Below are positions 1 through 64,000 of a stretch of 64,000 bases of DNA, one piece after another. The stretch is from the NCBI RefSeq assembly GCF_018139625.1, contig NZ_JAGSOH010000021.1, forward strand, positions 1 to 64,000, given 5' to 3'. Position 1 is the first letter of the stretch, and each line of letters begins with the position of its first letter. Under the pieces are notes generated by a model. The model searched no databases. It saw nothing but the letters and a program-made list of their open reading frames with translations, and was not told the DNA's origin. The position numbers and the translations under genes are program-made. Source of the DNA: Actinospica acidithermotolerans (GTDB lineage: Bacteria > Actinomycetota > Actinomycetes > Streptomycetales > Catenulisporaceae).

Positions 1-132
1 GCCTCAGAATCCGAACGACGCGCCGCGCTTGACCCCTGGCTGCACATCTACAACCATCACCGAGCACACACCGCGCTCAAAGGCCAACCACCCGCCAGCC
101 GCGTACCCAACCTCACAGGACAGAACACCTAG
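1..132 (+). CDS. IS481-type transposase, C-terminal end only (partial)
   Basis: Frame 1 is open from the window edge and ends at TAG 130-132. The 43 visible residues include YNHHRAHTALKGQPPASR, the typical end of the rve/DDE integrase core of IS481-family transposases. The catalytic residues would lie outside the window. The stop is one base from the stop of the convergent sua5 gene, so no room is left for a normal terminal inverted repeat after the gene. The element may be truncated on this side. Whether the rest is intact cannot be told from here. Confidence 0.75.
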   Translation, partial: ASESERRAALDPWLHIYNHHRAHTALKGQPPASRVPNLTGQNT

Positions 133-133
133 G

Positions 134-1111
134 TCAGCGGCCGGAGCGGGGTCCCGCGGCGCGGCGGAGCCGGTTGGCGATGGCGAGCCCGAGACCCTCC
201 TCCGCCGGCAGCGAGGCGATGATCAGATCGCAGCCGCGCTGGTCCAGCTCGCGCAGGAAACCGTAGAGCTCGCGGGCGTACTCCGCGTCCGAGCCTGGCA
301 CGACGGCGACGGCGTGCGCCTTCACCGGGGCGTCGGCGAACTGCGGCGGCAGGAACACGCCCACCTGGTGTCCCTCCTCCTGCGCGCGCTGAGCCTCGGC
401 GATGACGTCGCCGGGCTCGACCAGGACGACCGTCGCGCGCGGCGCGTAGTGCGAGGGGTGCTGCCCGGGCACGCGGATGCGGCTGGACGAGTCGACCGCG
501 AGGGGGCGGCCGAGGGCCTCCTCGAGCTGCTCGCGGGTGACGCCGCCGGGCCGCAGGACGCTCGGGACCTCGCCGGTCGTGTCGACGATGGTCGACTCGA
601 CCCCGACGTGGCAAGGGCCGCCGTCGAGCACGAAGTCGACCGCGTCGCCCAGCTCGGAGCGCACGTGCTCCGCGGTGGTCGGGCTGACCGAACCGAAGCG
701 GTTGGCGGACGGGGCCGTGACGCCGCCGCCGAAGGCCTTCAGCAGTTCGAGGGCGACGGGGTGGTCCGGCACGCGCACGGCGACCGTGTCCATGCCGCCG
801 GTCGCCTCCAGCGGCACGCGGGGACTGCGCCGCAGCACGAGCGTGAGCGGCCCCGGCCAGAAGCGCTCGGCCAGCACGCGGGCGGTCTCGGGGACGTCGG
901 CGACCCACGCGTCCAGGTGCTCGAGGCCCGCGATGTGCACGATCAGCGGATGGGACGGCGGACGGCCCTTGACGGTGAACGTGCGGGTGACGGCGGCGGG
1001 GTTCTCCGCGTCGGCGCCCAGGCCGTAGACGGTCTCGGTCGGGAAGGCGACCAGGCCTCCCGCGCGCAGTACGTCGGCGGCCGCCTGGATGTCGCTCGGT
1101 GTCGCTGTCAC
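134..1111 (-). CDS. sua5: L-threonylcarbamoyladenylate synthase (Sua5/YrdC/YwlC family)
   Basis: This enzyme makes threonylcarbamoyl-AMP from threonine, bicarbonate and ATP for the t6A37 modification of ANN-decoding tRNAs. The 325-residue product has an N-terminal YrdC domain (about 5-190) with FPTETVYGLGADA, the KGRPPSHPL nucleotide-binding segment and SANRFGSVSPTT. A C-terminal Sua5 domain of about 120 residues follows, so this is the long Sua5 form and not the short TsaC form. I chose GTG 1111 because conserved sequence starts right after it; the frame stays open to an ATG at 1201, but that stretch is not family-like. It is convergent with the transposase remnant. Confidence 0.9.
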   Translation of the reverse strand: MTATPSDIQAAADVLRAGGLVAFPTETVYGLGADAENPAAVTRTFTVKGRPPSHPLIVHIAGLEHLDAWVADVPETARVLAERFWPGPLTLVLRRSPRVPLEATGGMDTVAVRVPDHPVALELLKAFGGGVTAPSANRFGSVSPTTAEHVRSELGDAVDFVLDGGPCHVGVESTIVDTTGEVPSVLRPGGVTREQLEEALGRPLAVDSSSRIRVPGQHPSHYAPRATVVLVEPGDVIAEAQRAQEEGHQVGVFLPPQFADAPVKAHAVAVVPGSDAEYARELYGFLRELDQRGCDLIIASLPAEEGLGLAIANRLRRAAGPRSGR

Positions 1112-1251
1112 CCGCGAAATTCTCTCACGTTCCGCGCTTGCCCCCGGCACGGCGTTCATGAATCCGGCGAGGGCGGGCACAAGATAGGTGCTGATACGCA
1201 CAGCGATTGCCGAGGCGAGGGAGAGGCCTTGCGGAGGAGGGCAGGATCACC

Positions 1252-1731
1252 GTGAGCGAGAAGACCGATGTGAAGGGTGCCGCACCCATCCCGGCTCAGG
1301 TCAAGGGCACGCGGTTGGGCGGAACTTGGCTGATGCTCGCTCTCGGCGCCGCGGTCCTCGTGCTGCTGCTCGTGTTCATTCTGATGAACGGCCAGAGCGT
1401 GCAGGTCCACTTCTACGGCGCGCACTTCAACGCGCCGCTCGGCGTCGCGCTGCTGCTGGCCGCCGCCCTGGGCGTGCTGCTGGTGGTCGTCCCCGGCGGC
1501 GGCCGCATCCTCCAGCTCAAGCGCGCCGCGCGACGGCTGCACCAGGACCGCGAGCACCTCGCGTTCCGCCTCCGAGAGGGCCAGGAGGAGGCCGTCGCCC
1601 CCGGCGACGGTCCGGCTCCCGCGTCCGGCCGGCAGGCGGGCGCTCCGGTGACGACAGCGCCTGGCGCACCGGACCCGACGGCGGCGGCACCGACAGCGCC
1701 CCCGCAGCAGCCGGAGACCCGACCGAGCTAA
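1252..1731 (+). CDS. LapA (DUF1049)-like membrane protein
   Basis: The 159-residue protein has a short cytoplasmic N-terminus and two close transmembrane helices (about 24-45 and 60-83). A basic helical segment RILQLKRAARRLHQDREH and a Pro/Ala/Thr-rich tail follow. The two-helix core with FILMNGQSVQVHFYGAHFNAPLGVALLLA matches the LapA/DUF1049 family, linked in E. coli to LPS assembly; the role in Gram-positive bacteria is unknown. GTG 1252 was chosen because of the strong site GGAGGAGGG at about 1233-1242. The last codons and the stop lie inside a duplicated segment that continues downstream. Confidence 0.75.
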   Translation: MSEKTDVKGAAPIPAQVKGTRLGGTWLMLALGAAVLVLLLVFILMNGQSVQVHFYGAHFNAPLGVALLLAAALGVLLVVVPGGGRILQLKRAARRLHQDREHLAFRLREGQEEAVAPGDGPAPASGRQAGAPVTTAPGAPDPTAAAPTAPPQQPETRPS

Positions 1732-1935
1732 CCGACTCCCCCGACGCCGGACCGGCAGCAGCGGCCCGAACTGCGGCTCAGGCTCACCGCGACTCCGTCG
1801 AAGCTTCGCGGTCCGCGCCGCTCGCGGCGTCAACCGGGGACTCGACCGAGCTAACCGACTCCAGACCGGCCATTGCGACCCGACCTGCGGCTCAGGCTCA
1901 CCGCGACTCCGTCGAAGCTTCGCGGTGGGCCCCGT
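1721..1935. repeat. Imperfect direct duplication at the 3' ends of the lapA-like and padR genes
   Basis: GACCGAGCTAACCGACTCC occurs at 1721 and again at 1844. A longer block starting CTGCGGCTCAGGCTCACC and running through GTCGAAGCTTCGCGGT occurs at 1771 and 1885. Copies are offset by about 114-123 bases with small indels. The first copy contains the stop of the lapA-like gene; the second contains the end of the convergent padR gene. No other gene is visible in the stretch between them. Confidence 0.8.
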
Positions 1936-2284
1936 CCGCGCCGCTCGCGGCGGCCCCGGCTCCTGCTGGGCCCGTCTGCACGACGCGGAAGCCCGGGAGC
2001 ACCTCGCGCACCAGTTCGGCGAGGGCGGCGCGGTCCTCGGCGAGCGCCGCGTGCCCGGCGTCGGTGGCCCGGTAGAGCCGCCGGACTTTCCCGTCCACCG
2101 CTTCCTGGCGCGAGGTCAGCAGCCCCTCGCCCTCCAGCCGGTGCAGCGTCGGATACAGCGTCCCCGGGCTGATCCTGTAGCCGTGGCGGGCGAGCTCCTC
2201 GGTCATCCACGCCCCGTGAATCTCCTGCTCGGCCGCGTGATGCAGGATGTGCAGCCGCACCGCGCCGCGTACGAAATCGCGCAC
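1898..2284 (-). CDS. PadR-family transcriptional regulator
   Basis: A 128-residue winged-helix repressor. The PadR DNA-binding domain covers about residues 8-90, with the signature GTLYPTLHRLEGEGLL and the wing segment DGKVRRLYRATDAG. The usual C-terminal dimerisation helix is short and ends in an Ala/Gly-rich tail encoded by the duplicated segment, so the tail may have been altered by the duplication. It is divergent from the chromate transporter gene, and two matching palindromes lie between them. Control of itself and of that transporter is the natural inference. Confidence 0.88.
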   Translation of the reverse strand: MRDFVRGAVRLHILHHAAEQEIHGAWMTEELARHGYRISPGTLYPTLHRLEGEGLLTSRQEAVDGKVRRLYRATDAGHAALAEDRAALAELVREVLPGFRVVQTGPAGAGAAASGADGAHREASTESR

Positions 2285-2350
2285 GACCCCTCCGCTCCCG
2301 CCCGGTCCGGCGCCGTGGTGGCGGCGCGGTGCGCGCGGTGATGGAACCGA

Positions 2351-2438
2351 TATCGGCTTCCGATACTACCGTCGGCGGCGGCCTTGATCGCCACCGTTCA
2401 CCGGCCGTTCACTGGCCCACCGATAGCGGCTGCCGATA
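2351..2438. promoter_or_regulatory. Two candidate PadR operators
   Basis: TATCGGCTTCCGATA at 2351-2365 and TAGCGGCTGCCGATA at 2424-2438 are near-identical 15-base inverted repeats between the divergent padR and chrA-like genes. A further pair of CGATATCG motifs is at 2434-2441 and 2447-2454, just before the transporter's ribosome-binding site. The placement suggests one regulator controlling both directions. Binding is inferred. Confidence 0.65.
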
Positions 2439-2473
2439 TCGTGAAGCGATATCGAAGGGCGAAGGGACCGAAC

Positions 2474-3721
2474 GTGGGGCTAGAGCAGGGTCGCGCCGAT
2501 TCCCCGGCGGACGACGCCGCGCCGTCCGGCGAGGCCGTCGCGGACGTGCCGTTGCGCGTCATCGCCCGGGAGTGGGGGCGGATCGGGGTCACCGGGTTCG
2601 GCGGGCCGCCCGCGCACATCGCGCTGCTGCGCGGGCTGTGCGTGACGAACCGCCGCTGGATCCCGGCGGGCGAGTTCGAGGACGCGATCGCCGCCTGCAA
2701 CCTGCTGCCCGGGCCCGCCTCCACCCAGCTGGCGATCTGGTGCGGCTACCGGCTGCGCGGCCGGGCCGGCGCCGTCGTCGCGGGGCTCTGCTTCATCTGT
2801 CCTGGCCTGGTGATGATCCTCGCGCTCGCCGCGCTCTTCCTCGCCGCGCATCCGCCGACCTGGGTGCTGGGCGCCGCCGCCGGAGCCGGCGCCGCCGTGC
2901 CCGCGGTCGCGGTCCACGCCGCCTGGGGCCTCGCGCCCGCCAGCTGGAACCGGATCCAGGATCCTCGGCAGCCGGGCCGCCACGCCCCCCGCGCCGCCCG
3001 CGTGCGCTGGATCGTCTACGCGCTGATCGGCGGAGCCGCCGCGGCGACGATCGGCCCCTACCTGGTGCTCATCCTCATCGCGTGCGGCGTCATCGAGATC
3101 GGCGTACGCATCCGCCCCGGCGCAGCGGGAAATCCCGTCTCACCGAAGGCCGCGCTCCCGCTCGCCCTCCCCGCGGCGGCCGCCACCGGCGGATTGGCCG
3201 CCCTCGCGTGGACGGCGTTCAAGGTCGGCGCCCTGTCGTACGGCGGCGGATTCGTCATCATCCCGCTGATGCAGCACGACGCGGTGAGCACGTACCACTG
3301 GATGACCGGCGCCCAGTTCCTCGACGCCGTCGCCCTCGGCCAGATCACGCCGGGACCGGTCGTGCTCACCACCGGCGTCGTCGGCTACGCCGCGGCGGGG
3401 ATCGGCGGCGGACTGCTCGCCGTGGCCGTCGCGTTCAGCCCGTCGTTCGCATTCATCCTGCTCGGCGGCCGGCATTTCGACCGGCTGCGGCGCAACCAGC
3501 CGGTCCAGGCGTTCCTGACCGGCGCCGGGCCGACGGTCATCGGCGCGATCGCGGGCTCCGCGATCCCGCTCGCCCGCGCCCTCTCGCACGACTGGCAGTA
3601 CCTGCTGCTCGCCGCCGCCGCGCTCTGGCTCTTCGCGGCCCGCCGCGGCGTCGTCTCCACCTTGCTGCTCGCCGCCGCCTGCGGCGTCATCGCCGCCCTC
3701 GCCGGAGCCGCCGTCTCGTAG
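2474..3721 (+). CDS. chrA: Chromate (CHR) family transporter
   Basis: A 415-residue membrane protein with two homologous CHR halves. The first carries GVTGFGGPPAHIALL and the second KVGALSYGGGFVIIPLM and LGQITPGPV, the family hallmarks. Members export chromate in exchange for protons, although many have unproven substrates. GTG 2474 was chosen because GAAGGG precedes it and because upstream codons overlap the operator region. It is divergent from padR, so expression is probably de-repressed by an unknown signal sensed by PadR. Confidence 0.88.
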   Translation: MGLEQGRADSPADDAAPSGEAVADVPLRVIAREWGRIGVTGFGGPPAHIALLRGLCVTNRRWIPAGEFEDAIAACNLLPGPASTQLAIWCGYRLRGRAGAVVAGLCFICPGLVMILALAALFLAAHPPTWVLGAAAGAGAAVPAVAVHAAWGLAPASWNRIQDPRQPGRHAPRAARVRWIVYALIGGAAAATIGPYLVLILIACGVIEIGVRIRPGAAGNPVSPKAALPLALPAAAATGGLAALAWTAFKVGALSYGGGFVIIPLMQHDAVSTYHWMTGAQFLDAVALGQITPGPVVLTTGVVGYAAAGIGGGLLAVAVAFSPSFAFILLGGRHFDRLRRNQPVQAFLTGAGPTVIGAIAGSAIPLARALSHDWQYLLLAAAALWLFAARRGVVSTLLLAAACGVIAALAGAAVS

Positions 3722-3782
3722 CCGCCGGATCCACCCCGATATTTTCTCGCACACAGGTTCGATCGGGTGTTACCGTGAACCC

Positions 3783-4412
3783 ATGAAGGGAGCACTGCAG
3801 GGCTCGTTGCTGGATCTCGCGGACGAGGTCGCCGTCGGTTCGCTGGCCACGTCGCTGCGGCGGATCGAGCTGGGCCACGGCGCCTGGCTGGACGTGCGAC
3901 CGCACTGGATCACCGGCGCGGACGAGCTGTTCGCGCGGCTGGTCGACCGGCTGCCGTGGCAGGCGGAGCGGCGGCGGATGTACGACCGGGTCGTCGACGT
4001 GCCACGGCTGCTCTGCGGCTACCGCGACGGCGAGCCGCTCCCGGATCCGATCCTGGCCGCGGCCCGCGAGCAGCTGAGCGCGCACTACTCCCCCGAACTC
4101 GGCGAGCCGTTCACCAGCGTCGGCATGTGCCTGTACCGCGACGGACGGGACAGCGTCGCCTGGCACGGCGACCGCTTCGGCCGTGGCAGCACGCACGACA
4201 CGATGGTCGCGATCCTCTCCCTCGGCGCGCCGCGCACCCTCGCGCTCCGCCCGCGCGGCGGCGGGCCGGTCCAGCGGCACGAAGTCGGGCACGGCGACCT
4301 CGTCGTCATGGGCGGCAGCTGCCAACGCACCTGGGACCACTCCGTCCCGAAGACCGCACGCCCCGTCGGCCCCCGCATCAGCGCCCAGTTCCGCCCGCAC
4401 AACGTCGGCTGA
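3783..4412 (+). CDS. alkB: AlkB-like 2-oxoglutarate/Fe(II) DNA repair dioxygenase
   Basis: The 209-residue protein resembles the ABH2/AlkB2 type that oxidatively demethylates 1-methyladenine and 3-methylcytosine in DNA. The iron ligands are visible: His128 and Asp130 in WHGDRFG, and His186 in TWDHSVPK. The 2-oxoglutarate-binding arginines are in PRISAQFR. The substrate-recognition stretch FTSVGMCLYRDGRDSVAWH is typical. ATG 3783 starts right after the chrA intergenic gap; the gene seems to have its own transcription unit. Confidence 0.9.
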   Translation: MKGALQGSLLDLADEVAVGSLATSLRRIELGHGAWLDVRPHWITGADELFARLVDRLPWQAERRRMYDRVVDVPRLLCGYRDGEPLPDPILAAAREQLSAHYSPELGEPFTSVGMCLYRDGRDSVAWHGDRFGRGSTHDTMVAILSLGAPRTLALRPRGGGPVQRHEVGHGDLVVMGGSCQRTWDHSVPKTARPVGPRISAQFRPHNVG

Positions 4413-4594
4413 CCGCGCCGCCCTGCCCGAATTCTGACGAGGAATCAACCCCTCCGGCATCGGAATCGCCTCCGTCCCCGGATCAGCACCCTGGGGGGCT
4501 ACGCTCCTGCCCGCGGTCGCGCTAGCGTCGTCTGCGGGCGCCGTTCCATGCCCTCATCCACCCGGACCGACCCCATCGGGGAACGAGCAGACAC

Positions 4595-4735
4595 GTGGCC
4601 ACCGCGAGCCCGCCCCTCGCCGCCGCGCTCAGCGGCGTGCCGTCCTACACCGGTGCCGAAACCGTCGCCGGCACCCTCATCCTCTTCCTGGTCGCCGCCG
4701 CCGCGACCGTCGCCTTCATCAAACGCCGACGCTGA
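4595..4735 (+). CDS. Small single-span membrane protein (46 aa)
   Basis: GTG 4595 opens a 46-codon frame ending at TGA 4733-4735. The product has a short polar N-terminus, one hydrophobic helix (about residues 22-41, ETVAGTLILFLVAAAATVAF) and a basic end, IKRRR, which predicts a tail-anchored protein with the C-terminus inside. A GGGGAACGAG ribosome-binding site lies upstream. No family is recognised. The last codons and the stop are duplicated directly downstream. Coding status rests on the clean hydrophobic/basic pattern only. Confidence 0.5.
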   Translation: MATASPPLAAALSGVPSYTGAETVAGTLILFLVAAAATVAFIKRRR

Positions 4736-4788
4736 GGCGATTGGCCCGGCCGCCCCTGTCGCCTTCATCAGACGCCGACGCCGAGGCG
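4709..4788. repeat. Duplicated 3' end of the 46-aa ORF
   Basis: A 31-base stretch starting GTCGCCTTCATCAAACG at 4709-4739, which contains the stop codon of the small ORF, is repeated with two substitutions at 4758-4788. The offset is 49 bases. In the second copy the stop codon position reads CGA instead of TGA. Confidence 0.8.
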
Positions 4789-4822
4789 GTCGGTGCCGAA
4801 CCGTTGCCCTCGCGCTGAATCC

Positions 4823-4879
4823 TTGACTAGACAGACCTGTCTGTCTTAGGGTGTGCAGCACTAGACAGACCTGTCTTTT
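4823..4879 (+). promoter_or_regulatory. Promoter of the MFS gene with two TetR-type operators
   Basis: A -35 like TTGACT (4823-4828) and a -10 like TAGGGT (4847-4852) are 18 bases apart. The palindrome AGACAGACCTGTCT fills the spacer (4829-4842) and recurs at 4863-4876 before the start codon. A third, variant copy stands before the tetR gene at 6361. Occupation of the first site would block RNA polymerase. Confidence 0.75.
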
Positions 4880-4900
4880 CAATCCGGCGAGGAGCCCATC

Positions 4901-6334
4901 ATGACCGAGACCATGTCCGCGCCCGGGCCGCGCCCCGCACGCACGCATCGAGGACACCCGTGGGTGGACGGCTTCGTACGGCCGCTCCCGCTGGCGGCGT
5001 CCGTCGCCGCTGAACCGGCCACGGGGCCGGGCGGCATTTCGGCGGGGGCCGGGCGCGCAGCCGCGGTCGCCTCCGATGTGGGAAGGCAGGGACGGCAGCA
5101 TCGGCAAGGGCGGCAGGCGCGGATCACGCGGGTGCCCCGGCTGTCCGGGCGGCCGGCGATCTTCCTGCTGGCGTCGCTCATCGTGTCGCTGCTCGCGTCG
5201 TCCGCCGCGCCGACCCCGCTGTACGCGATCTACCAGGCGCGATGGGGCTTCAGTCCGATCACCACGACCGTGGTCTTCGGGGTCTACGCGCTGGCCGTGC
5301 TGGTCGCGCTGTTGACGCTCGGCAAGATGTCCGACCACCTCGGGCGGCGCCCGATCCTGCTGGCTGCGATCGCCGCGCAGGCGGCGTCGCTGCTGGTGTT
5401 CGCTACTGCGGACGGCGTGCCGATGCTGATCACCGCACGGGTGATCCAGGGGCTGTCCACCGGCGCGGCGCTCGGCGCGATCGGCGCGGGGATGCTCGAC
5501 ATCGACCGGGAGCGCGGGACGTTCGCCAACTCGGTCTCGCCCGGAATGGGCACAGGTAGCGGCGCGCTGCTCTCGGCGATACTGGTCCGCTACCTGCCGG
5601 CGCCGACCCAGCTGGTCTACTTCGCGCTGCTCGGGGTGTTCGTGCTGCAGGCCCTCGGCGTCCTCGCGATCCGCGAGACCGTCACCCCCAAGCCCGGCGC
5701 GCTGGCCACGCTCGTGCCCGAGATCAAGCTGCCGCGTCAACTGCGCGGATCCGTGCTCGTCGCCGCACCGGTGCTGTTCGCGGTCTGGGCGCTGGCGAGC
5801 CTCTACGGCGCGCTCGGCCCGGCGCTCGTGCGCGAACTGACCGGCTCTTCGGAGGCGATCCTCGGCTCGCTGAGCCTGACCGCGCTGGCGGCGCCGGCCG
5901 TGGTCGCGATCGTCGTGCTGCGGCGCGCCGAGGCCAGGACCGTGATGCGCACCGGCATCCTCTCGCTGATCAGCGGCGTGGCGGTCACCCTGCTCGCCCT
6001 CGATCTGCGCTCGATCACGCTGTTCTTCGTCGGCACGGTCATCGCCGGCGTCGGCTTCGGCAGCGGTTTCCAGGGCGGCATCCGGACCGTGGTCCCGCGC
6101 GCCGAGGCCCACGAGCGCTCCGGGGTGCTCTCGCTGCTCTACACGGTCTCCTACCTGGGCCTGGGCCTGCCCGCGGTGATCGCCGGGTTCCTCGTCGTGC
6201 ACGGCGGCGGCCTGGTCACCACAGCGTACGAGTTCGGCGCGGCGGTGATCGTGCTGGCGATCCCCGCCCTCGTCGAACTCCTGCGCCCGGCGCGCTCCAC
6301 GGGCCGTGAGAAGGTGGCGGCCGAGGGCGCGTGA
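4901..6334 (+). CDS. MFS transporter, probable drug or metabolite exporter
   Basis: A 477-residue protein with about 12 hydrophobic segments from residue 87 onward. The MFS loop 2-3 motif appears as GKMSDHLGRRP. The first 85 residues are hydrophilic and rich in Ala/Gly/Arg, an unusual extension; a start further in, near the first helix, is possible, but ATG 4901 has the site GGCGAGGAG and follows the operators closely. The tetR gene lies 58 bases downstream and shares the operator, so this is a regulator-pump pair. Substrate unknown. Confidence 0.8.
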   Translation: MTETMSAPGPRPARTHRGHPWVDGFVRPLPLAASVAAEPATGPGGISAGAGRAAAVASDVGRQGRQHRQGRQARITRVPRLSGRPAIFLLASLIVSLLASSAAPTPLYAIYQARWGFSPITTTVVFGVYALAVLVALLTLGKMSDHLGRRPILLAAIAAQAASLLVFATADGVPMLITARVIQGLSTGAALGAIGAGMLDIDRERGTFANSVSPGMGTGSGALLSAILVRYLPAPTQLVYFALLGVFVLQALGVLAIRETVTPKPGALATLVPEIKLPRQLRGSVLVAAPVLFAVWALASLYGALGPALVRELTGSSEAILGSLSLTALAAPAVVAIVVLRRAEARTVMRTGILSLISGVAVTLLALDLRSITLFFVGTVIAGVGFGSGFQGGIRTVVPRAEAHERSGVLSLLYTVSYLGLGLPAVIAGFLVVHGGGLVTTAYEFGAAVIVLAIPALVELLRPARSTGREKVAAEGA

Positions 6335-6360
6335 CACCGCCCGACCACGCGGTTTACCAT

Positions 6361-6374
6361 AGACAGATCGGTCT
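6361..6374. promoter_or_regulatory. TetR autoregulatory operator
   Basis: AGACAGATCGGTCT is a variant of the two palindromes in front of the MFS gene. It lies 18 bases before the tetR start, and the ribosome-binding site AGGAGG follows it. This suggests that the regulator represses its own gene as well as the pump. Confidence 0.65.
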
Positions 6375-6392
6375 GTTCAGGAGGTGTTTCCG

Positions 6393-6974
6393 ATGACTGT
6401 TCACAGCGCGGTGAAGGGCACGGCCCGCGATCGCCTGCTGGCCGCCGCGGACGAGCTCTTCTACCAGGAGGGCGTGCGGACCGTCGGCATCGACCGGGTG
6501 ATCGAGCAGGCCGGCGTCGCCAAGGCGTCGCTGTACAACTCGTTCGGCAGCAAGGAGGCGCTGATCTGCGCCTACCTCGATCAGCGGGGCACCCGGGTCC
6601 TCGACCGCATCCTCGGGTACATCGCGCGCTACGAGTCGGCGCGCGAGCGCATCCTGGGGGTGTTCGAGGCCCAGGCCGAGGCCGCCGCCGAGTCGGGCTA
6701 CCGCGGCTGCGCGTTCGTCCGGGCCAGCGCCGAGTCCCACCCCGGCGACCAGGTGGAGCAGGTCACCGCGGCCTTCCGCGGCCGGATCCGGCAGCTGTTC
6801 ACCGACCTCGCCGAGCAGGCGGGCGCCGGCGACCCGGCCGACCTCGGCCGGAAGCTGCACCTGCTGTACGACGGCGGCTGCCTCTCCGCCCGGCTCGACC
6901 ACGACCCGGCCGCGTACACGGTCTCGCGGGCGGCCGCCGAGACGCTGCTCGACGCCGCGCTCCCGGGCCGCTGA
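6393..6974 (+). CDS. TetR-family transcriptional regulator of the MFS gene
   Basis: A 193-residue TetR protein. The helix-turn-helix domain (about 8-58) has RDRLLAAADELFYQEGVRTV and VAKASLYNSFGSKEALI. The ligand-binding part includes AESGYRGCAFVRASAE, common in the TetR_C subgroup that controls efflux pumps. ATG 6393 was chosen over GTG 6384 because AGGAGG at 6380-6385 fits only the later start. Palindromes before both this gene and the preceding MFS gene support local control. Confidence 0.9.
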   Translation: MTVHSAVKGTARDRLLAAADELFYQEGVRTVGIDRVIEQAGVAKASLYNSFGSKEALICAYLDQRGTRVLDRILGYIARYESARERILGVFEAQAEAAAESGYRGCAFVRASAESHPGDQVEQVTAAFRGRIRQLFTDLAEQAGAGDPADLGRKLHLLYDGGCLSARLDHDPAAYTVSRAAAETLLDAALPGR

Positions 6975-6994
6975 CCACCGCCTCCCGAACACGA

Positions 6995-7030
6995 AAGGGC
7001 CGTCTCCGCCGCGTGCGGAAACGGCCCTTC
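6995..7030. terminator. Hairpin terminator between tetR and the BI-1 gene
   Basis: AAAGGGCCGTCTCCGC pairs with GCGGAAACGGCCCTT across a short loop. It sits between two convergent genes and can serve both strands. Confidence 0.75.
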
Positions 7031-7059
7031 GCCGTCGGGCGGTGGCACGGCTCAGTTGC

Positions 7060-7707
7060 TCAGTTGCGGCGGCCCAGGAGGTTCAGGAAGAACAGGAAGA
7101 CGTTCAGGATGTCCAGGAAGATCGACGCGGCGAGCAGCGGCGCCGAGTTGATGTCCTGGGAGCGGCGCAGGCGCTGGAAGTCGACGAGGGTGAATCCGGC
7201 GAAGATCACCAGGCCGGCGATCGAGTAGATCATCGAGCTGTGCGGAATCCGGACGAAGATCGTGACGACCCCGAACAGGATCAGCGCGAGCAGCGCCCAG
7301 AAGCTGGCGCGGGCGACGCCGGACAGGTCGCGGCGGGTGGCGTACCCAGCGGAGCCGAGGCCCGCGATGAACAGCGCGGTCGCGCCGCCGGCCTGCCAGA
7401 GCGCCTGCGGGTTCGCGGTGGCGTAGTAGACCAGGGTCGGGGCGAGGGCCACGCCCATGAGCAGCCCGAACGCGCCGAGCAGCGCGAGCGTCGCCTCCTT
7501 GGAGCGGCGGGCGGTGGCACGCATCGCGATCAGGCAGACGAACGCGACGATGTAGGCGATGATGCCCGCCCCGCCGCTGAGGTTCCGGCCCAGGTAGGCG
7601 CCGAGCGCGAAGAGCCCGGCCGTTCCGGCCACATACGTCATGGTCTGCGCGAACAGTGTGTTCGCGGAGATCCGGTAGCTCGGCTGGCTCAGGGTTGCGT
7701 TGTACAT
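7060..7707 (-). CDS. Bax inhibitor-1/YccA-like membrane protein
   Basis: A 215-residue protein with six to seven hydrophobic helices. The family pattern is clear: FAQTMTYVAGTAGLFALG near the start, then RRDLSGV, and the C-terminal stretch LVDFQRLRRSQDINSAPLLAASIFLDILNVFLFFLNLLG (39 residues, quoted here only as key segments: VDFQRLRR and FLDILNVFLFFLNLL). Bacterial BI-1/YccA proteins are pH-sensitive Ca2+-leak channels or FtsH modulators. The gene appears monocistronic. Confidence 0.85.
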   Translation of the reverse strand: MYNATLSQPSYRISANTLFAQTMTYVAGTAGLFALGAYLGRNLSGGAGIIAYIVAFVCLIAMRATARRSKEATLALLGAFGLLMGVALAPTLVYYATANPQALWQAGGATALFIAGLGSAGYATRRDLSGVARASFWALLALILFGVVTIFVRIPHSSMIYSIAGLVIFAGFTLVDFQRLRRSQDINSAPLLAASIFLDILNVFLFFLNLLGRRN

Positions 7708-7871
7708 GCCGGGTTCCTACCCACTTCCTCCGCCGCGGCATCCGGACCGATCCGCGCTGGTCGCGATGATACGCGTCCGGAGCAGCCGGAAGGAGAACGC
7801 CGGGGGGCGCAGGGTGACGTGACCGTGCGGTCCAGGACCGGTCCCCATGAGGGCTCTGCTACTTTCACCGG

Positions 7872-9830
7872 GTGAACGAGCAGGGGGCTGTAGACGACAA
7901 CGCCGTAGAACACGATTACGCGGCGATCGGTGCCGAACCGCTGGAGGCCGAGGACCCGCGGCGGATCGGGGCGTTCCCGATCAACGCGGTGCTCGGGTCG
8001 GGCGGCATGGGTCGGGTGTACCTCGGCCTCGCGCCGGAGGGCTACGCGGCGGTGAAGAGCGTGCTGCCGCATCTGGCGGGCGACAAGGTCTTCCTTCACC
8101 ACTTCGGGCAGGAACTGGGCAATCAGGCGAAGCTGCCCTCCGGTGTCAGCGCCCGGCTGCTCGCGGCGGATCTGACCGCGCGGCCGCCGTGGTTCGCGAC
8201 GGAGTACGTCCCTGGCGTGACGCTGCACGAGGCGGTCTGCCTGAACGGCGGCTCGCTTCCCGCGGAGACCCTGTGGACCCTGACGTGGGAGCTCGCGAAG
8301 AGCCTGCGAGCGGTCGCGGCGCGGGGCATCGTGCACCGGGACCTGAAGCCCTCCAACGTGATGCTCACCGAGGACGGTCTGAAGCTCATCGACTTCGGCG
8401 TGGCCCGAGCCGTTGATCAGAGCTCTGTGACAGCGACCGGCGTAGCCGTCGGGACGCCCGCTTACATGGCGCCCGAGCAGGCGCAAGCCGTGAAGAATCT
8501 GACGCCGGCCGTCGACATCTTCTCGCTCGGCAGCATGCTCGGTTTCGCGGCGAGCGGGATTCCGGCCTTCGGCGAGGGGGCCGGAGCGGACCTGTTCTAT
8601 CGGATCATCCACCAGGAGCCTGATCTGGGAACGCTGAACGAGCTCGACCCGGAACTGGGCGCGCTCGTGGCGCGGTGCCTGGCCAAAGACCCCGCGAAGC
8701 GTCCGTCGGCCGCGGAACTGGCCGATCTCGTGGCGGAGAGGTTCGCCGCCGCGGACGACGAAGGGGAAACGGTTCTGGAAGGCGCGGCGGAGCCGGCCTG
8801 GCCGGAGGTCATCGCCCGGCGAATCAGGGTCCGCGCGGAATTCGCGGCGACCGCTCCGCCCTCCGAGCCTGCCATCCCGGTCGAGGAGGAGACCGAGGCG
8901 CTCGCGCTCGGGGCAGTGCCGGTGCCGCCGGGTCCGGACGACGTCCAGACGATTCAGAACGCGGATCCACGTGCGCAGAAGGGCCCCGCTGGACCGGGTT
9001 CCGATGCCGGACACCCCGGCCGGCGCAAGCGCCACGTCTCTCGCAAGACGCTGGCGCTGGTTCTGCCGGTGATCCTCGTGACAGGTACGACCGCCGCGCT
9101 CTACGGACTGCATCTCGCACCGTTCACCACCTCGTCCTCGGCGAACAGCGCCCAGGGGCCGGGCAACGCGAACCCGGGCAGTGCGACCGCGACGCCGGGC
9201 CACGGCGTCTCGGCGTCGTCCACTGCGTCACCTGGCGAATCCGGCAAGCCCGGCGTCTCGCGTTCGGCCAGCGAGCCGATCAGCTCCGCAAACAGCCAGG
9301 ACTCTGCTACGGGCGGAAGCAACGGCGGATCGACGGCGGGCGCCACGAGCAGCGGGACGACCGCCGGCACAAGCCACAGCTCGAGCGGCGGCAGCAGCGG
9401 AAGCGGCGGCACCAGCGGGCAGAGCACGTCGGACCCGGCCGTGGTCTCGTTCTCCACACCCAGCATGCTCGAGAACGTCGGGCAGAAGAACTGTGTGGAG
9501 GACGGCGGCGGCGTCACGCCGACGAGCGCCTCGTGCACCGGCGGGTCGAGCGAGGGCTGGACCGCGGTCAAGGAGTCCGGCAACACGTTCGAGATCGTGA
9601 ATCAGGCCAACGGCGACTGTATCAACGGCGAAGGTGACAATTACGCCACCCTCGGCCTTTGCGACGCGTACAGCGGCCAGTACTGGGAGATCGGATCGCG
9701 CACGGCGCAAGGCGGAACGTTGGAGAGCCCCGCTGGCGGGTGCCTGGCGTACAAGAGCGGCAGCTACGTTACCGAGACCTGCAATGCGAACGACACGGCG
9801 CAGATCTGGTTCGACGCCGGGACCGCGTGA
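7872..9830 (+). CDS. Transmembrane Ser/Thr protein kinase with extracellular ricin-like lectin domain
   Basis: A 652-residue receptor kinase. The kinase domain (about 36-290) has the Gly loop GSGGMGRV, Lys62 in YAAVKSV, HRDLKPSN near residue 154, DFG at 174 and GTPAYMAPEQ. The activation loop SSVTATG offers phosphorylation sites. After a linker comes one transmembrane helix (about 398-418). A Gly/Ser/Thr-rich stalk and a C-terminal domain of about 125 residues with NGDCINGEGDNY, GLCDAYSGQYWEI and AQIWF follow, resembling a beta-trefoil or ricin-type lectin. PASTA repeats are absent, so a sugar ligand instead of muropeptide is likely. GTG 7872 is the start. Confidence 0.88.
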   Translation: MNEQGAVDDNAVEHDYAAIGAEPLEAEDPRRIGAFPINAVLGSGGMGRVYLGLAPEGYAAVKSVLPHLAGDKVFLHHFGQELGNQAKLPSGVSARLLAADLTARPPWFATEYVPGVTLHEAVCLNGGSLPAETLWTLTWELAKSLRAVAARGIVHRDLKPSNVMLTEDGLKLIDFGVARAVDQSSVTATGVAVGTPAYMAPEQAQAVKNLTPAVDIFSLGSMLGFAASGIPAFGEGAGADLFYRIIHQEPDLGTLNELDPELGALVARCLAKDPAKRPSAAELADLVAERFAAADDEGETVLEGAAEPAWPEVIARRIRVRAEFAATAPPSEPAIPVEEETEALALGAVPVPPGPDDVQTIQNADPRAQKGPAGPGSDAGHPGRRKRHVSRKTLALVLPVILVTGTTAALYGLHLAPFTTSSSANSAQGPGNANPGSATATPGHGVSASSTASPGESGKPGVSRSASEPISSANSQDSATGGSNGGSTAGATSSGTTAGTSHSSSGGSSGSGGTSGQSTSDPAVVSFSTPSMLENVGQKNCVEDGGGVTPTSASCTGGSSEGWTAVKESGNTFEIVNQANGDCINGEGDNYATLGLCDAYSGQYWEIGSRTAQGGTLESPAGGCLAYKSGSYVTETCNANDTAQIWFDAGTA

Positions 9831-9864
9831 TCCACACCCACTACCCGGCGCCACTGAGTAGATG

Positions 9865-10953
9865 TCAGCTGAAGTACGGCCCGAAGTGCCCGTCGTCCGC
9901 CACGTGCTGAATCCACGCCGCCTTCGCGCCCGGCGACGTCGCGTTGCTCTGCACCGCCGCGAAGCCGCCGAGGGCCACGTCGACGTAGTAGGCGTTGCTC
10001 TGAGCCGGTGTGGTGCTCCAACTCGCGCTCAGCTCGGCCCCGGTCTTGATGTCGGCGCAGTGCGCTGAAAGCGAGAGCGGATAGCTGACCCCGCCCGGAT
10101 CGGTGTACCAGTCCGCAGCCGTCGTCTGCCCGCTCCCGCTCGGCTCGCACTCCAGCACCTGCCCGCCGGCCGTCGTCTTCGTCAGGATCCCGCGGATCGT
10201 TCCATCGAGCTCCGGGAAGACGTAGAACGTCGTGGCCGATCCGTCGGCGTTGACCGACTGGGCGTAGTAGTAGCCGTTGTGCGGCGCCTGCTCGATGGGG
10301 ATCGAGCCGAGCTCGTAGGTGCCCGACTGCGTCTCCTGCTCGGCGCCCCAGTTCGTAACGGCGGTCTTCGCCGTCTCGCCGGGGAAGACGATCCAGCCGT
10401 TCACCGTCCCGGTCCCGATGGACTGGTTCCAGTACGACGTCTGCCCGTCCCACATCGCCGGATCCGTCAGTCCGCCGACGGGCCCGGAGAACCACAGGTC
10501 GGCCAGCACGCCGAGGCTCGTGGTCAAGGTGATGTGGTACGCCCCGCGCGCCGGATCGTAGACCGCCGAGCCCTCCGGCGAGACGATCGACGGCGGATCG
10601 TCCGCGACCGAATACCCCAGCGGCACCGGAACCGGCTCCTCGAACCACCCGTTGCTCGCCGCCAAGGCGGTGTCGTCCTGCGGCACCATCCCGACGATCG
10701 CGATCGCCGGCACCGGCGACCCCAGCGCCGGCGTGGTGTTGTAGCTCAGGAACAGCTTCGCGCGGCTGTTCGGATCCTGGGCCGCGAACCAGACCTCGTT
10801 GTCCTTCTGGCCGGCCCGGTCGACGATCCCCGAGGCGGTCCCGGTCCCGAACACGCTGGGCGGCTCCGCCGCCCAGGCCGCGGCCGGCGCGATCAGCGTC
10901 ATGGCAAGCGCCCCTAAGGCGGCGCAGGTGATTCTTCGTGGGCGAAGGTGCAC
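9865..10953 (-). CDS. Secreted protein of unknown function
   Basis: A 362-residue protein with a Sec signal peptide (about 1-28: basic start, hydrophobic core, AAAWAAE cleavage site). The mature part is rich in Trp, Tyr, Gly and Thr, has few charges and contains two Cys (ECEPSG and HCADI) that could form one disulfide. No domain is recognised; the composition suggests an extracellular beta-sheet protein. It starts at GTG 10953, is convergent with the kinase gene and is 43 bases downstream of the TIM44-like gene on the same strand. Confidence 0.65.
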   Translation of the reverse strand: MHLRPRRITCAALGALAMTLIAPAAAWAAEPPSVFGTGTASGIVDRAGQKDNEVWFAAQDPNSRAKLFLSYNTTPALGSPVPAIAIVGMVPQDDTALAASNGWFEEPVPVPLGYSVADDPPSIVSPEGSAVYDPARGAYHITLTTSLGVLADLWFSGPVGGLTDPAMWDGQTSYWNQSIGTGTVNGWIVFPGETAKTAVTNWGAEQETQSGTYELGSIPIEQAPHNGYYYAQSVNADGSATTFYVFPELDGTIRGILTKTTAGGQVLECEPSGSGQTTAADWYTDPGGVSYPLSLSAHCADIKTGAELSASWSTTPAQSNAYYVDVALGGFAAVQSNATSPGAKAAWIQHVADDGHFGPYFS

Positions 10954-10996
10954 TTTTCGACCATTACCCGCGACCGCCCCAGGGAAACGACGGGTA

Positions 10997-12319
10997 TTAC
11001 CTCACCTCTGCGGCGACCACGGTCCAGCCCTTCGCCGCCTCCTCGTCCAGGCGCAGGTCGAAGCCGAGGGTGACGGAGCGGCGCTTGTGGGCGTCGCCGC
11101 GGAGCACCTCCTCCGTGCGGCGGTCGACTTCGTAGTAGAGGCCTTCCGCGCCGACGGCGATGCTGAAGACCACCGGATCGCGCGAGACGAGCGAGCGCAC
11201 TTCGATCGACGCGACGGAAGCCTGGCGCATGACCGTGCGGTTCGGGGTGCGTACAGACGTGAAGTCGAGGCTGCCGTCGTTCATGACCCACTCCTCGAGG
11301 AACTGCTCCACGGCGACCTCGAGGACGGACTTGTCGAACCGGGCGTCGACCAGGCTCAGGTCAGTGGCGGCCGCATCGGCGTCGGTGCTCCACGAGATGT
11401 TCGTGAGCGCGAGGATGTCGCTCTCGCCCCTGACCGTCGACTGCCCCGCCACTTCGAGCACGGCCTCACGCTTGACGGCCCTCTGATCCCAGCCGTCCGT
11501 CTCGATGGCGTTCGTCAGGTGGTGCGCGCCCTCCTCCGCCTGCTCGATCGACGCGACGATCCACGCCCCGGCGTCGTCCTTGCGCAGCGTCCAGTACTCG
11601 ACAGGGGTCGACGAGCCGTCCTTGCGCACGGCCTGCGATCCGTTGACGCGGCGCACGTAGTCGTTGAGCGTCGCGGTGATGCGGAAGGTGACGGTGTCGT
11701 TCACCTCGCCGGACCGGTTCGCGACGTCGACCAGCTCGACCTTCGGGCCGGCCAGGATCTCCACGACGTTGACCTCGCCTCGTGACGCGTAGTCGCGCAG
11801 CTCCTCGGCCCACTTGCCGTAGAGCACCGGAGACATGATCTGCCGCAGAGTGCTGTAGTCCTGGTCGGTCCACGCGCGCTGCGCGGTCCCGTACAACCAG
11901 ACAGCACGCTGCTTCAGCGTCTCGAGATCGAACGTCGCATCCGTGTCCGCGATCCCCGCGACCCGCGCCTCGATCTGCGTGGCCCGCAGCGCCGCCTGCG
12001 CGTCCGCTCGGTGGGCCGTGCGGTCTGACGCGGTGTTCAGCCCGCTCCGGTTCCCCGCCCTCCGGCTGCGCGACCGGAACCAGAGGACCAGCACGACGAT
12101 CGCGATAAGGATCAGCAGACCGACGGCGCTGCCGCCACCGGCCACGTAGACGCCGCCCACGCCGCCGTACCCGCCGGTCGTCCCGTGGTAGCCACCGCCA
12201 CCGCCGCCTCCGCCGCCGCTGAATCCGTGACTGCCGCCCCCACCGCGGGCGTACGCGACAGCCGGGCTGCCCAGCCCCGCGACCGCAGCGAGCACAAGAA
12301 TCCGCCGACCGGCACGCAC
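10997..12319 (-). CDS. TIM44-like domain protein with Gly-rich region and one membrane helix
   Basis: A 440-residue protein. A signal-like N-terminus ending AVAYARG is followed by a Gly/Tyr-rich segment (about 25-55), a transmembrane helix LLILIAIVVLVLWF and a long soluble region. That region contains the TIM44-like fold: FDLETLKQRAVWLYGTAQRAW, YSTLRQIMSPVLYGKW, then a DYV..RVNGS strand region and WTLRKDDAGAWIVASIEQ. Bacterial members are membrane-anchored with unknown function. GTG 12319 was chosen because AGGAGGA precedes it; an open frame upstream to 12523 is unlikely to be translated. Confidence 0.75.
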   Translation of the reverse strand: MRAGRRILVLAAVAGLGSPAVAYARGGGGSHGFSGGGGGGGGGYHGTTGGYGGVGGVYVAGGGSAVGLLILIAIVVLVLWFRSRSRRAGNRSGLNTASDRTAHRADAQAALRATQIEARVAGIADTDATFDLETLKQRAVWLYGTAQRAWTDQDYSTLRQIMSPVLYGKWAEELRDYASRGEVNVVEILAGPKVELVDVANRSGEVNDTVTFRITATLNDYVRRVNGSQAVRKDGSSTPVEYWTLRKDDAGAWIVASIEQAEEGAHHLTNAIETDGWDQRAVKREAVLEVAGQSTVRGESDILALTNISWSTDADAAATDLSLVDARFDKSVLEVAVEQFLEEWVMNDGSLDFTSVRTPNRTVMRQASVASIEVRSLVSRDPVVFSIAVGAEGLYYEVDRRTEEVLRGDAHKRRSVTLGFDLRLDEEAAKGWTVVAAEVR

Positions 12320-12554
12320 GCGTGTCCTCCTGAAGAATCGGAAACAACCCCCGGACCAGGCTACCGGTCGCGTACCCCGGCGGACGTCAGCGCCGGGCGC
12401 GGCCCGTTTTTGGCGACACCCCACAAAGCTCGGCGCGAGGCCTGCTTCCACCCCGGCATGCCCAGACGTGGGCGGAGCCGCCAGAATGGTCGTGGCAGGG
12501 GAACCGGTGCAGACGGTTCCCATTGTGCTTTAACTGCAAGGAAGGCTTGCTTCG
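12320..12554. other. Divergent intergenic region, tim44-like / carboxylase
   Basis: This 235-base region must hold promoters for both divergent genes. AAGGAAGG at about 12539-12546 is the ribosome-binding site of the carboxylase gene. I see no clear palindrome, promoter consensus or small ORF in it. Confidence 0.4.
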
Positions 12555-15500
12555 GTGTTCAGTCGCGTCGCCATCGTCAACCGGGGTGAGGCCGCGATGC
12601 GGCTCATCCACGCCGTCCGAGACCTCGCCGCGGAGACCGGCGCGCCGATCGAGACGGTCGCGCTGTACACCGACGTCGACCGGACGGCCACCTTCGTGCG
12701 CGAGGCGGATCTGGCCTACGACCTGGGCAAGGCCTCGGCGCGGCCGTACCTGGACCTCGCCGTGCTGGAGCGGGCGCTGGTCGAGTCGGGGGCGGACGCG
12801 GCGTGGGTCGGCTGGGGGTTCGTCGCGGAGGACCCGGCGTTCGCGGAGCTGTGCGCGCGGATCGGGGTGACGTTCGTCGGGCCGAGCGCGGACGCGATGC
12901 GCAGGCTCGGCGACAAGATCGGCGCGAAGCTGCTGGCCGAGGAGGTCGGCGTGCCGGTGGCTCCGTGGAGCCGCGGGGCGGTCGAGGACCTGGACGCGGC
13001 GGTGCGCGCGGCGGGCGAGATCGGCTACCCGCTGATGCTCAAGGCGACCGCGGGCGGCGGCGGACGCGGCATCCGCGTGATCACGAACGAGGCCGAGCTC
13101 GTCGACGCGTACGAGCGCACCAGCTTGGAGGCGGCCCGGGCCTTCGGCAGCGGCATCGTCTTCCTCGAGCGGCTGGTCACCGGCGCCCGGCACGTCGAGG
13201 TGCAGGTCATCGCGGACGGCCAGGGCACCGCGTGGGCGCTCGGCGTGCGCGACTGCTCGGTGCAGCGGCGCAACCAGAAGGTCATCGAGGAGTCGGCCTC
13301 GCCGGTGCTCGGCCCCGAGCAGACCGCGGAGCTCAAGGCCTCGGCCGAGCGGCTCGCGGTCGCGGTGGGCTACCGCGGCGCGGCGACCGTCGAGTTCCTC
13401 TACCACCCGGGCGAGAAGCTGTTCGCGTTCCTCGAGGTCAACACCCGCCTTCAGGTGGAGCACCCGATCACGGAGTCGACCACCGGCGTCGACCTGGTCA
13501 AGCTGCAGCTGCACGTCGCGTCGGGCGGCAGGCTGACCGGCGAGATCCCGGCCGAGCGCGGGCACGCCGTCGAGGCGCGGCTGAACGCCGAGGACCCGGA
13601 CCGCGACTTCGCCCCCTCCCCCGGCCGGATCGCCCGGCTCGACCTGCCGGCCGGCCCCGGCATCCGGGTGGACACCGGTGTGAGCGAGGGCGACACGATC
13701 CCCGCCGACTTCGACTCGATGATCGCGAAGATCATCGCCTACGGCCGGGACCGGGACGAGGCGCTCGGCCGGCTGCGCCGCGCCATGCTGGAGACCACGG
13801 TCCTGATCGAGGGCGGCGCGACCAACAAGAGCTTCGTGCTCGACCTGCTCGACCAGCCCGAGGTGATCGACGCCAGCGCGGACACCGGCTGGATCGACCG
13901 GGTGCGCGGCGAGGGCCGGCTGGTCTCGCACCGCCACTCCGCGATCGCGCTGGCCGCGGCCGCCATCGAGGCGTACGAGGACGAGGAGGGCGTCGAGCGG
14001 CAGCGGCTGCTCTCGACCGCGTTCGGCGGACGTCCGCAGGTGGCGCACGAGAGCGGCCGTCCGCTGGAGCTGATGCTGCGCGGCGCGGCCTACGGGGTGA
14101 AGGTGGCCCGGGTCGGCGCGCGCCGGTTCCGGGTCGGCATCGACGCGGCCGGGCAGACGCACACCGCGGACGTCGAGCTCGACCGCTTCGACGAGCACAC
14201 CGGCCAGATCATCGTCAACGGCACCCGGTTCCGCCTGGTCACCGGCACGCACGGCCCGGTCTACCTGGTCGAGGTGGACGGCGTGGCGCACCGGGTCAGC
14301 CGGGGCGAGGGCGGCGTGGTGCGCTCCCCCGCCCGCGCGCTCGTGGTCGCCGTGCCGGTCGCGGTCGGCGCCGAGGTCGAGGCCGGCGCGCCGATCGTCG
14401 TGCTGGAGAGCATGAAGATGGAGACGGTGCTGCGCGCGCCCTTCCGCGCCCGGCTCAAGGAATGCTCGGTGACGGTCGGCAGCCAGGTCGAGACCGGCGC
14501 GGCGATCCTCCGTCTGGAGCCGCTGGCCGAGGAGGGCGAGGAGGCCGGGAAGGACGCCGCCCCGGGAGCCGCCGACACCGAGGGCATCCGCCTCGAACTG
14601 CCCGCCGTGAGCTGCGACGTGCCGGCCCGGGAGCGGGCGCTGCGCGGACTGCAGGACATTCGCAGCCTGCTGCTGGGCTTCGACGTGGACCCGCACGACG
14701 AGAGCCGGGTGCTCGCCGACTACCTCGCCGCGCGGGAGGAGCTGGCCGAGGCCGGCCGGCGCCCGCTGGCCGAGGAGATCGACCTGCTGTCGGTGTTCGC
14801 CGACCTGTCCGAGCTCAGCCGCAACCGGCAGGCGGGCGACGAGGGCGGCACCGAGACCCGCGTGCACAGCGCGCGCGAGTACTTCCACACCTATCTGCAG
14901 AGCCTCGACGCCGAGCGCGCCGGACTGTCCGAGTCCTTCAAGGCGCGGCTGGCGAAGGCGCTCGGGCACTACGGGGTGACCGACCTCGAGCGCACGCCGG
15001 AGCTGGAAGAGGCCGTTTTCCGGATCTTCCTCGCGCTCCAGCGCGCCTCCTCCGACGCCAACGCCGTGACCGCGCTGCTGCGGGCGTGGCTGGCCGAGGC
15101 GCCGCCCGCGGACGACGAGCTGCGCGAGACCGCGGGCCTCGCGCTCGAACGCCTGGTCGCGGCGACGCAGGTGCGCTTCCCGGTGGTCTCCGACCTCTCC
15201 CGCGGCGTGGTGTTCGGGTGGTTCGGCCAGCCGCTGCTGCGCCGCAACCGCGCCCGCGTCTACGCCGACGTCCGCAGGCGCCTGCGTCACCTGGACGCGA
15301 ACCCCCAGGCGCCGGACCGCGCCGAGCACATCGCGGCGATGGTCGCCAGCACCGAGCCGCTGGTCCGGCTGCTCAGCCAGCGCATCGGCCGCGACAGCGT
15401 CGACCACAGGCTGGACCACGCGCCGATGCTCGAGGTGCTGACCCGGCGCTACTACGGCAACAAGGGCCTGGTCGACGTCCGCACGCTCGACGCGGGCGGC

Positions 15501-18053
15501 TGCCGGTTCGTGGTCGCCGAGCGGGCCGGATCCCGGCTCGCGTCCACGGCGGTGGTCTTCGACGAGTTCGGCGCCGCGCTGCGCGGCCTGGCCGAGGTCG
15601 CGGAGGCCGGCGAGGACGGCGTCGACGCGGACGTCTACCTCTCCTGGGAGAAGCAGCCGGAGGACTCGGACGCGCTGGCCGCCGGCCTGCAGGCCGTGAT
15701 CGACGGCCAGCCGCTGCCGGGCCGGGTGCGCCGGCTGACCGCCACCGTCGCGGGCATCGGCGGTGCGGTGATGCACCATCACTTCACCTTCCGGCCGGGC
15801 GAGAACGGGATGGCCGAGGAGCGGCTGATCCGCGGCCTGCACCCGTACATCGCGCAGCGGATGCAGCTCGAGCGGCTGCGCGAGTTCGACCTCACCCGGC
15901 TGCCTTCCTCGGACGAGGAGGTCTACCTCTTCCAGTGCGTGGCCAAGCAGAACAAGGACGACGACCGCCTCGTCGCCTTCGCGCAGGTCCGCGACCTGAC
16001 CGAGCTGCGCGACCACGAGGGCCGGCTGGCCGCGCTGCCCACGGCCGAGGACACCGTCGCCGCGTGCCTCGACTCGATCCGGCGCGCGCAGTCGCGGCGG
16101 CCGGCGAAGAACCGCTTCCCGACCAACCGGATCGTCATCTACGTCTGGCCGCCGATCGAGATCACCCGCGCCGAGGTCGAGACGATCGCCGCGCGCGTGA
16201 TGCCGACCACCGCGGGCGCCGGGCTCGAGGAGATCCTGTTCATCGCCCGGCAGCGCGACCCGGAGACCGGCGCGCTGGCGAAGGTGGAGGTGCGCTTCAC
16301 CTTCGACGCCACCGGCGGCAGCAGGCTGATCATCGGCGAGCCGTCCGACGAGCTGGTCGAGCCGCTCGACGGCTACCGGCTCAAGGTGCTGCGGGCCAGC
16401 AGCCGCAACACGGTCTACCCGTACGAGCTGACCGGCCTGCTCGGCGCGTTCGCCGAGTACGACCTCGACGACGCCGGGGGGCTGGTGCCGGTGGACCGGC
16501 CGAAGGGCCGCAACAGCGCGGCGATCGTGGCGGGCGTGGTGACCACGCCGACCGAGCGCTACCCCGAGGGCGTCACCCGCGTGCTGCTGCTGGGCGACCC
16601 CACGAAGGCGCTCGGCGCGCTCTCCGAGCCGGAGTGCCGCCGGATCATCGCGGCGATCGACCTCGCCGAGCGGATGCGGGTGCCGCTGGAGTGGTACGCG
16701 CTCTCGGCCGGCGCCCGGATCTCGATGGAGTCCGGCACCGAGAACATGGACTGGGTCGCCGCCGCGCTCAAGCGGATCGTCGAGTTCACCCAGGACGGCG
16801 GCGAGATCAACGTCGTGGTGGCCGGGATCAACGTCGGGGCGCAGCCGTACTGGAACGCCGAGGCGACGATGCTCATGCACACCAAGGGCATCCTGGTGAT
16901 GACGCCGGACTCCGCGATGGTGCTGACCGGCAAGCAGTCGCTGGACTTCTCCGGCGGCGTCTCGGCCGAGGACAACTTCGGCATCGGCGGCTACGACCGG
17001 ATCATGGGCCCGAACGGCCAGGCGCAGTACTGGGCCGCGGACCTGATGGGCGCGCGCGACGTGGTGATGGCGCACTACGACCACTGCTACATCGCGCCCG
17101 GCGAGCGGCACCCGCGCCGCGCGGCCACGAACGACCCCTTTGACCGGGACATCTCGGCCTTCCCGCACTCGTCGCCGGACAGCGACTTCAGCACGGTCGG
17201 CGAGATCTTCTCCGCGGAGGCGAACCCGGACCGCAAGAAGCCGTTCGACATCCGGGCCGTGATGCGCGCCGTCGCCGACCAGGACCACGCGGTGCTGGAG
17301 CGCTGGGCGGGCATGGCGGAGGCGGACACCGCGGTCGTGCAGGACGTGCACCTCGGCGGTATCCCGGTGTGCCTGCTGGGCATCGAGTCGCGCTCGGTGG
17401 CGCGGCGCGGCTTCCCGCCGGCCGACGGCCCCGACACCTACACCTCGGGCACGCTGTTCCCGCAGTCCTCGAAGAAGGCCGCGCGGGCGATCAACGCGGC
17501 CAGCGGCAACCGGCCGCTGGTGGTGCTGGCGAACCTCTCGGGCTTCGACGGCTCGCCGGAGTCGCTGCGCAAGCTGCAGCTGGAGTACGGCGCGGAGATC
17601 GGCCGTGCGATCGTGAACTTCGACGGCCCGATCGTGTTCTGCGTGATCTCGCGGTACCACGGCGGCGCGTTCGTGGTCTTCTCGAAGACGCTGAACCCGA
17701 ACATGACCGTGCTGGCGCTGGAGGGCTCGTTCGCCTCGGTGCTCGGCGGCGCGCCGGCGGCCGCGGTGGTGTTCACCGCCGACGTCAACGCGCGCACGGC
17801 CAACGACCCGCGCATCCGCGGACTCGAGGCCCGCGTGGCCGCGTCGGCCGGTGCCGAGCGTGCCACGCTGACCGCCGAACTCGACGAGACCCGCGCGACG
17901 GTGCGCACGGAGAAGCTCACCGAGGTGGCCACCGAGTTCGACCGCGTGCACAACATCCGGCGCGCTGTGGAGGTCGGCTCGGTCGACGCCGTCATCAGCG
18001 CCGCCGAGCTGCGCCCGCGCATCATCGAGGCCATCGAGGCGCGTCTCGGCTGA
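12555..18053 (+). CDS. Single-chain biotin-dependent acyl-CoA carboxylase (BC-BCCP-CT fusion)
   Basis: The 1832-residue protein has all parts of an acetyl/acyl-CoA carboxylase. Biotin carboxylase spans about 1-450 (AIVNRGEAAMR, KATAGGGGRGIR, EVNTRLQVEHPITE). The biotinyl domain is at about 585-655 with the biotinylated Lys621 in ESMKMET. A central region (about 690-1200) is followed by the carboxyltransferase (about 1250-1832; LSAGARISMESG, GGYDRIMGPNGQAQYWA, FANLSGFDGS-like NLSGFDGSPES). The order is that of eukaryotic ACC, whereas most actinobacterial enzymes use separate A and B chains. Acetyl- or propionyl-CoA as substrate cannot be decided. GTG 12555 has a good AAGGAAG site. Confidence 0.9.
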   Translation: MFSRVAIVNRGEAAMRLIHAVRDLAAETGAPIETVALYTDVDRTATFVREADLAYDLGKASARPYLDLAVLERALVESGADAAWVGWGFVAEDPAFAELCARIGVTFVGPSADAMRRLGDKIGAKLLAEEVGVPVAPWSRGAVEDLDAAVRAAGEIGYPLMLKATAGGGGRGIRVITNEAELVDAYERTSLEAARAFGSGIVFLERLVTGARHVEVQVIADGQGTAWALGVRDCSVQRRNQKVIEESASPVLGPEQTAELKASAERLAVAVGYRGAATVEFLYHPGEKLFAFLEVNTRLQVEHPITESTTGVDLVKLQLHVASGGRLTGEIPAERGHAVEARLNAEDPDRDFAPSPGRIARLDLPAGPGIRVDTGVSEGDTIPADFDSMIAKIIAYGRDRDEALGRLRRAMLETTVLIEGGATNKSFVLDLLDQPEVIDASADTGWIDRVRGEGRLVSHRHSAIALAAAAIEAYEDEEGVERQRLLSTAFGGRPQVAHESGRPLELMLRGAAYGVKVARVGARRFRVGIDAAGQTHTADVELDRFDEHTGQIIVNGTRFRLVTGTHGPVYLVEVDGVAHRVSRGEGGVVRSPARALVVAVPVAVGAEVEAGAPIVVLESMKMETVLRAPFRARLKECSVTVGSQVETGAAILRLEPLAEEGEEAGKDAAPGAADTEGIRLELPAVSCDVPARERALRGLQDIRSLLLGFDVDPHDESRVLADYLAAREELAEAGRRPLAEEIDLLSVFADLSELSRNRQAGDEGGTETRVHSAREYFHTYLQSLDAERAGLSESFKARLAKALGHYGVTDLERTPELEEAVFRIFLALQRASSDANAVTALLRAWLAEAPPADDELRETAGLALERLVAATQVRFPVVSDLSRGVVFGWFGQPLLRRNRARVYADVRRRLRHLDANPQAPDRAEHIAAMVASTEPLVRLLSQRIGRDSVDHRLDHAPMLEVLTRRYYGNKGLVDVRTLDAGGCRFVVAERAGSRLASTAVVFDEFGAALRGLAEVAEAGEDGVDADVYLSWEKQPEDSDALAAGLQAVIDGQPLPGRVRRLTATVAGIGGAVMHHHFTFRPGENGMAEERLIRGLHPYIAQRMQLERLREFDLTRLPSSDEEVYLFQCVAKQNKDDDRLVAFAQVRDLTELRDHEGRLAALPTAEDTVAACLDSIRRAQSRRPAKNRFPTNRIVIYVWPPIEITRAEVETIAARVMPTTAGAGLEEILFIARQRDPETGALAKVEVRFTFDATGGSRLIIGEPSDELVEPLDGYRLKVLRASSRNTVYPYELTGLLGAFAEYDLDDAGGLVPVDRPKGRNSAAIVAGVVTTPTERYPEGVTRVLLLGDPTKALGALSEPECRRIIAAIDLAERMRVPLEWYALSAGARISMESGTENMDWVAAALKRIVEFTQDGGEINVVVAGINVGAQPYWNAEATMLMHTKGILVMTPDSAMVLTGKQSLDFSGGVSAEDNFGIGGYDRIMGPNGQAQYWAADLMGARDVVMAHYDHCYIAPGERHPRRAATNDPFDRDISAFPHSSPDSDFSTVGEIFSAEANPDRKKPFDIRAVMRAVADQDHAVLERWAGMAEADTAVVQDVHLGGIPVCLLGIESRSVARRGFPPADGPDTYTSGTLFPQSSKKAARAINAASGNRPLVVLANLSGFDGSPESLRKLQLEYGAEIGRAIVNFDGPIVFCVISRYHGGAFVVFSKTLNPNMTVLALEGSFASVLGGAPAAAVVFTADVNARTANDPRIRGLEARVAASAGAERATLTAELDETRATVRTEKLTEVATEFDRVHNIRRAVEVGSVDAVISAAELRPRIIEAIEARLG

Positions 18054-18084
18054 CCCCGCTCGCCGATCGGCTGATCCACGGTTC

Positions 18085-18114
18085 GTGCCCCGCGCTCACC
18101 CGAGCGCGGGGCAC
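18085..18114. terminator. Bidirectional hairpin terminator
   Basis: GTGCCCCGCGCT (18085-18096) and AGCGCGGGGCAC (18103-18114) form a perfect 12-bp stem with a 6-base loop, between the convergent carboxylase and oxidoreductase genes. Confidence 0.8.
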
Positions 18115-18186
18115 GGCCGTTCCCGGAGGCCGCCACTCCCCCTGGAGGGTCGGCCGAAGCACCTGCCCGTGAGCGCGACACGGTCC

Positions 18187-19122
18187 TCAGGCGAGGGCGG
18201 GTGGCACCAGGACGACCTTGCCGAGCGGGTGGTCGTTCTCCAGGTGGGTGAAGGCCGCCCTGACCTCGGCCAGCGGATAGGTCCGGCTGATCGGCACCTC
18301 GATCCGGCCGCTCGCCGCGAGCTGCGCGAGTTCGGCCAGCACCGCCTGGCTGGTGCCTTCGGCGCTGCCCTGCGAGCGGGTGCCGAGCCGTGCCGCGGCG
18401 CCGTAATCCAGCGTGTTGATTCGTTCGGGCGGCACGCCGAACGAGAGCGCCAGGTCCGGGTAGTCGCGGCCCTGGAAGTCCAGGAACGCATCCACGCCGC
18501 CGGTTCCGCCCTCGATCGCGCGGCGGAGACGGTCGGCGACGCCGTCGCCGTACTCGACGAAAGTGGCGCCCTGGGACTCCAGCCAGGTCCGGTGCCGGGT
18601 GGAGGCGATCGCGACCACGTTCGCCTCGCGCAGGCGCAGGAGCTGGACCGCCAGGCTGCCGACGCCGCCGGTGGCTCCGGTGACGACGACGGTCTCCCCG
18701 GCGCGCGGATCGACGCCTTCGACGGCGGCGTAGGCGGTGGCGCCCGCGACGTAGAGGGCGCCGGCGACGGTCCAGGGGAGCTCGTCGGGCTTGCGGACGA
18801 GCTGGTCCGCGGGGACGACGACGTACTCGGCCTGGCTGGAGCGCTCCCAGCTCCAGCCGAGGACCTGGTCCCCGGCAGCCCAGCCGGTCACCGCGTCGCC
18901 GAGGGCGGCGACGGTGCCGGCGAAGTCGCTGCCCTGCCCGGACGGGAACGTCGCCGGGAACCGCTCGTGCAGGGCACCGGTCCGGATCTTGGTCTCGCCG
19001 GGGTTGATCCCGGCGGCCATCACCGCGACGAGAACCTCGCCCGGCCCGAGCGGACGGGGCTCGACGTCTTCGACGCCCAGCACGTCGACGTCTCCGTAGC
19101 GGTGGAAGCGCACGGCTTTCAT
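18187..19122 (-). CDS. NADP-dependent quinone/enone oxidoreductase (MDR, zinc-free)
   Basis: A 311-residue medium-chain dehydrogenase/reductase. The N-terminal GroES-like part has GEVLVAVMAAGINPGETKIR and GSDFAGTV; the nucleotide-binding part has VVTGATGGVGSLAVQLLRL, with SxxxR-type NADPH contacts in ASTRHR. The structural and catalytic zinc-binding Cys clusters are absent, so it belongs with the quinone reductase/zeta-crystallin group. It lies 22 bases downstream of the SDR gene on the same strand; the two probably form one operon of small-molecule reductases. Substrate unknown. Confidence 0.85.
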   Translation of the reverse strand: MKAVRFHRYGDVDVLGVEDVEPRPLGPGEVLVAVMAAGINPGETKIRTGALHERFPATFPSGQGSDFAGTVAALGDAVTGWAAGDQVLGWSWERSSQAEYVVVPADQLVRKPDELPWTVAGALYVAGATAYAAVEGVDPRAGETVVVTGATGGVGSLAVQLLRLREANVVAIASTRHRTWLESQGATFVEYGDGVADRLRRAIEGGTGGVDAFLDFQGRDYPDLALSFGVPPERINTLDYGAAARLGTRSQGSAEGTSQAVLAELAQLAASGRIEVPISRTYPLAEVRAAFTHLENDHPLGKVVLVPPALA

Positions 19123-19144
19123 ATTCGGTCCTCCGGTCCGGGAA

Positions 19145-19906
19145 TCAGGCGATGCCGCCGTTGGCGAACAGCACCTGCCCGTTGATCCAGCGGCCGCCGG
19201 TTCCGGCCAGGAAAGCGACGGACTCGGCGATGTCCTCGGGCGTGCCGAGCCGCTCCAGCGGGGCGGCGGACGCGATCCGGGCGATCAGCTCGTCGCTCTT
19301 GCCCTGGGTGAACAGCGGCGTCGCGGTCGGTCCGGGCGCCACCGCGTTGACGGTGACGTCTCGGCCGCGCAGCTCGCGGGCGAGGATCAGGGTCATGGCC
19401 TCGACCGCGCCCTTCGTCGCGGCGTAGGCGGCGTACTCGGGCTGCTGGAGCCTGGTCACCGAGGTGGAGAAGTTGACGAGCGCGCCGCCGCGGCGCAGCC
19501 GGCGGGCGGCGAGCTGGGAGACCACGAAGGTGCCGCGCACGTTGACCCGGTGCATCCGGTCGAAGGCCTCCAGCTCCATCTCGGCCAGCGGCGCCAGCAG
19601 CATGATCCCGGCGGTGTTGACGACGACGTCGATGCCGCCGAAGCGCTCCTCGACGGCGTCGAAGAGCGCGGTCATCTGCTCCGGCTCGGCTACGTCGCCC
19701 GGCAGCGCGAGCGCCGTGCCGCCGTCGGCGGTGATCGACTCGGCGACGGCCTCGGCCGACGCCGCGCTGCCCGCGTAGTGGACGACGACGGCCATGCCGT
19801 CCGCGGCGAGGCGGCGCGAGACCGCGCTGCCGATGCCGCCCGAGCCGCCGGTGACCAGCGCCACCCTGCGCTCTCCGGATCCGCCCTCTGAAATCAGACT
19901 GCTCAC
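19145..19906 (-). CDS. SDR-family oxidoreductase
   Basis: A 253-residue classical short-chain dehydrogenase. The cofactor motif is TGGSGGIGSAV (about 20-30), followed by VNTAGIM, the catalytic Ser in NFSTSVT, and the YAAYAATKG pair with Tyr and Lys. The C-terminus FLAGTGGRWINGQVLFANGG is typical of 3-oxoacyl-reductase-like members. It heads a two-gene operon with the zinc-free MDR gene. Substrate not predictable. Confidence 0.88.
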   Translation of the reverse strand: MSSLISEGGSGERRVALVTGGSGGIGSAVSRRLAADGMAVVVHYAGSAASAEAVAESITADGGTALALPGDVAEPEQMTALFDAVEERFGGIDVVVNTAGIMLLAPLAEMELEAFDRMHRVNVRGTFVVSQLAARRLRRGGALVNFSTSVTRLQQPEYAAYAATKGAVEAMTLILARELRGRDVTVNAVAPGPTATPLFTQGKSDELIARIASAAPLERLGTPEDIAESVAFLAGTGGRWINGQVLFANGGIA

Positions 19907-19996
19907 GATCGCTCCCGGTTCGAGGTCCGCGCGCAGGCCCGCGCTCGGTGTCCGTCGGCGGCTAGGCCGCCGGGATCCACCTTCCGCGGCTCGGGA

Positions 19997-20803
19997 TTAT
20001 TTGTCCAATGCATCCTTGTCATTCAGAGTATCCGTCCGGCGCATACCCGCGCCGCGCAGCGGGCGGCCCGCCGGCGCCGTGCGACGCGCGGGCAGGTCGG
20101 GCCGGCCCAGGGTGTGCGGGTCCTGGCCGGTCTGCACGACGCGCTCGGCGACGGCCTTGAGCTTGACGTTCAGGTTCTGCGAGGCGCGCACCAGCATGTC
20201 GAAGGCGCGGCCGTCGTCGATCCGGTGGCGCTCCATCAGGATTCCGGTGGCCTCGCCGATCACCTGCCGGGTCCGCACGGCATCGCGCAGCGAGTCGGCC
20301 GAGCGCGCGGTGTCCAGCGCGGCCGAGGCGTGCGCGGCGTAGATCTCCGCGCGTTCGATCACGGCGCCGTCGAAGGTCTCCGGCTTGCGCGAGAGCACGA
20401 CGAGCGCGCCGCGCACCCCCGCCGAAAGGTGCAGCGGTACCGCGACCATGCTGCGTACGCCGAGGTCCGCGGCCTGGAACGCGAACGCGGACCGGAGGGA
20501 CTCCTCGGCGAGGTCTTCGACGAGCACCGTCCGGCCCTCGGCCGCGGCCCGCACGTACGGGCCCTCGGTGAGTACGGCGCGGATCGCCTCGCGGTCCAAG
20601 CCCAGGTCATCGCTGAATGACGGGGTCTCCAGCACTCCGCGGCGCAGCACGCACACGGCGGCCGCTTCGGCGCCGGGGACCGCGTCGGGAGCCATGTCGG
20701 CGACCGCCTGCACGGTGTTCTCCAGTGAAGAGTGGCCCAGCAGCGAAGCCGAGGTAACGGCGAACTCGCGGGCGAGCCGGGTCGAGCAGTCGATGTCGGT
20801 CAT
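19997..20803 (-). CDS. GAF-ANTAR signalling protein (RNA-binding antiterminator)
   Basis: A 268-residue protein with an N-terminal GAF domain (about 15-165; AAAVCVLRRG, RSMVAVPLHLSAGVRGALVVLSR). A C-terminal ANTAR domain (about 172-235) has the conserved RQVIGEATGILMERHRIDDG and AFDMLVRASQNLNVKLKAVAERVV, split here as separate motifs. ANTAR proteins bind paired hairpins in nascent RNA and prevent termination; GAF would sense a ligand. The STAS gene is 45 bases upstream on the same strand, suggesting one stress-signalling unit. Confidence 0.88.
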   Translation of the reverse strand: MTDIDCSTRLAREFAVTSASLLGHSSLENTVQAVADMAPDAVPGAEAAAVCVLRRGVLETPSFSDDLGLDREAIRAVLTEGPYVRAAAEGRTVLVEDLAEESLRSAFAFQAADLGVRSMVAVPLHLSAGVRGALVVLSRKPETFDGAVIERAEIYAAHASAALDTARSADSLRDAVRTRQVIGEATGILMERHRIDDGRAFDMLVRASQNLNVKLKAVAERVVQTGQDPHTLGRPDLPARRTAPAGRPLRGAGMRRTDTLNDKDALDK

Positions 20804-20847
20804 CTCTCCTCCCTTCCTGGACCCCGAGTGCCCGTCTCAGCCGCCGA

Positions 20848-21279
20848 TCATTCGTTCACCCCCTCCGACCTGCGAAGATCGGGCTCGAAACGCAGTTCCG
20901 CGGGCGGCGGGAGGAGTTCGAAGACGCGGCGGACGGCCAGGGAGGGATTGCGCACCGCAAGCCGGCAGCCGAAGATCGCGGCGGGTTCGAGCAGGGCGAC
21001 GAGCGCGCGCACCCCGACGACGCCGATGAACTCGACTCCGGCGAGGTCGAGCGTGAGCCGGCGCGGCCGGTGCCCGAAGGCCGCCCACACCGCGTCGGAC
21101 AGCTGCTCGACGGTGTTGAGGTCGATCTCGCCCCGAACCGTGAGCACCTGCAGGCCGGGATCGCGCGCTTCGGCGCGCAGCCGCGTCGTGAGCAGCCACG
21201 AGCGCACATGGTCGTATTCAGGGTCGCCCCCGACAAGAGATCCGGATGAATCGGACGCCATTGGTGTCGCTCCCGACAC
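20848..21279 (-). CDS. STAS-domain protein (anti-sigma antagonist-like)
   Basis: A 137-143-residue protein. The STAS fold is visible from VLTVRGEIDLNTVEQLSDAV to FGCRLAVRNPSLAVRRVFEL. In most antagonists the loop after VEFI is D-S-x-G with a phosphorylated Ser; here it reads EFIGVVGVRAL, so the Ser is missing. The protein may work without phosphorylation control or have another role. Starts at GTG 21279 or ATG 21261 are both possible; GGGAG fits the second. It precedes the GAF-ANTAR gene. Confidence 0.8.
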   Translation of the reverse strand: MSGATPMASDSSGSLVGGDPEYDHVRSWLLTTRLRAEARDPGLQVLTVRGEIDLNTVEQLSDAVWAAFGHRPRRLTLDLAGVEFIGVVGVRALVALLEPAAIFGCRLAVRNPSLAVRRVFELLPPPAELRFEPDLRRSEGVNE

Positions 21280-21330
21280 GTCTGCGTTCTTCCGGGCTCA
21301 CTGTCGAACCGGGTTCATCATAGCCCGAGC

Positions 21331-21365
21331 CGCTCCCGCCCCGGCGAGACGCCGGGACGGGAGCG
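21331..21365 (-). terminator. Hairpin terminator after the GH3 gene
   Basis: CGCTCCCGCCCCGGCG and CGCCGGGACGGGAGCG form a 16-bp stem with one mismatch and an AGA loop, 19 bases past the GH3 stop and before the STAS gene on the same strand. Confidence 0.75.
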
Positions 21366-21383
21366 GGCGAATCAGGCCACTGA

Positions 21384-24300
21384 TCAGCGCGCGACGGTCC
21401 ACACGAAGGTGGCCGTGCCGGAGACTCCTTCCGTGTCCGTCGCGGTCACGGTCACCGTGTAGGTCCCGAGGGTCGTGCCGGTACCCGAGACCGTGCCGTT
21501 CGCGGCGATGGCGATCCCCGGCGGCAGGCCGGCGGCGGTGAACTTGAGGGTCTGGGACGGGTTGCTGTCCACGGCCTGCATGGCGAAGGAGACGGCCGAG
21601 CCCTGCGGGCTGCTGTAGCCGTACGGGTTCACGACTCCGACCGTCTCCGCGCCCGCCACACCGGAGTTCGCCGTGACGTTCGCGCTGACCGCGGTGTTCG
21701 CCGCGGATACGCCCGCGCCCGACGTGCCGGCCGCGACCTGCCCGGTCAGCTCCTGGCTCAGGATCGTCGCACCGGACAGCGGCAGGCTGGCCGAGGAGTC
21801 GCCGACCTTGATCGAGTACGTGCCGGCCTGCGCCTCCCACTGGTTGTCCGTCGCGGACCAGGAGGCCAGGTCGTGGATCGTCAGCGGGAAGGTGACGGTC
21901 GCGCTCTGCCCGGGGTTGAGCGTCACGCGATCGAAGCCCTTGAGCTGCTCCGGCGGGTCCTGGCTGGCCGCCGGGTCGCCGATGTACAGCTGGGCCACGT
22001 CCGCGCCCGCCACCGAGCCGGTATTGGTGATCGTCGCCGTCACCGTGGCCTGGCCGTTCGCGTTGAAGCTGCCGACGGACAGGTTCGAGAACGAGAACTT
22101 CGTGTACGAAAGGCCGTAGCCGAACGGGAACGCGGGCGTGATGTTCTGGGACTGATACCAGCGGTAGCCGATGTCCACGCCCTCGCTGTAGGTGACGCCG
22201 GTCGAGGTCCCCGGCCACTGCGCCGTGGTCTGCGCCGGAACCTGGCTGAGGCTGGACGGGAAGGTGACCGGGAGCTTGCCCGAGGGGTCCGCGGCGCCGA
22301 AGATCAGCGCCGCCGTCGCCGCGCCCGTCTCGCCGCCGCCGTACCAGTTCTCGAACACTCCGGCCACGCTGTTCAGCCACGGCATGACCACCGGCCCGCC
22401 GCTGTTGATCACGACGATCGTGTTCGGGTTGGCCGCGGCCACGTCCTCGATCATCGTCTCGTCCGTGCTGGACAGGTCGAGCGAGGCCAGGTCGCTCTCC
22501 TCGCCCTCCGGCAGGCTTACGTAGATGATCGCGTCGGTGGCGGCCTTGGCGGCCGCGACCGCGTTCGGGATGTCGGTGGTGCCGTTGTCGTCGCCCGCGG
22601 TGTAGGTCACCGTGACGTTCGACCCGACGGCGTTCTGGATCCCGGTGATCGGCCACACCGTGTTCGCGCTGTTGACGCTGCCGCTGCCGCCGCCGGAGAG
22701 TTCCACGCCGGCGCCGCCGTCCGTACCGATCACCGCGATCGACTGCTTGCTGGACGGGTTCGCGTTGAGCGGCAGGATGCCGTTGTTCTTCAGCAGCACC
22801 GTGCCCTCCTCGCCGAGCTGGAGCGCGGTCTGCTGGTGCGCCGGGGTGGAGACCGTGGCCGAGAGCGAGCCGCTCGGCGCGTTGTCGAACATGCCGAAGG
22901 CGAACAGCTGGGTCAGGACCTGGGCCACGCGCTCGTTGACGATCGCCGGGCTGATCGTCCCGGCCGTGAGCGCGGAGCTCAGGTTGCCGGCGTCGGAGAA
23001 CGGCATCGCGATGTTCATGCCGCCCTCGCGCGTGGACACGGAGTTGCCCGCGCCGCCCCAGTCGGAGGTGACGAAGCCGCCGTAGTTCGCCTCCTGGTCC
23101 AGGCCGTTCTGCAGAAGCTGGGCGCTGGAGCAGGACGGGGCGCTGTTGACCACGGCGTAGGAGCACATCATCGAGGCCGGCGCCGACTGCTCGGCGGCCG
23201 TCTGGAAGGGCGTCAGGTAGAGCTCTTCGAGCGCCTGCCGGCCCACCGTCTCGTTGTTGCTGCCATTCGGGTACTGCTCCTGGTCGTACGCGGCGACGTG
23301 CTTGACCATCGCCATGACGCCCTGGCTCTGGATCCCGTCGACCTCGGCCGACGTGATCTGGCCGGCGAGGTACGGATCCTCGCCGTAGGTCTCGTAGGTC
23401 CGGCCCCAGCGCGGGTCGCGCACCAGGTTCGTCGTCGGGCCGAGCGAGACGGTCGCGCCCTTGCCGGCGAACTCGGCGCCCTTCGCGGCGCCCTCCTGCT
23501 CGATCAGCGTCGGGTCCCAGGTCGCGGCGTCGCTCTCGCCGTCGGGAAACGCCGTCACACCGCCGTTGCCGTCGCCGACCCCGGACGGGCCGTCCTCCAT
23601 GTCGATCGCGGGAATGCACAGGTTCGGGATCGCGGCGACGTGGCCGATGTAGTTCGTGGTGCCGTCACCGGACAGCAGCGCGGCCTCCTCGGCCTGATCC
23701 ATCGTGCCGAGCACCTGCTGCACCCGCTGGGCGACCGGCGCGGTCGAGCCGACCCACGGGCACGTCCCGTTGCCGCCGCTCCCGGTGCCGCCGGCGACCG
23801 GCGCGGTGGTCGTCAGGCCGTAGACGTCGAACTCGAAGATCGAGTAGCCGAACTGTGTGCCGCGCGCGGTGCCGTACATGCGCACGTAGCGCGCCGTCAC
23901 CGAGACCGGGAACGTCTCGCTCCCGCCGGTGGCCGTGGTGGTGGAGTAGATCGACGTCCAGGTGCTTGCGTCGTTCGAGACCTGGAGCTGGAACGCCGAT
24001 GCGTACGCGGTCTCCCACAGGATGCCGATGCTGCAGATCTGCTGCTTGGTGCCGAGGTCGACCTCCAGCCACTGCGGGTCGCTGGACGCGCTCGACCAGC
24101 GGGTGCCGGGGTCGCCGTCGACGGCGTCGGCCGCCGGGTAGTCGGTCGCGTCCTGCGTGGACGACGCGGTCGCGGGCTGGTCGAGCGCGAGGTCGTTGAC
24201 GCCGCAGTACTCGGTCGCGCCGCCACCGCCACCACCACCGCCGCCGCCGCCACTAGTGCCCTGCGCGAAGCTCAGGTAGTGGAAGTTCCAGCCGTTCGAA

Positions 24301-25376
24301 TCCTGGTCGACGGTGAGTGTCTGCTGTCCGGCGGAGAGGGTCGCGCTCGCCGTCACCGTGGTCCAGGTCTCGTACCCGCCGGTGTCCGGAACGGCGACAG
24401 CGCCGGTGAGATCGGTGCCCGACGAGTCGGCTATGTGCAGCGCGTCGGCGATCCCGTAGGGCGAGGAGACACGGAAGCTGACGGTGTAGACGCCCGCGGC
24501 CGCGACGTTGACCGTGTAGTCGAACCACTGCCCGCTCGTCGTCCAGCCCATGTCATAGCCGCCGCCGGCCGCGCTCGTGTCCTGCGTGTCGGCGGTGGTC
24601 TCAAGGTCGATGCCGTCGGACCGGTAGCTGTTGGCTGAACCGTTGGTCGAGGTGGCGTTGTACGCCACACCCTGACCGCCGGTGTCATAGTTCGCAACCT
24701 GGACCGTGCCCGGAACGGGCGCCGCTGTCCCGCCGAAGGGCTTACCGCTCCCCGATCCACCCGAGCCGCCACTCGAACTCAGCGTGAACGTCATGAAATG
24801 GAAGTTCCAGCCGTTCGAGTCCTGATCCAAGGTGAGCGTCTGCTGCCCGGCGGGCAGCGTGACGCTGGCGGTGACCGTGGTCCAGGTCTCGTACCCGCCG
24901 GTGTTCGGGACCGCGATCGAACCGCTGAGGTTCGTACCCGCGGAGTTCGCTATGTGCAGCGCATCGCTTATCCCGTAAGGCGAGGAGAGTCGCAGGGCGA
25001 CGCTGTAGGTGCCCGCGGTCGCGACGTTGACCGTGTAGTCGAACCACTGGCCGCCGGTCGTCCATCCGATGTCGTACGCGCCGCCGGTCGCGGTCGTGTC
25101 CTGCGTGTCGGCAGTGGACTCTAGGTCGATGCCGTCGGACCGGTAGCTGTTCGCGGAACCGTTGGCCGAGGTGACGTTGTACGCCACACCCTGACCGCCG
25201 GTGTCATAGTTCGCCGCCTGCACGGTCCCCGGTACCGCAGCCGCGGTACCGCCGTACGGCGCACCGGCCGCCGCCTGAGCAGTGGTGGTCGTCCCCGCCA
25301 GGGACAGGGCGAACAGGGCGGCGGCCGCGAGGGCGGCCCGGAGCCGTGGGCGGCCGCGTGGTGGGAGAGGCCTCAT
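21384..25376 (-). CDS. Secreted multimodular GH3 glycosidase (2x CBM6-like, F5/8C, GH3)
   Basis: A 1330-residue exported enzyme. A signal peptide (about 1-36, ending TTAQAAAG) is followed by two almost identical carbohydrate-binding modules (about 45-180 and 218-350), each with YRSDGIDLE and GQWFDYTVNV. Then come an F5/8 type C module (about 375-510) and the GH3 catalytic core. The likely nucleophile is Asp in FVTSDWGG; GH3 C-terminal and FnIII-like domains follow, then a putative Ig-like domain. Beta-glucosidase or beta-xylosidase activity is likely. ATG 25376 has GGAAGGG upstream. A LacI-type palindrome at 25443 suggests sugar induction. Confidence 0.9.
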   Translation of the reverse strand: MRPLPPRGRPRLRAALAAAALFALSLAGTTTTAQAAAGAPYGGTAAAVPGTVQAANYDTGGQGVAYNVTSANGSANSYRSDGIDLESTADTQDTTATGGAYDIGWTTGGQWFDYTVNVATAGTYSVALRLSSPYGISDALHIANSAGTNLSGSIAVPNTGGYETWTTVTASVTLPAGQQTLTLDQDSNGWNFHFMTFTLSSSGGSGGSGSGKPFGGTAAPVPGTVQVANYDTGGQGVAYNATSTNGSANSYRSDGIDLETTADTQDTSAAGGGYDMGWTTSGQWFDYTVNVAAAGVYTVSFRVSSPYGIADALHIADSSGTDLTGAVAVPDTGGYETWTTVTASATLSAGQQTLTVDQDSNGWNFHYLSFAQGTSGGGGGGGGGGGATEYCGVNDLALDQPATASSTQDATDYPAADAVDGDPGTRWSSASSDPQWLEVDLGTKQQICSIGILWETAYASAFQLQVSNDASTWTSIYSTTTATGGSETFPVSVTARYVRMYGTARGTQFGYSIFEFDVYGLTTTAPVAGGTGSGGNGTCPWVGSTAPVAQRVQQVLGTMDQAEEAALLSGDGTTNYIGHVAAIPNLCIPAIDMEDGPSGVGDGNGGVTAFPDGESDAATWDPTLIEQEGAAKGAEFAGKGATVSLGPTTNLVRDPRWGRTYETYGEDPYLAGQITSAEVDGIQSQGVMAMVKHVAAYDQEQYPNGSNNETVGRQALEELYLTPFQTAAEQSAPASMMCSYAVVNSAPSCSSAQLLQNGLDQEANYGGFVTSDWGGAGNSVSTREGGMNIAMPFSDAGNLSSALTAGTISPAIVNERVAQVLTQLFAFGMFDNAPSGSLSATVSTPAHQQTALQLGEEGTVLLKNNGILPLNANPSSKQSIAVIGTDGGAGVELSGGGSGSVNSANTVWPITGIQNAVGSNVTVTYTAGDDNGTTDIPNAVAAAKAATDAIIYVSLPEGEESDLASLDLSSTDETMIEDVAAANPNTIVVINSGGPVVMPWLNSVAGVFENWYGGGETGAATAALIFGAADPSGKLPVTFPSSLSQVPAQTTAQWPGTSTGVTYSEGVDIGYRWYQSQNITPAFPFGYGLSYTKFSFSNLSVGSFNANGQATVTATITNTGSVAGADVAQLYIGDPAASQDPPEQLKGFDRVTLNPGQSATVTFPLTIHDLASWSATDNQWEAQAGTYSIKVGDSSASLPLSGATILSQELTGQVAAGTSGAGVSAANTAVSANVTANSGVAGAETVGVVNPYGYSSPQGSAVSFAMQAVDSNPSQTLKFTAAGLPPGIAIAANGTVSGTGTTLGTYTVTVTATDTEGVSGTATFVWTVAR
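24281..25239 (-). repeat. Intragenic duplication encoding tandem CBM6-like modules
   Basis: About 440 bases at 24281-24720 are repeated at about 24799-25239, offset 518-519, with high identity at base and protein level. Each copy encodes one module with DTGGQGVAYN and QDSNGWNFH. The near identity points to a fairly recent duplication or gene conversion. Confidence 0.75.
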
Positions 25377-25442
25377 TGCGTTTCCCTTCCAGGTTGCGTT
25401 GGGTCCTGCTGTGTCCTGCGCGCTTCCTCCCGCGCGGGCCGT

Positions 25443-25458
25443 GGGAGAGCGCTCTCCC
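25443..25458. promoter_or_regulatory. LacI-family operator before the GH3 gene
   Basis: GGGAGAGCGCTCTCCC is a perfect 16-base palindrome, 67 bases upstream of the GH3 start. It resembles the CebR-type boxes (GGGAGCGCTCCC) that control cellulase and glucosidase genes in actinobacteria. The cognate regulator is not identified in the window. Confidence 0.75.
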
Positions 25459-25629
25459 GACAGGAGAGGTGTATGCCTGGCGCACGATGGCGTCAAGCCT
25501 CTGCGAAAGTTCCGGTACCTGGCGGGTTTAGCACGGCGAAGCACGGCAATCCGGAACCTGTTCCGAACCGAGGCACCACGAGGCAGTCACCGCCGACGGG
25601 CCGGCGGCCCGAGGGAGGAAATCAGAAGC

Positions 25630-26253
25630 ATGAGCGCCTTGGCGACGGCGATCGTCGTGTTCATCATCATTCTCGCGGGCGCGGCGGCGTACCTGCGCTG
25701 GCAGGCACCGGGATTCACCGGGCACCTCCTGCCCTCCCGCCGATCGAGCACCAGGCAGCTGCGGGCCCGGTACGGCCGCGAATACGACCGGCTCTACGCG
25801 CAGCACGGCGACCACGACGCCGTGGAGCGCGAACTGAGCCGGCGCGAACGCGAGCGGGCCCGGCTGGAGATCAGGCCCCTCGATCCCGAGGACCGCGTCC
25901 GGCTGGTGGACGGCTGGACGGCGGCACAGGTCGGCTTCATCGACGATCCCGGCGACGCCACGCGGCGCGCCCAGCAGCTGATCGGCGAGGCGATGGCCCT
26001 GCTCGGCTACCCGTCGTCCGACGACCCCGAGCGCCAGCTCGGCCTCGTTTCGGTCGACCACGCGCACGCGCTCGCGGACTTCCGCGAGGGGCACGAGCTG
26101 ATGCAGCGCTCGCACACGGGCTCGCGCGACGTGGACGCGACCGAGCAGCTGCGGCAGGCGATGCTGCGCTTCCGCGTGCTCTTCGACGATCTGGTCGGCG
26201 TCGGCGCCCGGGCGCAGGTGAGCACTCCGGCCAGGGAGAAGGTCGCCGCATGA
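25630..26253 (+). CDS. Membrane-anchored protein with FIDDP motif, function unknown
   Basis: A 207-residue protein with one N-terminal transmembrane helix (about 4-22) and a charged soluble part. The middle has AAQVGFIDDPGDATRRAQQL, a motif seen in many actinobacterial proteins of unknown function; it recurs in the next gene. ATG 25630 has GGGAGGAAAT upstream. The last codons overlap the next start by four bases (ATGA), so translation is coupled. No catalytic motif is visible. Confidence 0.7.
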   Translation: MSALATAIVVFIIILAGAAAYLRWQAPGFTGHLLPSRRSSTRQLRARYGREYDRLYAQHGDHDAVERELSRRERERARLEIRPLDPEDRVRLVDGWTAAQVGFIDDPGDATRRAQQLIGEAMALLGYPSSDDPERQLGLVSVDHAHALADFREGHELMQRSHTGSRDVDATEQLRQAMLRFRVLFDDLVGVGARAQVSTPAREKVAA

Positions 26254-26558
26254 TCGAGCACGAAGTCACGAACGATCAAGTTTCGGATACCGCGTACGCC
26301 GAGCGGTTGAACGCCATCCAACTCGCCTTCATCGACGACCCGCGGCAGGCCGCACGCGACGCCGACGACCTCGTGGCCGAACTGCTGCGGGCCATCGCCG
26401 ACGACATGGCCCGCCGTCGCGGCGAACTCGAAGCAGCTGACGACGAAGGCGCAAGCCCCGACACCGAGAACCTGCGACTCGCGGTCCGCCGCTCTCGCGA
26501 ACTCGTCACGCTGCTCACGCAGTCCGATCTGAGTCCTCACCCCGCGACAATCGGTTGA
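26250..26558 (+). CDS. Small FIDDP-motif protein, paralogue of its upstream neighbour
   Basis: A 102-residue acidic soluble protein containing AIQLAFIDDPRQAARDADDL, matching the core of the upstream gene product but without the membrane anchor. It begins inside the end of that gene (ATGA overlap), which suggests two partners made in fixed ratio. Its final 44 bases overlap the end of the convergent marR gene. Function unknown. Confidence 0.7.
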   Translation: MIEHEVTNDQVSDTAYAERLNAIQLAFIDDPRQAARDADDLVAELLRAIADDMARRRGELEAADDEGASPDTENLRLAVRRSRELVTLLTQSDLSPHPATIG

Positions 26559-27003
26559 CGAGCTGCGTCAGCTGACCGCGCAGTGAGTCCGCATCGGTGA
26601 CTGCCGATTCGACGATCGTGTTGGCGACGTCGTCGGCGAGCGCCGAGCGCAGTGCTTCCCGACCGGCGTCGGTAGCCTCGATCACGAGGCGGCGCCGGTC
26701 GGCGCCGTCCCGGGTACGGCGTACGTACCCGTCCCGTTCCAGGCGCTCGAGGACGCGGCGCATCGTCTGCTCCTCGACCCGGCACGCCGCGGCCAGCGAG
26801 CGCTGAGTGTGCGTGCCGCGGGCGAGGGCGTCGAGCGCGAGCAGGCCCGCGTGGGTCAGATGGCATTCGGCCAAGTGGGCGTTCCACTCGCGCTCGACCA
26901 TCCGCGCAGCAGTGGACAGCAGCCGTCCCATCGACCACTGGGACGGCGATGCGCCGCCGCGGCGGACACCACCGTCATCGCCATCGTCACCGGGGCCTTC
27001 CAT
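26515..27003 (-). CDS. MarR-family transcriptional regulator
   Basis: A 162-residue winged-helix protein. The core has WNAHLAECHLTHAGLLALDAL, the recognition helix region CRVEEQTMRRVLERLERDGY and the wing RRTRDGADRRRLVIEATDAG. It is divergent from an EmrB/QacA-type MFS gene, and a 20-base palindrome lies between them, so it probably represses the pump and itself. The first 20 residues are Gly/Asp-rich and poorly conserved. Its 3' end overlaps the preceding convergent gene by 44 bases. Confidence 0.88.
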   Translation of the reverse strand: MEGPGDDGDDGGVRRGGASPSQWSMGRLLSTAARMVEREWNAHLAECHLTHAGLLALDALARGTHTQRSLAAACRVEEQTMRRVLERLERDGYVRRTRDGADRRRLVIEATDAGREALRSALADDVANTIVESAVTDADSLRGQLTQLVNRLSRGEDSDRTA

Positions 27004-27077
27004 GGTCCATCAGAGTACGCGGCACGCAGCCGTGTTGCCTTGCGCGCTGCCGGGAGGGCACACTTAGGCGACTCGCA

Positions 27078-27097
27078 TTACTAAGCATGCTCAGTAA
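27078..27097. promoter_or_regulatory. Candidate MarR operator
   Basis: TTACTAAGCATGCTCAGTAA is a 20-base inverted repeat with one mismatched pair, located between divergent marR and MFS genes and 15 bases before the MFS start. Its AT-rich content stands out in this high-GC region. Confidence 0.75.
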
Positions 27098-27112
27098 TAA
27101 GCTGGAGGCGTC

Positions 27113-28711
27113 GTGAGCCGGGCTCGTCGGTGGGGCGGATTGCTGTTCATCGCGCTGGGTGTCGCGATGATCATCGTGGACGTCACCATCGTGAACGTCG
27201 CGGTGCCCCAGGTCATCGAGCGCCTGCACATCACCTCCTCCGACGCGCAATGGGTCCAGGACATCTACACCCTTGTATTCGCCGCGCTGCTGCTCACCTT
27301 CGGCCGCTTCGGTGACCTCTACGGACGCAGGCGCGTGTTCGTGCTGGGCGCGCTGGTGTTCGCGGCCGCGAGCGTGCTGGCGGCGCGGGCGGGCTCGGCG
27401 CCGGAGCTGATCGCGGCTCGCGCCGTGCAGGGCGTGGGCGGCGCGATGATGCTTCCGACATCGCTGTCGATGATCAACGCCGGTTTTCGCGGGAAGGAGC
27501 GCGGCGCCGCGTTCGCGGTCTGGGGTTCGACGATCGGCGGCACGGCGGCGCTCGGTCCGCTGCTCGGCGGCTGGCTGACCACCACGTACTCCTGGCGGTG
27601 GGCGTTCGCGGTCAACGTGCCGATCGCGGCGGCGGTCCTGGTCGGCACGCTTGTGCTCGTCCCCGAGTCCCGCGGCGACGACGGGAGGCGCGGCGGCACC
27701 GACCTGCTCGGCGCACTCACCTCGGCGCTCGCGCTGACGTGCGTCGTATTCGGCCTGATCGAGGGCCGTGCGTTCGGCTGGTGGCACCTGCTCGGCACGG
27801 ACGCCCGCATCGCCGGACTCACCTGGCGCGCGAGCATCTCCCCCGTGCCCGCCGCGTTCGCCGCGGGCATCCTGCTGGCCGTCGTGTTCGCCCTCGTCGA
27901 ACGCCGCCGTGCCCGCCGCGGCATGAGCGTGCTGCTGGACCTGAACCTCTTCGCGATCGCCTCCTTCCGCAACGGCAACCTGACCGCGGGCATCGTCTCG
28001 CTCGGCGAGTTCGGCCTGCTCTTCGCGCTGCCACTGTGGTTCCAGAACGTACGCGGCTACAGCGCCTTCCAGACCGGCCTGGCGCTGCTGCCCCTCGCGC
28101 TCGGCAGCTTCGCCGCCTCCGGCTTCGGCGCCGTACTGGGCCAGAAGCGGGGGCCGCTCACCGTCGTGCGCCTGGGAATCGGCCTCGAACTCGCCGGCGT
28201 AGCCGCGGTCGGTGCCGTGGTGAGCCCGACCACGCCGTGGTGGGCCATCAGCCCCGCACTTTTCGTCTACGGCGCCGGCGTAGGCCTCGCCACCGCGCAG
28301 CTGACCGGCGTCGTCCTGGCCGAGATCCCCGTCTCCGCGGGCGGCCAGGGCTCGGGAACCCAGTCCACCACCCGGCAGATCGGCGCCGCACTGGGCGTCG
28401 CCGTCCTCGGCACAGTCCTCTTCACCACCCTCGGCCGAGACCTCCAGAACCGCCTAGCCGACCAGCACGCCCTCACCCCGGCCGGCGCCGCCGGCATCGT
28501 CACAGCCGTCAAGCAAAGCGCCGGCGCCTCCATCCAGGCCCTTCAGGCGACCTCGGCCACCGCCGACGCCGCGTCCGCGGCGAAAGCCGCCCTCAGCGAC
28601 GCCACCCAGTGGACCGCCGCCACCGCCGCGGCCTTCCTCCTCCTCGGCCTCATCGCCTCCCGCCGCCTGGGCCCATCAACCGTGCCCGCACGTGACTTCG
28701 ATGAGCAGTAG
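27113..28711 (+). CDS. MFS drug:proton antiporter, DHA2 (EmrB/QacA) family
   Basis: A 532-residue protein with about 14 hydrophobic segments. Typical motifs are DVTIVNVAVPQVIERL, QWVQDIYTLVFAALLLTFGR (quoted as segments) and FGDLYGRRRVF in helix 1-3, plus RAVQGVGGAMMLPTSLSMI. The C-terminal loop is Ala-rich before the last helix. GTG 27113 follows CTGGAGG. The pairing with a divergent MarR and an operator at 27078 suggests induction by a toxic compound. Confidence 0.9.
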   Translation: MSRARRWGGLLFIALGVAMIIVDVTIVNVAVPQVIERLHITSSDAQWVQDIYTLVFAALLLTFGRFGDLYGRRRVFVLGALVFAAASVLAARAGSAPELIAARAVQGVGGAMMLPTSLSMINAGFRGKERGAAFAVWGSTIGGTAALGPLLGGWLTTTYSWRWAFAVNVPIAAAVLVGTLVLVPESRGDDGRRGGTDLLGALTSALALTCVVFGLIEGRAFGWWHLLGTDARIAGLTWRASISPVPAAFAAGILLAVVFALVERRRARRGMSVLLDLNLFAIASFRNGNLTAGIVSLGEFGLLFALPLWFQNVRGYSAFQTGLALLPLALGSFAASGFGAVLGQKRGPLTVVRLGIGLELAGVAAVGAVVSPTTPWWAISPALFVYGAGVGLATAQLTGVVLAEIPVSAGGQGSGTQSTTRQIGAALGVAVLGTVLFTTLGRDLQNRLADQHALTPAGAAGIVTAVKQSAGASIQALQATSATADAASAAKAALSDATQWTAATAAAFLLLGLIASRRLGPSTVPARDFDEQ

Positions 28712-28729
28712 GCGCGGTCAGGCCGCGGC

Positions 28730-31700
28730 TCAATCGACCACCACGACCAGGTCGCCGGCCTCGACTGGCGTCGGGGCCGTGAAGGCGAGGCGGCGCACGA
28801 CGCCGTCCACGGGCGAAGTGATCGCGGCCTCCATCTTCATCGCCTCGATCGTCGCGACACGGTCGCCCGCCGAGATCTTGTCGCCGGCGTGGACGAGCAC
28901 GGTCACGACGCCCTGGAAGGGCGCGGGGAGCTGGCCGGGAACCGCCGGGTCGGCCTTCTCGGCGGCGGGCGCGTCGGCGGAGACGGAGCGGTCGCGGACG
29001 GAGACGGGACGCAGCTGGCCGTTGAGCGTGGTCACGACGGTCCGGTACCCGCGTTCGTCGGGCTCTGAGACGGCCCGCAGGCCGACCAGGAGCTGCACGC
29101 CCGGTTCGAGCTCGACGACGTGCTCCTCGCCCTGGCGCAGGCCGTAGAGGTAGTCGAGCGTCTCCAGGACCGACACGTCGCCGTAGCGCGACCGGGCCTC
29201 GGCGAACTCGCGGGCCGGGCCGGGGAACAGCAGCCGGTTGAGCGTCGTGCGGCGGTCCTGGTCGAGGCTCGCCTCGTCGGCCGGGTCGAGGTTCTCGGCG
29301 GGCGGCGTCCAGGGGCGGCCGGTGATCGCCTTCGAGCGGAACGGCTCGGGCCAGCCGCCCGGCGGGTCGCCGAGCTCGCCGTGCAGGAAGCCGATCACCG
29401 AGGCGGGGATGTCGTAGGACGCCGGGTCGGCTTCGAACAGGGCCGGGTCGGCCCCGGCGGCGACCAGGGAGAGCGCCAGGTCGCCGATGACCTTCGAGGA
29501 CGGGGTGACCTTCGGGATCCGGCCGAGGATGTCGTTGGCCGCCGCGTACATCTCCTCGATCTGCTCGAACTTCTCGCCGAGGCCGAGCGCGATCGCCTGC
29601 TGGCGCAGGTTGGAGAGCTGGCCGCCGGGGATCTCGTGGCGGTAGATGCGCCCGGTCGGCGACGGCAGCCCGGATTCGAAGGGCGCGTAGACGCGGCGGA
29701 CGGCCTCCCAGTAGGGCTCGAGCGCGTTGACGGCGGCGAGCGAGAGCCCGGTGGTCCGCTCGCTGAAGTCGGTCGCGGCCACGAGCGCGGACAGCGGCGG
29801 CTGCGAGGTGGTTCCGGCCATCGCCGCCGAGGCGCCGTCCACCGCGTCGACGCCGACGTCGATCGCGGCGAGCAGCGTGGCCAGCTGGCCGCCCGCGGTG
29901 TCGTGCGTGTGCAGGTGCACCGGCAGGTCGAAGCGTTCGCGCAGTGCTGATACGAGCGTGCGGGCGGCGGGTGCGCGCAGCAGCCCGGCCATGTCCTTGA
30001 TCGCCAGGACGTGCGCTCCGGCTTCGACGATCTGCTCGGCGAGGCGCAGGTAGTAGTCGAGCGTGTAGAGCTTCTCGGCGGGGTCGGACAGGTCCCCGGT
30101 GTAGGACATCGCGACCTCGGCGACGGCGGTTCCGGTCGCGCGCACGGCGTCGATCGCGGGCCGCATCTGGGAGACGTCGTTGAGGGCGTCGAACACGCGG
30201 AACACGTCGATGCCGGTAGCGGCCGCCTCCTGCACGAAGACGTCGGTCACCTTGGTCGGGTACGGCGTGTAGCCCACGGTGTTGCGGCCGCGCAGCAGCA
30301 TCTGGAGGCCGACGTTCGGCACGGCCTCGCGCAGCGCGGCAAGCCGCTCCCACGGATCCTCGGCCAGGAAGCGCAGCGCCACGTCGTACGTCGCGCCGCC
30401 CCAGCACTCGATCGACCACAGCTGCGGAGTCATCCGCGCGACGTGCCCGGCGACCGCGACGAGGTCGCGCGTGCGCACGCGCGTGGCCAGCAGCGATTGG
30501 TGGGCGTCGCGGAACGTCGTGTCCGTGACGGCGATGCCCTTCGCCGCGCGCAGTTCCGCCGCGAAGGCCTCCGGGCCGATCGCGAGCAGCCGCTGCCGGG
30601 TTCCGTCCGGGACCGGCGCCTTCGGATCGAGCTTCGGCAGCTTCTCGCGCGGCGCGGTGGTGGCCGGCGCCGCTCCGTGCGGCTGGTTGACGGTGACGTC
30701 GGCGAGGTAGCTCAGCAGTTTGGTGCCGCGGTCGCCGGAGGCGCGGGCGGTGAGCAGTTCGGGGTGGCTCTCGATGAACGAGGTGGTGATCCGTCCCGCG
30801 GCGAAGTCGGAGTCGTCGAGCAGCGCCTGAAGGAACGGGATGTTCGTGGCGACGTCGCGGATCCGGAACTCGGCGACCGCGCGGCGGGCCCGCCGTACCG
30901 CGTCCTCGAAGGTCAGGCCGCGGCAGGTGAGCTTGGCCAGCAGCGAGTCGAAGTGCGGGCTCACCTCGGCGCCGGTGAACGTGGTGCCGCCGTCGACGCG
31001 CACGCCCGCGCCGCCCGGTGAGCGGTAGGCGGTGATCACGCCGGTGTCCGGGCGGAAGTCGTTGGCCGGGTCCTCGGTGGTGATCCGGCATTGCAGCGCC
31101 GCGCCGCGCAGCCGCACGGTGTCCTGGCTCAGCCCGAGCTCCGCGAGCGTCGCGCCGGCCGCGATGCGCAGCTGCGACTGGACCAGGTCGACGTCGGTGA
31201 CCTCTTCGGTCACGGTGTGCTCGACCTGGATGCGCGGGTTCATCTCGATGAACACGTGCTTGCCGTGCGTGTCGAGCAGGAACTCGACGGTTCCGGCGCA
31301 CGTGTAGCCGATGTGACGGGCGAACTTCACCGCGTCGGCGCAGATCTGCGCGCGTAGCTCGGGGTCGAGGTTCGGCGCGGGCGCGATCTCGACGACCTTC
31401 TGGTGCCGGCGTTGCACCGAGCAGTCGCGCTCGAACAGGTGGATGACCTCGCCCGTCGCGTCGGCGAGGATCTGCACCTCGATGTGGCGCGGGTCGACGA
31501 CTGCCTGCTCGATGAACACGGTCGGGTCGCCGAACGCGGCCTCGGCCTCGCGCATGCAGGTGCGCACCGCCTCGGCCAGCGCGTCGGGCGCATCGACGCG
31601 CCGCATGCCGCGTCCGCCGCCGCCGGCCACGGCCTTCACGAACAGCGGGTACGCCATGCCCTCGGCCGCGGCGACGAGCGTGTCGACGTCCCGGGACGGC

Positions 31701-32134
31701 GGCACGTCGGGCAGCGTGGGAATCCCGGCCTCCCGCGCGGCGGCGATCGCGCGCGCCTTGTTGCCGGTCAGTTCGAGCACGGAGGCGGACGGCCCGACGA
31801 AGGTGATGCCGGCTTCGGCGCACGCCTCGGCCAGCGCCGGGTTCTCCGACAGGAAGCCGTAGCCCGGGTAGACGGCGTCTGCCCCGGCCTTCACCGCGGC
31901 CGCGACGATCGTGCGCGGATTCAGGTAGCTGCGGACCGGATGCCCGCGCTCGCCGATCTCGTAGGCCTCGTCGGCCTTAAGCCGGTGCTCGCTGCGGCGG
32001 TCTTCGTACGGGTAGACGGCCACCGTCTTCGCGCCGAGCTCGTAAGCCGCCCGGAACGCGCGGACGGCGATCTCGCCGCGGTTGGCCACCAGCACCTTGG
32101 CGAACTGCCGGCCGGGCACAAGAGGAACGCTCAC
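28730..32134 (-). CDS. pyc: Pyruvate carboxylase
   Basis: The 1134-residue single-chain enzyme carboxylates pyruvate to oxaloacetate. Biotin carboxylase is at about 1-460 ([42 protein letters not shown]). The carboxyltransferase TIM barrel is at about 530-830 ([37 protein letters not shown]). The C-terminal biotinyl domain has the Lys in [10 protein letters not shown]. Order and length match the alpha4 form. GTG 32134 has GAAGGA upstream. It gives anaplerotic oxaloacetate; no local regulator is evident. Confidence 0.95.
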
Positions 32135-32447
32135 GTCGGTCCTTCGCTCGTCACAGCCGGGCGCGGGTCCGGCCTGAGGCTCACAAATCGGGATTCAAGC
32201 TTCGTGGTGTCCAATCCCGGGCGCCGGTACACCCGATCGGGAGGGTTTCGTGGATCATCGGGGCAAGCCGGGCGCGGGGGCTCGGCCGGCTGCTCGATAT
32301 CCGGTCGGCGACGACCGGCGTGCGCGGATCGCCGCCCGACGGCGAGGGCCGAGGTGGGCAGTCAGCCGGCCGCCGACCCGGGCCGTTAGGCGGGCCGCCG
32401 ACCCGGGCAGTTCGGCCGACCCCAGGACGGCCCGAGCCGAACGGGCC
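32135..32447. other. Intergenic region between pyc and the D,D-carboxypeptidase gene
   Basis: The 313 bases are very GC-rich. They hold the pyc ribosome-binding site and a short direct repeat of GCCGCCGACCCGGGC around 32369 and 32394. I see no convincing gene, promoter or hairpin. Confidence 0.4.
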
Positions 32448-33431
32448 TCAGTGCGCTGCGAGCGGGCGCCAGTTTCCGCTGCGCGGGTAGTTCGCGAAGC
32501 CGAAGTTCAGCAGCGCCTCGGAGTCCGAGGTCACCACGGTCCAGCTGGGGTCGTCGAGGACCACGCCGATGACGTCCTCGCTGCCCTGGTACGCCTCGAA
32601 CAGCAGGCAGTAGCCGGCGCCGTTGGTACTGCCGGTCTTGATGCCCTCGATGCCCGGGTACACGCCGATCAGCGGGTCGGTCGTGTTCCAGGTGAAGGCC
32701 GGGTGCTCACCGGAGACGGCGTCGACGTGATACGTGCTCAGCTTCACGATCGAGGCGATCAGCGGCACCTTCATCGCGGCACGGCCGAGCTTGAGCAGGT
32801 CGCTCGGCGTCGAGTACGTCGAGGTCTCGGTCGGGTCGGGAAGCCCGCTGAAGTCGGTGAAATGCGTGCTGGTCATGCCGAGGGCGGCGGCGGTCGAATT
32901 CATCTTCGCGATGAACCCGTCCAGCCCCGGCCCGTACGCCTGCGCCAGCGCGTAGGCCGCGTCGCAGCCCGAGGGGATCAGCAGCGCGTACAGCAGCTCG
33001 AGCGTGGTCAGCTGCTGCCCGGGCACGAGCCCGGCGGTGCTGGCGCCGTACTCGTTGTCGTACGCGGTGATGCCGGACGGCACCGTGACCAGCTGGTTGA
33101 GGTCCAGGCCTGAGGACTGCAGGACGACGAGGGCCGTCATCACCTTCGTGATCGAGCCCATCGGAACCTCGGTGTTCTCCGACTTGCCCCAGATCTCCGC
33201 GCCGGTCGCGGTGTCCTCGACCTCGTTGTAAGGAGCCGTGATGTTACCCGGCGAATGCGGCATCCTGAGGATATACGCGGGCGCGACAGGGTGGGCGGAG
33301 ATGGCTTTCGTCGGCAGCGGCTTGAGCGCACTGGCCTCCGCAGGCGCCGCCGCCGCGAGCGACGTCCCCGCAAGGCTCACGGCGACACCCGCCGCCGTCA
33401 GAAGCCGACCGATCCCCATGGTTCCGTGCAT
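32448..33431 (-). CDS. Secreted D-alanyl-D-alanine carboxypeptidase (peptidase S11)
   Basis: A 327-residue exported low-molecular-weight PBP that trims the terminal D-Ala of peptidoglycan stem peptides. The signal peptide is about 1-34. The catalytic SxxK is SITK (Ser at about 92-93) and the KTG triad is present in GIKTGST. The middle motif, normally SGN, reads SGC in IPSGCDAAYALA. ATG 33431 was chosen because GGAGGGG precedes it; open frame upstream to 33677 lacks signal-peptide features. No C-terminal membrane anchor is seen. Confidence 0.88.
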   Translation of the reverse strand: MHGTMGIGRLLTAAGVAVSLAGTSLAAAAPAEASALKPLPTKAISAHPVAPAYILRMPHSPGNITAPYNEVEDTATGAEIWGKSENTEVPMGSITKVMTALVVLQSSGLDLNQLVTVPSGITAYDNEYGASTAGLVPGQQLTTLELLYALLIPSGCDAAYALAQAYGPGLDGFIAKMNSTAAALGMTSTHFTDFSGLPDPTETSTYSTPSDLLKLGRAAMKVPLIASIVKLSTYHVDAVSGEHPAFTWNTTDPLIGVYPGIEGIKTGSTNGAGYCLLFEAYQGSEDVIGVVLDDPSWTVVTSDSEALLNFGFANYPRSGNWRPLAAH

Positions 33432-33588
33432 TTGACCCCTCCGTACGTTCGCGAAAAGCGCTCTGAAAGCCGTGCATGACAGACCCCGTGGCGGCTGTGG
33501 GCGCGCCGCGTCAGATCCTCGCGGAGTCGATCCCCGAAAGCAATGCTCTGGGACGATGTCTTCATGAAGACGGCTCAGATTGCGCCGA

Positions 33589-34119
33589 TCAGGCGGCGCG
33601 GGCGACGGCGTTTGCGATCCGCGCGGCGGCCTGTCCCGGCGTGAGGTGCGTCGTGTCGACGACCTCCGCCTCCGCATGCAGCCAGGTCCGGGCCGCCTCG
33701 GCGTAGGGCTCGAGGTACTTCAGCCGGAACGGCGAGTCGGGGCCGACGACGGTGTCCCCTGCGATGCGTCGGCGGAGAGTGCCCTGGTGGGCGTGGAGGA
33801 CGAAGTGCCGCACCGGGATGCCGTGCGCGGCGAGGCCCGTCCTGATCTCACGCCAGTACTGCTCGACGAGGACGGTCATCGGCATCACGAGCGTGCCGCC
33901 GGTGTAGTCGAGGATCTGCCGGGCGGTCTCGACGACGAGCTGGCGCCATGGCGTCCAGTGCTGGAAGTTGTCCGTCTCCGGAAGCCCGGGCGTGATGTCC
34001 ATGAGCATCTCCCCGACCTTCTCGGCGTCGAAGACCCGCGAGTCCGGAATCAACTCCTGGACGAGAGCACCGGTCGTCGTCTTGCCCGCCCCGTGGGTGC
34101 CGTTCAGCCATACGATCAC
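33589..34119 (-). CDS. AAA/P-loop ATPase, TmrB-like small kinase
   Basis: A 176-residue P-loop protein with Walker A GTHGAGKTTTG at the very N-terminus. It resembles the tunicamycin-resistance TmrB-like and shikimate-kinase-like group, with DAEKVGEMLMDITPGLPE, TPWRQLVVETARQIL and a lid region LHAHQGTLRRRIAGD. The C-terminal VVDTTHLTPGQAAARIA fits a nucleoside-kinase-type fold. Substrate unknown. It is divergent from a small RHH-like gene. Confidence 0.75.
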   Translation of the reverse strand: MIVWLNGTHGAGKTTTGALVQELIPDSRVFDAEKVGEMLMDITPGLPETDNFQHWTPWRQLVVETARQILDYTGGTLVMPMTVLVEQYWREIRTGLAAHGIPVRHFVLHAHQGTLRRRIAGDTVVGPDSPFRLKYLEPYAEAARTWLHAEAEVVDTTHLTPGQAAARIANAVARAA

Positions 34120-34173
34120 GGGCCGACGCTAGCAGTGCGGGCGGATCGCTGACGGCCGGAGCACACTTGCGGG

Positions 34174-34395
34174 GTGGCACACGACGAGCACCGTGAAACC
34201 TCGGAAACCGTGACATTGCACATCTCATTGCCCGAACAGGTAGCGCAGGACCTGACCGCCCTGGCCGAGCTGTACCACGCGACGCCGGAGAGAATGATCG
34301 CGAGCTGGACCCGGTCGCACGTCGAGAACCTGATGGCCGGCCTGACTCCGGGCGGCGGCCAACCACCGGACCCCCTCGACGCACCCGACGCGTGA
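34174..34395 (+). CDS. Small protein with possible ribbon-helix-helix fold (73 aa)
   Basis: GTG 34174 opens a 73-codon frame. The middle, VTLHISLPEQVAQDLTAL followed by a second helix TPERMIASWTRSHVENL, looks like a strand-helix-helix of the RHH type, suggesting a small DNA-binding protein. The Pro/Asp-rich tail is probably disordered. There is no toxin gene beside it. The call is by pattern only. Confidence 0.5.
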   Translation: MAHDEHRETSETVTLHISLPEQVAQDLTALAELYHATPERMIASWTRSHVENLMAGLTPGGGQPPDPLDAPDA

Positions 34396-34515
34396 CCGCG
34401 AGCCACGCCTTCGGCGGCACCCTCCTCGTCCGCGGGCTCGACGCCCTGTCCCGCCAGGCCGCGTGGCCGACCGATACCATGCGAGGTCAGTACCCACGAG
34501 CGGACAGGGACCGCG

Positions 34516-35385
34516 ATGACGACCACCACGAGGCGGGTCCTGCCGCACCGCGTCGAGTTCGGCGGGCCGGCGGACGGGCCGCGCGTCGTGCTGGTTCACG
34601 GGCTCGGCGGGTCGCATGCGAACTGGGCGGCGCTCGGGCCGCTGCTGGCGGAGTCGACGCGGCCGGTCGCGGTGGATCTGGCCGGGTTCGGGTATACGCC
34701 GGGGACGGGGAAGACGGCGCGGGTGGCGGCCAACGCGCGGCTGCTCGAGCGCTTCCTGCGCGAGGAGGTCGGGGAGCCCGCCGTGCTGGTCGGGAACTCG
34801 ATGGGCGGGATGATCTCGATCATGACGGCGGCGGCGCACCCCGAACTGGTCACGGGCGTCGTGCTGCTCGATCCCGTGCTGCCGACGTCGCCGGGGGCAC
34901 GGCTCGACCCGGCCGCGATCGTCGGCATCGTCATCGCGCTCTTGCCCGTCCTGGGGCCGAGGGTGCTGGTTCGGCGGCGGGCCGCCGCGGGTGCACGGGA
35001 GCGCGCGCTCTCGACGCTGTCCGTCTGCTACGGGGATATCAGCCGATTGACCGATGAGCAGCTCGATGCCGAGGTCGGGCTCACCGAGTTCGCAGAGGCT
35101 GAGGGGCTCACGCCGGTCGCGGCGTACGTCGGCGCGGCGCGGTCGCTCGTGCTGCACGGCGTTCGTCCGCGGTATCGCCGCGAGATGGCCGCGATCAGCG
35201 CGCCGGTCCTGCTGCTGCACGGCACGCACGATCGGCTCGTCAGCGTCAGCGCTGCCGACACCGCCGCGCGCAAGCACCCGTCTTGGCGCTACCGGCGCCA
35301 GGACGGCGGGCACGTCCCGCACATGGAACTGCCCGTCGAAACCGCACGCACCATCACGGCCTGGCTCCAAGGAAAGGACGCGTGA
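34516..35385 (+). CDS. Alpha/beta-hydrolase
   Basis: A 289-residue hydrolase with HGLGGSHANW (oxyanion region), nucleophile Ser in GNSMGGM, the Asp in LLHGTHDRL and the His in GGHVPHME, forming a complete triad. The cap region is helical. It lies three bases before a BCP-type peroxiredoxin and most likely shares its mRNA, so a role in handling oxidised or esterified metabolites is possible. Substrate unknown. Confidence 0.88.
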   Translation: MTTTTRRVLPHRVEFGGPADGPRVVLVHGLGGSHANWAALGPLLAESTRPVAVDLAGFGYTPGTGKTARVAANARLLERFLREEVGEPAVLVGNSMGGMISIMTAAAHPELVTGVVLLDPVLPTSPGARLDPAAIVGIVIALLPVLGPRVLVRRRAAAGARERALSTLSVCYGDISRLTDEQLDAEVGLTEFAEAEGLTPVAAYVGAARSLVLHGVRPRYRREMAAISAPVLLLHGTHDRLVSVSAADTAARKHPSWRYRRQDGGHVPHMELPVETARTITAWLQGKDA

Positions 35386-35388
35386 CCC

Positions 35389-35862
35389 ATGCCCCGAGGC
35401 ATCGGCGTAGGCGACAAGGCACCCGACTTCACTCTCCCGTCGGCCTCCGGCGAACCGGTCTCCCTGCATGACCGGATCGGCGAGAACGCCGTCGTGCTCT
35501 ACTTCTACCCCAAGGACGACACCACCGGCTGCACGGCCGAGGCCTGCGCCTTCCGCGACAGCTACGAGTCGTTCACCGACCTCGGAGCCGACGTGATCGG
35601 CGTCAGCTCCGACTCCGTGGAGCGGCACGAGGCGTTCGCCGGCAAGCACAGGCTGCCGTTCACCCTCCTGAGCGACGCCGGCGGCAAGGTCCGCAAGCTC
35701 TACGGCGTGCCGAGCACGCTCGTCGTGCTGCCCGGCCGGGTCACGTACGTCATCGACCGCACGGGCACGGTGCGCCACACGTTCAACTCCATGATGAACT
35801 TCGGCGCGCACGTCACCGAGGCGCTCGAAGCCGTCCGCCGCTTGCAGGAAGAGAGCGCGTGA
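35389..35862 (+). CDS. bcp: Thioredoxin-dependent peroxiredoxin, BCP/PrxQ type
   Basis: A 157-residue peroxidase that reduces H2O2 and organic hydroperoxides. The peroxidatic Cys is in KDDTTGCTAEAC, and the second Cys five residues on is the resolving Cys of the alpha-2 PrxQ class. PKDDTTGCT and SSDSVERHEAFAGKH are typical. The ribosome-binding site AAGGAAAGG lies in the end of the hydrolase gene, so the two genes are coupled. Confidence 0.92.
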   Translation: MPRGIGVGDKAPDFTLPSASGEPVSLHDRIGENAVVLYFYPKDDTTGCTAEACAFRDSYESFTDLGADVIGVSSDSVERHEAFAGKHRLPFTLLSDAGGKVRKLYGVPSTLVVLPGRVTYVIDRTGTVRHTFNSMMNFGAHVTEALEAVRRLQEESA

Positions 35863-36008
35863 CCTCTCGAACGACGATCCGAATTCGAGTGCTTGTCCGC
35901 ACATAGCGCGAAAAAACCCTTGGACGCCGTCGCCGCCGTCACGCGACACTGAGAGCTCTGACGGCGGCCTTCCGCCAAATCCTGCGGGCACATCAAGGAG
36001 GCGGCGTG

Positions 36009-37895
36009 ATGGGTGTTTCACGCGATGAAACGGGCGAGGAGAAACCGGACAAGGGTTCGGTGATGCTCGCCGTGCGCTATTACCGGCGCGAGATGACGCG
36101 GCTCTGGCGGCTCACGCTACCGGCCATGTTCGGGCCGGCGCTGGGCAACATCGGCATTCTCTACCTCGCGCCGCTGGTGGTCGCGCAGCTCGTCACCCGG
36201 ATCACCGGGAACGCGCACCTGACCCTCGGCGCGGCGATTCCCTACGTGCTCGGATTCACCGGAATTCTGCTGATCTCCGAGGTGCTCTGGCGCATCGGGA
36301 TGCATTTTCTGAACCGGCTCGACGCGCTCGGAATCGAGCACTTATACGTGGTCGGCCTGGACGAGCTGTTCGCGAAGGACGCGGCGTTCTTCCACGACAA
36401 CTTCGCCGGCTCGCTCACGAAGCGGGTCGTGAGCTTCGCGTCCCGGTTCGAGCAGACGGCCGACACGCTGGTGTTCGAGGTCGTGGGCAACTTCGTGCCG
36501 CTGGCCTTCGGCTCGGTGGTGCTGTGGCGCTACGACCCGTGGCTGGTCGCCCTGCTGCTGGGGATGATCGCGATCACGGGCGCGGCCGTGGTGCCGATCA
36601 TCCGGCACCGCCAGGCGCTGGTGGATCTGCGCGAGGCGGCCAACGCGCGGGTGGCGGGGCACGTCGCGGACAGCCTGACGAACATGGACACGGTCCGGGC
36701 CTTCGCCGCCGAACGGCGGGAGGCCGCCGAGCACCGCAGCCGGGTCGCGGAGGCGAAGCGGCTCTCGGTGCGCTCTTGGGACTACAGCAACCTGCGGGTC
36801 GACACGGTGATCGCGCCGATGTCGGTGCTGACCATCGGCCTCGGGCTGCTGCTGGCGGTCGTGCTCGCGACGCGCGGCCAGGGAGTGGCGGCGATCGTGG
36901 TCGTCTTCTCCTACTACTCGAGCGCGACGCGGATCATGTTCGAGTTCAGCCGGATCTACCGCAACCTGGAAAGCGCGATGACCGAGGCCGCGCAGTTCAC
37001 GGCCCTGGTGCGCACGCCGCCGACGGTGCTCGACCCGGTGACGCCCGAGCCGCTGCGCTCCGGGGCCGCCGAGATCCGCTTCGAGCGGGTGACGTTCGGC
37101 TACGGCAGCGGCAAGCCGCTGTTCGACGGGCTCGATCTCGCGGTGCCGGGCGGGTCGCGGATCGGGCTGGTGGGCCGCTCCGGCGGCGGCAAGAGCACGC
37201 TGACCAAGCTGCTGCTGCGGCTGACGGACATCGACGGCGGCAGGATCCTGATCGGCGGCCAGGACATCCGCGACCTGCGCCAGGCGGACCTGCGCAGCCA
37301 GATCGCGTACGTGCCGCAGGATCCGGCGATGTTCCACCGGACGCTGCGCGAGAACATCGCGTTCGCCCGGCCGGGCGCCACCGAGGCCGAGATCCGCCGA
37401 GCGGCCGAGGCCGCGCACGTCGCCGAGTTCGTCGAGGCGCTGCCGGACGGCTACGACACGATGGTCGGCGAACGCGGCGTGAAGCTCTCCGGCGGGCAGC
37501 GCCAGCGCGTCGCACTGGCCCGGGCCATCCTGCGCGACGCCCCGATCCTGCTGCTGGACGAGGCGACCAGTGCGCTGGACTCGGAGAGCGAGATCCTCGT
37601 CCAGGAGGCGCTCTGGCGGCTGATGGAGGGGCGCACGGCCCTCGTGGTGGCGCACCGGCTGAGCACGGTCGCCGGCATGGACCGCCTCGTCGTCCTCGAC
37701 CGCGGCCGGATCGTCGAGCAGGGCACGCACCACGAACTGCTGGACGCGAAGGGCGCGTACGCGAAGCTCTGGCGGCACCAGTCGGGCGGCTTCCTGAGCG
37801 AGGAGACGAGCGAAGACGCGAGCAAGGAGACCAGCGAAGACAGCAGCGAAGACACCAGCGAGGAGGCGAGCGAGGCGGTCGGCGCCACGGTCTGA
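36009..37895 (+). CDS. ABC exporter, fused permease-ATPase
   Basis: A 628-residue half-transporter. The six-helix permease is at about 20-330 and the ATPase at about 355-590, with Walker A GRSGGGKST, Q-loop YVPQDPAMF, signature LSGGQRQRVALARA and Walker B ILLLDEATSALD. The last 40 residues are a Ser/Glu/Thr-rich acidic tail made of repeats like SEETSEDAS. A homodimer is expected. ATG 36009 was preferred over GTG 36006 from spacing to AAGGAGG. The stop lies in a small tandem repeat. Substrate unknown. Confidence 0.88.
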   Translation: MGVSRDETGEEKPDKGSVMLAVRYYRREMTRLWRLTLPAMFGPALGNIGILYLAPLVVAQLVTRITGNAHLTLGAAIPYVLGFTGILLISEVLWRIGMHFLNRLDALGIEHLYVVGLDELFAKDAAFFHDNFAGSLTKRVVSFASRFEQTADTLVFEVVGNFVPLAFGSVVLWRYDPWLVALLLGMIAITGAAVVPIIRHRQALVDLREAANARVAGHVADSLTNMDTVRAFAAERREAAEHRSRVAEAKRLSVRSWDYSNLRVDTVIAPMSVLTIGLGLLLAVVLATRGQGVAAIVVVFSYYSSATRIMFEFSRIYRNLESAMTEAAQFTALVRTPPTVLDPVTPEPLRSGAAEIRFERVTFGYGSGKPLFDGLDLAVPGGSRIGLVGRSGGGKSTLTKLLLRLTDIDGGRILIGGQDIRDLRQADLRSQIAYVPQDPAMFHRTLRENIAFARPGATEAEIRRAAEAAHVAEFVEALPDGYDTMVGERGVKLSGGQRQRVALARAILRDAPILLLDEATSALDSESEILVQEALWRLMEGRTALVVAHRLSTVAGMDRLVVLDRGRIVEQGTHHELLDAKGAYAKLWRHQSGGFLSEETSEDASKETSEDSSEDTSEEASEAVGATV

Positions 37896-37959
37896 ATGCG
37901 GTCGGCGCCACGGTCTGACTCGGCTCCCGGCGCCTGACCGCGGTCGGCGTCACGGTCTG
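37876..37959. repeat. Three tandem copies around the ABC gene stop codon
   Basis: GCGGTCGGCGCCACGGTCTG occurs at 37876, 37899 and, with one change, at 37940. The first copy encodes the last residues (VGATV) and the stop; the others follow in the intergenic region. Confidence 0.8.
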
Positions 37960-37997
37960 GCTGCGTCTGCCTCCGGCGCGACCGCGACGAGAAGCAC

Positions 37998-38029
37998 GGG
38001 TGGCCGGCACGATTGCGTGCCGGCCACCC
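37998..38029. terminator. Bidirectional hairpin terminator
   Basis: GGGTGGCCGGCACG and CGTGCCGGCCACCC form a perfect 14-bp stem with an ATTG loop between the convergent ABC and GH74 genes. Confidence 0.85.
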
Positions 38030-38045
38030 GCTCGTGCGCTGCCGC

Positions 38046-40877
38046 CTATGTGCACGTCGTCCCGTTGACGGTGAAGGCCGTCGGCGCGGCGTCACTGGAT
38101 GTCCAGGTTCCCTGGAATCCGAAGCTCGTGTTGCCGCCTGGTGCGATCGAGCCGTTGTAGCCGGCGTTGGTCACGCTGACCGCCGCGCCGGATTGGGTGT
38201 ACGAGCCCTCGTTCCACGCACTGGTGATCTTCTGGTCGCCGCCGAAGGTGAAGCCCACGGTCCAGCCGCTGATAGTCGTGCTTCCGGTGTTGTCGATCGC
38301 CACCGATGCGGTGAAGCCGCCGGACCACTCGCTGTTCTTCGTGTAGACGACGTGGCAGGCGAACCCGGTCGCGGACGTCGTCGGGGTCGAACTCGCCGTG
38401 GCGGAGGCGGTCGACGAAGCGGAGGCAGACGCCGTAGCCGTGGCCGTCGCCGTCGAGCTCGCGGTGGCCGTGCTCGAGGCGGACGCCGAGGCGGTCGTGG
38501 TACTCGTCCCGCTCTGGACGCCCATCATGATCCCGCGGCCGTTGGTGCCCACGTAGACGCGGCCGTAGACGTTGAGGTCGCCGGTGATCGCCGCGCCGAT
38601 GTTGCCCCACTGGTGCGCGTTGTCGTTGATCCGCGTCCAGGTCGCGCCCTCGTCGTCCGAGCGGAAGACGCCCTGCACGCCGTTGACGGTCGCGATCGAG
38701 TAGAGCGCGAGGTAGCCGCCGGTGGTCGCGGACTTGCCGAAGCCCAGGTTGACGGCCGCGGAGACGCTGCCGAGCTGGGTGAAGCTCGTGCCCTGGTTGG
38801 TCGAGTGCCAGATGCCCGAGCTTCCGGTAGACGATCCGCCGGTCACCCAGACGTCGCCCGCCACGCCCGGCAGGGCCTTGATGTACACGGTGCCGGTGGA
38901 CGGCAGCCCGGTGGCGGCCGTCGCGGCGAAGGTCGCGCCGCCGTCGGTGCTGACGTAGAACGTGCCGGCCGAGTAGCCGTAGTACACCTTCGGATTCACC
39001 CGGTCGGAGGCGATCACCGCGCCCGCCGGGATACCGCTCGACGCGGTCCACGAGCTGCCGTAGTCGGTCGAGTGGTACACGCCGGTGCCCGCCGGGCTCC
39101 AGACGACGCTGCTGCCGTCCGCCGCGATCGCCGCGTGCCCGCCGCCGGTGACGCCCGGCGGCTCGGTCGAGGCCTGCCACCAGCTCGTGCCGCCGTTGGT
39201 GGAGAAGCCGATCCGGTTCACGCTCGGATTCGAGGTCTTGTCGATGTCCCCGGTACGCACGATGTCGGACGCGTCGAGTCCTGCGTAGTCGATGCTGTCG
39301 CCGCTGGAGAGGTTCGGCGCGGTGTACATCATCGACGGAACGCTGGTCAGCGACGTGTGCACGAAGCCGTCCAGATCGCCCAGCGCCGAGAGCAGCGGCG
39401 CTCCGCTCGGCGGGCTGATCAGATCATTGACGGCGGTCTCCTCGAGCCCGCTGACGAACGGCTGGATGGTGAACGTCGTCCCGCTGTCCCAGTTGGTCAG
39501 GTTGGTCGTGCCGAACAGCGTCGCGCCGGTGCCGAAGAACATCCGGTTGCTGTTGAACGGGTCGATCGCCAGGCCCTCGGTCATCCAGCCGAGCTTCGGC
39601 GACTCGACCGGCTCGGCCGTCGAGCTCCCGAACGTCAGCCAGGGCGTCGCGGAGATGTTCATCGTGTACGCGTCGGAGCGGTTCGGGTAGCTCGTGTAGC
39701 TCCACGCCGATTTCCACGTCGCGCCGCCGTCGGTGCTCCGGTAGACGAAGGTGTCCGGCCACCAGGAGCTGTAGCCCGTCACCATGATCGTGTTCGGGTG
39801 CTCCGCGTCGATGGACAGGCCCGAATAGCCGAAGTAGTCCCCTGACGTGTTCGACGACGGGACCGGGCTGATCTGCGTCCACGTGCCGGTGGACAGCGCG
39901 TACTTCCACACGTCGCCGGACGAGCCGTCGTAGGGGCCGCCCTTGTTGCTGGTGGTGATGTACAGGTAGGAGCCGCTCGGGTCGACCTCGCCCTTGTGCG
40001 CCAGGAAGCCGGTCGGCTGGCCGGCCACGCGGGACCACGTGGTGCCGCCGTCGGTGCTCTCGTAGACCGTGTTCTGCAGGTCGGCGACGCCCACGAAGAT
40101 CGTCGGGGTGGCGCTGCCCGAGGTGCCCGAGGCCTTGTCGAACGCGACCCAGGTCACGCCCTGGTCGTCGGCGAGGTAGCCGGTCGTGTCGGTGGAGTCC
40201 TGCACGTAGTCGCCGACGTTCGGGAAGCTCGTGACCTGCGACCAGGTGACACCGGAGTCAGTGGACTTCCACAGTCCGTGCCCGCTCGGCGTGCCGAGGT
40301 AGAGGATGTTGTCGTCGTTGGGGTCGACGGCCAGCCGCTCGCCCATCCCCCGGCCCGGCATGTTCCCGCCGAGCTTGAACGGCAGCGTCGTCTCGCTCCA
40401 CGTGCTGCCCTGGTCCGACGAGCGCAGAATCGCGCCGTCGTTCGGGTCCCAGGAATTCGTGTACATTCCCGCCGCGACCCAGACCTTGTTCGTGTTGATC
40501 GGGTCAGCGGCCACCGAGACGGCGCCCATCAGGTTCCAGTTGGCCTGGCCGACCCAGTCCATCAGCGGGGTCCACGAACTCGAGCTCTGATTCCACCGGT
40601 AGACGCCGCCGATGTCGGTGCGGGCGTAGGCGATGTTCGCCGCGCCCTGGTCGAAGACGATGTCGGGAACGAATCCGCCGCCGCCGATCGGGACGTTGCT
40701 CCACGTGTAGGCGGTGGAGGCGGGGGTGGCCGCCGCGGCCGGGCTGGCCGCGGCCTGGACCAGCAGCGGCGCCGCGGCGGCGGCCAGCGCCGTGGCCGCG
40801 GCGGCGAACCCGCGGGCGGCGCGGCGCCCGGGCAGCAGCGCCCGCGGCGCGGAGATGCGAGGGATACGCACGTGCAT
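38046..40877 (-). CDS. Secreted GH74 xyloglucanase with C-terminal CBM2
   Basis: A 943-residue exported endo-xyloglucanase-type enzyme. A signal peptide (about 1-50) is followed by the two seven-bladed propellers of GH74 with many Asp-box-like repeats (STDGGTTWSRV, SSDQGSTWSET). A linker of Ser/Thr/Ala repeats (about 790-835) leads to a CBM2 of about 105 residues with WSGGFTASVAIDNTG and two terminal Cys. GH74 cleaves the beta-1,4-glucan backbone of xyloglucan. ATG 40877 was chosen by the signal peptide. A palindrome at 40963 suggests LacI-type control. Confidence 0.92.
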   Translation of the reverse strand: MHVRIPRISAPRALLPGRRAARGFAAAATALAAAAAPLLVQAAASPAAAATPASTAYTWSNVPIGGGGFVPDIVFDQGAANIAYARTDIGGVYRWNQSSSSWTPLMDWVGQANWNLMGAVSVAADPINTNKVWVAAGMYTNSWDPNDGAILRSSDQGSTWSETTLPFKLGGNMPGRGMGERLAVDPNDDNILYLGTPSGHGLWKSTDSGVTWSQVTSFPNVGDYVQDSTDTTGYLADDQGVTWVAFDKASGTSGSATPTIFVGVADLQNTVYESTDGGTTWSRVAGQPTGFLAHKGEVDPSGSYLYITTSNKGGPYDGSSGDVWKYALSTGTWTQISPVPSSNTSGDYFGYSGLSIDAEHPNTIMVTGYSSWWPDTFVYRSTDGGATWKSAWSYTSYPNRSDAYTMNISATPWLTFGSSTAEPVESPKLGWMTEGLAIDPFNSNRMFFGTGATLFGTTNLTNWDSGTTFTIQPFVSGLEETAVNDLISPPSGAPLLSALGDLDGFVHTSLTSVPSMMYTAPNLSSGDSIDYAGLDASDIVRTGDIDKTSNPSVNRIGFSTNGGTSWWQASTEPPGVTGGGHAAIAADGSSVVWSPAGTGVYHSTDYGSSWTASSGIPAGAVIASDRVNPKVYYGYSAGTFYVSTDGGATFAATAATGLPSTGTVYIKALPGVAGDVWVTGGSSTGSSGIWHSTNQGTSFTQLGSVSAAVNLGFGKSATTGGYLALYSIATVNGVQGVFRSDDEGATWTRINDNAHQWGNIGAAITGDLNVYGRVYVGTNGRGIMMGVQSGTSTTTASASASSTATASSTATATATASASASSTASATASSTPTTSATGFACHVVYTKNSEWSGGFTASVAIDNTGSTTISGWTVGFTFGGDQKITSAWNEGSYTQSGAAVSVTNAGYNGSIAPGGNTSFGFQGTWTSSDAAPTAFTVNGTTCT

Positions 40878-41301
40878 AGGTGGTCGTCCGCCCTTTCGAA
40901 ACAGCGAGGGAAGGGCGCGTCGGACGCTGCGCGCAGCACGCTGACGCCGCGGCGGCACATCGTCGAAGCGCTTCGATTACCGGTGCGAACCGCACGGTAG
41001 AGTCGATGCCGGACTTCGGCAACGAGCCTTATGAAATTTCAGCCCAACCCGGCGATGACGTGCCGGTATTCGGATTTCGACAGCCGTCCCGCCGAAATGC
41101 CGCCGACGGCTCTCCGGCGGCACGCAGCAGTTGCCCGCGATCGGCCGGGCGACGAGGTCCCGGAGAACGGCCTGCGCAGGTGGCCAAGCGCTTGATGCGG
41201 TGATCGCTATACTGGCCGGTGGTGTGCCGGGAAGTCTGGTCGGCTCGGGAAGAACCTCGCCGGATCGGCTTGGGGGCCCGGTGGACTCGAGAGGTGCCCG
41301 C
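40878..41301. promoter_or_regulatory. Divergent intergenic region with LacI-type palindrome
   Basis: The perfect palindrome TCGAAGCGCTTCGA (40963-40976) lies 86 bases before the GH74 start and is a candidate operator. A -10-like TATACT is at 41208-41213 on the plus strand, upstream of the antiporter gene. The rest of the 424 bases shows no gene I can support. Confidence 0.6.
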
Positions 41302-42828
41302 GTGCGCGAAGCCGGAATCGTGGTGGCACTGGTGGTGGCGAGCACGCTGGTGGCCACGTACGCGAATCGGTGGCGGGTTCCGGCGCCTTCGGTGCTCGTG
41401 GTCTTCGGCCTTCTCGTGGCGCTGATCCCCGGGGTTCCGGCCGTGCGTACGACGCCGGAGCTCATCAGTCTCGTCGTGCTCCCGCCACTGCTCTACGCCT
41501 CGGCTCAGGACATCTCCGCGCGGGAACTGCGCGATATCTGGCGTCCGGTGGCGGCGCTGGCGCTGGGCTTGGTGCTGGCCACCGCCTTCGCGATCGGCGG
41601 CATCGCGCTCTGGGTCACATCGCTGGCCGCGCCGATGGCGTTCGTGCTCGGGGCGGTGCTCGCGTCCACCGACCCGGTCGCGGTCACCGCGCTGGGGCGC
41701 AGGCTTCCGCTTCCGCCGCGCATTCAGGCGCTCGTGCAGACGGAGAGCCTGTTCAACGACGCGACCTCGCTGGTGCTCTTCCAGGTCGCGGTCGGCGTCG
41801 CCGTGGGGACGGACGGCGTGAACCTGCTCGCGGCGTCGGGCCGGTTCGTGGTGCTCGCCGGCGGCGGGATGGGGGTCGGTGCGGCGCTGGCGCTGTTGGT
41901 CATCGCGCTACGGGCCCGAACCGCCGATCCGATGCTGCAGACGGTGATCGCGCTGGTCACGCCGTATGCCGCGTACGTGCTCGCCCAGGGCGCCGGGGTC
42001 TCCGGCGTCACCGCCGTCGTCGTCGCCGGGGTCGTGGTCGGCAGCGCGGGGCACCGGGTCACCGACGCGCGCATCCGCCTGCAGGTGCACGCGGTGTACG
42101 GCGTCATCGTCTTCCTGCTCGAATCGGTGGTGTTCGCGCTGATCGGCCTGCAGCTGCCCACGTTCGTGCGCGACCTTCCGCCGGGCACCTCGTGGTGGCC
42201 GCTGGAGGCCGCCGCGCTGGCTGGGGCGCTGATCGTGGTGCGCGTGGCGTGGATGCGGCCGACGGTCGCGCTCGCGGCACCCACCCGCGGGTATCCGGCC
42301 TGGCCGCTGGCGCGGGTGATGGCCTGGGCCGGCACGCGCGGGGTGATGCCGCTGGCCGCCGCCCTGTCCATCCCTCTGACGGCTGACGGCGGTGCGCCGC
42401 TGACCGATCGGCCCCTGGTCCTGGTGCTCACGACGACCGTGGTCGCGATCACGCTGACGGTTCAAGGCCTGACTCTCGGCCGCGTCGTGCGCAGTTCGGG
42501 CCTGGCCGTCGATCCGGAGCTTCTCGCCGCGCAGGAAGCCGAGGTGCGCACCTCGCTCGACGAGGCGGCGCTCGAATTCCTCGACAACCTCGGCGACGGC
42601 ATACCGCCGCAGGTGGTCGATCGGCTCCGCCGCCGGTACAACGCCCGGCTGGGCGGCCACGAGGACGGCGCGTGGCCGGTCGGCGATTTCGCCCGGCTGC
42701 AGCGGGCGGTGATCGACGTGCAGCGCGCGGAGCTGCGCCGGCTGTACGCCGACGGCCGGATCAACGACGCCGCGCAACGGCGGTTCACCCACGAACTCGA
42801 CCGCACCGAGAACGGCATCGTGCGCTGA
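41302..42828 (+). CDS. Na+/H+ antiporter, CPA1/NhaP type
   Basis: A 508-residue membrane protein with about 12 helices (1-400) and a cytoplasmic tail. The ion-site region has LASTDPVAVTALGRRLPLP and ESLFNDATSLVLFQVAVG, the CPA1 signatures; AWAGTRGVMPLAAALSIPL is the second. The tail (about 400-508) is hydrophilic and may be regulatory. GTG 41302 has GAGAGG upstream; GTG 41281 is an alternative. It works in pH and sodium homeostasis. Confidence 0.85.
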   Translation: MREAGIVVALVVASTLVATYANRWRVPAPSVLVVFGLLVALIPGVPAVRTTPELISLVVLPPLLYASAQDISARELRDIWRPVAALALGLVLATAFAIGGIALWVTSLAAPMAFVLGAVLASTDPVAVTALGRRLPLPPRIQALVQTESLFNDATSLVLFQVAVGVAVGTDGVNLLAASGRFVVLAGGGMGVGAALALLVIALRARTADPMLQTVIALVTPYAAYVLAQGAGVSGVTAVVVAGVVVGSAGHRVTDARIRLQVHAVYGVIVFLLESVVFALIGLQLPTFVRDLPPGTSWWPLEAAALAGALIVVRVAWMRPTVALAAPTRGYPAWPLARVMAWAGTRGVMPLAAALSIPLTADGGAPLTDRPLVLVLTTTVVAITLTVQGLTLGRVVRSSGLAVDPELLAAQEAEVRTSLDEAALEFLDNLGDGIPPQVVDRLRRRYNARLGGHEDGAWPVGDFARLQRAVIDVQRAELRRLYADGRINDAAQRRFTHELDRTENGIVR

Positions 42829-42911
42829 GCCGGCGGCGCCGCCGCGCGCCCGCGTGCTCGAACAGGGTGAATCGCAGAGTTCTGCTTCCTTCGGGCGCCG
42901 GGAGCCGGCCG

Positions 42912-44510
42912 TCACCAGGGTTTCTGCGTCGCGAAGAAGCGCTGCCAGAACTCGAACCGGGCGGCCTCGGCGACCGGCTCGGGCGCGAACTTCTCGCCGA
43001 AGCGCATCACGGTGCCGCTGCCCGGGACGTACGGCGGCCAGTCGGGCAGGCCGGGTCCGTTCGGGTTGCCGGTGGCGATGAAGTTCGCCCAGTACGACGT
43101 CATGGTCTCGGAGACGCGGCGGTCCTCGTAGCTCCAGCGGGGATCGTCGGGGTCGAGGTTGCCGAACACGAATTCGATCTCCGAGCCGTGGCCCGCGCGC
43201 CTTGTGCCTCCTGCGCCGTTGAGCGGCGGCGCGGGGTACGCCCAGAGGTAGGTGTAGAGCGGCTTGGTCGCGTGCCTGGTCCACTCGGCGCCCCACAGGT
43301 ACGTCGAGACGCGGGCGTTGTCACGGGCGGCCGCGGCGGCGGAGCGGGCCGCCTGGTCCTCGTCGTCGGCCGGGTAGAGGCGGAAGAACTCCTCGGTCAT
43401 CGGGCCGAACCTGCGCTCGGCGGCGGCGACGAAGTCCGCGCGCGTGACGTAGACCGGCGGCGCGCCGGGGCGGAACGTGCCGGCACCCGCTCGTCGGTAC
43501 TCGGCGAACGCGGCGTCCGGAACGGCGCCGCTCTCGTCGAGGTTGTTGCCGGCGATGTAGAACACGTCGTTCTGCTCGCCGAGCGCGTACGTCTCCGCGT
43601 ACCCGTGCGGGATGACGTAGCCGTCGACGACGGGCCGGAACAGCGGGGGCTTGGCGACGCTGAGCGAATCGACCGCGTCGTCGACCGCGGCGTGTCCGTC
43701 GACGAGCTTCTGCCAGGGCAGCTTGCGCAGGCGGCGCAGCCCGCCGCCGCCGTGCTCCCTGACGTAGCGTTCGCCGGCCTGTTCGGCGTCGGCGAGCGCG
43801 CGGTACGAGGTGGACAGGTAGCGCAGTTCCGGGTCGGCGGAGTAGCGCGCGTGGCTCTGCACGATCGACCGGTGGAACAGGCCTCGGGCCAGCGGCGACA
43901 TGGACAGGAAGTTGACCGTCCCGGCGCCCGCGGACTGGCCGGCGACGGTGACCCGGGACGGGTCGCCGCCGAAAGCCGCGATGTTGCGCTGCACCCACCC
44001 CAGTACGGCGATGCAGTCCAGCAGGCCGTAATTGCCGGACGCCTCGTGGCCGGATTCGGCGCTCAGCTCGGGCGTGGACAGGAAGCCGAAGACGCCGAGG
44101 CGGTAGTTGAAGGTCACCACGACGACGCCCTTGCCCGCCAGCCGTTCGCCGTCGTAGCGCGGGTTCGCGCCGGTGCCCGCCCGGAACAGGCCGCCGTAGA
44201 TCCAGACCAGGACCGGCAGGCGCTCCGATTCGTCCCTGGCGGCGGTCCACACGTTGAGGCTCAGGCAGTCCTCTGACAGCGGCAGGTCGATGCCGGCCGC
44301 GACGCGGTCCTGCGGCGACTGCGGGCACATCGGGCCGAAGTGGGCGGCGTCGCGCACGCCGGTCCACGGCTCTGCCGGGCCCGGCGCGCGCCAGCGCAGG
44401 TCGCCGGTCGGCGGAGCCGCGTACGGGATGCCGCGGTAGACGGTCACCGACCGGTCCCGGCCGGGGATTCCCTGCAGGAGACCGGTTTCGATGTCCAGCG
44501 GGCTGTGCAT
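42912..44510 (-). CDS. Type-B carboxylesterase in the aromatic operon
   Basis: A 532-residue alpha/beta-hydrolase of the carboxylesterase/lipase family. The nucleophile Ser is in VTVAGQSAGAGTV, the acid residue is probably in NNLDESGA, and the His lies in RAGHGSEIEFVFGN. VYRGIPYAAPPTGDLRWRAP and LSEDCLSLNVW are family signatures. No signal peptide is seen. As last gene of the minus-strand operon with LigJ, it may release aromatic acids from esters (for example gallate or methoxycinnamate esters); this is inferred from context only. Confidence 0.88.
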   Translation of the reverse strand: MHSPLDIETGLLQGIPGRDRSVTVYRGIPYAAPPTGDLRWRAPGPAEPWTGVRDAAHFGPMCPQSPQDRVAAGIDLPLSEDCLSLNVWTAARDESERLPVLVWIYGGLFRAGTGANPRYDGERLAGKGVVVVTFNYRLGVFGFLSTPELSAESGHEASGNYGLLDCIAVLGWVQRNIAAFGGDPSRVTVAGQSAGAGTVNFLSMSPLARGLFHRSIVQSHARYSADPELRYLSTSYRALADAEQAGERYVREHGGGGLRRLRKLPWQKLVDGHAAVDDAVDSLSVAKPPLFRPVVDGYVIPHGYAETYALGEQNDVFYIAGNNLDESGAVPDAAFAEYRRAGAGTFRPGAPPVYVTRADFVAAAERRFGPMTEEFFRLYPADDEDQAARSAAAAARDNARVSTYLWGAEWTRHATKPLYTYLWAYPAPPLNGAGGTRRAGHGSEIEFVFGNLDPDDPRWSYEDRRVSETMTSYWANFIATGNPNGPGLPDWPPYVPGSGTVMRFGEKFAPEPVAEAARFEFWQRFFATQKPW

Positions 44511-44542
44511 CAGTTCCTTCCGATGGGCCGGCGGGCCGCGGA

Positions 44543-45241
44543 TCAGTCCCGGGGGGAACCGTTCGCGGCGTGGTTGAGCAGCAGCGCCTGCCGGGCCGAG
44601 CCGACGTGGTGGCGCATGGCGGCCTCGGCGGCCGGCGGGTTGCGGGTGACGATCGCCAGGAAGATCGCCTGGTGCTCCTGCAGCGATCCGCCGCGCGGGT
44701 GCCGGGCCGTGAGGTCGCGGTATTGGCGCATGACGAGCGGGTAGAGCAGCGTGTCGTACGCCTGCGCGAGAGTGTGCTGATGGGCGGCGTGCTTGACCTG
44801 CTGGTGGAAGCGGCGGTTGCCCGCCGAGTACGCCTGCTGGTCGCCGCGCTGCTGGGCCTGCTCCATCTCGGTGAGCGTCCGGCGCAGCTCCTCGATCTCC
44901 GCGTCGGTGGCGCGCTCGGCCGCCTTGCCGGCCAGCGCCGCCTCCAGCGTCTCGCGCGCCTCGAGGATGTCGGCGGCGTCCTCCACGCTGAAGCTGCGGG
45001 TCCGCACGCCGCGGTTGGCCTCGCTGGTGACGTAGCCCTCGTGGGCCAGCCGGACGAGCACCGGCCGGATCGTGCCGCGCGACACCGTGAACATGCGCGT
45101 CAGGTCGGCCTCGGTCAGCCGGGTGTTGGGCTCGAAGCTGCCCGAAAGCAGCAGCGAGCGCAACTCCTCGTAGACCTGGGTCGATCTGGTCGTGCTGATC
45201 TTGTCGCTATCGTCCACGTGTGCGCCCCGGTGCTCGTCCAA
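44543..45241 (-). CDS. GntR-family regulator, FCD subgroup
   Basis: A 232-residue regulator with an N-terminal winged helix (about 18-85; NTRLTEADLTRMFTVSRGT) and an FCD ligand domain (about 95-220). The FCD motif residues are in ARETLEAALAGKAAE, NRRFHQQVKHAAH and MRHHVGSARQALL, with the metal-binding Asp/His pattern partly visible. Many relatives (VanR-like) respond to aromatic acids and bind TTGT-type palindromes. Three such palindromes lie upstream of the first gene of this operon, so it likely controls it. Confidence 0.88.
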   Translation of the reverse strand: MDEHRGAHVDDSDKISTTRSTQVYEELRSLLLSGSFEPNTRLTEADLTRMFTVSRGTIRPVLVRLAHEGYVTSEANRGVRTRSFSVEDAADILEARETLEAALAGKAAERATDAEIEELRRTLTEMEQAQQRGDQQAYSAGNRRFHQQVKHAAHQHTLAQAYDTLLYPLVMRQYRDLTARHPRGGSLQEHQAIFLAIVTRNPPAAEAAMRHHVGSARQALLLNHAANGSPRD

Positions 45242-45268
45242 CTGTCTCGAAGACCCTCAGTCTCTCGC

Positions 45269-46120
45269 CTAATCGGCCAGGTCAGGGTACAGCCGACGCG
45301 CTGTGGCCGCGAAGATTTCCTGCTGCTCGCGCTCCGGCAGGCCGCTCAGCACGCCGCGGGCCAGCGCGACCAGTTCGGGGAGCGACTGCTCCGCCGCGGG
45401 CAGGTTGGAACCCCAGGCGATCCGGTTGGCGCCGAAGGCCGAGACCACCGGGTCGAGGAACGCCGCGGCCTCGGCGCCCGCGCGCTGGAGCGGTTCCAGG
45501 TTGCGGTGCGTGAGCTTCAGGTAGAGGTTCGGGTGCGTGGCCAGCAGGGCGACCTGCTTGCCCGCGTCGGCGGGGGAGGCGTCGATGTCGGGGTACGCCA
45601 TGTGGTCCAGCAGCACGCGGACGGCCGGGAACCGCAGCAGCAGCTCGTTGAGCTGCGCGGTCGCCGCTCCGAGGCGCATCTGCAGGCACACCGTGACGCC
45701 GAGCGCCGTCGCCTGCTCCCAGAACCGGTAGGTCTCCGGAGCGGCGAACCACTCCCCCTGCGTGGGCACGGTGCTTCCGCTGGTGAACAGCCGCACGCCG
45801 GACAGGCCGCCCTTGCCGCAGGTCACGGCGAGCTCGTCCGCGGTCTCGGGACGCAGCGGGTCCACCGTGCCGACCACGATGAAGCGCTCGGGACGCTGGG
45901 CCGCGCTGTCCAGGACGTAGGAGTTGTCGTATCCGTACGCGGTCGTCGCCTGGACGAGCACGGACCGGCTGACTCCGGCGCGGTCCATCTGCTCGGCCAT
46001 GCCCTCCGCGGTCACCGGCCGGGTCGTGGCCCAGCCGGACTGCCTGCCGCCGATCGGGGCGCGCGGGTAGCGGTCCACGTCGGCCGAGACGACGTGGCAG
46101 TGCGTGTCGATGATCTCCAT
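45269..46120 (-). CDS. Amidohydrolase-2 family protein, LigI-like lactonase candidate
   Basis: A 283-residue TIM-barrel hydrolase. IIDTHCHVVS gives the HxH strand, VLVQATTAYGYDN and RVLLDHMAYPD follow, and the C-terminal Asp/Ser-type ending is RIAWGSNLP, where many relatives have WGTDWP; so the usual Asp is replaced by Asn or shifted. The relation to 2-pyrone-4,6-dicarboxylate lactonase (LigI), which makes the substrate for LigJ, is suggestive, but other dicarboxylate lactones are possible. ATG 46120 has GAGGAGAGG upstream; it lies 18 bases after the Pht5-like gene. Confidence 0.75.
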   Translation of the reverse strand: MEIIDTHCHVVSADVDRYPRAPIGGRQSGWATTRPVTAEGMAEQMDRAGVSRSVLVQATTAYGYDNSYVLDSAAQRPERFIVVGTVDPLRPETADELAVTCGKGGLSGVRLFTSGSTVPTQGEWFAAPETYRFWEQATALGVTVCLQMRLGAATAQLNELLLRFPAVRVLLDHMAYPDIDASPADAGKQVALLATHPNLYLKLTHRNLEPLQRAGAEAAAFLDPVVSAFGANRIAWGSNLPAAEQSLPELVALARGVLSGLPEREQQEIFAATARRLYPDLAD

Positions 46121-46138
46121 GGCTTCGCCTCTCCTCAC

Positions 46139-47119
46139 TCACGCGTCCGGGTAGTCGCCGGCGGCGAACACGCCGGCCGGGTCGTCGGGGAAGTCCGCGT
46201 CCAGCAGTCCCTGGTCGCGGGAGAATTTGACCAGCGCGCGGATGCTCGCCTCGTTGGCGGCCAGTCCGTACGGGATCGGATCGCCGCCGATCTGCCTCTC
46301 CTGCTCGGCGAGCCGCGGCAGCGCGCTCCACCGCGGGTCCGCCGCGACCTGCCGCCGCTTGCTCTCCGCGAACGCCGCGTACAGCCTGGTGGGCAGTTCG
46401 GGTTCGGCGTCGACCAGCTCGCGGCGGATCGCGATCACCGAATGCAGCGGGTACACGCCGGTCCGCAGATACCAGTCGACGGCGAGCACGTCGTGGTCCG
46501 GGAACAGCGGGTACGGTCCGTCCTCGGCGGCGGGCTGCTCCGCGGCGGCGGCCCAGCCCGCCTTCGGCGCCCCGGCCCGGCCGGTTCCCGCGTTGCCGGT
46601 GAACGCCGCGTCCAGCTCTCCCGCGCGCAGCAGCTCGCCGAGCGACCGGCTGTCGGCGACGTGCTCGACGTTCGGCGGGTTGCGGCCTTCGATGTGGTCC
46701 TCGTCGTCCACGACCCAGGTGACGGAATCGACGTCGACGTCGTATTCGTCGCGCAGGATCCCGCGCATCCACACGCCGGTCGTGACCGTGTAGGCGCGCA
46801 CTCCGATGCGCTTGCCTTTCAGGTCGGTCGGGACGCGGATGCCGGAGTTCACGCCGCACTGCACGTCGCCGTGGTGGAAGCGGCGGTTGAGGAACACCGG
46901 GATGCCGGTGAGCGGCACGCCGGTCTGCAGGGCCATGAGATACGAGGTCGGGGCGAGTTCGCAGACGTCGAATTCGAGGTCGCGGATCATCCGCCGGTAG
47001 GCGCCGATGACCGGTTTGACCTCGACCGGCCGCACCTCGTGCCCCGGCACCGGGACCTCGCCCGCGAGCAGCGCGCGGCCGTGGGCGTAGTCGCCGAGGA
47101 CGACGGAAAGCTGTGCCAT
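46139..47119 (-). CDS. Pht5-like (4,5-dihydroxyphthalate decarboxylase family) protein A
   Basis: A 326-residue protein of the periplasmic-binding-like fold used by 4,5-dihydroxyphthalate decarboxylases. The N-terminus LSVVLGDYAHGRALLAGEV, EFDVCELAPTSYLMA, FLNRRFHHGDVQ and LKGKRIGVRAYTVTTGVW (as separate motifs) agree with that family; TRGxL appears as MRGILRDEYDV. There is no signal peptide, so an enzyme and not a transport receptor is likely. The length fits Pht5. It is followed by the amidohydrolase and preceded by a shorter paralogue. The real substrate is unknown. Confidence 0.78.
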   Translation of the reverse strand: MAQLSVVLGDYAHGRALLAGEVPVPGHEVRPVEVKPVIGAYRRMIRDLEFDVCELAPTSYLMALQTGVPLTGIPVFLNRRFHHGDVQCGVNSGIRVPTDLKGKRIGVRAYTVTTGVWMRGILRDEYDVDVDSVTWVVDDEDHIEGRNPPNVEHVADSRSLGELLRAGELDAAFTGNAGTGRAGAPKAGWAAAAEQPAAEDGPYPLFPDHDVLAVDWYLRTGVYPLHSVIAIRRELVDAEPELPTRLYAAFAESKRRQVAADPRWSALPRLAEQERQIGGDPIPYGLAANEASIRALVKFSRDQGLLDADFPDDPAGVFAAGDYPDA

Positions 47120-47154
47120 TTCATGCCTTTCTATCGTTTCGAGGGTCGCCGGGT

Positions 47155-48042
47155 TCAGTCCAGCCGCGCGGGATCGACGCCGAGCGCGGAACAGGTCTGC
47201 CCGACCAGCTCGTCGAACTGCACGGGACGCGGCAGCACGCCCTGTTCGTAGGCGTAGATCGCGGCCTGGGTGACCGGGCCGCGCAGCGCGGAGAAGCCCG
47301 CCGGGGCCAGGTCGACCGGCTCCTGCTTCCCGGCGGCGGACTTCCCGGCGGCGGCGGCTTCGCGGAGCGCGTCGTACGCGGCGAGGATTGCTTTGGGGTT
47401 CTCGCGCGCGGCGGTCAGGCTCATGCCGACGACGTGGTTGATGGGCGCGAAGCCCTTGCGCGCCGACCAGTCGGCGGCGACACTCGACGCCTCCGGAATC
47501 GCGGTGCGGATGCGGTCGTCGGCGGGCAGTTCGTTGCCCATGATCCCGTAGTCGAGCCGGCCTTCGAGGAAGTCGAGAGGCAGCTTCGCGCCCTCCGGGG
47601 CCCGGCCGACCCAGGCCGGGTCGGTGTAGCCGTCGACGTGTCCGTCCTCGTAGGTGCGCCAATTGACGTCGGTGAGCTTGACGCCGTATTGCTCGGTGAG
47701 GAAACCGCGCACCCACACGCCGGTGGTCTGGCTCCACGACCTGACGCCCACGGTGCGGCCGGCGATCTCGTCGACGGTCAGCGAGCCCATCGTCACCAGG
47801 GTCTGGTGCTGGAAGCGGCCGAGCATGGTGATCGGCAGCAATGCGACCGGCTTGCCGTAGGCGAAGGCCTGAAGGAGCGTCACGATGGCGACCTCGCACA
47901 CGTCGACGGACCCGTCGTTGACGAACCCCCGCGAGGCCTTGTGGACCGGGCGGACCTCGACGCGCTCGGCGGCGGCTCCGGCCGACACCGCGGCGCCGAC
48001 GGCGGCCGCGGCCGGCTCGTCCCTTCCCAAGACGATCTTCAT
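47155..48042 (-). CDS. Pht5-like family protein B, shorter paralogue
   Basis: A 295-residue relative of its downstream neighbour. It keeps TVGVRSWSQTTGVWVRGFL and EQYGVKLTDVNWRTYEDGH, but the N-terminal GDY segment is reduced and the RRFHH stretch is changed to GRFQHQ. Either it is a non-catalytic partner of protein A or an enzyme with another substrate. ATG 48042 overlaps the ThDP enzyme stop by one base (TGATG). No signal peptide is visible. Confidence 0.7.
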   Translation of the reverse strand: MKIVLGRDEPAAAAVGAAVSAGAAAERVEVRPVHKASRGFVNDGSVDVCEVAIVTLLQAFAYGKPVALLPITMLGRFQHQTLVTMGSLTVDEIAGRTVGVRSWSQTTGVWVRGFLTEQYGVKLTDVNWRTYEDGHVDGYTDPAWVGRAPEGAKLPLDFLEGRLDYGIMGNELPADDRIRTAIPEASSVAADWSARKGFAPINHVVGMSLTAARENPKAILAAYDALREAAAAGKSAAGKQEPVDLAPAGFSALRGPVTQAAIYAYEQGVLPRPVQFDELVGQTCSALGVDPARLD

Positions 48043-49691
48043 CAGACATCCTCTCCGTACTGGATCCGGCGGTAGGGCACGCTGAGCACGTCGCGGGTGA
48101 TGCGCACGTCGATCACGGACGGCCGCGGGTCGCGGACGTACTCGGCCAGCGCGGCGCGCAGTTCGTCCGGCGTACGCACGGTCGCGCCGCCTCCGCCGAG
48201 GGCCCGGGCGACCGCGCCGAGCTCCGGGGTCGGGATCACGGCGAGCTCGGGGTCGAGGCCCTTCGCGCGCGCCTTGTGGTACTCCGCGCCGAGGCCTTCG
48301 TCGTTCATGACCACGACGAGAACGGGCAGCCGGTAGCGGCAGGCCGTCTCGAACTCGGACAGGTGCATCAGGAAGCTGGCGTCGCCTTCGACCACGAACA
48401 TCGGCTTGCGGTCGGCGACGACGGCCCCGATGGTGATCAGCGGCGCCTGGCCGATGGCTCCGAACATGCCGTAGTTCGAGGTGATCTCGCGGGAGCGCTG
48501 GAAGAGCATCGTCCCGAAGTCGACCTGGTGGCCGCTGCCGAGGACGAGGCCGATCTCGCCGGGCAGTTCGGCGTCCAGGATCGAAATGGCCTCGCGCGGG
48601 TCGAGCAGGCCGGGCCGACGCTGGAACTCGGCCGGGTCGATCAGCGGCTCGGACAGGCGTCGCCGCACGTCGGAGGTCTGGAAGCCTTCGATCTGCACAC
48701 CGCGCACTTCCAAGGCCCGCGTCAGGTCGGTGAGCGCGGTGACGGCGTCGGCCTGGAGGTAGCAGTCGGCGACGCGGCCGTTGCCCATCACGAGGTGCGG
48801 CGCGATGTCGATCTGCACGTACTTGGCCTCGGGGAAGAGGTAGCCGCTCTCGATCGTGTAGTGGTTCAGGCTCGCGCCGACCGCGACGACGCAGTCGGCC
48901 TCCTGCAGCAGCTCCATCGCCAGCTTGCTGCCGAACAGGCCCGCGATGCCGACGTGGTACTCGGACTCGGCGCACAGCCAGTTCTTGGCCTGCAAGGTCG
49001 TGGCGAGCATCGCGCCGGTCCGACGCTGGAGCGCGAGGATCTGCTCGCCGGCACCGGCGCTGCGTGCACCGCGTCCGGCGACGATCACGACGCGCTTGCT
49101 GGACGCGATGATCTCGACCGCCCGCGCGAGGCGATCGGCGGGGGGAACCAGCTTCGGCGCGCGGACCAGCTCGGTCGACGGGGTGTACGGCCCGGCGTCG
49201 TCGAACTCCTGCAGCTGGACGTCGATCGGCGCGCTGATCATCACCGGGCGCGACTGCGTGCGGGCGATGTAGAACGCCCGCTGGACCGCCTCTTCGGCCT
49301 GCTCGGCGCGGGTGACGTGGACGAACTCGCACTCGATCGCCGCCGCGAAGCGCCGCTGGTCGAGGTACTGCACGGCGCTCTCGTCGCCGCTCGCGACCTC
49401 GCCGCAGAACGCGATGAGCGGCGTGCGCGCGCGGGCCGCCACGATCATGGAGGTGGCCAGCTGCGCGGTGCCGGGGCCGCTGGTGGCCGTCAGCACGCCG
49501 GGACGGCCGGCCGCGCGGGCGAATCCGTCAGCCATGCCGAGGCCGGAGCCCTCGTGCCGCACTTCGTAGAGGTTCACGCCGCGCTCGGCGAGCGCGTTCA
49601 TCCAGTGCATGTTGGCGTCGCCCATCATGCCGAAGACGTCCGTCGTGCCCTCGGCGGCGAACGCGTTCGCGAGGGCTTCGTAGACCTTCAC
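48042..49691 (-). CDS. Thiamine-diphosphate enzyme, acetolactate synthase/decarboxylase-like
   Basis: A 549-residue ThDP enzyme with all three domains. The catalytic Glu is in YEVRHEGSG (about 47), the middle domain is at about 190-330, and the ThDP motif is VEGDASFLMHLSEFETA to VVMND. The family includes acetolactate synthase, benzoylformate decarboxylase and glyoxylate carboligase. It is more like the ALS-like catabolic members than biosynthetic IlvB, and no IlvN is near. A 2-oxo acid from the aromatic pathway is the likely substrate. GTG 49691 overlaps the ligJ stop (GTGA) and follows AGGAGG. Confidence 0.85.
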   Translation of the reverse strand: MKVYEALANAFAAEGTTDVFGMMGDANMHWMNALAERGVNLYEVRHEGSGLGMADGFARAAGRPGVLTATSGPGTAQLATSMIVAARARTPLIAFCGEVASGDESAVQYLDQRRFAAAIECEFVHVTRAEQAEEAVQRAFYIARTQSRPVMISAPIDVQLQEFDDAGPYTPSTELVRAPKLVPPADRLARAVEIIASSKRVVIVAGRGARSAGAGEQILALQRRTGAMLATTLQAKNWLCAESEYHVGIAGLFGSKLAMELLQEADCVVAVGASLNHYTIESGYLFPEAKYVQIDIAPHLVMGNGRVADCYLQADAVTALTDLTRALEVRGVQIEGFQTSDVRRRLSEPLIDPAEFQRRPGLLDPREAISILDAELPGEIGLVLGSGHQVDFGTMLFQRSREITSNYGMFGAIGQAPLITIGAVVADRKPMFVVEGDASFLMHLSEFETACRYRLPVLVVVMNDEGLGAEYHKARAKGLDPELAVIPTPELGAVARALGGGGATVRTPDELRAALAEYVRDPRPSVIDVRITRDVLSVPYRRIQYGEDV

Positions 49692-50746
49692 CGTGCGACC
49701 TCCTGCTGCTTGCCGATGTGCGGGATGCGGCTCAAGCGCGGGAAGACGCGCAGCGCGTTGCCGCCGTAGATCGCCTGCCGGTCCGCGTCCGCGATGGAGT
49801 CGATGGAGTCGAGCAGCGCCTTGGTGTCGTCGAAGTGGTGGCCGGTCTCCGGATCGATGCCGCGGACGGCGCCGATCATCTCCGAGGCGAACAGGATGTT
49901 GGCCGCCGGAATGACGTCCGTCAGCAGTTCGAGGCCTCGCTTGTGGTACACGCAGGTGTCGAAGAAGACGTTGTTCAGCACCAGTTCCTCCAGCGGCGGA
50001 CGGCCCTGATCCTGCATGACCCCGCGGTAGCGGCCCCAGTGGTACGGCACCGCGCCGCCGCCGTGCGGGATGATCAGCCGCAGCGTCGGGAAGTCGCGGA
50101 ACAGGTCGGACTGGCACAGCTGCATGAACGCGGTCGTGTCGCCGCCGAGATAGTGCCCGCACGTGCCCTGAATCGCAGGGTTGCGCGACATCGCCACGTG
50201 CACCATCGCCGGTACGTCGAGCTCGGCCATCTTCTCGTAGAGCGGGTAGTAGACCCGGTCGGTCAGCGGCGGCGCCTGCCAGTACCCGTCCGAGGGATCG
50301 GGGTTGAGCAGGCAGCCGACGAATCCGAGTTCTTCGACGCAGCGTTCGAGCTCGACGGCGGACGCGCGCACGGAGCCGGCCAGTGCGTCACCGGGCGACT
50401 GCGGGAGCTGGCAGGCACCGGCGAAGCGGTCGGGGTAGAGGCCGCAGACCCGCGCGATCAGGTCGTTGCTCACGCGCGACCAGTCCAGGCTGGTCCGCGC
50501 GTCGCCGTAGTGGTGGGCCATCTTGCCCGCGCCGGGCGAGAAGACCGTGAGGTCGGTGCCCCGCTCCTGCTGGAGCCTGAGCTGGCCGCCGTCGATCGCG
50601 GCGGTGATCTCGTCGTCGGTGATCCGCAGCTCGTCCGGGCGCACGCGGGCGCCCGAGTCCTCGAAGTCCTTGATCTGGCGGGCGCGCCAGGCGCCGAGGG
50701 CAGGCGGGGCGGTGGTGAAATGGCCGTGACTGTCGATGGTGATCAT
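49688..50746 (-). CDS. ligJ: 4-oxalomesaconate hydratase, LigJ family
   Basis: A 352-residue amidohydrolase-superfamily hydratase. It adds water to 4-oxalomesaconate to give 4-carboxy-4-hydroxy-2-oxoadipate in the protocatechuate-4,5 and gallate pathways. From memory it follows Sphingobium LigJ along its length: SHGHFTTAPPALGAWR, LRLQQERGTDLTVFSP, LNPDPSDGYWQAPPLTD, IPHGGGAVPYHWGRYRG and FASEMIGAVRGIDPETGHH. The metal-binding HxH is at residues 7-9. It is translated just before the ThDP enzyme with a four-base overlap. Confidence 0.9.
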   Translation of the reverse strand: MITIDSHGHFTTAPPALGAWRARQIKDFEDSGARVRPDELRITDDEITAAIDGGQLRLQQERGTDLTVFSPGAGKMAHHYGDARTSLDWSRVSNDLIARVCGLYPDRFAGACQLPQSPGDALAGSVRASAVELERCVEELGFVGCLLNPDPSDGYWQAPPLTDRVYYPLYEKMAELDVPAMVHVAMSRNPAIQGTCGHYLGGDTTAFMQLCQSDLFRDFPTLRLIIPHGGGAVPYHWGRYRGVMQDQGRPPLEELVLNNVFFDTCVYHKRGLELLTDVIPAANILFASEMIGAVRGIDPETGHHFDDTKALLDSIDSIADADRQAIYGGNALRVFPRLSRIPHIGKQQEVAR

Positions 50747-50771
50747 GTGTGCCTTTCGTTCAGCCGCCCGC

Positions 50772-51626
50772 TCAGCCGCGGCCGGTGAGCCTGCGGCCCG
50801 CGTCCAGGCCGGGGAAGCTGCGGGTCGGGGCGGACATCAGGAAGCGGTAGCCCTCGCCGAGGACCCGTTCGACGTTGCCCTCGGTGACGTGCGGGTGCCC
50901 GACCACGACGTCGTGCTCGAGGCATATCCCGACGATGCGCCTGCGGGCCTCGACCATCAGCGGGTGCTCCAGCTGGCGGGGGACGCCGAGCTCCTGGCTC
51001 AGGTCGCCCTCGCCGATCATGACCATGCCGATGCCGGGCACCTGCTCGAGGATCGCCGGCAGGTTCTCGATGCCGAGCTGGTCCTCGATCATCAGCACGA
51101 CGAGGATTTCGCCGTCCGGATCGAGCGGCCAGACATCGGCCTTCGCGTAGTACTCCTGGTTCGACACACCCCAGTAGCGCGCCGCCGCGGCGGGCGCGTC
51201 GCCGCGCACCCCGGCCGGCTCGTAGAGCTTCTCGCCGGGCAGCCGCGGGTACCGGCAGGCCGCGACGGCGTTGCGCGCCTCCTCGACTCGGGTGATGTGC
51301 GGCCAGACGATGCCGTACGCGCCGAGGTCGAGCGCCTGCTTGGCGTGCCACTGGCCGTACTCGGCACCGTTGACCGGCACCCGGACCAGCGGCGTGGGCG
51401 CCGCGGCGAGCGTCTCGCCCGAGAAGATCCGCCGCCGGTCGAGCAGGTACTGCAGGCTGTCCCGGAGGATCGCCGCGTCCCACGCCTTGTGTTCGGCCTC
51501 GAAGACGAGGCCGTCGTAGTCGGTCGCGGCGAATTCGAGGGCTGCGGCCGGCTCGGGCGCGGCGAACGCGCCGAAGGCGTGCCGTCCCGATTCCAGCGCG
51601 CCGATCACACTGTTGAGCCTCGTCAT
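50772..51626 (-). CDS. HpcH/HpaI-family aldolase
   Basis: A 284-residue class II pyruvate-type aldolase. Key motifs are YDGLVFEAEHKAWD, LVRVPVNG, ALDLGAYGIVWPHI, where Gly-Ala-Tyr-Gly replaces the usual GAxG, and the metal Glu/Asp in LMIEDQLGIEN and IGEGDLSQELG. By position next to ligJ it is a candidate for cleaving 4-carboxy-4-hydroxy-2-oxoadipate to pyruvate and oxaloacetate, a step done by the unrelated RraA-like LigK elsewhere. ATG 51626 overlaps the stop of the last mini-ORF (ATGA); its first five codons (MTRLN) are the part copied in the array. Confidence 0.85.
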   Translation of the reverse strand: MTRLNSVIGALESGRHAFGAFAAPEPAAALEFAATDYDGLVFEAEHKAWDAAILRDSLQYLLDRRRIFSGETLAAAPTPLVRVPVNGAEYGQWHAKQALDLGAYGIVWPHITRVEEARNAVAACRYPRLPGEKLYEPAGVRGDAPAAAARYWGVSNQEYYAKADVWPLDPDGEILVVLMIEDQLGIENLPAILEQVPGIGMVMIGEGDLSQELGVPRQLEHPLMVEARRRIVGICLEHDVVVGHPHVTEGNVERVLGEGYRFLMSAPTRSFPGLDAGRRLTGRG

Positions 51627-51724
51627 CGAGCACTCCCTGCCTGTTCGGTCTGTCGCTTGCTCACCGCGCGGCGCCACCAGGCACGCAGGGCCGTCCACCA
51701 GGAGCGCCCGTTGAGCCTCGTCAT
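51623..51724 (-). CDS. Mini-ORF 5 of the array (33 aa, E to Q variant)
   Basis: The last unit before the aldolase; the change at 51643 turns TEEAG into TEQAG. Its TGA overlaps the aldolase ATG, so ribosomes ending here could restart on the aldolase. Confidence 0.55.
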   Translation of the reverse strand: MTRLNGRSWWTALRAWWRRAVSKRQTEQAGSAR

Positions 51725-51822
51725 CGAGCACTCCCTGCCTCTTCGGTCTGTCGCTTGCTCACCGCGCGGCGCCACCAGGCACGCAGGGCCGTCCACCAGG
51801 AGCGCCCGTTGAGCCTCGTCAT
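51721..51822 (-). CDS. Mini-ORF 4 of the array (33 aa)
   Basis: Same peptide as mini-ORF 1, with its own AGGGAG site and four-base overlaps on both sides. Confidence 0.55.
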   Translation of the reverse strand: MTRLNGRSWWTALRAWWRRAVSKRQTEEAGSAR

Positions 51823-51920
51823 CGAGCACTCCCTGCCTCTTCGGTCTGTCGCTTGCTCACCGCGCGGCGCCACCAGGCACGCAGGGCCGCCCACCAGGAG
51901 CGCCCGTTGAGCCTCGTCAT
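51819..51920 (-). CDS. Mini-ORF 3 of the array (33 aa, T to A variant)
   Basis: The same frame, with the base change at 51890 turning RSWWTAL into RSWWAAL. Signals and ATGA overlaps are kept. Confidence 0.55.
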   Translation of the reverse strand: MTRLNGRSWWAALRAWWRRAVSKRQTEEAGSAR

Positions 51921-52018
51921 CGAGCACTCCCTGCCTCTTCGGTCTGTCGCTTGCTCACCGCGCGGCGCCACCAGGCACGCAGGGCCGTCCACCAGGAGCG
52001 CCCGTTGAGCCTCGTCAT
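51917..52018 (-). CDS. Mini-ORF 2 of the array (33 aa)
   Basis: Same 33-codon frame and signals as mini-ORF 1, with the same peptide. Start and stop each overlap the neighbours by four bases. Confidence 0.55.
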   Translation of the reverse strand: MTRLNGRSWWTALRAWWRRAVSKRQTEEAGSAR

Positions 52019-52116
52019 CGAGCACTCCCTGCCTCTTCGGTCTGTCGCTTGCTCACCGCGCGGCGCCACCAGGCACGCAGGGCCGTCCACCAGGAGCGCC
52101 CGTTGAGCCTCGTCAT
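52015..52116 (-). CDS. Mini-ORF 1 of the array (33 aa, Trp/Arg-rich)
   Basis: ATG 52116 overlaps the SRPBCC stop as ATGA. The 33-residue product starts MTRLNG, has RSWWTALRAWWRRAVSKR and ends EEAGSAR: four Trp and a net charge of about +6, an amphipathic-helix pattern. The site AGGGAG stands six bases before the ATG. Its stop overlaps the next mini-ORF start. Translation is predicted from the signals, not shown. Confidence 0.55.
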   Translation of the reverse strand: MTRLNGRSWWTALRAWWRRAVSKRQTEEAGSAR

Positions 52117-52694
52117 CGAGCACTCCCTGCCTCTTCGGTCTGTCGCTTGCTCACCGCGCGGCGCCACCAGGCACGCAGGGCCGTCCACCAGGAGCGCCGC
52201 ACGGGCGCCTGCCGGGCGACCGTGACCGGCGCGGCCGCTTCGTCGACGACGCACCGGCGGACGAGCTCCTCGGTGAACTCCCGGGTCATCCGGGCGACGA
52301 CGGCGCCGGCGCCGGCCTCGATCACGGACGCCAGCCGGCCCGCGAGCGTCACCTCCCCGGACATGTGCACCCAGGACCCGCCGCCCTCCCGGTCCTCGGC
52401 GACCCGGAACGTGGCCTGCGCGGAGAACCGGGTCGCCCCCTGGCCGTCCCGGCCGCGCGCGGCCAACCGCCCTTCGTGCGCGGGCTCGTCCAGCTCCAGC
52501 GAGAGACGGGCACCGAACTTCACCCGCACCGCGCCGAACTTCACGACCAGCGCGCCGTCGAACGAGCCGTCGTCGTGGTACTCGCCGAGCTCGGCCCCGT
52601 GGATGCAGGACACCACCTCGGACGGGTCGGACACGACGGCCCAGACCCGGTCGGGCGGAGCCGGGACGGGGATCGCTTCCTCGATCTTGATCAA
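52113..52694 (-). CDS. SRPBCC (CoxG-like) protein with Trp-rich C-terminal tail
   Basis: A 193-residue protein. An SRPBCC/CoxG domain covers about 1-150 (IPVPAPPDRVWAVVSDPSEV, CIHGAELGEY, GEVTLAGRLASVIEAGAG). The tail RSWWTALRAWWRRAVSKR could bind membrane. CoxG proteins anchor CO-dehydrogenase-type enzymes or bind small hydrophobic ligands; here the gene leads an aromatic-acid operon, so the partner is unclear. TTG 52694 is the most likely start, with GCGAGG upstream. Its 3' end is the source of the 98-bp repeats. Confidence 0.75.
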   Translation of the reverse strand: MIKIEEAIPVPAPPDRVWAVVSDPSEVVSCIHGAELGEYHDDGSFDGALVVKFGAVRVKFGARLSLELDEPAHEGRLAARGRDGQGATRFSAQATFRVAEDREGGGSWVHMSGEVTLAGRLASVIEAGAGAVVARMTREFTEELVRRCVVDEAAAPVTVARQAPVRRSWWTALRAWWRRAVSKRQTEEAGSAR

Positions 52695-53129
52695 AGCTGG
52701 GACCTCGCTTGCCGAGTCATCGGTGGGGCGGGCGGCGCCGGCCGGTGAGGTCGGCGCGCCGGGGAGTCTCCGCCAACACGGGAGAGTGATTGTCCTACAA
52801 ACTCCTCCGTCACCGTAGCAGGAGCCCTCAGCCAACAGCAAGAACCTGGTCTCGTGCATTTTTAGCCCGATATGCGCCTGCTCGGGCGAAGTATTTTGTC
52901 CAACAATCGTCGCTAGAGACGTCGGGTGGCGCGGGCTGGTCGGGAACATCTGGCCTGTTCAGGGCAGATTGGCAGACACTTAGCCATACATGTTGGTCAA
53001 CCTTGGGCGCGAAAGAGATGTCTTCGCACGTAGCTTGCCACGCCCCAGGGGCAGTGTTAGCTTAAAACTACTTCTTGTTCGACAATCTGAGTCGAACCGC
53101 AGGAAGGAGGTCGGTGGTCGAAGCCGCAG
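52695..53129. promoter_or_regulatory. Upstream region of the aromatic operon with three GntR-type palindromes
   Basis: TTGTCCTACAA (52790-52800), TTGTCCAACAA (52896-52906) and TTGTTCGACAA (53075-53085) share TTGTNNNACAA, typical of FCD-type GntR sites. On the minus strand a weak promoter TTGCTG (52836-52841) with TACGGT (52812-52817), spacer 18, would place the first palindrome at the transcription start. The region is less GC-rich than its surroundings. I support no gene in it. Confidence 0.6.
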
Positions 53130-54344
53130 TCAGGCTTCGACCCGATTGTCGATGCGGGTGAGCGCGGGCAGCGCCAGCAGCCCGCAGAGCACTGTCGGCA
53201 CCCCGCCGGCGATCAGCGACCAGCGAGGGCCCTCAGCCTGCGCGATCCAGCCGACGAGCGGGCCGCCGATCGGCGTCGAGCCCTGCCACGCCAGCGCCCA
53301 CAGCGCCATGACCCGGCCGCGCATCTCGGGTCGCGCCCCCAGTTGGAGCGTGGTCTTGGCGTACGAGTTGAACGTGATGCTGCCGTACCCGACGAACAGC
53401 AGGACCACCAACTCAGCCCACAGCGACGACGCGAGCGCCGCCACCGTGATCGCGATCCCCCAGCCGATCGCCGCCAGGCACAGCGAGCGGGCCCGCAACC
53501 TCGCCCTTGACGCCGACACGAGTCCGCCGACGACCGCGCCGGCTCCCATCACCGAGGTCATCAGGCCGTACGTCCCGGCTCCGCCCCTGAACACCCCGCT
53601 CGCCATCAGCGGCAGCGTCACCGGGAACTCCCAGGCGAGCGCGCCGATCAGCCCGATCATCAGGAGCGGAACCAGCAGCTCCGGCGTCTCGCGGACGTAG
53701 GCCAGCCCGGCTCTGATCTGCCCCTTCCGCTGCTTGACCGGCCGCGCCGGATACAGCAGCGCCGAGTTCATCAGCGCGAGCGACGCCAGCACCGCGCCGT
53801 AGGAGACCGCGTTGCACGCGAAGCACGTCGCGAGCCCGAGCGAGGCGACCAGGACTCCGCCGAGCGCGGCACCGAAGACGCGGGCCAGGTTCATCGCCAC
53901 CGAGTTGAGCGTGACGGCGTTCGCCAGGTCCTGCGGCGGCACCATCTCGGTGATGAAGCTCTGCCGCGCCGGATTGTCGAAGACGTTCACGAACCCGAGC
54001 GCGAGCGCGAGCATCACGACCGACCAGACCCGGATGACGTGCGTGCCGGTGAGGATCGCGAAGACCGCGGCGACGACGCCGGCCAGCGTCTGCGTGACGT
54101 AGAGGATGCGCCTCTTGTTCGACCGATCCGCGATCAATCCGCCCATCGGCCCGAACAGCAGCATCGGCACGAACCGCGCCGCCGTCGCCAGCCCGAGCAC
54201 CGTGCCGCTGTGCGTGAGGCCGAGCACCAGGAACGACTGGGCCACCGTCTGCATCCACGTGCCCATCACGGACACGAGCTGGCCCGCGAAGTACAGCCGG
54301 TAGTTCCGATGGGCCAGCGAGGAGATTATGCGCACAACCCTCAC
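53130..54344 (-). CDS. MFS transporter, DHA3 (MefA/enterobactin-exporter-like) family
   Basis: A 404-residue transporter with 12 helices. RNYRLYFAGQLVSVMGTWMQ at the start and FGPMGGLIADRSNKRRILY (loop 2-3) are typical for DHA3 exporters. It lies upstream of the aromatic operon on the same strand, across a 435-base regulatory gap, so co-regulation is possible but not shown. Start GTG 54344. Substrate unknown. Confidence 0.85.
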   Translation of the reverse strand: MRVVRIISSLAHRNYRLYFAGQLVSVMGTWMQTVAQSFLVLGLTHSGTVLGLATAARFVPMLLFGPMGGLIADRSNKRRILYVTQTLAGVVAAVFAILTGTHVIRVWSVVMLALALGFVNVFDNPARQSFITEMVPPQDLANAVTLNSVAMNLARVFGAALGGVLVASLGLATCFACNAVSYGAVLASLALMNSALLYPARPVKQRKGQIRAGLAYVRETPELLVPLLMIGLIGALAWEFPVTLPLMASGVFRGGAGTYGLMTSVMGAGAVVGGLVSASRARLRARSLCLAAIGWGIAITVAALASSLWAELVVLLFVGYGSITFNSYAKTTLQLGARPEMRGRVMALWALAWQGSTPIGGPLVGWIAQAEGPRWSLIAGGVPTVLCGLLALPALTRIDNRVEA

Positions 54345-54563
54345 TGTATATTTAGCTCGGGTAAGGAGCTACCTGCGGCGAGCTACCTGCCACCGACCTT
54401 CTGTCTGAGTACGCACTACTCAAGACACCTCGTCCCCACGCTTGGAGTATCAGCGTGGGAGATCCCGCGCGGAGGTCTGCACAGGCACCGGCACCGGCAC
54501 CTCATGGACCGTCATCGGCGCACCCGCCGACGACCTGGCCGCAGGAGACTGAGGAAGATCAGG
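54345..54563. other. Divergent intergenic region
   Basis: It holds the promoters for the MFS gene and the next plus-strand gene. AT-rich TGTATATTTA at about 54346-54356 may belong to the MFS promoter. Nothing else is supported. Confidence 0.35.
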
Positions 54564-55061
54564 ATGTTCGAGCGAAACCACCTGCTCAAGCACGGTGCCG
54601 CGACCCACGGCGTGGTCACGGACCACAAGGAGATCGCGCGGGACCAGTTCGGCAGCGAACTCGACTACTCGATCCGCGTCAAGGTCAGGTTCGAGGACGG
54701 CGGCGAGACCGAGATCGTCCACCGCTGGACCAAGCGCGCGCAGGTCGGCATCCTCCGCGTCGGCGACAAGGTCCCGGTCCGCTACGACCCGGACGACCAC
54801 TCCAAGGCGGTCATCGACATGCCCGCCCTCGAAGCCGCGCACGCCAAGCAGATCGCCGACGCGAAGGCCACCCTCAAGCACTACGAGGAGGAGCGCGTAG
54901 CCCGCGCCCAAGCCGAGATCGCCGCCGACGCCGAACGCGGGCACAAGCACCACCACTGTTTCAATGCGGCGTGCCCCGGCTATCTGTTGGCGGCGACCCG
55001 CCGCCGGCGACGGACATGCTCACTGAGGGTGATGATGGCTGCCGACTGCAGCGTCCCATAG
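54564..55061 (+). CDS. DUF3592-like soluble protein, function unknown
   Basis: A 165-residue protein. THGVVTDHKEIARDQFGSEL, VKVRFEDGGETEIVHRWTKR and VGDKVPVRYDPDDHSKAVID form the small beta domain often found in DUF3592-like proteins. A charged helix (about 95-130) follows. The end HKHHHCFNAACPG and the Arg run look unlike the rest, and the last 80 bases overlap an opposite-strand gene, so the C-terminus may be altered. ATG 54564 has GAGGAAG upstream. Confidence 0.6.
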   Translation: MFERNHLLKHGAATHGVVTDHKEIARDQFGSELDYSIRVKVRFEDGGETEIVHRWTKRAQVGILRVGDKVPVRYDPDDHSKAVIDMPALEAAHAKQIADAKATLKHYEEERVARAQAEIAADAERGHKHHHCFNAACPGYLLAATRRRRRTCSLRVMMAADCSVP

Positions 55062-55210
55062 ATGATCACCGATACGGCAAACAGCGTCACCTGATGGTGC
55101 ACGATCAGCAGTGTGAAGGCGCTTAGCACGACCGCTAACGGCACGAGCACGATGCCCGCGGAGACGAGGAAGAGCTTCGGTAGCGACTGCGTGCGTATCC
55201 AAGCGTTCAC
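54980..55210 (-). CDS. Small two-helix membrane protein
   Basis: From GTG 55210 a 76-residue frame encodes two hydrophobic helices (about 10-33 and 38-60) and a basic end HVRRRRRVAANR, consistent with an inner-membrane hairpin. The lower GC and the clear pattern favour coding, but the gene overlaps the end of its convergent neighbour by 82 bases. No family is recognised. Confidence 0.5.
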   Translation of the reverse strand: MNAWIRTQSLPKLFLVSAGIVLVPLAVVLSAFTLLIVHHQVTLFAVSVIIYGTLQSAAIITLSEHVRRRRRVAANR

Positions 55211-55269
55211 CAGGCAATGATGCACCTGGATCCGCCGTGGGCGCAGGCCGCATCCCGTGTGTTGGCGCG

Positions 55270-55298
55270 TTGAAAGTTTCACAGACTTTTGACATAGT
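55270..55298 (+). promoter_or_regulatory. Candidate promoter of the expansin-like gene
   Basis: TTGAAA (55270-55275) and CATAGT (55293-55298) are 17 bases apart, 64 bases before the start codon, in an unusually AT-rich stretch. Confidence 0.5.
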
Positions 55299-55361
55299 CC
55301 CGCGCCCGGCGCGACCATTCCGGCATCCGACCCGTCGCGAGGAGATGCGGGGAACCTGCCG

Positions 55362-56780
55362 ATGCGTAGCCGAACTCATGCGTCCGTGCGGGGGCGCCAC
55401 GCCACCGCCGTCAGCATTCGTACGCTGATCGCCGTCCTCTGCGCCGTGGGGCTGGCCGCGATGGCGGTGATCGCGGGTTCGGCGCCCGCGGACGCGCTGG
55501 ACGTGACCGGCAGCGGTTCGCCGGTCACCGGGAACGCCACTTACTTCTCCGGGCTCGGCTCGCCGTACGGCGGCTGCGGGCTGCCGCAGGCGGACCTGGA
55601 TACGCAGGACTTCCTCGCGCTGAACGTCTACAACACGCCGGGCAACTACGGCAGCGAGCCGCGGCCTATTCCGGCGGCCGACGCGTCGATGACGGGCATG
55701 TTCGACAACGGACTCAACTGCGGCCGCTACGTGCAGGTCACCATCGGTGACTACTGCACGGGCACCAACGACGGCGCGCAGAACGAATCGTTCTGCCGCA
55801 ACGGCTCCTGGGTCGCGGACCAGTACAACGGCGCCACGCTCACGTTCGTCGTCGCGGACAGTTGCGCGGACGCCAACGCGTGGTGCCGCGACGACCCGTA
55901 CCACGTGGATCTCGCGCAGAACTCGCTGAGCCAGTTCCTGCTCAACGGCGCAACGACCGCCGGCCTGCCGGGCAAGTGGAACAACCGGCAGGTCAGCTGG
56001 CAGTTCGTGTCGGCGCCGAACTACAGCGGTGACATCAACATCGGGTTCATCCAGGGCGCGCAGGCGTGGTGGTCGGCGATCGCGATCTCGCACCTGCCCA
56101 ACGGAATCCACGGTGTGCGCTACTACGCGAACGGCACGTGGCAGTCCGGCACGATGGACAGCGACATGGGCGACGACTACATCATCGCCCCGACGACCAG
56201 CGGCGGCAGCCAGTACGAGATCCAGGTGATCGACGCCTCCGACAGCCTGCTCAACAACGGCGAGGTGTACTCGTTCTCGATGCCGTCCTCCTGCGGGACC
56301 CAGTGCAGCGCGGCGTACACGGCGACGACGTACACGACCTCCACCGGACCGACTGCGAGCGCCAGCCAGAGTACGAGCGCCAGTGCCAGTGCCAGTACCA
56401 GTACCAGCGGTACGAGCTCTTCGTCGGCTGGTCCAACGGCCACCGGGGCGACGGGAGGAACGACGGGGGCGAGCGCTGGTGCGCAGTGCGCGGCGACCGT
56501 CTCGACCGTGTCCAGCTGGACCGGCGGTTATCAGGTCTCGATCAATGTCGCGAACACCGGGACCGCGGCGACCACCACGTGGAAGACCGTGCTCGCGCTG
56601 CCCGGGTCCGACACGATCGCGAGCTCGTGGAACGCGACTACCGCTCAGTCGGGCCAGACGGTCACCGCCGTCGCGGCGTCGTACGACGGCGCTGTGGCGG
56701 CGGGAGCGTCGACGAGCTGGGGTATGACGGTGAACGGGAGCGGGCCGCCGCCGACGTCCGCGACCTGCTCGGCCGGCTGA
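55362..56780 (+). CDS. Secreted expansin-like protein with CBM2
   Basis: A 472-residue exported protein. The signal peptide is about 1-46. A double-psi beta-barrel like that of expansins (about 55-190; GNATYFSGLGSPYGGCGLPQ and VVADSCADANAWC) and a second beta domain (about 190-315) loosen cellulose without hydrolysis. A Ser/Thr/Ala linker (about 325-370) joins a CBM2 (about 373-472; VSSWTGGYQVSINVANTG). With GH74 and GH3 it completes a cell-wall-degrading set. ATG 55362 follows a GAGGAG site. Confidence 0.8.
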   Translation: MRSRTHASVRGRHATAVSIRTLIAVLCAVGLAAMAVIAGSAPADALDVTGSGSPVTGNATYFSGLGSPYGGCGLPQADLDTQDFLALNVYNTPGNYGSEPRPIPAADASMTGMFDNGLNCGRYVQVTIGDYCTGTNDGAQNESFCRNGSWVADQYNGATLTFVVADSCADANAWCRDDPYHVDLAQNSLSQFLLNGATTAGLPGKWNNRQVSWQFVSAPNYSGDINIGFIQGAQAWWSAIAISHLPNGIHGVRYYANGTWQSGTMDSDMGDDYIIAPTTSGGSQYEIQVIDASDSLLNNGEVYSFSMPSSCGTQCSAAYTATTYTTSTGPTASASQSTSASASASTSTSGTSSSSAGPTATGATGGTTGASAGAQCAATVSTVSSWTGGYQVSINVANTGTAATTTWKTVLALPGSDTIASSWNATTAQSGQTVTAVAASYDGAVAAGASTSWGMTVNGSGPPPTSATCSAG

Positions 56781-56789
56781 GCAGCGGGA

Positions 56790-56960
56790 TCAGGACCGGC
56801 TTTCGCTCCCTTTCCGCATGCTGGGCAGCAGGCGCCAGAGGCGGCCGCAGATGACGGTGCCGACGACCAGGAGCACGTAGACGGCCGGGGTCCACGCGCC
56901 GCCGGTGATCTCGGTGACCTGGCCGTGGTCGAGGGTGACGGTGAGCGGGTTCGTGATCAC
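56790..56960 (-). CDS. Small membrane protein coupled to the FUSC gene (56 aa)
   Basis: GTG 56960 overlaps the FUSC stop as GTGA. The 56 residues contain one helix (about 24-42, WTPAVYVLLVVGTVICGRLW) and a basic end. It may be a partner of the FUSC transporter. No family is recognised. Confidence 0.6.
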   Translation of the reverse strand: MITNPLTVTLDHGQVTEITGGAWTPAVYVLLVVGTVICGRLWRLLPSMRKGSESRS

Positions 56961-58084
56961 GTGCGATCGCCGGAGGCTTCCCGCCTCTTGCCGAGCAGGC
57001 CCGCGAGGAGCATGACGAGTACGCCGATGCCGGCACCGCACACCGTCCACAGCACGCGGTCGCCTTCGGCGCCGTAGTCGGAGGGCTGCGGGAGGTCGAC
57101 GAGTATCAGCACACCCGCGGCGATGGCCGCACAGTAGACGGCGTAGTTCCAGAAGCGGATTCCGACCGCGTGCGCGAACAGGACGAGGGCGACCACTTCG
57201 AGTCCGCGGTCGATCGCGAACAGCCTGAGCCCGTGTTCGTCGGCCGGGATCAGGAGCACCAGGGCGGCGACGATGCCGCCGATCAGCGCACCGGCCACGC
57301 GCTGGGCGGCGACGAGCGTGGCCTGGTCGAGGCTCGGCTTCATCGCGACCAGGGCCGCGATCGGCATCCAGTAGCCGTGCGAGATGCTCAGTCCGAAGGC
57401 GAGCGCGGCGGTGCCGGCGATGACCAGGGCGCGGAGCACCGCGAACATGATCATCGGCCGGGTCAGGCTCCGGCGCGCCGTGTCGCCGGGGAGCTCGGCG
57501 ACGAGCGGTGGACGGTCCTCGCGTCCGCGGATCAGCCACCAGGCGAACGTGACCGCTATCCACAGCGCCGCTCCCCCGGCCCACGCGAGCGTCTGAGCCC
57601 AGGTGTAGCTCGTGACGACGCTCGTGTGGTGGAGGCTCGCGGCGACCCCGAGGCAGACGATGAACCACAGGTTCAGCAGCAGGGCCGCGACGAACCGGTG
57701 GATGCCCAGCGCGGCGGCCAGGCCGGCCAGCAGGGTGACCGCGAAGCCCGCCAGCACCAGCCAGCCCCAGTCGTCGCCGCCGATGCCGAATCCGAGCGCG
57801 GTCAAACCCGCGCCGAGCAGCGCGAAGACGGCGACGTGCGACGAACGGTGCCCGAAGCCGCCGCCCGGGTCGACCATCGCCGAGAACAGCAGGCCGAACA
57901 GCGCGCTGAGCAGGTACACCTCGTGGCCGATCGCCCAGAACACGATCAGGGGCACGAGCGCGATGTCCAAGATCAGCATTGCGCGCGGCCAGTTGAGCCC
58001 GGCGGGATCCGGCGCGAAGACCCTCGAAAGCTCGCCGGACACCTTCCGCCCGAGGGTCGGGCCGGCCGCCGTGTTCGCCTGCAT
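56957..58084 (-). CDS. FUSC-family membrane protein, aromatic acid exporter-like
   Basis: A 375-residue protein with about 10 hydrophobic helices in two blocks and a soluble linker (ELPGDTARRSLTRP). SHGYWMPIAALVAMKPSL and QRVAGALIGGIVAALVLL are typical FUSC motifs, as in AaeB exporters of hydroxybenzoate. The gene lies 86 bases downstream of purU in the O-demethylase operon, so it may export or balance aromatic acids. Its stop overlaps the start of a 56-residue membrane protein. Confidence 0.78.
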   Translation of the reverse strand: MQANTAAGPTLGRKVSGELSRVFAPDPAGLNWPRAMLILDIALVPLIVFWAIGHEVYLLSALFGLLFSAMVDPGGGFGHRSSHVAVFALLGAGLTALGFGIGGDDWGWLVLAGFAVTLLAGLAAALGIHRFVAALLLNLWFIVCLGVAASLHHTSVVTSYTWAQTLAWAGGAALWIAVTFAWWLIRGREDRPPLVAELPGDTARRSLTRPMIMFAVLRALVIAGTAALAFGLSISHGYWMPIAALVAMKPSLDQATLVAAQRVAGALIGGIVAALVLLIPADEHGLRLFAIDRGLEVVALVLFAHAVGIRFWNYAVYCAAIAAGVLILVDLPQPSDYGAEGDRVLWTVCGAGIGVLVMLLAGLLGKRREASGDRT

Positions 58085-58170
58085 GGGCGCGCACTCCCTC
58101 GCTCGTTTGTCGCCGAGGCTGCTACGGGCTCGCGCCTTCCACTCTCCGCCCGAACGGCTGCGCGCGCATC

Positions 58171-59082
58171 CTAGGCGAAGACGATCGTGTGGTTTCCGCT
58201 GCGGATCACGCGGTCCTCGGCGTGCCAGAGCACGGCTCGGGACAGGACGGCGCGTTCGACGTCGGCGCCGCGTCGCATGAGGTCGGCGGCGGTGTCGGCG
58301 TGCGTGACCCGGACGACGTCCTGTTCGATGATCGGGCCCTCGTCGAGGTCCTCGGTCACGTAGTGCGCGGTGGCGCCGATCAGCTTCACGCCGCGTTCCT
58401 TGGCCTTGGCGTACGGGCCGGCGCCGATGAAGGCGGGCAGGAACGAGTGGTGGATGTTGATGATGGGCACCCCCGCCTGCTCGATGAACGAGCCGGACAG
58501 GATCTGCATGTAGCGCGCGAGGACCACGAAGTCGACGTTGCCCTTCAGGAGCCTGAGATGCTCGGCCTCGGCGGCCGACTTGTCCGGACCCGCGGACGGG
58601 ACATGGAAGAACGGGATCCCGAAGCCGCGCACCTCCTCGGCCATGTCCGGGTGGTTCGAGATCACCATCGGGATGCTCACCGGCAGCTCGCCGCGCCGGT
58701 GGCGCCAGAGCAGATCGAGCAGGCAGTGGTCCGCCTTGGACGCGAACACCGCCATCCGCAGCGGGACGGACAGGTCGCGCAGCGTGTAGTCCAGCGCGTA
58801 CGGCCGCTTGACCTGCTTGTCGAGGTCGCGTGCGATCTCCGGCAGCACGAGCGGCAGGTTGTCCAGGCTGAACACGGTGCGCTGGAAGAACGCGCCGCCG
58901 AGCGGGTCGTCCGAGTACTGGTCGAGCGAGACGATGTTCGCCTGGTGCCGGGCGAGCACGGCGGCGACCGCCGAGACGATGCCGGTGCGGTCCGCGCCCT
59001 GCACGATCAGCGAGGCGAGGGTGCGGCGGCCGCCGGAGGACGGCTGCGTGCGCGCGGCGGGGGTGTCGAGCGTGACGGTCAA
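58171..59082 (-). CDS. purU: Formyltetrahydrofolate deformylase
   Basis: A 303-residue hydrolase of 10-formyl-THF to formate and THF. An N-terminal ACT domain (about 22-100; VQGADRTGIVSAVAAVLARH) precedes the formyltransferase-fold domain with FVVLARYMQILS, the INIHHSFLPAF active-site segment and EDLDEGPIIEQD. Start TTG 59082 lies one base after the metF stop, with AAGGAAGAAGG upstream. In this operon it recycles THF by releasing the C1 unit as formate. Confidence 0.92.
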   Translation of the reverse strand: MTVTLDTPAARTQPSSGGRRTLASLIVQGADRTGIVSAVAAVLARHQANIVSLDQYSDDPLGGAFFQRTVFSLDNLPLVLPEIARDLDKQVKRPYALDYTLRDLSVPLRMAVFASKADHCLLDLLWRHRRGELPVSIPMVISNHPDMAEEVRGFGIPFFHVPSAGPDKSAAEAEHLRLLKGNVDFVVLARYMQILSGSFIEQAGVPIINIHHSFLPAFIGAGPYAKAKERGVKLIGATAHYVTEDLDEGPIIEQDVVRVTHADTAADLMRRGADVERAVLSRAVLWHAEDRVIRSGNHTIVFA

Positions 59083-59083
59083 C

Positions 59084-59944
59084 TCAGCCTTCTTCCTTGA
59101 ACCGGGCGGCCCATTCGGCGGTCGCCTTGATACCGCCGAACGTGTAGAAGTGCACCTTCACCTCGCCGTGCACGGCCGGGTCGTAGTCCGCCGCGAGCCC
59201 GCGCAGAAAGCGGTCGGGCCCGGCGGTGCCCATCAGGTTCGCCAGGGAGAACCCGTACTTCTTCGCGATCGACGCGCTGGTGCCGACGCCGAACCGGGCG
59301 GCGTACGACATCAGGCGTCGTACGCCGGCCGGCCCGGGCACGCCGATGCGCACGGGCAGGTCGATGCCGACCTCGCGCACCTGCCGGACCCAGCCCAGCA
59401 CCACGTCCACGTCGAAGCCGAACTGGGTGATGATGCTCCCGGCCAGCCCCTGCGCCTCGAGTTCGGCCTGCTTGTCGGCGAGCGCGCCCCACAGCGCGTG
59501 GTCGGCGATCGCCGGATGCCCCTCCGGGTAGCCGCTGATCCCGACGTGCCGCACGCCGTACTCCTGCAGCAGGCCGCTGCGGATGACGGAGAGCGCGTCG
59601 GGGTACGGACCGTGCGGCGTGGACGGATCGCCGCCGATCACGAACACGTCCTCGCCGGCGCCGTCGGCACGCAGTCCGGCGAGGTACTGCTCCAGGGTCT
59701 CCCGCGTGGGCAGCCGGCGGGCGGAGATGTGCGGGACCGGGACGAACCCGAGGCGCCGGACCGCGCGTGCGGCGTCCAGGCGCAGCTGCGGGTCCTCGTT
59801 GCCGAGGTAGGTCACATTGACGCGCGTGCCGGCGGGTATCGCGGACCGGGCATCCTCGAGCCCTGTGACGTCCTTGCCGGTCATCTCGAGCGAGAAGTCG
59901 CGCAGCACGCCGGTGCGAAGCGCGGTCTCCGGAGTCGGGCTCAT
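59084..59944 (-). CDS. metF: Methylenetetrahydrofolate reductase
   Basis: A 286-residue flavoprotein. FSLEMTGKD near the N-terminus contains the family Glu; VNVTYLGNED, VIGGDP and ITQFGFDVD complete the pattern. Here it is placed between two tetrahydrofolate-linked genes. It would run as an oxidase of methyl-THF to methylene-THF after O-demethylation, as proposed for the SYK-6 ligM-metF unit. Start ATG 59944 overlaps the stop of the O-demethylase gene. Confidence 0.9.
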   Translation of the reverse strand: MSPTPETALRTGVLRDFSLEMTGKDVTGLEDARSAIPAGTRVNVTYLGNEDPQLRLDAARAVRRLGFVPVPHISARRLPTRETLEQYLAGLRADGAGEDVFVIGGDPSTPHGPYPDALSVIRSGLLQEYGVRHVGISGYPEGHPAIADHALWGALADKQAELEAQGLAGSIITQFGFDVDVVLGWVRQVREVGIDLPVRIGVPGPAGVRRLMSYAARFGVGTSASIAKKYGFSLANLMGTAGPDRFLRGLAADYDPAVHGEVKVHFYTFGGIKATAEWAARFKEEG

Positions 59945-61290
59945 CGCGCGTTCCTCCGGTAGAGCGTGCGGGCGTGCTGGTTGAAGGGCGCGGGCTGGAC
60001 CGTCGCGCGGATCCGCGGGAAGCCGAGGTCGGCGTTCGGGTCGGTGCCCGCGCCGGGGTGCTCGCCCCAGACGACCTCGACCTCGGTGCCGGGCTCGGCG
60101 TGCTCCTTGTCGATCAGCGTCAGGGCCAGGATCGTGCCGACCGGGTCGATGCTCGCGGTCTGCATCGTCACGCCGGCCAGCTCGCCGTTGCGCTCGACCC
60201 GGTTGCGGGCGTAAGTGAGGTGGAACTCGAGTCCGTCGCCGAGGCCGAGGACACGGCGTGCGTCGTCGATGTCGAAGACGAGCGTCACCTTCGTGCGCCG
60301 CACGGAGTCCTTCGCCTTCTCCAACGCGTCGCGGCCGATGAAGTCGTGGTTGAAGGCGACCATCTTGCCGTAGCCGAGCTCGTAGGGCGAGCAGTAGAAG
60401 TCCTCGATGTCAGGCGAGTAGAGGCTGCCGTTGAGCGGCCGCTGTCCCTCGATGCCGAACAGCGGCACGTAGCGCCGGTATTCGGCGAGCTCGGGATCGG
60501 TGTAGATGCCGGGGACCGGCGACGGTATCCAGCCGCTTTCCACGCTGGGTGTGGTGTAGGCGAGCGCGCCGACGCGGACCAGGCCGAGCGGCTCGCCGGC
60601 CGCGAGCAGCGCGTCGTAGACGGCCGCGGCGTGCTCCCAAGGTCCGATGAACTCCCAGCCGGCCTGTCCCGCCATTCCGTGACGCAGGGCCTTGAACCGG
60701 CGTCCGTCGAGCTCGACGGGGGCGGAGTGGAAGAACTTCACGGCGGGCATCGGGCCGCCGAACACGCTCTCGACGAGCTCTGCCGCGCGCGGTCCCTGCA
60801 CCTGGTAGCGGAACAGCGTCGGGTCGCCGGCCGGCTTGCGGAAGGCCGAGGACGGGTCGGTGCGGAAGGCGACGTCGTAGCCGCCGCGCTCGCCGTGGTA
60901 CTGCACCCAGTGCTGCGCGGCCGGGATCCCGCTGAGCGTGAACGACTCCTCGCCGTCGCGGGCCAGGATCCCGTCGGTCACGATGTTCCCGCGCGCGGTC
61001 ACCGGGAGGAACTGCTTGGCCTGGCCGATCGCGAAGTTCTCGAAGCTGTTGGCGCCGAGGTCGGCGAGCAGCCGCAGCGCGTCCGGGCCGTCGATGAAAA
61101 GGTCGTACATGTGGTGCGAGAGGTTCAGCAGCGCGACGCCCTCGTGCCAGGCGTTCTGCTCGGCGCGCCAGCCGTGCTCGTATTCGCGCTCGACGACCTC
61201 GGGCGTCCAGGGCGCGGCGCCGGGCTTCCACAGCAGGTTCACCGCGGATCCGGCCTTGTCGATTCCGTCCTGCAGGCTGGGCATGCTCAT
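59941..61290 (-). CDS. THF-dependent aryl O-demethylase, LigM/DesA family (copy 1)
   Basis: A 449-residue GcvT-fold enzyme. It moves the methyl of a methoxy-aromatic acid to tetrahydrofolate. NLSHHMYDL, QAKQFLPV, ALRHGMAGQAGWEFIGP, AYTTPSVESGWIPSPVPGIY and GYGKMVAFNHDFIGRDALE match LigM. The Tyr of the AY-segment, recalled as catalytic Tyr247 in LigM, is kept. An Arg recalled as Arg122 is Ile here (SGIPAAQHW). The ATG 61290 start has AAGGA upstream. First gene of the operon with metF, purU and FUSC. Confidence 0.88.
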   Translation of the reverse strand: MSMPSLQDGIDKAGSAVNLLWKPGAAPWTPEVVEREYEHGWRAEQNAWHEGVALLNLSHHMYDLFIDGPDALRLLADLGANSFENFAIGQAKQFLPVTARGNIVTDGILARDGEESFTLSGIPAAQHWVQYHGERGGYDVAFRTDPSSAFRKPAGDPTLFRYQVQGPRAAELVESVFGGPMPAVKFFHSAPVELDGRRFKALRHGMAGQAGWEFIGPWEHAAAVYDALLAAGEPLGLVRVGALAYTTPSVESGWIPSPVPGIYTDPELAEYRRYVPLFGIEGQRPLNGSLYSPDIEDFYCSPYELGYGKMVAFNHDFIGRDALEKAKDSVRRTKVTLVFDIDDARRVLGLGDGLEFHLTYARNRVERNGELAGVTMQTASIDPVGTILALTLIDKEHAEPGTEVEVVWGEHPGAGTDPNADLGFPRIRATVQPAPFNQHARTLYRRNAR

Positions 61291-61317
61291 GCGCTTCCTT
61301 CTCCCTTGAAAGACCGC

Positions 61318-61384
61318 ATCACTAGAACGATCTAGTGATCGGGGCGTCGGCAGCACATTACGCGCCATCGCTAGATCGATCTAG
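61318..61384. promoter_or_regulatory. Two candidate TetR operators between the divergent O-demethylase genes
   Basis: ATCACTAGAACGATCTAGTG at 61318 and CTAGATCGATCTAG at 61371-61384 are related inverted repeats (CTAGANCGATCTAG). They lie between two divergent LigM-like genes. A further weak palindrome CGTACTGTACGGTACG is at 61468-61483. The TetR at 62815 is the likely binder. Confidence 0.7.
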
Positions 61385-61502
61385 TGGGGAACGACGTCAA
61401 GCTTAGCTTTCACGACGCAGGACCCGCGGCGCCTTGTCGGCCCGCCGCGCCGCCCCTAACGTGCCTCGTACTGTACGGTACGGTTTCCTGGAGGCGAGAG
61501 AG

Positions 61503-62849
61503 ATGGCCACCCTCAACGACGAGATCCGCGCGGCCGGAGGACCGGTCGGGCTGCTGCGATCCGGACGCAGCGGCGCCTACCCGTTCCCGATCCGGGCGGA
61601 GTTCACGAACTGGCGCGACGAGCAGGAGAGCTGGCGCAACACCGCGGCGCTGATGGACCTCTCGCACCACATGACGGACCTGCAGATCGAGGGCCCGGAC
61701 ACCTACCGGCTGCTCTCCGACGTGGGCGCGAACAGCTTCGCCGGTTTCGGGCCGATGAAGGCGAAGCAGCTCCTGGCCTGCTCCCCCGAGGGCTTCATGA
61801 TCGGCGACTGCATCCTGTTCTGCCTCGCCGAGAAGGTCGTGCGCATCGTCGGGCGTCCGCCGGCGCTCAACTGGCTGCAGTACAACGCGGAGACCGGCGG
61901 CTACGACGTGACCGTGCGGCGGGACGAACGCACCGCGCAGAACCCGCACGGCCGCGAGCTCTACCGGCTCCAGCTGCAGGGCCCGAACGCGGCGGCGATC
62001 TTCGAGAAGGTCAACGGCGGCCCGATGCCGGAGATCCCCTTCTTCACCATGGGGAAGTTCAAGGTCGGCGGCCACGAGGTGACCGCGCTCAACCACCGCA
62101 TGTCCGGCTTCCCCGGGCTGGAGTTCTTCGGCCCCTACGCCGAACTCGACGCCGTGCGCGGTGCGATCCTCGAGGCCGGACGCGAGTTCGGGGTGCGCCA
62201 GGTCGGCGGCCGCGCGTACGCGTCGGTGGCGACCGAGTCGGGCTGGATCGCGAACACCGTCCCGGCGATCTACAGCAGCACGCACTTCAAGGATTACCGC
62301 GACTGGCTCGACAGCCGGATGTTCGAGGCGCACCTCTCGCTCGGCGGCAGCTTCGTCTCCGAGGACATCGAGGACTACTACGTCACCCCGTGGGATCTCG
62401 GGTACGGCCACATCCTGAAGTTCGACCACGACTTCATCGGGCGCGAGGCGCTGGAGCGGCGCGCCTCGGACCCGCACCGCAAGAAGGCCTGGCTCGCCTG
62501 GAACCGGGACGACGTCGCCAAGATCTTCGCGAGCATGTACGAGCCCGGGGACAAGCGCTTCAAGTACATCGAGATGCCGGCCGCGTTCTACGCCGCGGCC
62601 CAGGTCGACCGGGTGGAGCGGGGCGGCGAGCTCGTGGGCCTGTCGACGCTGTGCAGCTACACGGCGAACGTGCGCGGCTGGATCTCCATCGTCATGATCG
62701 ACCCGGCGAAGGTCGGCTACGGCGACGAGGTCGAACTCGTCTGGGGCGAGCCGGACGGCGCCAGGTCGAGCGGCGCGGTCGAGTCCCACACGCAGACCAC
62801 GATCCGCGCGACGGTCATCGAGCGGCCGTTCCCGACCGACAAGAGCTGA
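61503..62849 (+). CDS. THF-dependent aryl O-demethylase, LigM/DesA family (copy 2)
   Basis: A 448-residue relative of copy 1, closer to LigM. LRSGRSGAYPFPI, SHHMTDL, VGRPPALNWLQYN (Arg kept), LNHRMSGFPGLEFFGPY, AYASVATESGWIANTVPAIY and GYGHILKFDHDFIGREALE are seen. Vanillate, syringate or 3-O-methylgallate could be the substrate. ATG 61503 has GGAGG upstream. It is divergent from copy 1 across two palindromes, and its last 35 bases overlap the convergent tetR gene. Confidence 0.9.
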   Translation: MATLNDEIRAAGGPVGLLRSGRSGAYPFPIRAEFTNWRDEQESWRNTAALMDLSHHMTDLQIEGPDTYRLLSDVGANSFAGFGPMKAKQLLACSPEGFMIGDCILFCLAEKVVRIVGRPPALNWLQYNAETGGYDVTVRRDERTAQNPHGRELYRLQLQGPNAAAIFEKVNGGPMPEIPFFTMGKFKVGGHEVTALNHRMSGFPGLEFFGPYAELDAVRGAILEAGREFGVRQVGGRAYASVATESGWIANTVPAIYSSTHFKDYRDWLDSRMFEAHLSLGGSFVSEDIEDYYVTPWDLGYGHILKFDHDFIGREALERRASDPHRKKAWLAWNRDDVAKIFASMYEPGDKRFKYIEMPAAFYAAAQVDRVERGGELVGLSTLCSYTANVRGWISIVMIDPAKVGYGDEVELVWGEPDGARSSGAVESHTQTTIRATVIERPFPTDKS

Positions 62850-63447
62850 GGAACGTCGCGACCGCGGTGGTGATGCTGCGTTCCACCTCGTCCTCGGTCG
62901 GGGCGGGAGGGGCGTTGACCAGCAGCCGCATCTGCAGGGAGCCGAGCATCGCCTGGTAGAGCTGCGAGGCGGCGAGCAGCGGGTCATCGACCTCGATGAC
63001 CCGCTGCTCGCGCAGGCCGCGCAGATGGCCGCCGAGCGCTTCGATGCCGCGCCGCGGACCGTGCTCGAAGAACGCTTGGCCGAGCTCGGGCACGCGCTCG
63101 GCCTCGGCGACGACCAGCCGGTGCACGGCGATGGCCCCGGGGTCGAGCACGATCGCGGCGAAGTGGCGGCCGAACTCGATGAGCGCGGCCGCCGGATCCG
63201 ATCCGCTCGGCCGGAAGTCGAGCACCGGCCGGTTCCGCTCGTCGATCATCATCTCGACGGCCGAGGTGAACAGGTCGAGCTTGTCGGCGAAGTGCCGGTA
63301 GAGCGTCGATTTGGAGCCGCCGACCTTCGCCTGCACGTCGTCCATGCTCACGCCCGCGTATCCCCCGGCCATGAACAGCTCCGCGGCGGCACGCAGGATC
63401 TGCGTGCGCCGATGGCCGTCGCGGCCGTTCGATGCGCTGCCCATCAT
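62815..63447 (-). CDS. TetR-family regulator
   Basis: A 210-residue TetR protein. The HTH domain (about 10-60) has HRRTQILRAAAELFMAGG and SKSTLYRHFADKLDLF; the C-terminal part has the AefR-like pattern GRHFAAIVLDPGAIAVHRLV. ATG 63447 follows the LacI stop by five bases. Its 3' end overlaps the O-demethylase copy 2 gene. It likely represses the two O-demethylase units through the CTAGA palindromes; ligand unknown. Confidence 0.85.
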   Translation of the reverse strand: MMGSASNGRDGHRRTQILRAAAELFMAGGYAGVSMDDVQAKVGGSKSTLYRHFADKLDLFTSAVEMMIDERNRPVLDFRPSGSDPAAALIEFGRHFAAIVLDPGAIAVHRLVVAEAERVPELGQAFFEHGPRRGIEALGGHLRGLREQRVIEVDDPLLAASQLYQAMLGSLQMRLLVNAPPAPTEDEVERSITTAVATFLSSCRSGTAAR

Positions 63448-63451
63448 CGAG

Positions 63452-64000
63452 TCAGACCGACTCGCGCTCGATGACGTGCCCGGGCTTCGGGGAGAGGTCA
63501 CCCGTGGCGAGGCCGAGAGCGTTGCGCGCGGCGAGCCGGCCGTGCACCTCGGCGTCGATGTGCACGGAGGTGAGCGCCGGACTGACCAGGGCGCCGGCCT
63601 CGTTGTCGTCGTAGCCCATGACGGCCATATCGGCGGGCACGGACACGCCGAGGTGGCGCAGCGCGGCTAGGGCGCGCAGCGCGACGTCGTCCGTGAACGC
63701 CGCGATCGCGGTCACGGACGGATGCTCGCGGCGGAAGCGTTCGACCTCCGCCGCCCCTTCGGCGGGCGGGCTCGGCAGGTCGAAGCAAGCCGGGGCCGGC
63801 AGGCCGAGCGACTGCGCGCATTGGAGGGTGAGGCGCCGGCGTACGTCGGTCAGTGAGGAGTGCACGGCCGGCAGCGCGAGCGCGATCTGGGTGTGGCCGT
63901 GCTGGACGAGGTGCCCCACCTGCAAGGCGACGTGCGCGGCGAGCCCGTCGCGCCAGCCGCCGCCTCCGTCCTCCAGCTCGTGGCCGGTGATGTACGGCTC
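63452..64000 (-). CDS. LacI-family regulator, effector domain (partial at window edge)
   Basis: The reading frame runs into the window edge; 182 C-terminal residues are visible. The periplasmic-binding-like domain is clear: FTDDVALRALAALRHLGVSV, VMGYDDNEAGALVSPALTSV and HGRLAARNALGL (separate motifs). The N-terminal DNA-binding domain lies outside. The gene is followed by tetR with five bases between. It may sense a sugar or an aromatic glycoside. Confidence 0.85.
   Translation of the reverse strand, partial: EPYITGHELEDGGGGWRDGLAAHVALQVGHLVQHGHTQIALALPAVHSSLTDVRRRLTLQCAQSLGLPAPACFDLPSPPAEGAAEVERFRREHPSVTAIAAFTDDVALRALAALRHLGVSVPADMAVMGYDDNEAGALVSPALTSVHIDAEVHGRLAARNALGLATGDLSPKPGHVIERESV

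Follow-up and report, generated by a model that had tools for sequence, protein, structure and literature searches.

In the 64,000-nucleotide stretch of DNA analysed here (the window), a tandem array of six 98-bp units (51612..52199, minus strand) lies between two operon genes of the same strand, a CoxG-type SRPBCC gene (52113..52694) and an HpcH/HpaI aldolase gene (50772..51626), and its unit, judged by its sequence, is the junction of those two genes, i.e., the SRPBCC 3′ end with the aldolase 5′ end, copied head to tail. We think it probable that the array is a recent junction-derived minisatellite, amplified to about six copies, in which translational coupling has been kept and which is retained near-neutrally.

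Anatomy and source of the array

The array received the top TRF score in the window (period 98, 6.0 copies, 99% match at 51612-52198) and, because it is a 588-bp repeat with 99% identity, chance is ruled out and the array is real. Direct reading placed its minus-strand ATGs at 52116, 52018, 51920, 51822, 51724 and 51626, the first five of which (copies 1-5) each open a 33-codon ORF plus stop (102 nt), with the sixth being the start of the aldolase gene. Successive mini-ORFs overlap by the four bases ATGA, so that 102 - 4 gives 98, the length of the unit, and such overlaps are present at all six junctions (6/6), from SRPBCC through the mini-ORFs to the aldolase; AGGGAG-N6-ATG likewise recurs in 6/6 copies. 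Mini-ORFs 1 (52015..52116), 2 (51917..52018) and 4 (51721..51822), all on the minus strand like their neighbours, encode the same peptide, MTRLNGRSWWTALRAWWRRAVSKRQTEEAGSAR, and mini-ORFs 3 (51819..51920) and 5 (51623..51724, whose TGA overlaps the aldolase ATG) carry a Thr to Ala and a Glu to Gln variant, respectively. The two internal base differences among the copies are both non-synonymous, and there is an additional variant base at the boundary of the first array copy. Most of this anatomy had been described in the initial annotation, and TRF and direct reading bore it out: the six copies, the five extra 33-codon ORFs with their ATGA overlaps, the AGGGAG six bases before every ATG, the two base differences (to which the boundary base is to be added) and the net charge of the peptide, given as about +6 and computed as +6.

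A rival explanation of such a repeat is that the assembler made or distorted it, or its number of copies: the assembly is in 422 contigs, the order of which suggests short reads, and 588 bp of near-identical copies are hard to resolve. The copies differ at three positions, however, which is not something a software loop invents, and there are many further arrays in the genome, with a similar design also in a single-contig genome; we consider an artefact very unlikely. As the assembly is probably short-read, we are surer that the array exists than that it has exactly six copies.

What the initial annotation missed was the source of the unit, the flanking genes' own ends. Each mini-ORF consists of MTRLN followed by GRSWWTALRAWWRRAVSKRQTEEAGSAR; MTRLN comes from codons 1-5 of the downstream aldolase (MTRLNSVIGALE...), and the remainder, save a glycine at the seam, corresponds to the 27 C-terminal residues of the upstream SRPBCC protein (...APVRRSWWTALRAWWRRAVSKRQTEEAGSAR), the codons for which form the bulk of the repeat unit. 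The first array copy is the native SRPBCC end, with its TGA stop overlapping the ATG of mini-ORF 1, and the last copy is the native aldolase start (MTRLNSVIGALE, with AGGGAG-N6 before the ATG). Because the unit is the duplicated junction, what had been noted as a Trp/Arg peptide is the C-terminal helix of the CoxG-type protein itself. The duplication seam, AAC/G/GGCGCTCC, has no useful microhomology and one base extra or changed; a CGGCGC shared nearby was considered as microhomology and set aside, since its use needs a further 8-nt deletion and direct joining is simpler. A 97- or 98-bp segment across the SRPBCC/aldolase ATGA overlap would thus have been tandemly duplicated in a single event, most likely by end-joining, which fits both the seam and the Ku encoded in the window's genome, and this duplication would then have been amplified to about six copies, with the later growth of the array proceeding by slippage or unequal recombination.

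In a GC-rich repeat, the coupling of frames does not of itself establish that they are coding, because the antisense strand of the array (51612-52225, + strand) has them too, in the form of TTG-started 33-aa frames that also overlap by 4 nt; these are a chance effect in a GC-rich repeat. The mini-ORF had no domain match in Pfam, and a search of the array sequence against plasmids gave no match. RNA folding of the units was not better than that of shuffles (z-scores -0.70, -0.13, -0.60 and +1.63); there is therefore no specific structural coupling signal, and RNA structure as the purpose of the array was rejected on these z-scores.

Flanking genes and the CoxG-type tail

The SRPBCC gene encodes 193 aa from a probable TTG start at 52694, and its product resembles CoxG by Pfam (COXG, PF06240, 46.4 bits against a cut-off of 22.2), by sequence profile (E 1e-10) and by fold, the top match being 8uds (E 1.4e-11, TM-score (target) 0.85), an entry titled ‘CoxG from M. 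smegmatis, minus lipid anchoring C-terminus’. The downstream protein (284 aa) matches Pfam HpcH_HpaI with 76 bits, and its start agrees with that in three Nocardia relatives (L047, L050 and L055). A CO dehydrogenase maturation operon was also considered, and no CO dehydrogenase genes were present among the scanned neighbours of the gene pair, i.e., aldolase, amidohydrolases, a TPP enzyme, an esterase and MFS.

The AlphaFold prediction has the tail of the SRPBCC protein as a separate basic, Trp-rich helix (residues 169-189) after a disordered linker. Since homologues of CoxG anchor partner enzymes to membranes (PMC11962113), it is plausible by homology that the tail is anchor-like and membrane-active, and to this extent the initial annotation's membrane-active helix stands; an amphipathic-helix test of the tail added nothing to this, as its hydrophobic moment is not above that of shuffles (P about 0.46). 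The same evidence bears on a proposal that the array works as a source of peptide, i.e., that five extra basic, Trp-rich tail peptides per transcript bind the membrane or compete with the CoxG tail. The title of 8uds calls this part of CoxG lipid-anchoring, CoxG homologues act as membrane anchors for enzymes (PMC11962113) and the charge of +6 would suit such a role, but both internal copy differences (2/2) alter an amino acid, the hydrophobic moment offers no help, and the peptide is accounted for as a by-product of duplication; we regard the proposal as highly improbable.

The junction in relatives and known repeats

Among 49 loci from named genomes and five from order-level relatives, the SRPBCC gene is located directly before the aldolase gene in nearly all, the stop of the one overlapping the start of the other or lying close to it, and the SRPBCC protein ends, again in nearly all, in a C-terminal tail behind a variable linker, the tail often having an RLRAWW motif and then basic residues. 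The linker before the tail helix itself contains 21-27-bp in-frame tandem repeats in L052, L068, L073, L074, L078, L079 and others. The search of related genomes for the unit, as proposed in the initial annotation, returned the junction in single copy, without an array, in most relatives (CGATGACGAGGCTGAACAGTGTGATCGGCG is present once each in the Nocardia loci L047, L050 and L055), together with an older, larger duplication in two Streptomyces.

In these two, L042 and L049, there is a gap between the SRPBCC and aldolase genes. In L042 (duplication at 4568-4879), the gap first repeats the aldolase 5′ region (115 nt, 85%, E 5e-35) and then the SRPBCC 3′ tail (43 nt, 84%, E 2e-9). The hybrid reading frame so formed is uninterrupted, with a 13-nt overlap at the aldolase start, and the unit is about 332 nt, which is 2 mod 3. 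L049 (4790-5034) has a similar junction duplication, more decayed and with a unit of 265 nt, that is probably the same event; the hybrid ORFs are 61-113 aa. Both read as a tandem duplication of the SRPBCC-aldolase junction that is older and larger than the one in the window: they share with the window array the gene pair, the succession of aldolase start and CoxG tail, and a hybrid ORF up to the aldolase, and they differ from it in having one extra copy only (about 332 or 265 nt) and in being much diverged.

The initial annotation knew of no described case like the array, a claim that fails because the MIRUs of mycobacteria, e.g., those at M. tuberculosis senX3-regX3, share the design of coupled mini-ORFs with -4 spacing. 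As the work of Supply et al. (1997) is described in PMC12548453, PMC4213456 and PMC2734929, MIRUs are found at 41 interspersed loci and are apparently mobile. Their units are roughly 40-100 bp (PMC2734929), their ORFs are coupled at -4 nt through insertion at start codons (PMC12548453), and in H37Rv M. tuberculosis three identical 77-bp MIRUs lie between senX3 and regX3 (PMC4213456). The window array is like them in its short tandem units between operon genes (98 bp x 6) and its ORFs coupled at -4 nt; MIRUs are known to vary in copy number. The similar coupled layout and size range, and the existence in the window's genus of a dispersed MIRU-like family with 77-bp units, could be taken to mean that a MIRU-type mobile element was inserted at the ATGA site. 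Yet a search of the whole 7.89-Mb assembly found the 98-bp unit confined to the array at 51612-52199, a single locus and not an interspersed one, and the unit is not foreign, being made of aldolase codons 1-5 and the last 27 codons of SRPBCC, which are native and conserved in relatives. For the 98-bp unit as such, insertion is refuted, and we give it almost no weight. Being confined to one locus and composed of the ends of its neighbours, the array is not a MIRU but a MIRU-like array of coupled mini-ORFs that arose by gene-junction duplication. Another M. tuberculosis repeat, VNTR3239 at rnc-fpg1, is similar in that its tandem repeats lie between two genes and end at a start codon, but differs in its complex 55/79-bp units, its reported effect at the mRNA level and in that a coupled chain is not described for it (PMC2734929). 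Junction-duplication arrays as such were not found in the literature searched.

The 77-bp family of the genus has a dispersed unit that is a 26-codon ORF (MSELASES...), with 54 matches in the same-genus complete genome G002, 10 in the window's genome (G000) and 5 in G001. Copies include L224, L227, L230 and L152:10717 in G000 and L225 and L228 in G001, and several readable ones (e.g., L224, L225 and L152) are at ATGA or GTGA gene junctions. At L217:8032-8270 of G002, three 26-codon ORFs (MSELASESVNTVLARMRPASASEAVS) are joined by ATGA between two genes, and this is the sole long-period array seen in the G002 sample (0.80 Mb). The family is like the window array in having a coupled ORF at ATGA/GTGA junctions, sometimes in tandem, and unlike it in being unrelated in sequence, dispersed and not derived from its flanks; homology between the two was rejected, the window sequence being that of the flanking genes. 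Three short matches of the 77-bp unit on plasmids, in unrelated bacteria, were judged to be chance. The first 24 nt of the unit recur in genomes of another taxonomic family (f6/g8: G400, G391, G396, G378 and others), some of the recurrences being tandem, 65 bp or 30 bp apart, and it is possible that they are linked to true MIRUs. According to PMC4213456, MIRUs are restricted to M. leprae and the M. tuberculosis complex, a statement that the genus 77-bp family would contradict if homology is confirmed.

In 1.96 Mb of the window's genome (the window plus L087-L182, about a quarter of the total) there were 18 near-perfect arrays with a period of at least 40 (9.2 per Mb); G002 had 1 in 0.80 Mb and the loci of relatives 0 in 0.40 Mb, and the density in the window's genome is thus, as a comparison of samples of two genomes, ~7x that of G002. 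With such arrays abundant in the same genome, the window array is one product of a genome-wide minisatellite tendency. A second array of the window's genome also spans a gene junction (L167:6205-6694; four copies of 122 bp, a length likewise 2 mod 3), and its mini-ORFs begin with the first codons of the downstream gene; its flanks, named from sequence reading, are presumably the end of a phosphoribosyltransferase-like gene and a MOSC-like gene. Three other arrays with coupled mini-ORFs (L132, L115 and L142) were set aside, as their gene context does not put them across a coupled junction. Elsewhere in the window, at 37875-37918, 23 bp that include the stop codon of an ABC-transporter-like gene (36006-37895, + strand) are perfectly duplicated in tandem, a further duplication at the end of a gene.

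Reading frame, persistence and copy number

When all duplications of 40-150 bp across the SRPBCC/aldolase junction were simulated, exact -4 coupling was kept in 98.6% of those with a length of 2 mod 3, in none of the other lengths, and in 33% overall. A phase of 2 mod 3 is expected one time in three without selection, and is therefore weak evidence for selection. Three junction duplications were judged intact in phase, those of 98, 122 and about 332, and the length of each is 2 mod 3 (3/3; about 0.04 by chance), which weakly hints at a phase filter, with the caveats that L049 (265) is an exception and that L167 is without a native -4 overlap.

With a unit length of 2 mod 3 and no stop in the unit frame, every added copy is a hybrid mini-ORF, which begins in the preceding stop codon, ends in the following start codon and has the aldolase gene's own AGGGAG ribosome-binding site. 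Translational coupling is well known at -4 overlaps (PMC6728339, PMC10666635, PMC12548453), and owing to the chained ATGA overlaps and the AGGGAG in every copy, ribosomes leaving SRPBCC could hop five times by termination-reinitiation, or start anew, and still reach the aldolase. The ATGA chain supports the earlier suggestion that the arrangement preserves coupling from SRPBCC to the aldolase, and the operon is probably not broken by the array. Its survival would be explained by a length that keeps this coupling, as in a third of the simulated duplications, and the array would persist as nearly harmless, the free tail peptide being a by-product. Coupling in the cell, near-neutral retention and any effect on dose are what we infer; six near-identical copies could also be compatible with active maintenance.

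One form of maintenance would have the array kept for tuning, i.e., ribosomes would be lost or recruited at each hop, and the number of repeats would set aldolase against SRPBCC. The architecture permits tuning and there are precedents: in M. tuberculosis, the mRNA level of fpg1 correlates with the length of the tandem repeat that precedes the gene (PMC2734929), and the number of senX3-regX3 MIRUs differs among BCG strains (PMC9392950). A ribosome-binding site in each copy could, however, buffer output, and a high-copy array is absent from the relatives examined; we consider such tuning unlikely. A compound proposal, that junction duplication is a recurrent, phase-filtered route to coupled hybrid mini-ORF chains in actinomycetes and that copy number is a working rheostat of the aldolase/CoxG-type pair, seems to us distinctly unlikely.

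As a junction-derived minisatellite, the array points to a simple route by which new small translatable ORFs may arise with the operon left intact, namely by copying the gene overlap itself. It predicts a rule, that surviving junction duplications at -4 overlaps have a length of 2 mod 3, and it suggests that there is a non-mobile route to MIRU-like coupled repeats.
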